Part shown: piece after piece, positions 1 to 35,098 of the stretch
Layout of the letters: each line of letters opens with the position of its first letter
Position numbering within the stretch: the stretch's first letter is position 1
Origin: Promethearchaeota archaeon
GTDB lineage: Archaea; Asgardarchaeota; Lokiarchaeia; Sigynarchaeales; SOKP01
Assembly (NCBI GenBank): GCA_030605085.1
Contig: JAUWBH010000045.1
Coordinates: 1 to 35,098, forward strand
Length of the DNA stretch: 35,098 nucleotides
Reading direction: 5' to 3'
Program-made: the position numbers and the translations under genes
Notes under the pieces: model-generated
Seen by the model: the letters and a program-made list of their open reading frames with translations, nothing else
Told to the model about the DNA's origin: nothing
The model's database searches: none

Positions 1-1
1 C

Positions 2-406
2 GGGTATGAATCAAAATCACCCGAAGAAAAATGGGAATACATTAAAGATCTCTTAAGCACTTGTACGAGATGCTACGCTTGTAGAGAGGCGTGTCCTATG
101 TGCTATTGTAATCTGTGTTTCGTTGATCAAAACAAACCAATTTGGTTTGGGAAAACGACCGATATTTCCGATATTATAGTGTTTCACTTAATTCGCGCAA
201 TGCACCTCGCGGGAAGGTGCGTAGCCTGTGGTGCCTGCAGTAGCGTATGTCCGATGGGGATCGATTTAAACCAAATAACCAGAAAGTTAGAAAAAATCGC
301 AAAAGAAAGATTTAATTTTACTTCTGGTATTGATTCCGAGACCTTACCCCCAATGATGGATTTTAAAATGGAAGATAAACAAGAATTTATGTTAGAGGAA
401 GAATAA
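2..406 (+). CDS. Iron-sulphur electron-transfer protein, C-terminal part (FlxC-like)
   Basis: The gene enters from the left edge; only the last 134 codons are present. Two cysteine clusters are visible: CTRCYACREACPMCYC near the start of the visible part and CVACGACSSVCPM further on, each able to bind a [4Fe-4S] cluster. This resembles small ferredoxin-like subunits found beside flavin oxidoreductase (Flx) and heterodisulfide reductase genes. It is followed after 15 bases by an AsrA/FlxB-like gene and then an AsrB/FlxA-like gene, so the three probably form one complex moving electrons between NAD(P)H and an Fe-S partner. The acidic, glutamate-rich C-terminus ends in EEE. The subunit name is inferred from context; the Fe-S role is secure. 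Confidence 0.75.
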   Translation, partial: GYESKSPEEKWEYIKDLLSTCTRCYACREACPMCYCNLCFVDQNKPIWFGKTTDISDIIVFHLIRAMHLAGRCVACGACSSVCPMGIDLNQITRKLEKIAKERFNFTSGIDSETLPPMMDFKMEDKQEFMLEEE

Positions 407-421
407 AGAGGTGGTATGGAA

Positions 422-1480
422 ATGGCAGAAAAAATATTAATGAAGGATCAAATAGCCAAGTTATACGAAGAATTAAATAAGGACTACAATTTCTTCGCTC
501 CAACTAAAGAAAAAGGTAATATTGTGTTTAAAAAGATATTGAATTCTGAAGAGATAGAATTTGATTATTTGAATTCAAAGGTCCCACCTAAAGAAGTTTT
601 ATTTCCAAAAACGGAAGTTCTCTTTGCATATAAAATAGACGGTAAAGAAGTAGAGATTGAAGATCGCAAAGATTTAGACGAAAAAAACATTATTTTTGGT
701 ATTAGACCGTGCGACGCTCATGCTTTTATGCTTATGGCGAACTTTTTTTCGTTTCATGGTAATGTAAAAGATGAAATATTTCTGAAAAAAAGAGAGAACA
801 CAATACTTATGGGTATTGGTTGCAACAATCCTAGAAGTACTTGCTTTTGTACATCGATTGAAGGTCATCCCTTCCAAAAAGACGATATGGACGTATTTCT
901 AGTTGATTTAGAAAATAAATACTTAGTTGAGGGCATAAGCGAAAAAGGTAAAAGTCTTGTCGATAAATTATCGTGGCTTTCGGATGCGAAAAAATCGGAC
1001 ATAAAACAAGCTTCAGAACTATCAAAACAAGCAGAATCGTTAATTACAACAAAAATTAATTTTGAAAATACAGCTAAAATTTTAGGTCCAAATTTTGAAC
1101 ATCCAATATGGAAAGAAATCAGCGAAAGTTGTATAGGATGTGGTACATGCTCTTTCTTGTGTCCTACTTGTACTTGTTTTGACATAATTGATGAGAACGA
1201 CCCTTATAATAATCGTGGAAGGCGGATTAGAATATGGGACACGTGTCAATCTTGTCTTTATTCGCTTCATACTAGTGGTCATAACCCTCGTAATAGCTGC
1301 ATTGAAAGGTGCCGCAACCGAATATTACACAAATTTAGTTATTATCCGGAGAATTATGGTCTAATAGGATGCGTTGGATGTGGCAGATGCGTTCAACTTT
1401 GTCCTGTTAATAACGATTTAAGAGAAATAATTAAAAAAATAAATGAGATTGAAAAAAAGGTGGAGAGTGTTAATGCCTAA
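422..1480 (+). CDS. 4Fe-4S dicluster protein, AsrA / HydB / FlxB-like subunit
   Basis: A 352-residue electron-transfer subunit related to anaerobic sulfite reductase subunit A and the beta subunit of archaeal sulfhydrogenase. The N-terminal half contains GIRPCDAHAF, typical of the family. The C-terminal half holds ferredoxin-type motifs CIGCGTCSFLCPTCTC and CVGCGRCVQLCP, with further cysteines between (CQSCLYS, CIERCRNR). An ATG lies at 416, but the GAGGTGG at 408-414 is well spaced only for the ATG at 422, so I chose that start. The end overlaps the next gene by 8 bases, implying translational coupling. It probably passes electrons from the flavoprotein encoded next to Fe-S partners. The specific complex (Flx or hydrogenase) cannot be told from this window. 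Confidence 0.85.
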   Translation: MAEKILMKDQIAKLYEELNKDYNFFAPTKEKGNIVFKKILNSEEIEFDYLNSKVPPKEVLFPKTEVLFAYKIDGKEVEIEDRKDLDEKNIIFGIRPCDAHAFMLMANFFSFHGNVKDEIFLKKRENTILMGIGCNNPRSTCFCTSIEGHPFQKDDMDVFLVDLENKYLVEGISEKGKSLVDKLSWLSDAKKSDIKQASELSKQAESLITTKINFENTAKILGPNFEHPIWKEISESCIGCGTCSFLCPTCTCFDIIDENDPYNNRGRRIRIWDTCQSCLYSLHTSGHNPRNSCIERCRNRILHKFSYYPENYGLIGCVGCGRCVQLCPVNNDLREIIKKINEIEKKVESVNA

Positions 1481-2312
1481 TCCATACATTCCATTGTTAA
1501 CTACAGTAAAATCAATTGTGTCAGAAAATAAAGTTAACGACATTAAAACTATTGAATTAGAATTTAAAAAAAAGGAAGACTATAAAAGTTTTGATTACAA
1601 CCCCGGTCAATTCGCCGAAATTAGTTTAATTGGAAAAGGAGAATGTCCTATTGGTATAACCTCCTCTCCTACGGAAGAGGGATCTATTAAATTTACGATA
1701 AAAAAAATGGGAACGGTAACATCGGGATTTCACTACTGCGAAGTGGGAGACACAGTAGGTGTTCGTGGTCCGTGTGGGAACGGCTGGCCGATGGAAGAAA
1801 TGAAAAGTAAAAACATCGTCATAATCGGCGGAGGATTTGCGTTTTCAACCTTGCGATCGCTTGCCATTTACATTTTAGACGAGAAACACAGAAAGGATTT
1901 CAAGGACATAACGGTTATATACGGAAATCGAGATTCGGGAGAGGTTCTTTATCGAAACGACTTAGAAGTTTGGGAAAAACGAGATGATATCAAGGTGGTT
2001 TTGACCATTGACAGCGAAGAGGAAGGCTGGACTCGTGAAGTTGGCTTTGTCGCGGCAATCGTTAAAAAGGTTGCGCCCTCTCCAGATAACGCTGTAGCAG
2101 TGGTTTGTGGCCCTCCCATAATGATAAGAACTGCTGTGGCTGAACTTGTAGAACTGGGTTGGAAAGACGAACAAATATTAAATTCTTTAGAGATGCGTAT
2201 GAAGTGCGGAATCGGTAAATGTGGGAGATGTAATATTGGAAGTAAATTCGTGTGCGTGGATGGACCCGTATTCTCTTTAGCAGAACTGAAAAAAATGCCT
2301 AACGAATATTAA
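1473..2312 (+). CDS. FAD/NAD(P)-binding oxidoreductase subunit, AsrB / HydG / FlxA-like
   Basis: A flavoprotein of the ferredoxin-NADP reductase fold, about 279 residues. The N-terminal FAD domain contains PGQFAEISL and a GVRGPCGNGW segment. The NAD(P)-binding domain follows, with IVIIGGGFAFSTLRSL and VVCGPPIMI. The C-terminus carries the 2Fe-2S motif of dihydroorotate dehydrogenase electron-transfer subunits, CGIGKCGRC plus a later cysteine in KFVCVDGP. I chose the ATG at 1473 because AGGTGG at 1458-1463 precedes it at good spacing; an in-frame codon further upstream has no such site. It overlaps the preceding gene by 8 bases. It likely oxidises or reduces NAD(P)H for the Fe-S subunits upstream. 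Confidence 0.87.
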   Translation: MPNPYIPLLTTVKSIVSENKVNDIKTIELEFKKKEDYKSFDYNPGQFAEISLIGKGECPIGITSSPTEEGSIKFTIKKMGTVTSGFHYCEVGDTVGVRGPCGNGWPMEEMKSKNIVIIGGGFAFSTLRSLAIYILDEKHRKDFKDITVIYGNRDSGEVLYRNDLEVWEKRDDIKVVLTIDSEEEGWTREVGFVAAIVKKVAPSPDNAVAVVCGPPIMIRTAVAELVELGWKDEQILNSLEMRMKCGIGKCGRCNIGSKFVCVDGPVFSLAELKKMPNEY

Positions 2313-2432
2313 ATAAAAAATTTTAATTCATTACAAAAGAATGCCTTTTCCTTTATGGTGGGATTGGTTTTCTCACTTACTTTTTTTCATAAATTTTTTT
2401 TAATAAAATAATTAATCAATAGAGAAAAATTG

Positions 2433-3074
2433 ATGATTGACAGCTGGTTTTCAAAAAGTAAACTTATAAAAGGTGTTGAAAAATTAGTTAAAAAAATTCT
2501 TGTTGGTAGAATTTCGGCGAATCAATTAACAATTATAGGTTTTGTAATTGGCTTATTGAGCGCATTCTTTATTTTTTTGAGTGGAATAACTCAATTTCAA
2601 ATTGAACTAATTATAATTTCAGCATTATTAATGTTGCTATCATTTTCTATAGATATTTTAGATGGGACAGTAGCGAGATTTGAAAATCCAACTATTTTTG
2701 GAGGGATTTTAGACATATTTTGCGATCGAATTGTCGAAATATCTATTATAATCGCAATAATTTCAACAGATCCCATAAATCTAGTTTGGCCAGGAGTTTT
2801 TTCCTTAGGAGCAATAGTATTATGTATTACTATGTTTTTAGTCGTTGGAGGGGCATTAAAAGCTGACCAATTGGAAGAAAGTCAAAAAGTGATATATTAT
2901 CGTAAAGGATTAATGGAGCGTACAGAAACATTTTTATTTTTATTGATTATTATAGTTTTTTTTCCATGGCGAGTTATATTATTATGGATTTTTGCAATTT
3001 TAGTTTTTATCACGGCAATCTTAAGATTTAGAGACGCGTATCTTTTATTTTACTCAAAAAATAAAAATACTTAA
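2433..3074 (+). CDS. CDP-alcohol phosphatidyltransferase family membrane protein
   Basis: A 213-residue integral membrane enzyme that joins a CDP-activated lipid and an alcohol during phospholipid synthesis. The family signature is present around residues 70-95: DILDGTVAR, then a glycine, then two aspartates four residues apart (GGILDIFCD). These aspartates bind the metal ions and CDP. At least four hydrophobic segments are visible. The lipid alcohol (glycerol phosphate, inositol phosphate or serine) cannot be decided. A TTG at 2430 directly precedes the chosen ATG. It stands alone, separated by about 120 bases from the electron-transfer operon. Confidence 0.85.
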   Translation: MIDSWFSKSKLIKGVEKLVKKILVGRISANQLTIIGFVIGLLSAFFIFLSGITQFQIELIIISALLMLLSFSIDILDGTVARFENPTIFGGILDIFCDRIVEISIIIAIISTDPINLVWPGVFSLGAIVLCITMFLVVGGALKADQLEESQKVIYYRKGLMERTETFLFLLIIIVFFPWRVILLWIFAILVFITAILRFRDAYLLFYSKNKNT

Positions 3075-3207
3075 ATTTTTTCTCCGTAATTTATAATTTT
3101 AAACATTTTTGTTTTAAATAAGATGCAAATTTAAAGTAAAATAGGGAATATTTCTAAAAGTTATAACATAAATGTTTTAAAGTTCAGTTTTACTAGCAAT
3201 AATATAG

Positions 3208-4512
3208 ATGAGTTTGAATAAAATGAGCGCAAATGAGATAATACATAATATTCAAAAAGAATCAGGAGGGAAGTACGGAATATTTTGTTTGCACTGTTTA
3301 ATTACGTACAATTCATTTGAAGAACTTAATGAGTACATGAAAAAATATAATATTGAAATTACTAAAAATACCCAAACCAAAACAGGCTATTTAAAAGACT
3401 TGGCGGTGTTCTATCACAATGTATATAACAATGATAGTGAAATTCAAAAAAAGTACAAAAATTCATCAGATTTAATGGGTGATACTTTATTAAAAGACGA
3501 GACGCTGAAAGAGAATTTAAAACATTTTGATTTCATATCAAAACAAGAGTTAATTAACATATTTTCGGATTTTTGTGCAGATTTTGGGATATCGGTATTC
3601 ATTCCTGCTAAAACATCAGATTTTTCCTTAGATTTATACTTAACAAAAAGAATGCCTCGATTAAGAACTGAAGCAGTGTTTATAAGAACAGGAGCCGAAT
3701 TAAATGAATCTACTTATCAAGAAACACTGGATTTAATCAAAGAAGCTTCAAATATTGCTATATGGACGGTTTTTGTGACTACGCCTGCTGGTGTTTATAA
3801 AATAGGATTTGAGAAATTGATTTCGGATATGAAAGATTTAGATGTATGGCTTTATGTCATTGATCCTTTGCATAGGAGAGTACTAGGTATTACTAAAGGC
3901 AAAAAATCTAAAGTGTATAATTCTGATTTGAGCATAGAATATATTCAGAAACTTCATCGTGAACCTGTAAGAGCTCCTTCTCAAGTTGTTAAATTTTCAA
4001 AATATCATTTTAAAGAAAGCGAATCGTATAAACCTAAATCATTCTATATGTTCGGAATTATACATACGGAGGGTTTAGAAGAAATCATAGAAATTCCAGA
4101 AGAAGCACATAAGTATAGAGACATTTTTCGAAATCTAATGATAATCGACATTGATTCTGGAGTATCAGTTTTAGCTTATTCTATCAAAATAGGTTCAATC
4201 GACGATAATTTAAGTGCTGGATTCTTAACTGCTATGGACAATTTCGTAGCCGAATTAGGAGGGACTTCGGATTTAAGAGAAATTAATTATAAAGGCTTTT
4301 TTATACAAGCGGGTTATGGTAAGTATATTAAAATAGCACTATTTCTCTCTGAACCTTCAGATTTAATTTTAAAGGAGAGATTAGCTTATTTTATAGAACA
4401 ATTTGAAGAAAAATACCAAGAACAAATAAAATCGTTTAAAAAGACGGGAAATGTTACTTATTTTGATAAAAATGAAGTAATCAAAATAGCCAAGGATATA
4501 CTTAAAATTTAA
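3208..4512 (+). CDS. Uncharacterised protein with a longin/roadblock-like C-terminal domain
   Basis: A soluble 434-residue protein. I do not recognise the N-terminal 270 residues, which have mixed helix and strand character and two cysteines in FCLHCLI. The last 150 residues begin with a strand-rich MIIDIDSGVSVLAYSI, followed by a helical NLSAGFLTAMDNFVAELG, another strand pair (INYKGFFIQAGYGKYIKIALFL) and a long amphipathic helix. This order is typical of the longin-like sensor domains abundant in Asgard archaea, which often partner small GTPases. The domain call is by pattern only. It stands alone, with AT-rich spacers on both sides. Confidence 0.6.
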   Translation: MSLNKMSANEIIHNIQKESGGKYGIFCLHCLITYNSFEELNEYMKKYNIEITKNTQTKTGYLKDLAVFYHNVYNNDSEIQKKYKNSSDLMGDTLLKDETLKENLKHFDFISKQELINIFSDFCADFGISVFIPAKTSDFSLDLYLTKRMPRLRTEAVFIRTGAELNESTYQETLDLIKEASNIAIWTVFVTTPAGVYKIGFEKLISDMKDLDVWLYVIDPLHRRVLGITKGKKSKVYNSDLSIEYIQKLHREPVRAPSQVVKFSKYHFKESESYKPKSFYMFGIIHTEGLEEIIEIPEEAHKYRDIFRNLMIIDIDSGVSVLAYSIKIGSIDDNLSAGFLTAMDNFVAELGGTSDLREINYKGFFIQAGYGKYIKIALFLSEPSDLILKERLAYFIEQFEEKYQEQIKSFKKTGNVTYFDKNEVIKIAKDILKI

Positions 4513-4599
4513 ATTTAAAATATAAGCATTAAATTAAAAAAAATATAATCTATACATTTCTTTAATTAAAAATTATCAAAATTAAGATAGTGAAATATT

Positions 4600-4968
4600 A
4601 TGGCTAAACCTAAAATATTATTCGTTTATAATGCAGATGCAGGAATGATAAATTCCATTAAAGATTTTTTCAAAAAAGCTATAAACCCTGAGGAATATCA
4701 ATGTAATCTATGCGGTTTAACTTACGGGAACTTTGCAATGAAAAATGAGTGGAAGCAGTTCGTAAATCAATTGCCTTATCCCTCCGAATTTTTACATAGA
4801 GACGAATTTTTAGAAAAATATGCTGTTGATGACCCTAAATTCCCATGTGCTTACTTTAAAAGAAATAATGAATTAAAACTCCTGATCCCCGAAGCAGAGA
4901 TGAGCAAAGTTCCATCGCTTGAAGCTTTGGAAACATTAGTAACAAAACACATTGAAGCACTCGAATAG
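4600..4968 (+). CDS. Small conserved hypothetical protein (KILFVYNADAG family)
   Basis: A 122-residue soluble protein opening with KILFVYNADAG and containing EYQCNLCGLTYGNF and PSEFLHRDEFLEKY. Similar short proteins of unknown function occur in many prokaryotes, sometimes labelled GTPase without a visible nucleotide site; none is visible here. The CNLC pair could bind a metal or act in redox chemistry, but that is a guess. A decayed second copy of the C-terminal half follows at 5050-5253, showing that the gene was once tandemly duplicated. Confidence 0.7.
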   Translation: MAKPKILFVYNADAGMINSIKDFFKKAINPEEYQCNLCGLTYGNFAMKNEWKQFVNQLPYPSEFLHRDEFLEKYAVDDPKFPCAYFKRNNELKLLIPEAEMSKVPSLEALETLVTKHIEALE

Positions 4969-5049
4969 ACATTTTTTATCTTTATTTTTATTTTCTTTTC
5001 TATAGGATTAAATGTTAAGTCATTTGTAAAATAGAATTTTTATTTTTAA

Positions 5050-5253
5050 AAACCATTCCCAGTTGAATTTAAGAAGAGAGACAAATTCAGTCTCGAATTT
5101 CTCCATCGAGACGAGTTTAAGGAAAAATATAGTGTATCCGATTCCAAATCTCCCTCAGCATATCTTTTAGATGAAACAGGATTACAGGTATTTATATCAC
5201 ATAACGAAATGAATGCTGTAGAAAAAATAAGTGAACTAAAAAAAAATGATTAA
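5050..5253 (+). pseudogene. Decayed paralogue of the preceding gene (C-terminal half only)
   Basis: From the stop codon at 5047 the frame stays open for 67 codons and ends at TAA 5251. The translation includes FLHRDEFKEKYSV and then SAYLLDETGLQVFIS, closely matching FLHRDEFLEKYAV and the following region of the protein encoded at 4600-4968. No start codon lies in the 5' part; the first ATG is at 5212, too late to be useful. The N-terminal half, including the CNLC motif, is gone. This is the remnant of a tandem duplicate. It could in principle be the second exon of a split gene, but no first exon is visible. Confidence 0.75.
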
Positions 5254-5411
5254 TGAAAATGTAAAGGATTTTAATATTTAACTCGAATTAATATTTAATG
5301 TTAGAAATGTGTAGTTAAAAATAATTGATAAAAAGTATAAAAAGTATAAAAAAAATATAAAAGAATAAGCAAAAAAAAATAAAAAATGAAAAAATAAAAT
5401 ATTTGATTAAA

Positions 5412-5603
5412 ATGATACCAAAATCAATAATTGAGAAATTAAAAGATAATGGTGTATACATTTATATAAAAGGCATTAGTAAGGAATTTAGTGGTGTTGT
5501 ACAATCAATTAACGACGCTGATATCTTGATATTACTAGATAAGAACAACAATTTATCTTATATTCCAATATCAGAGATTGATGTAATTACGGAAAGACGA
5601 TAA
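5412..5603 (+). CDS. LSm-like small beta-barrel protein
   Basis: A 63-residue protein with the strand spacing of an Sm/LSm barrel: VYIYIKG, then FSGVVQSIND, ADILILLDKNN and SYIPISEIDVITE. Sm-fold proteins bind RNA or act as small scaffolds. The classic Sm1/Sm2 signatures are not perfect, so it may be one of the shorter Sm-like families. A TTG at 5403 lies in frame upstream, but the ATG at 5412 starts just before the expected N-terminal helix. Its 3' end faces the convergent gene at 5662, with a T-tract between. Confidence 0.5.
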   Translation: MIPKSIIEKLKDNGVYIYIKGISKEFSGVVQSINDADILILLDKNNNLSYIPISEIDVITERR

Positions 5604-5631
5604 ATTAAATAAATTAATCTCGTATTCTCAA

Positions 5632-5642
5632 TTTTTTTTTTT
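5632..5642 (+). terminator. Probable T-tract transcription terminator
   Basis: Eleven consecutive T lie 29 bases after the stop of the LSm-like gene, between two convergent genes. Oligo-T on the coding strand is the usual archaeal termination signal. No hairpin is needed or seen. Confidence 0.35.
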
Positions 5643-5661
5643 CAAAATAAATAGACAATTT

Positions 5662-7806
5662 TCAATTAGAATTCCATCTTGGATTAAGAAGTTCTAACAT
5701 CTTACGAGTATCGGTTGTTGGAGGTTTACAAGTTTTATTTATGCAAATGTAAGCGGCAACACTTCCGTCAATTTTATCAAAATATTTAACGAATTGCGCA
5801 TATTGGTCGATATCTGGTGATTCAAATTCGGTTTGGCGATAAACCAACGTCTTATTGGGGAGATAATGGATTTTTATAGCTTCTAACATTTTATGGGTAT
5901 CTTTTGCATCTGAATCACCGGCTATCACTAACGTATAAGAAGGTCCAATACCAAAATCGACCGCGACCATCAAGAAAGTGTGTGCGATTGGGTTATTATT
6001 GACACGTTCAGCGAATAATCTACTTAAAATCTCTGCTTTTTCTTCTAATTCTTTATCACCTGTTATATAACTTAAACGAATTAAATTTAACATTGCTACA
6101 GAATTTCCCGAAGGCGTCGCTCCATCGTATATTTCTTTTTGCCTAATAAGAAGTTTCTCTCCGTCGTCAGAAGTAAAATAAAATCCACCTAAATAGTTGT
6201 CCCAGAAATGTTCTATTAAATATTTATTTAAATCTAAAGCGTTCTTAAGATAAAACACATCAAAAGTCGCTTCGTATAATTCAATTAATCCCCATATTAA
6301 GAACGCATAATCGTCTATATACGCGTCTATTTTAGCATTTCCTTCTCGATATCTGTGTAAAAGCTTTCCGTCAGATTTACGCATATTAGATAAAATGAAA
6401 TTAACGGACTTTTTTGCAGCCTTTAAGTATAATGGTTCGGACAAAATTTGAGCACCTTTAGTGAGTGCTACGATCATTAGTCCGTTCCAATCCGTTAGAA
6501 TTTTATTATCTTTATAAGGATGAATTCGATTTTTGCGCACATTAAAGAGTTTTAGACGAATTTTTTCCAATCGAATTGTAAGCTCTTGTTCATTTAATTT
6601 TAACTCTTTAGAAATGTTAGCTAACGAGTCCTTTAGGTGGAATATATTAAGTCCCTTTTTTTGTTTGGTAGCCTCATCTAAATAATTACCGGATCTTTCT
6701 ATATTAAACACTTTTGTTGCTATAGCAGCGTCTTCTTTATCACGTATTTTCTCAATTTCTTCTAATGACCATACATAAAACTTACCTTCTTCTCCTTCAC
6801 TATCAGCATCTTCGGCTGAATAAAATCCGTCCTCTGGCGATGTCATATCCCGCAAAATGTAAGAAAATATTTCTTGAGCAGTTTTACTGTATTCATGGTT
6901 TCCAGTGGCTTGATAAGCTTCTAAGTAAGCCATTGCTAATAAAGCGTTATCGTAAAGCATTTTTTCAAAGTGTGGTACAAGCCAATGTTTATCGGTTGAA
7001 TAGCGATGAAATCCAAATCCAATATGATCGTAAATCCCTCCACGCCTCATTGCCAGAAGTGTTTTTTCCACCATTTCTAAAGCGTCCTTATTTCCAGTTC
7101 GGTTCCAAAATCGAAGCAAAAATAATAAATTAATTGGCGTTGGAAATTTTGGGGCATTACTAAAACCACCATACTGGTCATCAAATTTACGATTTAACTC
7201 TTCAAAACATTTTTTTAGCGTTTTTTCACCAAGTTTATCTCCAGGAGACTCTATCATAATATCTTTCATAACGGATGTAATTTGATCAGCGGAATCAAAA
7301 ATCTTTTTCTTTTGGGTATTCCAGAGATCTTTGATTTGGAGGATTAAATCCCACATTCCAACCCGACCAAATTGGGTTTTTTTTGGAAAATATGTCCCAG
7401 CAAAAAATGGTTTTTTATCTGGTGTCATGATGATGGTCAATGGCCAGCCACCCGAACCTGTCATAATTTGGCAGACAGTCATATAAATTTTATCAATATC
7501 TGGTCGCTCTTCTCTATCCACTTTAATTGAAACAAATGTTTGGTTCATGAGATTAGCAATTTCTGAATCTTCAAACGATTCGTGAGCCATTACATGACAC
7601 CAATGACAAGTGGAATAACCTATGGACAAAAAGATTGGTTTATTTTCTCTCCGAGCTCTCTCGAAAGCCTCATTTCCCCACGGAAACCAATTCACGGGAT
7701 TATAAGCGTGTTGAAGCAAATAAGGACTTTTCTCGTTTATTAATTTATTTGGATTTTTAATTTGTTTTAGTTTCTTTTTCAAATTTTTTTCCATATTTTC
7801 ACTCAA
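5662..7806 (-). CDS. DUF255 thioredoxin-domain protein (YyaL / SSP411 family)
   Basis: A 714-residue protein of the widespread family that joins an N-terminal thioredoxin-like domain to a six-hairpin glycosidase-like barrel. The N-terminus shows [17 protein letters not shown], the redox-type motif STCHWCHVM around residues 65-75, and [11 protein letters not shown], all hallmarks. The middle has SGGWPL and [11 protein letters not shown], also conserved. Length is normal, around 700 residues. The biological role of the family is not firmly known. The start follows the stop of the nitroreductase gene by a single base, so the two are very likely co-transcribed from 8383 leftward. Confidence 0.93.
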
Positions 7807-7807
7807 A

Positions 7808-8383
7808 TTAAGTTAATTTGTTACTAAGACTATATCTATTAATGAACGTGAAATCCTCAATCTTTTTACGGGGAGGTCTGTTTTTTTCTCCTAATTTCAT
7901 TGGATCAGAAAGAACTGGGTTAATTTCTTTAGAGTGTTTACCAACAATTACAAGTGTAATCAATCTCATATCTTCTGGGATACCAAGAATCTTTTTTGCT
8001 TTTTCTTCGTTGAATCCTGCTATTGGATGTGCGACTAAACCGAGCTCAGTTGCTCTTAAAATAATTGAAGCTGTTGCTAGACCCAAATCAAACAAATAGT
8101 ATAATCTTTCGTTAATTATACAGTCTTCTTCAGTTTTACTAAATGTAGCTATTATCATTGAAGCTCGCTCAACCCACTTATTGCCAGATGAAAGCGTACT
8201 AAATAATTTCTTTAATTGATCTTTATCGTATACAAATATAAACTTCCACGGTTGCTTGTTCATGCAAGAAGGAGCTAACTGCGCAGATTCTGCTAATTCT
8301 TTTATTAGTTCTTCCGTTATTTCAACAGAATCAAGCGATCTATATGCTCTTCTTGCTTTTATTGCTTCCTTTACATCCATCAT
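7808..8383 (-). CDS. Nitroreductase family flavoprotein
   Basis: A 191-residue FMN-dependent oxidoreductase of the nitroreductase fold. The N-terminal signature [11 protein letters not shown] and the flavin-binding [19 protein letters not shown] are clear. A C-terminal [14 protein letters not shown] strand completes the fold. Substrates vary (nitro compounds, quinones, flavin) and cannot be read from sequence. Two ATG codons are adjacent at the start; either may be used. It forms a two-gene unit with the DUF255 protein downstream. Confidence 0.9.
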
Positions 8384-8494
8384 TACTTACCATTTACAAT
8401 GCTCTTAAATTTCAATTTTACGATTTTTTAACAGATTTAAATTTAAATATATGTCAAAGAATAAGTAATTTTCAAGAAATATCAATTTACACTT

Positions 8495-8566
8495 TATAAT
8501 TTATTAATAGAATAAGGTTAATCCTTAGGATTTTAAATCGATATTCTAAGTAATTAATAAATTATA
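8495..8566. repeat. Large inverted repeat (cruciform) in a divergent promoter region
   Basis: A perfect 14-bp inverted pair, TATAATTTATTAAT at 8495-8508 and its complement at 8553-8566, brackets shorter matching arms (AGAAT/ATTCT) and a central AATCC-TTA-GGATT hairpin at 8520-8532. It lies in the 307-base space between the leftward nitroreductase gene and the rightward UDP-glucose dehydrogenase gene, otherwise empty of coding potential. It may be an operator for both, or a small non-autonomous mobile remnant. Confidence 0.6.
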
Positions 8567-8690
8567 GATCGAATAATTATGAAATTTAAATTAAAAAAAA
8601 GCATAAATGAAGTACTTAAAGGAGTTCAAAAGTTTTAATTAAAATTCTTAATTTCTACAATTAATTATAATAAGCTAGTAAAAAATCAAA

Positions 8691-10049
8691 ATGTTTAAAT
8701 ACAGTGTTTCAATACTGGGAACTGGTTTTATAGGTCTATGTTCTGCAGCTTGTTTTGCTCAAAAGGATATCAAAGTTTTGGCATCAACGCATAATAAGAA
8801 AAAAGCAGAAATTATAAATGATTTTAAATCGCCTTTTTTTGAAGAGGGCTTGAATGAGATGTTAGCAGAAATAAAAGAACAAAAGCCTGAGCTTTTAAAA
8901 TGTTTAACCGATCCTGTTCAAGCAGTTCTTGAAACAGACATTTCCATGATAACGCAAGGAACTCCAATGCGTCCAGATAAATCAATTAATTTAGGATATA
9001 TTGAGAGTACAGCTAAAGAAATTGGAGAGGCATTAAAAAAATCAGATAAATATCGTCTTATCGTAGTTAGATCAACCGTAGTTCCCGGTACATCGAGAAA
9101 TTTAGTAGGAAAAATCATAACTGAAGTTTCTGGAAAAGAACCAGGAAAAGACTTTGGATTGTGTATGCAGCCAGAATTCTTAGCTGAAGGTCGTTCTTTA
9201 GAAGATACTCTTTATCCTGATAGAATCATCATTGGAGACATTGACGAAAAAAGTGGTTCAATGTTACAAGAATTTTACGAGTATTTTTACGGAGATCATT
9301 TAAAAAACTGTCCAATATTAAGAATGAATTTAGAAAGTGCCGAATTAGTTAAATATGGAAATAATTGCCTACTTGCAACAAAGATATCGTATGCTAATGA
9401 ATTTGCTAATTTTGCTGAACTCGTTCCTAATGTCGATGTAGTTCAAGTTATGGAAGGAGTCGGGCTAGATTATAGAATAAATCATAGATTCTTAGGCGCA
9501 GGCGTAGGTTTTGGAGGAGCATGCTTCCATAAAGATGTAAATGCAATTACTAAATGGTCAAGATCTATGGGATATACTTCAAAAATTTTAGAAGCTGTAT
9601 TAGAAAGGAATGATTTGAGAGCCATTAGGATTGTCGATATTGCTGAAGGTTTGGTAGGTAAACTTGAAGGAAAGAAAGTAACTTTACTGGGACTTTCTTT
9701 TAAACCCGGGACAGATGATATGAGAGAAGCACCTAGTATTCGTGTTATAGAGGAGTTAAAAAGAAGAAATGTTACAGATATTATTGGTTATGACACCAAA
9801 GCAAAAGAATCCGCCGAAGAAGCAATAGGAGATAAAATAAAGTATGCTGAAACAATTGAAGAAACTTTAAAAGATTCCGAATGTGCCCTATTGATTACAG
9901 ATTGGGACGAATTTAAGAAAATTACGCCCGAAGATTTTAAAAAGTACATGAAAGTTCCGAATCTCGTTGATGGAAGGAGAATTTATGATTATGATGAATT
10001 CAATAAAGCCATAAATTTCAGAGCTATGGGACGAATTGATTTAGAATAA
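8691..10049 (+). CDS. UDP-glucose / GDP-mannose 6-dehydrogenase family
   Basis: A 452-residue NAD-dependent enzyme oxidising a nucleotide sugar to its uronic acid, supplying surface-glycan precursors. The Rossmann motif GTGFIGLCSA is at residues 10-19. The central domain holds the conserved NNCLLATKISYANEF lysine segment and the catalytic cysteine in GFGGACFHKD near residue 280. The C-terminal domain opens with VTLLGLSFKPGTDDMREAPS, as in the family. UDP-glucose is the commonest substrate, but UDP-ManNAc or GDP-mannose cannot be excluded. It is separate from the glycosyltransferase cluster near 27-34 kb but could feed it. Confidence 0.92.
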   Translation: MFKYSVSILGTGFIGLCSAACFAQKDIKVLASTHNKKKAEIINDFKSPFFEEGLNEMLAEIKEQKPELLKCLTDPVQAVLETDISMITQGTPMRPDKSINLGYIESTAKEIGEALKKSDKYRLIVVRSTVVPGTSRNLVGKIITEVSGKEPGKDFGLCMQPEFLAEGRSLEDTLYPDRIIIGDIDEKSGSMLQEFYEYFYGDHLKNCPILRMNLESAELVKYGNNCLLATKISYANEFANFAELVPNVDVVQVMEGVGLDYRINHRFLGAGVGFGGACFHKDVNAITKWSRSMGYTSKILEAVLERNDLRAIRIVDIAEGLVGKLEGKKVTLLGLSFKPGTDDMREAPSIRVIEELKRRNVTDIIGYDTKAKESAEEAIGDKIKYAETIEETLKDSECALLITDWDEFKKITPEDFKKYMKVPNLVDGRRIYDYDEFNKAINFRAMGRIDLE

Positions 10050-10148
10050 AAAAAATAGTAATTTAATAAATTTTTTAATCCCATTTATTTTTTGAATAAC
10101 TTGTACTAAATCAATACGAAAAATGTATCAGAATGTAAGATAGACAAC

Positions 10149-10319
10149 TTAAATCTTAGTCCGATGTTTGATAATTACTGTCAAAACAATATCATTTCTA
10201 AATTGGCATTGAGATAATTTAATATCTTCCAATCTTAAATAATCATTCTCCTTTATAAATTTTTCAAATGCTTGCTTTATCCTAGAGGGCAATCCTTGAT
10301 ACATTTTGATTTTTAACAT
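10149..10319 (-). CDS. Small uncharacterised protein, 56 residues
   Basis: A short reading frame starting at ATG 10319, preceded by a fair ribosome binding site (AAAGGA). It encodes 56 residues beginning MLKIKMYQGLPSRIKQAFEK, a basic amphipathic helix followed by a strand-like DIVLTVIIKHRTKI. It lies 50 bases downstream of the coiled-coil protein gene on the same strand, so it may be the third gene of the leftward actin-locus operon. No family is recognised. Confidence 0.4.
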   Translation of the reverse strand: MLKIKMYQGLPSRIKQAFEKFIKENDYLRLEDIKLSQCQFRNDIVLTVIIKHRTKI

Positions 10320-10369
10320 ATCTTCCTTTAACCTTATTTTTTTTGTTATTATTATTTATTATATAAAGA

Positions 10370-11260
10370 TTAATCTTCGTCATCATCCTGTTTAGCCTGT
10401 TTCTTTAATAAATAATTTAATTTCGAGGTATATTTCTTAACACCTTGTAAATCGTTAATATCGTAAGAAAGATCCACAATTCCATAGTAAATATCAATTG
10501 CTTTTTGAAGATTTTTTTTATTGATTTCTTTTTTAGCTTTTTGTAGCAGCTCTTTTATGCGTTTTTTAGTTTTTTCAACATATTCAACACTTTTCTTTTC
10601 AATAGTCTCAATGTCTGCTTGATACTTATTTATTAATACAATTTCTATTTCTGTTATTAATTCATAAATATGTTTTGGATTTTCGCTATCCCAATTTGAA
10701 TATGAAGGTATTTTTTCTTTAAATTTATTTTCCTCTATTTCCTCTTCTTTAAACAATTCAATTATTTTAGAGGGAATTTTTAATTTAGGTTTTTCAGGAT
10801 AATTTGTAAAATCTATCCCAATAATAAAATGATCATCAACCGTGATTGACAAATAAACATTAGCATTAGTAATAGAATCAATAAATTCCGTTTGAAAATA
10901 ATACATTAAATCTTTGGCTTCTTGGGCTGCTAAAATTTCTTTATAAATAATTTGTGAAGTATCTTCCTTAATTTTATCCTTAATTTCGCCCGCACTTACC
11001 TCAATTTGAGGTTCCTCGGTAATTTGAGATTCGGGTTTAATTTCTACTTCTTGTTTCACATCAGAGCTTTCTTTTACTTGAGCTATTTGTTGTAAAATAT
11101 CTCTTAATTCTTGTTCCAATGATTCTTTCTTCGATTTAAAATCTTCAAGAGGTATCGAGGCTTGTTCTAATTGTTTTTTCAAACTCTGAATTTCTTGAAC
11201 AATTTCTTTAATTCTTGATTTTAGTTGATTTATTTTTTCTAATATTTCTTCTTCGTTCAA
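10370..11260 (-). CDS. Coiled-coil protein, partner of the actin-like paralogue
   Basis: A 296-residue protein with an N-terminal coiled coil over roughly residues 1-65 (leucine and isoleucine heptads in INQLKSRIKEIVQEIQSLKK). A glutamate-rich linker follows, then a globular segment near residues 115-180 with alternating strands (NVYLSITVDDHFIIGIDFTN). The C-terminal helices (KKNLQKAIDIYYGIVDLS) look TPR-like, and the tail is acidic (DDDED). The gene follows the pseudo-ATPase at 11267-12328 after 6 bases, so the two are co-expressed. The architecture suits a filament-binding or scaffolding role; that is inference. No known family recognised. Confidence 0.7.
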   Translation of the reverse strand: MNEEEILEKINQLKSRIKEIVQEIQSLKKQLEQASIPLEDFKSKKESLEQELRDILQQIAQVKESSDVKQEVEIKPESQITEEPQIEVSAGEIKDKIKEDTSQIIYKEILAAQEAKDLMYYFQTEFIDSITNANVYLSITVDDHFIIGIDFTNYPEKPKLKIPSKIIELFKEEEIEENKFKEKIPSYSNWDSENPKHIYELITEIEIVLINKYQADIETIEKKSVEYVEKTKKRIKELLQKAKKEINKKNLQKAIDIYYGIVDLSYDINDLQGVKKYTSKLNYLLKKQAKQDDDED

Positions 11261-11266
11261 ACCTTA

Positions 11267-12328
11267 TTACACGCTAAAATTATTTTTAATTTTTTTTTTT
11301 ACCAATTTTTCAAACCCTATTGCGTTAGAAAATATTGGATCTTTAACTTTAATAATTCTTTCGATATCAGATTCGGCAATTAAATTATTTTTTAAGATTA
11401 ACATCTCAATTTCATTCCAAAATAAACCCAATGCTTCACCGGCTAAAATATAATATTCAATTTCTGCTTCTAATGGCAAGTATTTTACCACATCAATTAT
11501 GTTATCAACAATTTCAGCTGAAATTTGACGGATAAAATGTTCTTTTACCTTACTAATATCGTATGTTTTGCCAGAGATCTGAACTTTGTCCTTATTACTT
11601 CTAATACTCTGTAAGATTGAATTAGGATTTATTATGGTTCCTGCTTGTTGTTGTAAGGCGAGAGCAATTTTATTAGATAAAATAAATAGCGATGCGTTTA
11701 TTAAATTTCGAGAGGCGTTCCTAATTAATTTACCATCGTAAATGGTTAAAATCTCTGTTGTTAGATCTAAAGAAATCACAACTGCGTCTACAGCCATATT
11801 TTCTTCAATGCTTGAAACTACATTGTAATATGTTCCATAAGATTCAGGCATTATCAAAACTTGCCTAATATTTAGTTTTTTATTGATTATTTCTTTCGTT
11901 GCTTCATTTTTAATTCTTATCTCGAATTCACCTTTTAACTTAGCACTTAATTCTTTCATCTTTTCAACATTTGTAGAAATTGGAACACCTATTCCAAGAA
12001 CGATGTCTTCTTCGTCATTTTTTAAAATTATTGGTAAGACCGCTTTAATTAACAAGAAAATGTCGTCAATTTTTTTAAGATTTCCTTGGTCCAAAATAAA
12101 ATGTTTGATTTCGCTCTGAGTCCGCGCCAATTCACCAATGTAGTATTCTTTATCGTCTTCTATAAGTATAAGATTACTTTCCCAAGTCTTATCTACCGTT
12201 AAATCCCCCCAACCTACAGGATCACTAGAACCTATTATGTTAGGAATCAATATTTTTATAGATTCGCTCGAAAACTTAATCTCTCCACCAATATCTATTC
12301 CAATACCTAAAATGATCCAATCACCCAT
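11267..12328 (-). CDS. Actin-fold paralogue with an eroded nucleotide site
   Basis: A 353-residue protein clearly paralogous to the actin-like ATPase encoded divergently at 12499. Shared landmarks include the N-terminal LIPNIIGSSDP segment, YYIGELARTQSE, GIGVPIST, MPESYGTYYN and the C-terminal DPIFSNAIGFE. The ATP-binding motifs have decayed. Phosphate-1 is DIGGEIK (one residue shorter, no threonine/serine) where the paralogue has DLGTSTIK. Phosphate-2 is DLTTEIL near residue 188, lacking the glycines of DIGHGSTD. The adenosine motif is AGEAL instead of CGGGA. I infer a pseudo-ATPase that may cap, nucleate or copolymerise with the active form. It leads an operon with the coiled-coil gene. Confidence 0.75.
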   Translation of the reverse strand: MGDWIILGIGIDIGGEIKFSSESIKILIPNIIGSSDPVGWGDLTVDKTWESNLILIEDDKEYYIGELARTQSEIKHFILDQGNLKKIDDIFLLIKAVLPIILKNDEEDIVLGIGVPISTNVEKMKELSAKLKGEFEIRIKNEATKEIINKKLNIRQVLIMPESYGTYYNVVSSIEENMAVDAVVISLDLTTEILTIYDGKLIRNASRNLINASLFILSNKIALALQQQAGTIINPNSILQSIRSNKDKVQISGKTYDISKVKEHFIRQISAEIVDNIIDVVKYLPLEAEIEYYILAGEALGLFWNEIEMLILKNNLIAESDIERIIKVKDPIFSNAIGFEKLVKKKIKNNFSV

Positions 12329-12454
12329 TTTGTATGCAATTTTAATCGAACAGTTAATAGTTGTGAATATAATGTTTAAACAATCAGCAAATTAACGAGA
12401 GAATAATATTAAAAATAAGTTATTCAATTATAAATATAAATTAGAAAATAAAAC

Positions 12455-12464
12455 TATTTATAAT
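12455..12464 (+). promoter_or_regulatory. Putative TATA element for the actin-like gene
   Basis: TATTTATAAT lies about 35 bases upstream of the ATG at 12499, inside the 170-base space shared with the divergent pseudo-ATPase operon. Position and composition suit an archaeal TATA box, but the surroundings are AT-rich, so the call is weak. Confidence 0.25.
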
Positions 12465-12498
12465 AACAAGAAATCTAAATTTTTTAGGTGAGAATATC

Positions 12499-13524
12499 AT
12501 GGTATTATATGTAGGTTGCGACCTTGGCACAAGTACAATAAAAATCTCGTGTGAGAATACTAAATTTTTAATACCTTCTTTAATCGGTGAGCCAAATCCT
12601 GGCTGGTCTGGAGCTTCATTTGACAAAAGTCTTGAGAAGAATTTAGTATTAATTGACGGAAGAGACTCTTGGTATGTTGGAGAATTAGCTCGAATGCAAT
12701 CGGAAGTAAAACGTACTCTCGCAGCTGATGGTCAAATGAAATCAGCTGAAGAAACTTTTTTGGCTCTAAAAGCAGCATTAGGGTTATTAATTGATATAAG
12801 TGATAAAGAGGTTATATTAGCTACAGGTGTACCAGTCGCCACAAGCCAAGAAGTGATGAAAAATCTCAGTAGGATGTTAAAAGGGAATATCGAAATAAAC
12901 GTAAAAAACGACGCCACAGGCGATACTAAACGAATTACTGTAAATATTCAAAAGTGTTTAGTATTGCCAGAGCCTTATGGTACTTACTACTCGACTTTAA
13001 AAGAAAAGGGAGAAGAAGAGGCTGTTGACACTGTAATAATTGATATAGGACATGGAAGTACCGATATTTTAACGATGTACCAAGGACGTCCCATGCGTAC
13101 GGCCAGTGGAAGTATGAGAGAAGCGACAGATACGCTCACAAACCGGATGGCAAGCGCTCTTCAGGAAAAAACAAATCATATCGTTAAACCATTTGATTTA
13201 ATGACAATAATTAGACAGCAAAAAGATAATGTAATGATCGGAGGTCAGACTTATTCTATTAAGAGCATCAAGGATTTTTACGCAAAACAGATTGCCAAAG
13301 TTATGATTGACGAAGTCATGAGACTTATATCAACATTACCACCGGACGCATTCGTAGAATATTATATAATTTGTGGTGGGGGTGCTTATACATTCGGGGA
13401 TTTCATTAAAGAGGCTATTATCGATGGTAAATTAGTCTCATCTCCAGATGCAGTTATTATTCCAGAAGATCCTGTCTTAAGCAATGCAAAGGGTTTCGAA
13501 CTTATTGCCCAATCACAGAAATAA
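12499..13524 (+). CDS. Actin-like ATPase (archaeal ParM / Ta0583-type)
   Basis: A 341-residue actin-superfamily protein expected to bind ATP and form filaments. Phosphate-1 DLGTSTIK is at residues 8-15, phosphate-2 DIGHGSTDIL at 182-191 and the adenosine motif CGGGAY at 292-297. The length and lack of long insertions fit the archaeal Ta0583/ParM group rather than eukaryote-like Lokiactin. A strong AGGTGAG at 12485-12491 sits 7 bases before the ATG. Upstream and divergent is its degenerate paralogue; downstream follow two helical proteins that are likely partners. Possible roles are DNA segregation, cell shape or membrane organisation; the sequence does not choose among them. Confidence 0.88.
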   Translation: MVLYVGCDLGTSTIKISCENTKFLIPSLIGEPNPGWSGASFDKSLEKNLVLIDGRDSWYVGELARMQSEVKRTLAADGQMKSAEETFLALKAALGLLIDISDKEVILATGVPVATSQEVMKNLSRMLKGNIEINVKNDATGDTKRITVNIQKCLVLPEPYGTYYSTLKEKGEEEAVDTVIIDIGHGSTDILTMYQGRPMRTASGSMREATDTLTNRMASALQEKTNHIVKPFDLMTIIRQQKDNVMIGGQTYSIKSIKDFYAKQIAKVMIDEVMRLISTLPPDAFVEYYIICGGGAYTFGDFIKEAIIDGKLVSSPDAVIIPEDPVLSNAKGFELIAQSQK

Positions 13525-13736
13525 AAATTTATAATAACTATTTTTTTTCTTTTAATTTGGTAATTTTAATTTTTATAAATTAGCAAATACTTATTATTTT
13601 TGATTATCTTTTCGATTTTAACATAAACAAAGAATAAATAAGAAAATTTATACTTTTAATTTAGAACTCTTTTGTAAATTTTAATAAATAACAATTTTAA
13701 TTCAAAATATTTATCACAATCTCTTGGACGATTAAA

Positions 13737-14384
13737 ATGGGAGAAAAATCACCTCAAAAAGAAATTAAAAAGCTTGAAGATACCGTAAAAGATGTATTAG
13801 ATAATATTTCTGGAATGGAATCGTCCAGTAACACCGCAGTAGATGCCGAACTTTCTGATTTAGAAGATATCGTAAAAGGGGCGTTAACCGAATTAACCGA
13901 TTTAGAAAATAATCTGTTAAATATTATTTCACCATCTCTAGATAATTTAAATAAGGATGGCAATTACTTAATGGCGGCTAGACGATTTCAAAATGCAATG
14001 AAGATAGCGCTTTTTGATGGAACAAGTAAGAGAGATATAAAAATATACGATGAGGGTTTTAATTTTTACAATAGTGCTCTAGAAATAATATCTGCTACAG
14101 GAAACCAATCCGAGATTGATCAAGTTAAGACTGAATTTGCACACGCCCTCATTAAGATCATAACTAAAACTGAAAATACTAATGACCCTGAATTTGAACC
14201 GTTTGCATTTAGAGCTTGTAAAAGCTTAGCTGAAATTTACGATTATTTTAAGCAATTTAAGGTTAGCGCCGAATTTCACGTTCGCACAGGGGATTTAAAA
14301 TCCGATAATCCTCTTATAGCGGAGTTAGAGTATTTTCAAGCGGTCCTTGATCATATTTTACTGAAAAATATAAAAGCAGCATAA
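13737..14384 (+). CDS. Helical protein downstream of actin-like gene, TPR-like C-terminal half
   Basis: A 215-residue protein, nearly all helix. The first 65 residues are an acidic coiled coil (DLEDIVKGALTELTDLENN). The remainder has paired helices of TPR character: YLMAARRFQNAMKIALFDG, then YNSALEIISATGN, then FEPFAFRACKSLAEIYDYF. A similar helix pair occurs in the coiled-coil partner of the paralogous actin (10370-11260), suggesting parallel roles in the two divergent units. It follows the ATPase gene after 212 bases and precedes another helical gene by 39. No known family recognised. Confidence 0.65.
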   Translation: MGEKSPQKEIKKLEDTVKDVLDNISGMESSSNTAVDAELSDLEDIVKGALTELTDLENNLLNIISPSLDNLNKDGNYLMAARRFQNAMKIALFDGTSKRDIKIYDEGFNFYNSALEIISATGNQSEIDQVKTEFAHALIKIITKTENTNDPEFEPFAFRACKSLAEIYDYFKQFKVSAEFHVRTGDLKSDNPLIAELEYFQAVLDHILLKNIKAA

Positions 14385-14423
14385 GAATATAGTGCAAACC
14401 TTAAACTTAAACATATAAAAAAT

Positions 14424-14999
14424 ATGGCAAATGAATTAATTAGAGCAGTTGATCAAATTAAACCTGAACTTGTTGTTCAAGTCCAAAATAAGATCGAAGT
14501 CTTAGCTGCTCAGAGAAGACTTAGCGCTAAAAATATTATTTTTTTGCTAGATTTAATTAAAAAGAAATTAGAAAAACCAATAGACGCATCATCAGTGGAA
14601 CTTATTCAAATACCAACCAAGGCCACGCCCTTATCTGAAGAAAAAGTAAGCGCTATAAAAGAATCTCTAACTAAAGGGATACAACTACTCCAAACAGCTC
14701 ATCCAAATGTAAGAATTCCAGTAAACGCTCAAATTGACACCAGTGAAATAATTTCTGAATTAAAAGAGGTAATTTCGTCAGAAATTAGTAAAGAAATAAA
14801 ATCTCTTTCAACCGAGATCGTTTCCAAGATTTTAAGTAGTTTACCAAGAGGTGGCGGAATGGCTTCTCGTCCTAGATCTGCTGGAACCATTTCCGACGAA
14901 GATATGCCTGAAATTGAAATTATTGAAGGCGGTCCAAGAGAAAAACCTAAAAGACCAAAGCTAGACGATATGCTAGATTCAGTCATAGTTAGCGAATAA
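14424..14999 (+). CDS. Uncharacterised helical protein with a charged C-terminal tail
   Basis: A 191-residue protein. The first 55 residues form helices (LVVQVQNKIEVLAAQRRLSAKN), followed by a linker and an amphipathic helix at about 110-140 (ISSEISKEIKSLSTEIVSKI). A flexible glycine/arginine patch (RGGGMASRPRS) leads to an acidic and basic tail ending KLDDMLDSVIVSE. Disordered tails of this kind often carry short binding motifs. Its place after the actin-like ATPase and TPR-like gene suggests a shared operon. No enzyme motif is visible. Confidence 0.6.
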   Translation: MANELIRAVDQIKPELVVQVQNKIEVLAAQRRLSAKNIIFLLDLIKKKLEKPIDASSVELIQIPTKATPLSEEKVSAIKESLTKGIQLLQTAHPNVRIPVNAQIDTSEIISELKEVISSEISKEIKSLSTEIVSKILSSLPRGGGMASRPRSAGTISDEDMPEIEIIEGGPREKPKRPKLDDMLDSVIVSE

Positions 15000-15205
15000 C
15001 CTTCTGATTATTTATAATTTAGCGAAGAATAGTTTACTTAATAAATCTTATAACAAATTTTTTAATTAAAAATTCTTTCTACAAATTAAGTTTGTAATAA
15101 TAAAATAAAAATTAGAAGGAATTTAATTAACATTTACAAAACTATCAATATTTTACGCTTATTTAACTTATTGTGACTGAGTTCAATGAAAAATGAGGTA
15201 AAAAA

Positions 15206-15469
15206 ATGCAAATATATAGGTTAAAAATAAACAGAAACATCTGCTCTGGCTGTAATGTCTGCGTAGTAAGCTGTCCAATCAATTTTGACCAACTAAGAGA
15301 AAAAGGATTTTTAACTGAAGAGAATGCAGTTATTTTAGTCAAAAATGGGATTGCTTATGATATTTACGATGATAATAGGAAAATAAACTGCGATGGATGC
15401 GGTGTATGTCTCGAGAATTGCCCACAAGAAGCCATAGCGATTGAAATTTTAGAGTTAAAAGAGGTTTGA
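15206..15469 (+). CDS. fwdG: Formylmethanofuran dehydrogenase ferredoxin subunit FwdG-like
   Basis: An 87-residue ferredoxin with two [4Fe-4S] motifs, CSGCNVCVVSCP and CDGCGVCLENCP, each followed by the usual proline. It delivers low-potential electrons to the tungsten or molybdenum enzyme that reduces CO2 to a formyl group on methanofuran. A GAGGT at 15195-15199 supports the start. It opens the operon fwdG-fwdF-fwdD, with 5 bases to fwdF. Alone it could be any ferredoxin; the neighbours make the name. Confidence 0.8.
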   Translation: MQIYRLKINRNICSGCNVCVVSCPINFDQLREKGFLTEENAVILVKNGIAYDIYDDNRKINCDGCGVCLENCPQEAIAIEILELKEV

Positions 15470-15474
15470 TTTAA

Positions 15475-16194
15475 ATGTCGTTTCCAAAAATATCGAGAAC
15501 AATAAATGAGCAGGAAGAAGTCGTTAAAGTTCAATTCCTAATAGAAAGTTTAGAACTCATTTTAAACCGTGAAAAATGCATAGGTTGTGGTACATGTGCT
15601 AGAGTTTGTCCAAAAGAGGCAATTAGTAGAGGTCCGATTGCCGCGGCACGACGATTTCCAACTATGGAAGATATTATTCCAAATATTTATGACCCTAATT
15701 TGTGCGTATTCTGCGGGACTTGCGTTGTAATGTGTCCTTTCTCAGCTTTAACGCTAAAAAAAGACGGAGAAATTGTTGAATTAGATAAAATTACTATCGT
15801 TGAGAAAGAAGTAATACCTAAAATAGAATTCGAATCTAAAAAAATAACTGACAATGCAGGAGTCGAGAGAGTTGTAAAGCAATATACTGATGGAGAAGTA
15901 AGCGTTGTTGACGAAGAATGTGCTGGTGGTTGTCAAGCTTGTGCTGATGTTTGTCCCTCTGGGGCTATTACGATCCCACCAAAATCAGATAAAGGTTGGG
16001 AATCTGTACCAAATGTGGTTGTTGATTCAGAGAAATGTATATCTTGCGGTTCATGCGACAATGCCTGTCCAACAGGGGCTATAAAATTAAAGATCACTGA
16101 GGTTAAATATTCAGGAGAATTTTCTGAACTATTTTGGCCTCCTTTGTTAGAAAGACTAAAAACATTAAGATGGAGTGAAGAGGAGGAAAAATAA
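15475..16194 (+). CDS. fwdF: Polyferredoxin subunit FwdF-like
   Basis: A 239-residue polyferredoxin wiring electrons into the formylmethanofuran dehydrogenase. Motifs in order: CIGCGTCARVCP, CVFCGTCVVMCP, a variant CAGGCQACADVCP and CISCGSCDNACP, giving four [4Fe-4S] clusters. Methanogen FwdF is longer and carries more clusters, so this is a compact form. It ends 2 bases before fwdD. Together with fwdG it forms the electron input arm. Confidence 0.78.
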   Translation: MSFPKISRTINEQEEVVKVQFLIESLELILNREKCIGCGTCARVCPKEAISRGPIAAARRFPTMEDIIPNIYDPNLCVFCGTCVVMCPFSALTLKKDGEIVELDKITIVEKEVIPKIEFESKKITDNAGVERVVKQYTDGEVSVVDEECAGGCQACADVCPSGAITIPPKSDKGWESVPNVVVDSEKCISCGSCDNACPTGAIKLKITEVKYSGEFSELFWPPLLERLKTLRWSEEEEK

Positions 16195-16196
16195 TT

Positions 16197-16592
16197 ATGA
16201 GTTTGAATAATTTAATATTATTAACAGGACGGACAATTAACCAAGGCGTTGCTCTTGAAGGTGGAAAAACCACGAAAGAAAATGTACGAGCTGCTGGGAT
16301 TTGTATTTTTGATAGTGATGATTTTAAAAAATTAGATTGTCTCGCAGGAACCCCTGTCAAAGTTATCACTGACTTTGGCGAAGTAATTGTCTATTCAACT
16401 ATTTCAGAAGAAGGACCACACCCAGGAATTATTTTTATACCATTAGGCCCTTGGGCAAATCAACTAGTAAACCCTGATTCTCAATCGTGCGGAACTCCAA
16501 CCTATAAAGGAATGAGTGCAAAGGTGGAAGTAGTTAAAGGTGGAAAAGTGTTAGATGCATTAAGTTTAATTAAAACATTAAAAGAGGCATAA
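16197..16592 (+). CDS. fwdD: Formylmethanofuran dehydrogenase subunit D
   Basis: A 131-residue molybdopterin-dinucleotide binding subunit. The N-terminus LILLTGRTINQGVALEGGK and the later GPHPGIIFIPLGPWANQL, followed by GTPTYKG, are typical of FwdD, which completes the pterin site together with FwdB. It starts right after the fwdF stop. A good AAAGAGG lies at its end and serves the fwdB start at 16596, showing that fwdB once followed immediately in this operon. Confidence 0.9.
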   Translation: MSLNNLILLTGRTINQGVALEGGKTTKENVRAAGICIFDSDDFKKLDCLAGTPVKVITDFGEVIVYSTISEEGPHPGIIFIPLGPWANQLVNPDSQSCGTPTYKGMSAKVEVVKGGKVLDALSLIKTLKEA

Positions 16593-16595
16593 AAA

Positions 16596-16676
16596 ATGGT
16601 AGAAAAGAAAATAGAAACTCATTATGACATTGTTTGCCCATTCTGTTCCTTAATAATTAAAGAATTCTTTAAGTAA
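16596..16676 (+). pseudogene. fwdB: Orphaned 5' fragment of fwdB (first 17 codons)
   Basis: The ATG at 16596 has a well-placed AAAGAGG and begins MVEKKIETHYDIVCPFC, matching MVEKKIKTHYDVVCPFC of the fwdB at 22525. Over the first 50 bases the two copies differ at 8 positions, mostly silent, so this is not a fresh target duplication. Homology ends after the TGT cysteine codon (16644-16646), and the frame stops at 16676. The lost sequence resumes only in the downstream copy. The break is 4-5 bases short of where intron 1 begins in the downstream gene. Confidence 0.85.
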
Positions 16677-17079
16677 AAGGGGTTCTTGTTTTACAATAAA
16701 ATTTAAAGCTTCACTATCTTTGATCTTAATCTCATAACCATATTTTCGAGCTAAAGCTTCACCAATCTTTCTTAAATCATCTGTAGCATTTTTAGCAATA
16801 TAGATGATATAACCTTCTGAATTATAATCTTCGAGTTCGGGCTTAACTTTCAAAAATTCCTTTTCTAAGTCGCTTGGTCCAAATTTTTTAACTCTTTTAG
16901 CTTGTATAATCCATATTTTACCGTTTTTTATTTTTATTGCATATATATCTTTACCTTTTTCACTACCTGAAGCCCCACGCCATTGAACATTTTTCCATTT
17001 ATCTCCTGTTTTTATTATCCAAAATATTAATCTTTCAAATTTTCGGCACAGAGAGACGTCTCAATATCTTAGGAAACAT
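16650..17079 (-). pseudogene. Mrr-like PD-(D/E)xK nuclease, frameshifted
   Basis: On the minus strand a frame open from about 17055 to the stop at 16650 encodes FERLIFWIIKTGDKW, GASGSEKGKDIYAI and KIWIIQAKRVKKF: the E, G-x-D and Q-x-K residues of the Mrr/restriction-like fold, with the later KFGPSDL also usual. No start codon lies in this frame. A plausible start, ATG at 17077-17079, is in another frame and joins it if one A of the AAAA run near 17039-17042 is removed. I read it as a nuclease gene with a one-base frameshift. It could be the homing or restriction function of the insertion. Its 3' end contains a 16-bp palindrome (16657-16672). Confidence 0.6.
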
Positions 17080-17086
17080 TGGTGGT
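17074..17086. repeat. 13-bp direct repeat, left copy
   Basis: AAACATTGGTGGT here recurs exactly at 22298-22310, on either side of the giant gene. It overlaps the likely start codon of the nuclease gene. It may be a target-site duplication or chance. Confidence 0.4.
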
Positions 17087-17098
17087 TTAATTTCTTAC

Positions 17099-17278
17099 AT
17101 GTTATCGTTGAATCCAGATTCTATGTACGGATTAGATTTTGATAATCATAATTTGGATTATACGACGCTCACTAGCGAGCTATATTCTTATATCGATCGC
17201 GATTATTATTGCTATAAATCAGATAACGATGACCCTCTCTGCATTCTATACAAATATAATACTTCAGTACAAAATTAA
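17099..17278 (+). CDS. Small reading frame upstream of the giant gene, 59 residues
   Basis: It begins ATG TTA TCG and encodes MLSLNPDSMYGLDFDNHNLD and then an aromatic-rich stretch with YSYIDRDYYCYKSDNDD. Base composition is less AT-rich than the spacers around, and the frame is open further upstream, so it may be a remnant of a longer gene. The giant gene starts 13 bases after its stop. No family recognised. Confidence 0.3.
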   Translation: MLSLNPDSMYGLDFDNHNLDYTTLTSELYSYIDRDYYCYKSDNDDPLCILYKYNTSVQN

Positions 17279-17291
17279 ATTAATTCATAGG

Positions 17292-20200
17292 ATGCAAGTA
17301 AAAAAGATCGAAAGAATAGTTGGAAAAGGACAAAATACTTTCTTGGAAAACTTGGATCATCAAAAACCAGCTTTAGGAAGTGAAGATATGACGAAACTAT
17401 CAGATTTATTTGGAGATATGTCGAAAGAACATTCTCCAACTGTTCAAGTTTTCCCTTATATAAATCCTAATCCTATGATTAAATCTCAATCAGTTGACCA
17501 GCAAGTTCACCGAAAATTACGAAATGAACGTTCAGATTTCACTATAGAGAAGTCTGCTAAATTATCAAGCATAATTCTTACAAAACAGTTATATTTTGAA
17601 TATAAAAAAGTTCTTGAATACAAATTAAATAAAATCAAAGAGATTGAAAAATCCAGAGATTTAAGGGAGAATACCGAGAAAAAAATTCAGGATAGTTTAT
17701 ATGAGGAGACAATTCAATTTTCCGCTGCTAATCTACCTCAGGTTGCTGAAATGAAAGATCCCTATTTTATGCTTATAGGAGCTTATCATTCAGATCCCTT
17801 GCAATTACTTAATTTAAATCCACTTTTGACTATTGAGGAAGCTAAATATTGGTTGAAATTCCATTATAGAATCTCCTACGACATTGATTTAATTTACGAT
17901 GGAAATCTAATAGAAGTAGGTGCTAAGTTTGGAACTCTTGATATAAAGAGCGATACCACATTAAAACAAGTTTTAGATATACTAGGGTATTCAACTCCAG
18001 AACAGATTTTAGTGGTTCCAAGTAAAGGTAAATTTAATGTAGATCGAGTGTCGGAAATCTTGGAAAAATATGCTGGAGTTGATGAGCAACTTAGAGAGAA
18101 AATTAGAACGTTTACAACAACTTTTTGGAAGAGCATAAGGCAAAATCCTAATAACTTCTTAAAAATCTTTGATCGTAAAGAAATAGTTTATTTTATAAAA
18201 GAAATTGACATAATTATTGATACCATAGTTAATGAATTTAATCCAAGTGATTTTAAAGCTTTTGAAAAAACTCTTATTGAACTTTGGTTAAAATCCGCCC
18301 AAAAATTAGAACCAAGTAAAAAACTTTCAGAAGAAGAGAATCAACAAATTATTGAACAAGCTACAAAATATAGCAAATATGTGCGCAAAATTTACGAAAA
18401 TTCAATTGCTTTATTTCAAAGAGGTTCTTCAAATAAACACCCTAATGATGTTATTAAACTCGCTTTATTGAAAGGAATTGTGCAGAGTTTATGTGATTCG
18501 CCAAACCTTGATGGTAAAATTCCTTATACCGTTGAAATAAACGAAATTTTCGATCGATTAAAAGAAAACTTAGAATTTTTCAAGAAGACTAAATACTTTA
18601 TTTCCAGAGAATTTCTCACTTTATCAATGTTATTATGTCTCACAAGTACAACTTCCTTTGATCCCCGCAAATTTGGTATTGAAAGAAAATTTGATTCAGG
18701 AGGTGAATTAGAAGTATTTTCATTGATTAATATTGTGCCAAAACAACATTTATGGTTTGAGAAAAACGGATATAAACTAGTGAAATTTGAAGAAACTAAG
18801 TTTCATGATGCGGATGTAGAGAAAAGTATCAAAAAAATTAAATTTGGTCCAGGTCAGTATATAGCTCCCAAGGATTCCGCTAATTTTGATGTTAATAGAT
18901 GGCTTTATCGTGATGAATATGGCAACTGGTTTATTGTATATCTTCCTAATAAAAATTCGATGAATTTCTATAAATATGTTGTGGATGGTATCGTTGAAAA
19001 TACCTTTAGAGCGGTTTATGAATCAAATAATGAAATTTTACAAGCAAAATCTTTAGAACCAAGTAAAACAACCACAGAAGTCTTACTTATTGGTCCCTTC
19101 CTAAGCCAAGACGAAAGATATAATTCTCTTACTTCTTTTGGTGAAAATTTTCTATTTTTATTATCTAAAGGCGTTGACCTTGGAAAAGGTTGTTGGCAAG
19201 AAAGACGACCAAGAAGTTCTGATTTGAAATTATCAATAGCAGATGGGCATAAATATGAGATGATAAAACAAATAAATGAAATCTTAGGTTATAAACAACA
19301 TTCAGATTTAAAAACAATAGTAGAATATAAAAATGAATTTAATAATAAATTCTCAAATTCAAATGATAAATTTATCAAATCACTATTCCAACAAAGTAAA
19401 AAATATAAATCACGCATTAAATTTGAAGAATATTGGGGAATAAAATATAATAATGAAGGTAAAAAGCAATTTGGAGCAATTTTAGAAGCATCAATTCGAA
19501 TGTATCTTGATAAAGGAGTGAAAGCTCGTGTTAGTGATTTTGAAAAGTTAGGTATTAGTACTCAAAATATTAAAAAATCTGATGATGGAAAATATATTGA
19601 GGAATCCACAATCTTAGGATTTAAGATGGATAATAATGGGAATCCCTCTTATCGTCTTTTTAATCTAGACCAACTCTCACAAGGATTACCTATGGAAAGC
19701 GAGTGGCAAATAGGATATCCAAAACTTCGTTTTCTTAATAAGATCACGGGCAAAAAAACTTTTGACATAATACCTCAAGTTATTATTACTCATAGAAATG
19801 GTAATTATCTTTTAGGAAGATATAACGATTTTACAATACATCATGAGAGTAAAATAATTCAATTAAAGGATAATGGAGAAAAATGGTTTATGGATCAAAA
19901 TGTTTTAGACAAAAACATTCTAGAAGATTTTCGAGGAGTAAAATATGGTTTAAAGACAATTTTTTACGAATTAGATAGATATGGAAATACATATACTATT
20001 TTAGGTCATGAAATTGATTTAACATCAATGAAATTTAAATTTGGAATTAAAATGGAATATTATAAAGATAGATTTAAGCATGAAAGTTTTAAAAAAAGAA
20101 AAAATTCTCAAGTAAATTTACATGAAACTCCTTCATTTTTAAGGCATTATCCAATCGCAGAAAACATTAAATCAGAAATAATGAAATTAAAAGATTCTAT

Positions 20201-22151
20201 TTTAACTCCAATTTTTAAATTAGCCCAAATACAGATTGAACATAATCCAAAAACAAAAATAACTACAAGAACTTCATCAATATTACCATTAGAAGATAAA
20301 ATATTAAGGTTTTTAAATAGTTTTATCGATGAAAATGGAGTATTCCAGAATGGTCTTGGATATGATGAATTAAGATATCTCTTCAAATACTTAGTCAAAG
20401 ACAAAGCAGAAATCCTATGTTATAACAGATTTTATCTTAAAAAACAAGATAATGAACACTTAATTTTTAATATCCATCAATCTGATAAGGAATGGTTTAA
20501 ATCAATGTTAAGTATTATAATTAATTTCGAACCTTTAGAAAATATACAGAATCCTGCAATAAAAGCATTAAATGAGAGAATTTTAGAATATAAATTGCGA
20601 TTTGCTAATAGATATCTTTCAGATGGTCCAAACTTAAATGAATATGAATATGGTACAATTAAATTTGAAGATGAATCTCTTGTTAAAGAATTAAAGGACG
20701 CGGTAATAGATATTTTTGGTAGGTATACTTATATCAAAATGGTTACTGGTGCATTATATTTTGATGGTAAAGATATTCAATTTATTACTCTTGCATGGAA
20801 TAATTTAAGAGAAAATGCTTTTAAGCATAATAATCGATTATTTCTACAACATTATAAATCAACTAAAGGAGGGGTTCCTCCAGGGGGTGCAACCCATGGG
20901 GGCTCTTTTGGATATATTTTAGATACAATAATATTTGGAATTACATGGAGATTGCAGGTTATTCGAGAATATGGTGGTAAAACGGAAGATTTATTCTTAG
21001 ATTGTCCACATGTACCGACTGATGCATGGAATCCAGCATACATAACTGAAAAAGAAGTCTTAAACATTTTTGGCAGAAGTAAAATAATCGAATATACAGA
21101 TGAATTATCCAATTGGTTATTAAAACAGAGTGGTCGTAGACCTCGTTTTACATCTAAGATAAAACTAAGTAAATCTGATAGTAACAGAATGTTACATGAA
21201 TATTTGTTAAACAAATTTAAAGCTAAAGTTAATGATTTTACAAATGATAAATCAAAACGAGACATTTATTTATATTTAATTGAGCAAGATTTGTATCATT
21301 TGTTTTCTCTTTACAAAAGTGGTGAAAGAGATGCAGATGTTCAACAAATAAAGAAATTCTTATCGGGGACAATAAAGAAATTCAATTTAAATCTTAAAGG
21401 TCCAACGATATATATGCCACCAGAACTTAGGACAATTGAATTAAATCAAGGTGACTATAATTATTTTATAGAAAATAATTTAGATAAAGTATTTCTTAAT
21501 AATCTCCATATAAGACCAGGATCAAGAGCAGGATATAAGACATTAGACAGAATTATGAATCTAGAAGATTCAATAACGAATTTTGGAAAGATGATTAAAG
21601 ATTTAGCTTTAAGATTTGGAAATCCTTCCGGCGGTAATCATAAAAAATTATATATAATACCTACTAAGATATATGATGATGGATTAGGACAACATGATTA
21701 TTCAAAAAACAAATACATAGATACCGCCTCTGATAGAATTTCCATCGACGGTAAGATATGGAAATGCTGGATTCTTGATGGTAGCGAAAATGGAAAATAT
21801 TTAAAAAATTTCAATAAAAAATATGTCCATGTAATCAGAGGTTTCCTTGAAGGTCAATTAACGCTCTTCATTTTTGCTATTGACGAGCAAAGCGGAGAAT
21901 ATATACCAGTTTGCGCTTTAAACGCAATACAAGGGGCTTTAAATCCAAATCAAGTCCATTTTAGCTCTCATAAAAGAGTTAAAACATTTCCTAAGATCGA
22001 CTCGTTTGATCAAGTATTATACGATCAAAATAAAAATGAAAACATTTATGTTTTAACAGATTCGTTCAAAAAAAGTTATTATAATTTAATTACTCTTTCA
22101 GATATTAAAGATTATAATCAATTCTCTTTTATCAGAGAGTATTATTATTAA
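17292..22151 (+). CDS. Giant uncharacterised protein, 1,619 residues
   Basis: A single uninterrupted frame. Although it is open from 17139, the first stretch is a run of isoleucines typical of AT-rich non-coding sequence, so I chose ATG 17292 (MQVKKIERIVGKGQ). The protein appears soluble and rich in lysine, asparagine, aromatics and isoleucine, with no signal peptide or clear membrane span. I find no Walker, DDE, tyrosine-recombinase, HNH or other catalytic signature that I trust. Notable spots are WQERRPRSSDLKLS near residue 640, a glycine-rich GGVPPGGATHGGSFGY near 1200 and GNPSGGNHKKLY near 1450. It lies between the two copies of the fwdB 5' end and is likely cargo or machinery of an insertion. 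Function unknown. Confidence 0.8.
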   Translation: MQVKKIERIVGKGQNTFLENLDHQKPALGSEDMTKLSDLFGDMSKEHSPTVQVFPYINPNPMIKSQSVDQQVHRKLRNERSDFTIEKSAKLSSIILTKQLYFEYKKVLEYKLNKIKEIEKSRDLRENTEKKIQDSLYEETIQFSAANLPQVAEMKDPYFMLIGAYHSDPLQLLNLNPLLTIEEAKYWLKFHYRISYDIDLIYDGNLIEVGAKFGTLDIKSDTTLKQVLDILGYSTPEQILVVPSKGKFNVDRVSEILEKYAGVDEQLREKIRTFTTTFWKSIRQNPNNFLKIFDRKEIVYFIKEIDIIIDTIVNEFNPSDFKAFEKTLIELWLKSAQKLEPSKKLSEEENQQIIEQATKYSKYVRKIYENSIALFQRGSSNKHPNDVIKLALLKGIVQSLCDSPNLDGKIPYTVEINEIFDRLKENLEFFKKTKYFISREFLTLSMLLCLTSTTSFDPRKFGIERKFDSGGELEVFSLINIVPKQHLWFEKNGYKLVKFEETKFHDADVEKSIKKIKFGPGQYIAPKDSANFDVNRWLYRDEYGNWFIVYLPNKNSMNFYKYVVDGIVENTFRAVYESNNEILQAKSLEPSKTTTEVLLIGPFLSQDERYNSLTSFGENFLFLLSKGVDLGKGCWQERRPRSSDLKLSIADGHKYEMIKQINEILGYKQHSDLKTIVEYKNEFNNKFSNSNDKFIKSLFQQSKKYKSRIKFEEYWGIKYNNEGKKQFGAILEASIRMYLDKGVKARVSDFEKLGISTQNIKKSDDGKYIEESTILGFKMDNNGNPSYRLFNLDQLSQGLPMESEWQIGYPKLRFLNKITGKKTFDIIPQVIITHRNGNYLLGRYNDFTIHHESKIIQLKDNGEKWFMDQNVLDKNILEDFRGVKYGLKTIFYELDRYGNTYTILGHEIDLTSMKFKFGIKMEYYKDRFKHESFKKRKNSQVNLHETPSFLRHYPIAENIKSEIMKLKDSILTPIFKLAQIQIEHNPKTKITTRTSSILPLEDKILRFLNSFIDENGVFQNGLGYDELRYLFKYLVKDKAEILCYNRFYLKKQDNEHLIFNIHQSDKEWFKSMLSIIINFEPLENIQNPAIKALNERILEYKLRFANRYLSDGPNLNEYEYGTIKFEDESLVKELKDAVIDIFGRYTYIKMVTGALYFDGKDIQFITLAWNNLRENAFKHNNRLFLQHYKSTKGGVPPGGATHGGSFGYILDTIIFGITWRLQVIREYGGKTEDLFLDCPHVPTDAWNPAYITEKEVLNIFGRSKIIEYTDELSNWLLKQSGRRPRFTSKIKLSKSDSNRMLHEYLLNKFKAKVNDFTNDKSKRDIYLYLIEQDLYHLFSLYKSGERDADVQQIKKFLSGTIKKFNLNLKGPTIYMPPELRTIELNQGDYNYFIENNLDKVFLNNLHIRPGSRAGYKTLDRIMNLEDSITNFGKMIKDLALRFGNPSGGNHKKLYIIPTKIYDDGLGQHDYSKNKYIDTASDRISIDGKIWKCWILDGSENGKYLKNFNKKYVHVIRGFLEGQLTLFIFAIDEQSGEYIPVCALNAIQGALNPNQVHFSSHKRVKTFPKIDSFDQVLYDQNKNENIYVLTDSFKKSYYNLITLSDIKDYNQFSFIREYYY

Positions 22152-22524
22152 AAATTATTTTAGACTGTCAATTTGACTAAAAAGATACTTTCTAATATCT
22201 ATTATTCCCTTAGTCCTAACATTTGTATTCGATCGAGGGAACCCTTGGTTAAAATAAAAAAGAAAACACTCTAATTCATTTTACAGTTTAATTTTAAAAA
22301 CATTGGTGGTCAAACTACTTAGTTTTACCCTATCTTATATTATCGATACAATCAAGTAAAATTTTTAATATAGTAGTTATTAAATGTTAGGGGGAAATTT
22401 TTTATAAAACTCTACTTTCTCCTTACTAAGCTTATAAATTTAAGATTCAAATTACCAATATTGGTTATAATCTATTATCTAATGTAAAATTTAAATTAAA
22501 CAAATCAAATTATCTGTGAAAAAA
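22152..22524. other. Non-coding spacer before fwdB
   Basis: 373 bases with no supported gene on either strand. It holds the second copy of the 13-bp repeat and AT-rich stretches; AATTTAAATTA near 22489 is a possible TATA element roughly 30 bases before the fwdB ATG. No strong ribosome binding site precedes that ATG, unlike the orphan copy at 16596. Confidence 0.5.
22298..22310. repeat. 13-bp direct repeat, right copy
   Basis: Exact match of 17074-17086. Together they bracket a 5.2-kb block containing only the small frame and the giant gene. No matching terminal inverted repeats are visible just inside the pair. Confidence 0.4.
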
Positions 22525-23908
22525 ATGGTTGAAAAGAAAATAAAAACACATTACGATGTCGTCTGCCCATTCTGCGGAAAGGAATTCTTCGAATAAGAAA
22601 TTCCCCGCAACATTATGCGACGACCTTGAAGTTGATGTGGCTGATAATTTAGTAGTTGAAGTAAGAAACGCGTGCCAAATAGGTACAAAGAAATACTTTG
22701 CATCCAATCCAGGCGAACATAGATACGAAAAACCCTTGATTAGAGAGAATGGTTCTTTTAAGGAAGTATCCTGGGATATAGCTCTTGATAAAGCTGCGGA
22801 TCTTTTAGTTAAAGCTAAAAGACCTTTACTTTACGGATTTTCAAGTACGGAATGCGAAGCACAGAGCAAAGGTGTGGAATTAGCAGAGATAGTTGGTGGA
22901 ATTTTAGACAATACTGCGTCTGTATGCCATGGTCCCACGATTCTTGCAGAAAGGAGACTTTTTTAGAAAATCTCCCTGTATCAAGATGTGGGCGTGCCAA
23001 CATCTACTTTGGGAGAATACAAAAATAGAGCAGATTTAGTAATATTCTGGGGATGCAATCCAGTTCACGCTCATCCAAGACATCTCAGTAGGTATTCCGA
23101 ATTTGTGAGAGGTTATTTTAGAAAGGATGGCCGAAATGATAGGACTATTGTAGTTATAGATCCTCGTAATACACATACCGCTCAAATTGCAGATTTATTC
23201 GTTCAAGTAAAACCAAACGAGGATTATGAATTATTGAACGCAATGAGGGCTTTGCTTAGGGGTGTTGAATTAGAAGACGAAGAAATTTCTGGAGTACCAA
23301 TGGATATGATTAAAGAATTAGCGGATACAGTAAAATCCTGTAATTTTGGCGTAATCTTTTTTGGGATGGGATTAACTCAATCTCTATCACATCATCGAAA
23401 TATAGACGCAGCAATCTGTTTAACAAGAGAATTGAACGATCATACAAAATTCTTAATAACTCCCATGCGAGGGCATTATAATGTCACGGGAGCAAACCAA
23501 GTGTTTACGTGGAACACGGGTTATCCCTATTCAATTGACTTTTCAAGAGGATATCCTAGATATAACCCGGGAGAATTCTCTTCAGTAGAGGTACTTTTAA
23601 AAGACCAAATCGATGTTTCGTTAATTGTTGCTTCTGATCCAGCAAGCAATTTTCCCGCGGCTGCGGTAAGGAATTTGTTTAAACATCCCTTGATAGTAAT
23701 AGAACCTCACGAAACTCCTACTTCTGCAAATGCAGATATAGTTTTTCCTGCTGCTTACGCGGGAATTGAGTGTGAGGGCACTGCATATCGTATGGACAGC
23801 GTTCCTCTAAGATTAAGGAAAGTCAAAGAAGCTCCTGATAATGTGCTAACCGATAGAGAAATATTAAAAAGATTAATAGAAATAGTAAAAGAAAAAAAGG
23901 GGAAATAA
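22525..23908 (+). CDS. fwdB: Formylmethanofuran dehydrogenase catalytic subunit B, split by two mini-introns
   Basis: The catalytic tungsten/molybdopterin subunit. Read directly, it breaks into three pieces. Joining 22525-22579, 22611-22951 and 22982-23908 gives one 440-residue protein of normal family length. Landmarks: the cluster motif CPFC-GTLC (C14, C17, C21), STECEAQSKGVELAE, SVCHGP with C124 as the likely metal ligand, WGCNPVHAHPRH, MRGHYNVTGANQVF and EGTAYRMDSVP. Intron 1 falls inside the cluster motif (codon 19, after its first base). Intron 2 falls between codons 132 and 133, nine codons after C124. No other damage is seen in over 1,300 coding bases, which argues against a dead gene. 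Unspliced translation would stop after 23 codons. fwdC follows 4 bases later. Confidence 0.85.
22580..22610 (+). other. Putative archaeal bulge-helix-bulge intron 1 of fwdB (31 nt)
   Basis: Exon GCGG (22574-22577) pairs with CCGC (22605-22608) as the 4-bp central helix. AAA (22578-22580) and AAC (22609-22611) form the two 3-nt bulges. GGAATT pairs with AATTCC inside the intron. Cutting after the second base of each bulge removes 22580-22610 and gives TGC GGA ACA TTA TGC, restoring CGTLC. The intron contains the in-frame TAA at 22594. The outer exon helix is weak: one pair, two mismatches, then CAT/ATG. Confidence 0.75.
22952..22981 (+). other. Putative archaeal bulge-helix-bulge intron 2 of fwdB (30 nt)
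   Basis: Exon GCAG (22946-22949) pairs with CTGT (22976-22979), one G-U pair. Bulges are AAA (22950-22952) and ATC (22980-22982). The intron helix is GGAGA/TCTCC with an inner TTTT/AAAA. The outer exon helix is TCTT (22942-22945) with AAGA (22983-22986). Cutting after the second bulge base joins GAA to CAA and reads ILAEQDVG. The TAG at 22964 is removed. Confidence 0.8.
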
Positions 23909-23912
23909 AACG

Positions 23913-24722
23913 ATGGCTGAACTTAGATTAAAATTAAAAAAGAGTCCAATTTTTCCATTAGAAGCAGAATCTATAACTCCTGACAATTTCACGGGAAAAT
24001 CTGTTAACATAATTAAAAATTTAATGGTACAACATGGAAATGAAAAAGCAAAGATTGGGGATTTTTTCGACGTGAAAGGAAATAATGGAGATCTTAGCGA
24101 GTTAAAAATAATAATTGATGGAGATCTAAAGAATGTTAAACGCATTGGCGAACAGATGACTGGTGGAGAAATTGTAATAAATGGAAATGTAGGTATGCAC
24201 ATTGGAAATCAAATGATGGGCGGAAAAATTTTAGTAAATGGTAATGCAGACGACTGGGCGGGAGCGATGCTAAAAGGAGGAGAATTAGAAATCACGGGCG
24301 ATGCCGGGAATTATGTTGGAGCAGCATATAGGGGATATTGGAAAGGTATGGTAGACGGAATAATAAAGGTTAAAGGAAAAGTAGGCGTCGAGTCAATGCT
24401 ATGGGCGAGAAGTTCAAAAGCGGCAAATAAGTGGCCAACATTAATCTGTGGTGGAGCAGAATCCTTTTTGGGTATACATAATCATGGAGGAACGATAATT
24501 GTTGAAGGTGATGTTGACCGATGTGCTGGAGCAGATCAGGCTTGGGGTACCATTGTAATTAAAGGAAAAGTCTCCAGGAAGCTTCCTTCCTACATAAAAA
24601 TAGGAGAGATGAACGAAATAACTCTTCCTAACGGGGACAAAATTAAAGGTAAATTTATTGAATACAGCGGAGACCATTCCGTCAAGAAAGAAACTAACGG
24701 AAGATTGTATATTGCCGCGTAA
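23913..24722 (+). CDS. fwdC: Formylmethanofuran dehydrogenase subunit C
   Basis: A 269-residue subunit with the right-handed beta-helix repeats of FwdC, also seen in the glutamate synthase C-terminal domain. Repeats of the G-x-x-G-x-x-x-G type run through the middle: GGEIVINGNVGMHIGNQM, GGKILVNGNADDWAGAM, GGELEITGDAGNYVGAA. The C-terminal GGTIIVEGDVDRCAGADQAW is also typical. AAGGGG at 23897-23902 is its ribosome binding site. It ends the visible fwd operon; fwdA, the formyl-transferring amidohydrolase-type subunit, is not in this window. Confidence 0.93.
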   Translation: MAELRLKLKKSPIFPLEAESITPDNFTGKSVNIIKNLMVQHGNEKAKIGDFFDVKGNNGDLSELKIIIDGDLKNVKRIGEQMTGGEIVINGNVGMHIGNQMMGGKILVNGNADDWAGAMLKGGELEITGDAGNYVGAAYRGYWKGMVDGIIKVKGKVGVESMLWARSSKAANKWPTLICGGAESFLGIHNHGGTIIVEGDVDRCAGADQAWGTIVIKGKVSRKLPSYIKIGEMNEITLPNGDKIKGKFIEYSGDHSVKKETNGRLYIAA

Positions 24723-24835
24723 ACTACTATTGTATGAATATGGATAAAAATTCTTTTTTAGAGACTTTTTTAAGTTCATTTAAATTTTTTAAAATTTTAT
24801 CCATTTTATTGAATCTAGTAATTACTACATTTTTA

Positions 24836-25279
24836 TCAATCTTCACCACCTAAAACCTCCAGAACTGAAATTTTATCGTAAAGATCTAACATAGGTTTAA
24901 TATCTTGGTATTCGTAAAGTACTTTAAGTTCAAACTCATGACGAAATGTATTATTAATAGAATATAATATCTTTCCATATTTAATTACTTGAAATAAAAA
25001 ACGAGGTGATCCCTCGTTCAAAATCCGTAAGTCTATTTCAATGCAACAATCTAAGTTTTCTTCGATTTTTGAACTTAATTTTGCAAAATATAAAGCAGGT
25101 GCTATAAAGTCGCGTCTTAAAATTACACCCATATCAATATCACTAAATTCAGTTTGAGTACCTTTGGCATAAGAACCATAAAGATAGGCTATTTGAATTT
25201 CATCGTAATATTTAAAAATTTTATTTACAACTGTTATTAATGTTTTAATTGATATAATTTTGTATTTAGGTCTCTTCAT
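24836..25279 (-). CDS. MNT-type nucleotidyltransferase domain protein
   Basis: A 147-residue protein with the minimal nucleotidyltransferase signature GSYAKGTQTEFSDIDMGV near residues 36-53 and a third acidic residue in CIEIDLRIL. Such proteins are often antitoxins paired with HEPN ribonucleases, where they AMPylate the toxin. No HEPN gene is adjacent here, so the pairing is not supported. I chose the ATG at 25279; a TTG six bases upstream is an alternative start. It points toward the fwd operon. Confidence 0.8.
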   Translation of the reverse strand: MKRPKYKIISIKTLITVVNKIFKYYDEIQIAYLYGSYAKGTQTEFSDIDMGVILRRDFIAPALYFAKLSSKIEENLDCCIEIDLRILNEGSPRFLFQVIKYGKILYSINNTFRHEFELKVLYEYQDIKPMLDLYDKISVLEVLGGED

Positions 25280-25285
25280 TTTCAA

Positions 25286-25618
25286 TTCAAGGAATTTATA
25301 TTAGCTGCTTCTAATTTTATAAGATTTTTCCAATATTTAAATTCAAGGTGCTATTTTATTCTTCTATTTTTAATTTTAATAAACTTTTGTTTAAAAGAAA
25401 ATTAAATATAATCAAAATCTTATTTTTTAGTATTTTTTTTATTAAAAATAGGATTCTTAAGTAGAATATGCTTTTTAGATAAATTTTAATGAAAATCTTC
25501 TTCTTTAGAATAATGCAAATTTTATATACATGTGAAGATATAATATCTTTATAGACATTTCTATATAAAAAAAAAAAATTACTCAAATTTATAAAAGAAA
25601 TTCTAGAGGCAATATATA
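25286..25618. other. AT-rich spacer without a supported gene
   Basis: 333 bases between the leftward nucleotidyltransferase gene and the rightward acidic membrane protein gene. It contains long A and T runs and a minus-strand frame of low-complexity isoleucine/lysine content that I do not accept as a gene. It probably holds the promoters of both flanking genes; no specific element stands out. Confidence 0.4.
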
Positions 25619-26107
<489 letters not shown>

Positions 26108-26379
26108 AAAGAATTGCCAAAAAATAATAATATCCATTTTTTTTTTAAAGAAAATTAAATTTTTAAGGTATTAAGTCAAATTTAAAAATTATGAGAGTTT
26201 TTAAGGATTGCTGAAATCCAAAATGGAATTACATTGACAAGGTATTTATTACTAATAACTCAATTTTTAACAAAAAGAATTACTAATCTTTTGGACTGCA
26301 ATCAAAAATTTAAAAATAAATAGATTTTTTTTAAAAATCATTGTTTATTCATAGTAAAATTGTGTTTTGTATTTGAGGA

Positions 26380-26535
26380 ATGAAATCTCGCGCAAAGTTG
26401 ATTATTGCTGTATTTATTTCTCTTTTTATAATTATTTATTTCTTATTTCTATCAATATTTTATCTTAATAAATTTATAAATAAAATATCATTTGTTCTTA
26501 TTATAGGCTTTATTGCAGTAATTATTGGTTTCTAA
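26380..26535 (+). CDS. Small two-span membrane protein, 51 residues
   Basis: It begins MKSRAKLIIAVFISLF, with a basic N-terminus then two hydrophobic segments separated by YLNKFINK, and ends in VIIGF. GAGGA lies immediately before the ATG, closer than usual. It sits in the 618-base space between the acidic membrane protein and the glycan cluster; the rest of that space shows nothing. Hydrophobic frames arise easily in AT-rich DNA, so confidence is modest. Confidence 0.35.
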   Translation: MKSRAKLIIAVFISLFIIIYFLFLSIFYLNKFINKISFVLIIGFIAVIIGF

Positions 26536-26725
26536 TAATGAATTAGAGATAAAAATATAAATAATTCATTTACTTTTTTGTAAGTGGTAAAATTTTTAAA
26601 TAAGGCTTATAAAGTTATATTAATTAGATTCATTTAATTAATCCATAAAATAAGCCTTTTAAAATCTCATATGTACTAAAACAATTTTTTAGAGTTTTTA
26701 AAAATCTAAAACATTAAGCTTAAAA

Positions 26726-27592
26726 ATGATATCGAGAGACTCTTTATTAAAAAAAACAACCAATGATACTAATAAAATTAAGATCTTCAACGATGTAAAT
26801 CAAAACAAAATCTTATTTGAAGATAAAACAATATTAATCTCTATAATAATCCCTTTATATAACGAGGAACGTTCAATTAAGAATGTACTTAATAGAATTC
26901 CAAATCATAATCTACGTGAAATTATTTTAATTGACGATGGATCTACTGATAACAGCGTGAAAAAAGTAGAAGAACTTAATAATATAAAAATCAAAATAAT
27001 AAAACACGGTAAAAATCTAGGTTATGGTGCCGCAATATTGACGGGTTTTAAAAATACTACGGGAGATATTATAATAACGATGGACTCTGATGGGCAACAT
27101 AATCCCGAAGAAATTACTCGTCTAATTTTGCCAATTATTAAGAACCAAGCGGATATCGTTTTAGGATCAAGATATTTAGGTAATTCTAATTATAAGATTC
27201 CACTTTATACTCGGATAGGAGAATTTATTGTTAAAAAATACTTATGGGCTCTTTATCGTCAAAAAATCGGGAATAATCAGAGTGGATTCAGAGCTTATTC
27301 GAAAAAAACTTCAAAATTATTTGAAAATATGATTTTTTCGAAATTTGGGTTATGTACAGAGATATTGTTTGAAGCAGCACATAATAATTTAAGGATTGCT
27401 GAAATTCCTATTACTTTAAATCAGCGAGAATTCGGATCCTCCTATGTCAATTTAGTGAAAATACTGGTTTCTATTTCATTATGTTTTCTGATTTATGGAT
27501 TAAAAAAATTTAATATAAAAAAAATAGTTCCACATCAAATTTTTGATAAAAAATACAACAAGATAATAAAAAATTTAAGAAAATTCTATTGA
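26726..27592 (+). CDS. GT2 glycosyltransferase, dolichyl-phosphate mannosyl/glucosyltransferase-like
   Basis: A 288-residue family 2 glycosyltransferase. After a 40-residue N-terminal extension comes SIIIPLYNEERSI, then IDDGSTDNS, and the metal-binding MDSDGQHNPEE typical of polyprenyl-phosphate sugar synthases, followed by LGSRYL and SGFRAYSK. One hydrophobic span near the C-terminus (LVKILVSISLCFLIYGL) could anchor it to the membrane. It probably loads a sugar onto a lipid carrier for N-glycans or surface polymers. It opens the glycan cluster that runs to 34.5 kb. Confidence 0.88.
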   Translation: MISRDSLLKKTTNDTNKIKIFNDVNQNKILFEDKTILISIIIPLYNEERSIKNVLNRIPNHNLREIILIDDGSTDNSVKKVEELNNIKIKIIKHGKNLGYGAAILTGFKNTTGDIIITMDSDGQHNPEEITRLILPIIKNQADIVLGSRYLGNSNYKIPLYTRIGEFIVKKYLWALYRQKIGNNQSGFRAYSKKTSKLFENMIFSKFGLCTEILFEAAHNNLRIAEIPITLNQREFGSSYVNLVKILVSISLCFLIYGLKKFNIKKIVPHQIFDKKYNKIIKNLRKFY

Positions 27593-27632
27593 TTAAATTT
27601 TAAATTTAAAATACTTAACTTAGGGTGAAATT

Positions 27633-28607
27633 ATGAAAATACTTATTACAGGTGGGTTGGGAGCTATTGGTAAACCAACTGTTAATGAATTAAGACGACG
27701 AGATTTTGAAGTTTGGGTATGTGACAAACATCATAATCACGATAAAAATTATTTAAAATGTGATGTCGGTGAATATCGTCAAGTAGAGCAAATGTTTCAA
27801 AAAGAAAAATTCGATTTGGTTTATCACCTCGCAGCAGAATTTGGTAGAATGAATGGAGAACATTTTTATGAAACGCTTTGGAAATCAAATGTTATTGGGA
27901 CTAAAAACATTATTCAAATGCAAATTAAATATGATTTTAAGTTAGTTTTTACTAGTAGCTCAGAGATTTATGGAGATTATAACGGTCTTATGATTGAAGA
28001 TGTTCCTATGAAAGTTCCAATTAGACAATTAAACGATTATGCTATGACAAAATGGGTAAATGAACAACAAATTTTGAATTCAGAAGATTTACACAATGTT
28101 GAGACAGTTAGGTTAAGATTATTTAATATATATGGGCCTGGTGAATATTATTCCAATTATAGGAGCGTGATTTGCTTATTCATATATCGAGCCCTTCATG
28201 ATTTACCATATACAGTTTATTTAAATCATCATAGAAGTTCCTCGTATATTGATGATACTATAAGAACTATTTCAAATGTAACAGATCATTTTCATCCTGG
28301 AGAGGTTTATAACATATCTGGAGACGAATATCACGATATTAAAACTTTATCAGATTTGATATTAGATTATTTAGGGAAAAACGACGAGTTAGTCGAATAT
28401 ATTGAAGAAGAATACCATAATGTCCATAATAAAAAAGCAGATAATTCTAAAGCAAAACGAGATTTATATCATAATCCAAAAGTACCTTTAAAAGAAGGAA
28501 TACAAAGGACTTTAAAGTGGCAAAAAAAGATATATAATATTGATGGGAAAGTAAAATTAAATCATATATCTAAACTTAAAGCAAAAATATCAAATAATAA
28601 AAATTAA
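27633..28607 (+). CDS. NAD-dependent sugar epimerase/dehydratase (extended SDR)
   Basis: A 324-residue nucleotide-sugar modifying enzyme. The NAD motif is ITGGLGAIG at residues 4-12. The active site shows SSSEIYGDY and the YAMTK pair (tyrosine and lysine), followed by RLFNIYGPGE. A UDP-glucose 4-epimerase-like activity is the closest general match, but substrate and product are uncertain. An AGGGTGA precedes the ATG. It lies 40 bases after the GT2 gene, probably in one operon. Confidence 0.87.
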   Translation: MKILITGGLGAIGKPTVNELRRRDFEVWVCDKHHNHDKNYLKCDVGEYRQVEQMFQKEKFDLVYHLAAEFGRMNGEHFYETLWKSNVIGTKNIIQMQIKYDFKLVFTSSSEIYGDYNGLMIEDVPMKVPIRQLNDYAMTKWVNEQQILNSEDLHNVETVRLRLFNIYGPGEYYSNYRSVICLFIYRALHDLPYTVYLNHHRSSSYIDDTIRTISNVTDHFHPGEVYNISGDEYHDIKTLSDLILDYLGKNDELVEYIEEEYHNVHNKKADNSKAKRDLYHNPKVPLKEGIQRTLKWQKKIYNIDGKVKLNHISKLKAKISNNKN

Positions 28608-28716
28608 AGAATTAATATTCTACAGAAAAAAAAAAAATTCGAAATTAACAGGAGGAAAGTTCTTCTTCTAAGAAACTAAAGAAAAAAGATCGTAGAAGAT
28701 TTAGAATAGGGATAGT

Positions 28717-29910
28717 ATGAAAGATAAGAGAAAATTACTAATAATTCAAGAAACAGATTGGATTCTTAGAGGTCCGCATCAGAATCATCACTTAATTGGA
28801 AGATTAGACCAGAGCAAATATGATATTAGAATAGTGGATTTTCCTATCATCTGGGATAAAGAAAAACGACGTGAATTTCCTTTTATTAAAAAATTTCATA
28901 ATTTGAGAGTGAAAAGTAAAGTAAAACCATCAAATTTTTTGCATATATATCGTCCTCCCTTCATTAATTTCCCTTATCTTAATTTTCTTTCAATATTTCT
29001 TCAAAGATTAGTTATAAAGAGGCAAATTAAAAAATTTCACCCCGAAATAGTTATATGTTTTGGCTCTCTCTTAAATGTAAATTATGTTTACAGGAAATGC
29101 AAAAAGAATAACATACCATTCATTTACTTCCTTCTTGAAAAATATTATACAATGTTACCAAACAAATTTTTAAGAAAATTCTCAAAAGGATTGGAACATA
29201 AAGCTATTAAACGCTCTGATATAAACATAGTTTTAAATTGTGCTTTTAAGGAATATGTAGATTGCATATGTGATGATGGAATAAAGAACATTACTGTTCC
29301 GGGGGGTATTGATTTGCATCGCTATAGCCCCGATATTGAAGCTATTGACGTGAAAAAAAAATATAGGATCAAAGAAGATGATATCGTCATGTTTTTTATG
29401 GGATGGATATATAGTTTCTCCGGCATAATGGAGGTTGCACAAAAAGTCGCAGAGTCAAGTGATAACCGTCTAAAATTGATGATTGTTGGTGAAGGTGGGC
29501 TTTATAATGAATTACGAAAATTTGTTAAAAAGAATAACCTAGAAAATAGAATTATTTTGACTGGTTGGATACCTTTTGAAAAAGTACCAGAATATATTTC
29601 CATCGCTGATATATGCCTTTTGCCTGCTTATAACAATGAAGTGATGAGAGATATTGTGCCTATAAAGATGTACGAATATCTTGGAATGGGCAAGCCTGTA
29701 GTTTCGACACGATTGCCAGGAATTATGAAAGAGTTTGGAGAGGACAATGGGGTATTTTATGTCGAAAATCCTGAACAAACTCTTGAACTAGCAACAGATT
29801 TATTAGAAAAGGCTAAAAATGAAGGAAGAAAGGGTAGAAAATTTGCCGAGAAATATGATTGGAAAGAAATAAAAAAAAAATTTGAGATTGTTTTGAACAA
29901 TTTACTATAG
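28717..29910 (+). CDS. GT4 family glycosyltransferase
   Basis: A 397-residue GT-B enzyme. The acceptor half begins LLIIQETDWILRGPHQN. The donor half shows VMFFMGWIYSFSG, LMIVGEGGLYNELR and PIKMYEYLGMGKPVVST, the usual nucleotide-sugar region. It likely transfers a sugar to a lipid-linked glycan on the inner face of the membrane. Donor and linkage cannot be read. It belongs to the same rightward cluster, 109 bases after the epimerase gene. Confidence 0.88.
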   Translation: MKDKRKLLIIQETDWILRGPHQNHHLIGRLDQSKYDIRIVDFPIIWDKEKRREFPFIKKFHNLRVKSKVKPSNFLHIYRPPFINFPYLNFLSIFLQRLVIKRQIKKFHPEIVICFGSLLNVNYVYRKCKKNNIPFIYFLLEKYYTMLPNKFLRKFSKGLEHKAIKRSDINIVLNCAFKEYVDCICDDGIKNITVPGGIDLHRYSPDIEAIDVKKKYRIKEDDIVMFFMGWIYSFSGIMEVAQKVAESSDNRLKLMIVGEGGLYNELRKFVKKNNLENRIILTGWIPFEKVPEYISIADICLLPAYNNEVMRDIVPIKMYEYLGMGKPVVSTRLPGIMKEFGEDNGVFYVENPEQTLELATDLLEKAKNEGRKGRKFAEKYDWKEIKKKFEIVLNNLL

Positions 29911-30029
29911 AAGAAATTTTCATTGGCACATCTGTTATTTCATTTGTATGTAAAAATTTCAAAAAAATGATATATATATTTAGAAATAATAAAAAGGATA
30001 AAAATTAAAAAATTAATTCTTATTTTATT

Positions 30030-31220
30030 ATGAAAAATTATAACATTACATTTGTCACCACTCATTTAACAATTTTCGGAGGTGCAGGGAAATTTTTAAT
30101 GGACTATGCTAACATATTTTGTGAAAAAGGTTATAAAATAACTATTGTGGCTCAAAAAATTAACCGAAATCTTTATAGCTTTAATGATAAAATTTCACTT
30201 ATAGAAATCGGGGGGCCATTACCTTCAAATCCTTTTTATTGGCTTAAATTTAATAAGATAAAAAAAAGATACATTGGAGTTTTAAATAAATTGGATAATG
30301 ATTTAATTATGTCCCAGCATTTTCCAACCAATTACTTTTGTTCAAAAATTAATAATAGAAACAGTTTAAAATTTGTATATTATTGTCAAGAACCTTTTCG
30401 ATTATTCCATGATAAAAAATTTTACTCTAATAATTCATTTTTCTTAAAAATTGTTAGTTGGATTCTTAGGGTCTTTTTTAAAAAGTATGATTTTGAAGGT
30501 ACTCTCAATGCGGATGAAATAATTAGTAATAGTAATTTTACCAAAAAACGAGTCAAAGAAGTTTATAGTAAAGATAGTTATGTGCATTATATAGGGGTTA
30601 ACATTAATGAGGATACTGATAAATTTGATGAGTTCGATCTTGAGCAAAAATTAATGCTAAAAAAAAATACTCCAATAATTTTTACATTAGGATTGACGCA
30701 CCATATGAAAGGTTCTAAAGAATTAATAGTAATTTTTGAAAAGATATTAAAAGAAATACCCGAGATAGTTCTTGTAATTGGAGGTTGGATAATAAAATCA
30801 AATAAAGTAATAATTAAAAAAATGATGAAGAAATTAAAAATTCCTCACGAAAACATTATCTTTTACGGATTTATCGATAATGATTCTTTACGATATTTCT
30901 ACGCAAATTCAACTCTAACATTTTTTACTGCATTGGACGAACCATTTGGCTTAATCCCATTAGAATCAATGGCAAATGGTACTCCTGTTATTGCATTTAA
31001 AGAAGGAGGGCCCTCAGAAACTATTGAAGACGATAAAACGGGTTATACTGTGAATTCTAACAATCTTGATGAATTCGCTCAAAAAGCTATAAAACTTTTA
31101 AAAAACAAAAGTCTGTATGGGAAGTTTTCTAATAATTCTATAGAACATGTTAAAAAAAATTTCAGCATTGAGAAAGGATTTTCAGATTTAGAATCAATAT
31201 TTATAAAAATTTTAAATTAA
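30030..31220 (+). CDS. GT4 family glycosyltransferase
   Basis: A 396-residue GT-B enzyme. The N-terminus FVTTHLTIFGGAGKFLMDYA shows the glycine-rich acceptor loop. The C-terminal half has FTLGLTHHMKGSKELI and the E-x7-E motif within DEPFGLIPLESMANGTPV, typical of retaining GT4 enzymes such as mannosyltransferases. It differs enough from the other two GT4 proteins here that they are not recent duplicates. The preceding 119 bases are AT-rich. Confidence 0.9.
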   Translation: MKNYNITFVTTHLTIFGGAGKFLMDYANIFCEKGYKITIVAQKINRNLYSFNDKISLIEIGGPLPSNPFYWLKFNKIKKRYIGVLNKLDNDLIMSQHFPTNYFCSKINNRNSLKFVYYCQEPFRLFHDKKFYSNNSFFLKIVSWILRVFFKKYDFEGTLNADEIISNSNFTKKRVKEVYSKDSYVHYIGVNINEDTDKFDEFDLEQKLMLKKNTPIIFTLGLTHHMKGSKELIVIFEKILKEIPEIVLVIGGWIIKSNKVIIKKMMKKLKIPHENIIFYGFIDNDSLRYFYANSTLTFFTALDEPFGLIPLESMANGTPVIAFKEGGPSETIEDDKTGYTVNSNNLDEFAQKAIKLLKNKSLYGKFSNNSIEHVKKNFSIEKGFSDLESIFIKILN

Positions 31221-31275
31221 TCATGTTTTTAAAATTAATAAGTTATATCTAGAATAAATTTAAAAGTGTTAAAAT

Positions 31276-32487
31276 TTGTTAGAGATAAATAATACAAAAA
31301 CACAAAACAAAAGGTTTAATATATTATTCATCTCAAGCCATTATAATTATTTTATTGATCATACATCTTTTAATCGAATGTATTATAATTTAATTTTTTT
31401 TCAGAACCATGAAAATTTTAATGTAATCGTTTTACAGCCCGATAGAAAACGAAAACATGAGAATATAAAATTAAAGAAAAATATAAAATGTTGTTATTTT
31501 AAAGAGATTAGCATTTTAGGAAATCTATTTCAAATTTTCACCGATTTCAATCCATATTTTATTTCAAAAGTTATTAAAATTCTTAAAATGCATCATATCG
31601 ATTTAATTCATGTAGATTTTATATTTGGAATAAATATTTTGAAATTAATAACAAAAATTCCCATTTCTTATAATGCGCATAATGTTGAATACTTATTTGC
31701 AATTCAAATTGGTAAATATCATTTTAAGATACCAAAATTTTTTAGGTTCTTTTATTCAAGATATATTTACATGTTAGAGAAATTTGCTGTAAAATCTGTT
31801 AAAAATATAAACGCAATTAGTTATGTTGACCAAAAGAAATTTATGAAAATTTATGATGTCCCTGAAGAAAAAATAATTGTTAGCAATATGGGATATATAA
31901 AAGAGATTTATAATAACCCCATAATACAAAAAGAAGCAAGAAAAAGATTAAAAGTTGATCAAAATAAATTTATTGTAATATACCATGGTTTATGTTCAAA
32001 CAAATCAGGTAAAGAGGCTTTAAATATTATAATAGATTATATTGCCCCTCAAATAAAAGATAAAAACATTTTATTTTTATTGGCAGGAAAAAAAATGCCT
32101 AGTTTTGATAAAAAAAAAAATATTAAATTTTTAGGCTTTGTGAAAGATATTAAAGAATTTTTATATGCTGCTGATGTTGCAATCGCTCCTATTCTTAGAG
32201 GATCTGGAATTAGAATTAAAATTTTAGAATACTTATCAGCTAATATACCTCTCATCTCAACTAAAAAAGGAGCAGAAGGGCATTTATTAAAAAATGGAGC
32301 GCATGGCTATATTGTCAAGCATCCTATAGACGATATAGTAAAAAAGATATTAGAGTTAAAAAACAATCCTGAGAAAATTAAAGAATTCAAGATTAATATT
32401 AAGAAATTATTAGAGGAAAAATATAATTGGGATGAAAATTCAAAGGTTTTGGGGAAAAAATACATAAAAATTCTCAAAAGAAAATAA
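31276..32487 (+). CDS. GT4 family glycosyltransferase
   Basis: A 403-residue GT-B enzyme. The core begins RFNILFISSHYNYFID. ISYNAHNVEYLF is the family's conserved acceptor-domain segment. IYHGLCSNKSGKEALN and IKILEYLSANIPLIST mark the donor domain. The only start codon far enough upstream is TTG 31276; the first ATG comes after the core fold has begun, so TTG is preferred. It likely acts on the same glycan as its neighbours. Confidence 0.85.
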   Translation: MLEINNTKTQNKRFNILFISSHYNYFIDHTSFNRMYYNLIFFQNHENFNVIVLQPDRKRKHENIKLKKNIKCCYFKEISILGNLFQIFTDFNPYFISKVIKILKMHHIDLIHVDFIFGINILKLITKIPISYNAHNVEYLFAIQIGKYHFKIPKFFRFFYSRYIYMLEKFAVKSVKNINAISYVDQKKFMKIYDVPEEKIIVSNMGYIKEIYNNPIIQKEARKRLKVDQNKFIVIYHGLCSNKSGKEALNIIIDYIAPQIKDKNILFLLAGKKMPSFDKKKNIKFLGFVKDIKEFLYAADVAIAPILRGSGIRIKILEYLSANIPLISTKKGAEGHLLKNGAHGYIVKHPIDDIVKKILELKNNPEKIKEFKINIKKLLEEKYNWDENSKVLGKKYIKILKRK

Positions 32488-32566
32488 AAATTGATTAATT
32501 AACACTTTAATTATATCATTACATTTACCATGTGATAATAAATTTCTTCTTTATTTAAGAATAAAT

Positions 32567-33487
32567 TTAAAAATTAATTTCTAATCTTTTTTTAAACCCA
32601 AGTTTAATTCCATTTATTGTCCCTTTAATACCTTTAAAGAAAAAATTATAGTTAATCTTTTTTTTTCGAAAATTTATTGTGTATATAAATATTTGAATAA
32701 ATTGCATAAAAAATTGCCATATTACAAGAGGAATTGAAAAATATTTAAAACAAAAAATCATTCTATTCTGAAAATAGAATTTTTTAAAAGAATTAGATAA
32801 TTCTACTCTGATGTTATGGTATATTTTAGTTTTTGGGTTGCAATAAATATTCATATATCCTTTTAGAGTAGCTCTATAACATAAATCACTATCTTCACCA
32901 TACATGAAATAAACATTATCTAATAATCCAATTTTTTTCAAGATTTCCATTCTTATAAAAAGAGCACATCCCACTGCAAAATCAATTTTAAATGGTTTTT
33001 TTAACGAATCCTCATCTTTCTTCATTCTATCTATAGGCTTAAATAAAGAATACGAAAATTTATTTATTTTACCACCATTTTGCCATATAATGTTTTTATT
33101 ATGATAGTAACAAATTTTAGGTTGGGCAATGTGGATAAATTTATATTTCTTGAATAAATCAACCATTGATTCTAAAAATGTTGGTTCGTGGAATGTATCA
33201 CAATTTAGTAGTAATATCAAATTCCCTCTTGAATTCTTAATTCCCAAATTATTTCCTCCTGTGAATCCCATATTTTTATCAGAATAAATAACTTTTATTT
33301 TATTCTTAAAAAACTCATTTAAATTGTTAGTTTTTAAAAAACTCTGAAGCCTTCTTTTATATAAATCTCCAGAATTATTATCAACAATTATTAATTCAAA
33401 TTTTTTGAAATTTTGATTTTGAAGTGATTTTAAACAATTTATTGTATGATGGGAATTATTATAATTTACTAAAATGATGGATAACAA
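32567..33487 (-). CDS. GT2 glycosyltransferase, rhamnosyltransferase-like
   Basis: A GT2 enzyme of about 306 residues, on the opposite strand to its neighbours. Motifs: LSIILVNYNNSHHTINCL, IIVDNNSGD, NMGFTGGNNLG, LLLNCDTF (DxD-like) and YFMYGEDSDLCYR. A hydrophobic span near the C-terminus (IPLVIWQFFMQFIQIFIY) suggests membrane contact. An ATG at 33529 would add 14 unusual residues and lacks a ribosome site. TTG 33487 has GGTGA seven bases upstream and starts right at the fold, so I prefer it. It converges with the GT4 gene ending at 32487. Confidence 0.85.
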   Translation of the reverse strand: MLSIILVNYNNSHHTINCLKSLQNQNFKKFELIIVDNNSGDLYKRRLQSFLKTNNLNEFFKNKIKVIYSDKNMGFTGGNNLGIKNSRGNLILLLNCDTFHEPTFLESMVDLFKKYKFIHIAQPKICYYHNKNIIWQNGGKINKFSYSLFKPIDRMKKDEDSLKKPFKIDFAVGCALFIRMEILKKIGLLDNVYFMYGEDSDLCYRATLKGYMNIYCNPKTKIYHNIRVELSNSFKKFYFQNRMIFCFKYFSIPLVIWQFFMQFIQIFIYTINFRKKKINYNFFFKGIKGTINGIKLGFKKRLEINF

Positions 33488-33769
33488 TTTGACTTCACCA
33501 AAAATGCATAAATAAAATTTAAAAATCATTTCTTAAACATTATAATTCAAAATCTGTATCAATGCAATCTTTGTATTCTTAATTATAAAATTTTTTATCG
33601 ATTCCTTATCGTCTTTTTTCATAATCTTTCACTAATATATTTTTTTAGAATAGTTTTATCTCTATATAAATTTACTTTACTTTTAAGAATTTATTAAAAA
33701 TTAAATAAGAAGTAAAATAAAATATATTCAAGAATTTTATGTATTTATACATTTTCGGAGAATCATAAA

Positions 33770-34471
33770 ATGAGAAAAGTTATTATTGTTACAGGAACCA
33801 CTCGTAGTGGGTCAACTTTATTAGATAAAATGTTGGGCAATTCTCCTGATGGGATCTCGTTAGGAGAAATACATACAATATTTAGACCATGGCTCTCTAG
33901 ACATCTTAAGAGACCTTTTTATAATAAAGAGCAACGCATTTTCTGGTCTGATATAAAACAAGGGAGCGAGAGAGAAGTATATAAAAATTTATTTAAAAAA
34001 TTCGATGATGTTAATTTTTTAGTTGACTCTAGCAAAAGTGTTCTTTGGATTAGAGATCAAAATAAATACAGTGAAAGTAAAGATTATGAAATTATACCTA
34101 TAATAATATTCAAAACACCATTAGAATACGCTTATTCTATGTATAAAAGGAATAATTTAAGAAATTGGGATCAAAAATGGATTAGAACACATTTATGGCT
34201 TTTTTATGTTTTAACTGATTTTTTTACGGTAAAATATCAGCAATTGGCCAAGAATCCAGCCAGTAAATTGGAAAGTATATGTGAAAAAGTTGGAATTGAT
34301 TATTTCGAAGGGAAAGAAAAATTTTGGAATAGTGATAATGTACTTTATTTGTTTGGCAGTGAAAGCATCAAAAAAGCGGGGGAAATTATTTATTATGAGA
34401 AACAATATGAGCGGGAGAAACTGGATTATTTAAAAAAGAACATAAATTTCGAAAATAGGGTAATAAAATAA
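33770..34471 (+). CDS. Sulfotransferase family protein, possibly truncated
   Basis: A 233-residue PAPS-dependent sulfotransferase-like protein. The 5'-phosphosulfate loop TGTTRSGSTLLDKML is at residues 8-22, the catalytic-region DSSKS near 86 and the 3'-phosphate region FKTPLEYAYSMYKR near 114-127. It may sulfate the glycan made by the neighbouring enzymes. The frame ends at TAA 34469, but the same frame stays open for 67 more codons (34472-34675) with protein-like content, so the gene may be cut by a nonsense codon. A 30-base hairpin is centred on the stop. Confidence 0.8.
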   Translation: MRKVIIVTGTTRSGSTLLDKMLGNSPDGISLGEIHTIFRPWLSRHLKRPFYNKEQRIFWSDIKQGSEREVYKNLFKKFDDVNFLVDSSKSVLWIRDQNKYSESKDYEIIPIIIFKTPLEYAYSMYKRNNLRNWDQKWIRTHLWLFYVLTDFFTVKYQQLAKNPASKLESICEKVGIDYFEGKEKFWNSDNVLYLFGSESIKKAGEIIYYEKQYEREKLDYLKKNINFENRVIK

Positions 34472-34483
34472 GTATTATCTATT
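34454..34483 (+). repeat. Hairpin centred on the sulfotransferase stop codon
   Basis: AATAG (34454-34458) pairs with CTATT (34479-34483). GTAATA pairs with TATTAT inside, with one G unpaired. The loop AAATAAG holds the TAA. Its 30-base size and stop-in-loop layout recall the fwdB introns, but 3-base bulges and a 4-bp central helix are missing. Confidence 0.5.
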
Positions 34484-34675
34484 CTGGAAGGATATGAAGT
34501 TGATTCAAACAATGAAATCGACAATTCTATTGTTAAATTAAAAAAGGAAAAAAATTTTATAAAAGAATTTAAGTTTCGTCATTTAGTAGAAATGAATTTA
34601 TCCACAACTCCCTACTATGGGGTCAATCGATTTACGCGTAAGATCTTGGATATATTATCAAAATTCAAAAAATAA
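34472..34675 (+). pseudogene. In-frame continuation of the sulfotransferase gene
   Basis: Directly after TAA 34469-34471 the frame continues for 67 codons to TAA 34673. It reads VLSILEGYEVDSNNEIDNSI and ends with STTPYYGVNRFTRKILDILS, looking like a real C-terminal domain rather than AT-rich noise. There is no start codon at its beginning; the first ATG is well inside. Either the upstream stop is a recent nonsense mutation, or it is read through or removed. Confidence 0.5.
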
Positions 34676-34708
34676 AATTTTTCAACGAAAATAATAAAAT
34701 TAAATTAA

Positions 34709-34918
34709 TTACAATGTAATGAGCTCTCGCATTGTTAGTAAATATAGAGAGTTTACCTGCACCTTAATATTGACCAATGATGTCCCGTAAAAAATGCTTT
34801 GCATATGTGTTCCTATAGTTGGAATAGGACTCCATATTTTCCATCGTCTTCCAAATAATATTTGTTTCCAGCCATATTTCCATGCTTTATAAAAATTTAT
34901 AATAAAAGAAAAATTTAA
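34709..34918 (-). pseudogene. Unidentified gene remnant
   Basis: A minus-strand frame without a start codon, open for 69 codons. Its first half (FYKAWKYGWKQILFGRRWKI, then WSPIPTIGTHMQ) has the tryptophan- and arginine-rich look of real protein; the second half is less convincing. Probably the 3' remnant of an enzyme gene of the glycan cluster. No family assigned. Confidence 0.35.
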
Positions 34919-34988
34919 CTAAAAATAAATGAGACATAAAAGATTTTAATTTCGAATAAATAGACTAAATGTTAAGTTTTTTGTATAT

Positions 34989-35098
34989 TTAAGTAACTAC
35001 TTCATTCTCTAAAAACCATTCTACTTTTCCCGAAAATTGCGTGTTTAACCTCCCAAGCACTCGTTCCTTCTTTAGAAGGTTATTACCGGATTCAAAAG
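34989..35098 (-). CDS. C-terminal end of a gene entering from the right
   Basis: The last 36 codons of a minus-strand frame ending at 34989. They read LLKKERVLGRLNTQFSGKVE and then WFLENEVVT. Base composition is richer in G and C than the surroundings, which supports coding. Too short to identify. Confidence 0.35.
   Translation of the reverse strand, partial: FESGNNLLKKERVLGRLNTQFSGKVEWFLENEVVT

What the first reader, a model, noticed from the sequence alone, without database searches (positions are those of the whole stretch)
22580..22610. fwdB carries a 31-nt insert that folds as a canonical tRNA-type (bulge-helix-bulge) intron
Seen: an insert with an in-frame TAA interrupts the CPFC-GTLC cluster motif. 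Removing it restores the frame and the motif exactly. The fold has a 4-bp helix (GCGG/CCGC) between two 3-nt bulges (AAA, AAC) and an internal GGAATT/AATTCC stem. Established: archaeal splicing endonuclease cuts in such bulges, and a few archaeal mRNAs (for example cbf5) have such introns. Inference: this is an mRNA intron in a methanofuran-pathway enzyme. I know of none described in fwdB.
Basis: partly seen in the sequence, partly recalled or inferred. Interest (0 to 1): 0.93.

Follow-up and report, generated by a model that had tools for sequence, protein, structure and literature searches.

The report
Tiny tRNA-style introns in archaeal mRNAs
In a Lokiarchaeon the gene for a carbon-fixation enzyme is broken by two inserts of about 30 bases that fold like transfer-RNA introns and are likely cut out of the messenger RNA by the tRNA-splicing enzymes; inserts of the same form break four other genes in related species, so mRNA splicing in archaea would be much commoner than the one gene family long known to show it.

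Summary
Confirmed and extended. Joining the exons gives 440 aa that align without a gap to a relative's 440-aa FwdB (87.5%). Six of 69 genomes of the class with an FwdB orthologue (some partial) carry 29-31-nt inserts, at three positions; close relatives lack them. Homology-placed inserts of the same form turned up in cdhC, cdhD, rtcB and rpoB: 25 introns in five genes, 29-36 nt. Exon and intron match in 95 of 100 central-helix pairs, against 44.8 when partners are swapped (0 of 100,000 swaps reach it). Synonymous codons strengthen exon-exon pairing at 14 of 25 introns (p<0.05) against 1 of 26 control sites. Relatives encode EndA and, in 6 of 7, RtcB. Likely mechanism: excision by EndA, sealing by RtcB; no transcript was seen. 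The motif alone is not diagnostic. A 2020 paper (passages, PMC7714728) calls cbf5 the only such mRNA intron then reported; ten literature searches found none in Asgard.

The parts
22525..23908 (+). fwdB, formylmethanofuran dehydrogenase subunit B, as three exons 22525-22579, 22611-22951, 22982-23908 (440 aa when joined)
   Evidence: Join gives 440 aa, gapless 87.5% match to the 440-aa FwdB of L001; exon 3 hits TIGR03129 at 434 bits
22580..22610 (+). intron 1, 31 nt, phase 1 (inside the Thr codon of CPFCG-TLC)
22574..22577 (+). intron 1 central helix, exon strand GCGG
22578..22580 (+). intron 1, 5' bulge AAA, predicted cut AA^A
   Evidence: cut rule from a passage of PMC2738675
22605..22608 (+). 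intron 1 central helix, intron strand CCGC
22609..22611 (+). intron 1, 3' bulge AAC, predicted cut AA^C
22547..22566 (+). 5' exon side of the outer exon-exon helix around intron 1
   Evidence: fold; synonymous-codon test p 0.001 and 0.0017
22617..22639 (+). 3' exon side of the outer exon-exon helix around intron 1
22946..22949 (+). intron 2 central helix, exon strand GCAG
22950..22952 (+). intron 2, 5' bulge AAA
22976..22979 (+). intron 2 central helix, intron strand CTGT (one G-U pair)
22980..22982 (+). intron 2, 3' bulge ATC

Best explanation
The 31-nt insert at 22580-22610 and a second 30-nt insert at 22952-22981 interrupt fwdB, each has at its borders the pairing of a bulge-helix-bulge motif, and both are likely introns that the tRNA-splicing endonuclease (EndA) would excise from the fwdB mRNA and the ligase RtcB would seal. 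Shown from sequence: position, pairing, restored protein, absence in close relatives, the same form in fwdB, cdhC, cdhD, rtcB and rpoB of related genomes, and exon codons biased to hold the fold at 14 of 25 sites. Inferred: a cut after the second base of each bulge (the rule given for cbf5 mRNA), a two-subunit EndA with broadened specificity as the enzyme, RtcB as the ligase, and recurrent recent gain or loss of the introns.
For: Joined exons give 440 aa, gapless against the 440-aa FwdB of L001 (440 aa also in P0002-P0010). Relatives: 6 of 69 class genomes with an FwdB orthologue (some partial) carry 29-31-nt inserts at three sites; near-identical orthologues lack them (L026 against L021, L010 against L011; tree, at least 6 changes forced). 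Wider: 25 introns in 5 genes, each with at least 3 of 4 central pairs and 20 of 25 with 4 of 4. Matched exon/intron pairing 95 of 100 against 44.8 swapped, 0 of 100,000; 95 against 66.2 for shuffled introns allowed five registers, highest of 4,000 shuffles 78. Synonymous-codon test: p<0.05 in 14 of 25, against 1 of 26 control sites in intact orthologues; at fwdB site 1, 6 of 6, against 1 of 35 and 1 of 37 rows without an intron at that position. Machinery in relatives: PF01974 in 7 of 7, with two copies in 4, and RtcB in 6 of 7; one copy close to A. pernix EndA with the catalytic His kept and Lys 44 of the crenarchaeal loop matched, the other lacking the His.
Against: No RNA evidence of any kind. 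The BHB motif alone is low-information: a blind scan of 0.99 Mb found about as many ORF-joining BHBs as mirror-image controls (464 against 438 at -4 kcal/mol). In the eight fwdB cases the exact BHB lies 0 to 1.7 kcal/mol above the free minimum, so the free fold often differs in detail. 5 of 25 introns have only 3 of 4 central pairs, and some have weak inner stems. 11 of 25 miss p<0.05 in the synonymous test, intron 2 of the window among them (p 0.128, 0.16). No genome is held for the window, so its own EndA and RtcB were not checked; RtcB was not found in G006, the genome of the closest relative. Rows at one site in related species are not independent.
Confidence: 0.93

Rival explanations
1. 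Decay or assembly error: the inserts are chance indels and fwdB is a pseudogene or a mis-assembly.
For: Other kinds of break do occur in these MAGs: a deletion in fwdB of G030, internal deletions in rtcB and cdhC of G012, a stop codon in rpoB of G031.
Against: Apart from the two inserts the reading frame is intact over 440 codons. Inserts of like size and fold recur at the same positions in independent assemblies. The 25 fit one structural register. Exon codons are biased around 14 of 25.
Confidence: 0.03
2. Translational bypassing: the ribosome hops over each hairpin, as in phage T4 gene 60 or yeast mitochondrial byp elements (recalled), and no RNA is cut.
For: Inserts of about 30 nt forming hairpins inside coding sequence look like byp elements (recalled).
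Against: A hop needs matching take-off and landing codons (recalled), hence a direct repeat of about 3 nt at the junction; the window inserts have repeats of 2 and 0 nt and only 4 of 25 reach 3 nt. It does not predict the exon-intron helix between two 3-nt bulges in one register.
Confidence: 0.02
3. Read-through for insert 2: it is a 30-nt in-frame insertion whose TAG is decoded (for example as pyrrolysine), adding 10 residues.
For: Insert 2 is 30 nt with a single in-frame TAG.
Against: The insert at the same position in L012 is 31 nt and shifts the frame; insert 1 (31 nt) cannot be read through; 14 of 25 introns are not multiples of three, and in 25 of 25 the unspliced frame stops within the intron or the next 20 codons.
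Confidence: 0.01

Closest known systems
cbf5 pre-mRNA intron of Desulfurococcales and Sulfolobales (Crenarchaeota)
   [quoted passage not shown]).
   Different: That is one gene in one archaeal group, with spliced cDNA shown. Here five other genes in the class of Lokiarchaeota genomes, 29-36 nt, several positions per gene, two introns in one gene copy, mostly full 4-bp central helices, and exon codons biased around 14 of 25. No cDNA here. No interruption was listed for the TruB/Cbf5 N domain in the 80 class genomes with a match (of 83).
Archaeal tRNA (BHB) introns
   Same: Same anatomy: exon 5' strand pairs with the intron 3' end, 3-nt bulges at both ends, an inner stem within the intron (tRNA anatomy recalled; strict and relaxed BHB in passages of PMC6379350).
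   Different: Located in mRNA; the outer helix is made of coding exon rather than a tRNA stem.
Abundant tRNA introns of Asgard Atabeyarchaeia and Freyarchaeia
   Same: An Asgard setting with a heavy intron load: 92-95% of tRNA genes (PMC11291895, passages read).
   Different: The passages report introns in tRNA genes only.
HVO_1309 of Haloferax volcanii
   Same: An mRNA cut by the splicing endonuclease at BHB sites (PMC7714728, passages read).
   Different: The BHB sites lie in the 5' UTR, not inside the coding sequence.

Membership tests
Archaeal BHB pre-mRNA introns | Insert interrupts a conserved protein gene; removal restores frame and motif | tested here: met
   440-aa gapless product in the window; 25 of 25 in five genes by alignment or motif
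Archaeal BHB pre-mRNA introns | 4-bp central helix between two 3-nt bulges, splice sites between bulge bases 2 and 3 | tested here: met
   Both window introns 4 of 4 pairs; 20 of 25 overall 4 of 4, the other 5 have 3 of 4. Free folds of the fwdB cases differ in detail by up to 1.7 kcal/mol
Archaeal BHB pre-mRNA introns | Presence/absence polymorphism at a fixed position in orthologues | tested here: met
   fwdB 6 of 69, cdhC 5 of 64, cdhD 5 of 65, rtcB 3 of 75, rpoB 3 of 77 class genomes (my counts of listed rows; denominators include partial copies)
Archaeal BHB pre-mRNA introns | EndA and RtcB encoded in the organism | tested here: inconclusive
   Present in related genomes (EndA 7 of 7, RtcB 6 of 7); no genome held for the window
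Archaeal BHB pre-mRNA introns | Spliced mRNA detected; hairpin cut by EndA | not testable with these tools
   No RNA data or assay
Translational bypassing elements | Matching take-off and landing codons | tested here: not met
   Junction repeats 2 and 0 nt in the window; at least 3 nt in 4 of 25
Group I or group II self-splicing introns | Catalytic RNA core of hundreds of nucleotides (recalled) | tested here: not met
   Inserts are 29-36 nt; no Rfam match at gathering score in the window
(alpha-beta)2 EndA with crenarchaeal-type loop | Catalytic subunit with catalytic His and loop lysine, plus an inactive structural subunit, assembled as a heterotetramer | tested here: inconclusive
   Sequence features met in relatives: L071 (G002) aligns to A. 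pernix 3p1z/3ajv with the His kept and Lys 44 matched; G004 encodes both a like copy (L070, by eye) and L075, which lacks the His column of 1a79. Assembly not tested

The most novel reading that the evidence does not exclude
tRNA-type splicing of mRNA is a genome-wide, evolving layer of gene expression in Lokiarchaeia: tens to perhaps a hundred 29-36-nt introns per genome, gained and lost on short time scales, with coding exons evolving under RNA-folding constraint to serve them, and with the ligase gene rtcB itself carrying such introns in some species, so that splicing capacity could feed back on itself.
Probability: 0.6. Interest if true: 0.96.

Novelty: new variant of a known kind. Interest (0 to 1): 0.91.

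Why it matters
Introns in archaeal protein-coding genes were taken to be almost absent; passages of a 2020 paper name cbf5 as the only additional BHB intron reported (PMC7714728), and a passage of a 2023 hypothesis paper on the nucleus finds no eukaryotic-like introns in archaeal protein-coding RNAs (PMC10732040). A recurrent class of mRNA introns in Asgard archaea, the archaea nearest eukaryotes (recalled), bears on how a cell lives with interrupted genes before a spliceosome. It also means that gene callers can truncate conserved genes in these genomes, as they did here (306 aa instead of 440), so proteins counted as fragmentary may be intact. And it offers natural presence/absence pairs for asking how BHB introns arise. 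It should be testable with metatranscriptomes that contain these archaea.

Tried and rejected
Blind search for the motif: scanning the window, then 0.99 Mb of related sequence, for BHBs that join two open frames gave no clear excess over a mirror-image control; the motif is too weak to find introns without homology, and I dropped that route without checking its single candidates.

A covariance model was considered and not built: MAFFT placed the gaps badly and I judged that 36 degenerate positions would be swamped in about 290 Mb.

A homology scan of open frames of at least 100 aa over 85 sequences recovered the fwdB inserts of L008, L010, L012, L026, L065 and window intron 2; it missed window intron 1 (short first exon) and also listed weak single hits, several on antisense frames, which I did not pursue (for example L078 985-1006).

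Interruptions examined and not counted as introns: fwdB of G030 (deletion with frameshift); rtcB and cdhC of G012 (deletions); a single TAA codon in rpoB of G031; a stop upstream of the start in the FwdB paralogue of G051 and in cdhC of G064 (G064 also has an intron further on); contig ends in G033, G045, G053 and G071 for fwdB, and an unresolved break near a contig end in G063. Partial rtcB rows of G017, G032 and G065 were not fetched; those of G061 and G071 were and stop at contig ends. The 385-residue CdhD-family paralogue has no stop or split in its listed rows, but the partial rows of G012 and G039 were fetched (L186, L187) and not resolved.

Rows left out of counts: L162 duplicates L012; fwdB counts omit the 31-38% paralogue; L004 lacks site 1 and L027 both sites. 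Denominators include partial copies.

Literature: ten full-text searches found no report of BHB introns in Asgard protein-coding genes; the library holds no bioRxiv and few subscription papers, so absence from print is not proven.

Full report
Observation. The insert is as described. fwdB starts at 22525; after 18 codons plus one base the frame runs into 31 nt (22580-22610) with an in-frame TAA. GCGG (22574-22577) pairs with CCGC (22605-22608), flanked by AAA and AAC. RNAfold finds the helix and the 5' bulge without prompting, but its best structure adds a pair using the first base of the 3' bulge; the exact BHB is 1.5 kcal/mol less stable.

A second insert. The open frame breaks again at a TAG at 22964-22966. 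Comparison with relatives shows a 30-nt insert at 22952-22981 between LAE and QDVGVP, with GCAG pairing CTGT, bulges AAA and ATC, and a 5-bp inner stem. Removing both gives 440 aa, gapless at 87.5% identity over all 440 residues of FwdB in L001; the nine nearest other public proteins are also 440 aa (P0002-P0010). The predicted protein of the window's own contig begins after intron 2 (306 aa, P0001), so a gene caller lost the first third.

Relatives. A genome-contig scan gave 67 loci, 30 of them titled Lokiarchaeota or Lokiarchaeia (L001-L028, L064, L065); L004 does not reach site 1 and L027 reaches neither. Five of the 30 carry inserts in fwdB: L026 and L065 (29 nt) at the position of intron 1, L008 and L010 (29 nt) 7 nt upstream, L012 (31 nt) at the position of intron 2. 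A search of the 83 genomes held of the class of G003, the genome of L012 (the tool does not name the class; I call it Lokiarchaeia), added G049 (29 nt, position of intron 1). That is 6 of 69 genomes with an FwdB orthologue of at least 48% identity, some of them partial, plus the window. On a tree of the part of FwdB downstream of intron 2 the carriers are scattered among non-carriers and at least six changes are forced (L065 is only 24% filled); L026 is nearly identical to intron-free L021, and L010 to intron-free L011. Gain and loss cannot be told apart here.

Other genes. Family and protein searches of the same class, on genes picked without knowledge of introns, showed frame-breaking inserts in rtcB, cdhD, cdhC and rpoB (none in its PF00562 domain). 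No stop or split was listed in methenyl-H4MPT cyclohydrolase (75 genomes with a match; two are partial), in the Cbf5/TruB N domain (80 with a match) or in the listed rows of the 385-residue CdhD-family paralogue (two partial copies unresolved). In these four genes each insert was placed by alignment to an intact orthologue, and its fold was examined afterwards. The 25 introns are: fwdB window (two), L026, L065, L152, L008, L010, L012; cdhC L192, L193, L194, L195, L196 (two); cdhD L178, L179, L180, L181, L182; rtcB L172, L173, L174; rpoB L201, L202, L203. They lie in motifs such as CPFCG|TLC (FwdB), LPD|AHQGYG and GVGY|DINCG (RtcB), DPT|CAT|LGYG (CdhD, two positions) and AMA|NQTGGG (CdhC). G005 carries introns in three of the five genes; G002, G003, G033 and G045 in two each.

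One structural register. In 25 of 25 the homology-fixed junction has at least 3 of 4 central pairs, in 20 all four. The exon strand differs from site to site (13 gene/exon-strand combinations) and the intron tail changes with it: 95 of 100 pairs matched, 44.8 expected when introns are swapped among exons, 0 of 100,000 swaps as good; one representative per combination gives 50 of 52 against 22.6. Where the alignment leaves several equal registers I let the fold choose, which favours pairing; giving shuffled introns five registers still yields 66.2 on average and at most 78 in 4,000. Sliding one splice site by one base drops the count to 33-41; sliding both along the helix leaves 76-78. Lengths are 29-36 nt, median 30; 21 of 25 introns begin with A. 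Against this stands the blind scan: without homology, BHB-like joins are about as common as mirror images.

Exons under RNA constraint. With the protein held constant and synonymous codons redrawn from pooled usage, the two flanks of the six fwdB site-1 introns pair far better than expected (-14.1 to -21.3 against null means of -6.5 to -9.1 kcal/mol, p 0.001-0.008). Rows without an intron at that position reach 0.05 in 1 of 35 (site 1a) and 1 of 37 (site 1b); these rows include carriers of the neighbouring site and some duplicates of one genome. At site 2 the two carriers give p 0.128 and 0.167 against 0 of 37. Over all 25 introns 14 reach 0.05, against 1 of 26 control sites in intact orthologues of the other four genes (Fisher combination 4.5e-17, which treats related rows as independent). 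This is the outer helix of a BHB substrate, built here from coding sequence.

Machinery. EndA (PF01974) is in 7 of 7 relatives tested, two copies in four of them, and RtcB in 6 of 7. The stronger EndA copy (L071, G002) aligns over residues 20-200 of 200 with the catalytic subunit of Aeropyrum pernix EndA (3p1z; organism recalled); the His that is Ala in 3ajv is kept and the lysine at position 44 of that chain is matched. A review passage names K44 as the conserved residue of the crenarchaea-specific loop and ties such loops to more BHB and relaxed-BHB introns (PMC6379350). The weaker copy (L075, G004) lacks the His column of 1a79 (that this His is catalytic is recalled). This suggests an (alpha-beta)2 enzyme; [quoted passage not shown]

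Mechanism. Shown: sequences, pairing, distribution, codon bias. Inferred: EndA cuts after the second base of each bulge, RtcB joins the exons, and FwdB is translated from the spliced message. Bypassing is disfavoured by the missing codon repeats; read-through cannot explain frame-shifting inserts; decay is disfavoured by the intact remaining frame and the recurrence of one form.

Scope. Listed rows for other classes of the phylum showed no comparable insert in fwdB or cdhC. Both lists are capped; one fwdB row starts late (G187, residue 82) and five cdhC rows outside the class carry a stop, none of which I inspected; the spans of those five are not longer than the query stretch they cover. A rough density is 23 introns (the 25 less the window's two) over about 0.78 Mb of coding sequence in seven genes, counting partial copies as full, or about one per 34 kb; extrapolated, that would be tens to a hundred per genome. 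The seven genes are not a random sample and this figure is inference only.

Known or new. The kind, a BHB intron in archaeal mRNA, is known from cbf5. The host lineage, the five genes, the number, two introns in one gene copy and the codon bias are not described in anything I found, within a library that lacks preprints and many journals.

Noticed in passing
window 16593-22524: About 5.9 kb separates fwdD from fwdB, holding a 1670-aa ORF (17139-22151); in relatives such as L001 fwdB follows fwdD directly. The ORF has no Pfam, NCBIfam or PHROGs match at the thresholds used: possibly an inserted element of unknown kind.
   Followed up: partly
L172, L173, L174 (rtcB of G081, G031, G063): The gene for the RNA ligase that would seal these introns carries such introns itself, at LPD|AHQGYG and GVGY|DINCG, which invites a test of self-regulation.
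   Followed up: partly
G008:C112 between 17568 and 19030: rpoB of G008 has an insertion of about 1.46 kb near residue 470 within one 1620-aa open frame, as an intein would.
   Followed up: no
L176 and L208 (G012): rtcB and cdhC of G012 both have large internal deletions relative to relatives, unlike introns.
   Followed up: no
L153 1380-1560 (G030 fwdB): A frame-shifting deletion around residues 258-266 of fwdB: a true lesion or an assembly error.
   Followed up: no
window 25619-26107: A 162-aa ORF with a long run of aspartates followed by a hydrophobic stretch (by eye).
   Followed up: no
window 11267-13524: Two similar actin-like ORFs (353 and 341 aa; name by eye only) stand head to head.
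   Followed up: no
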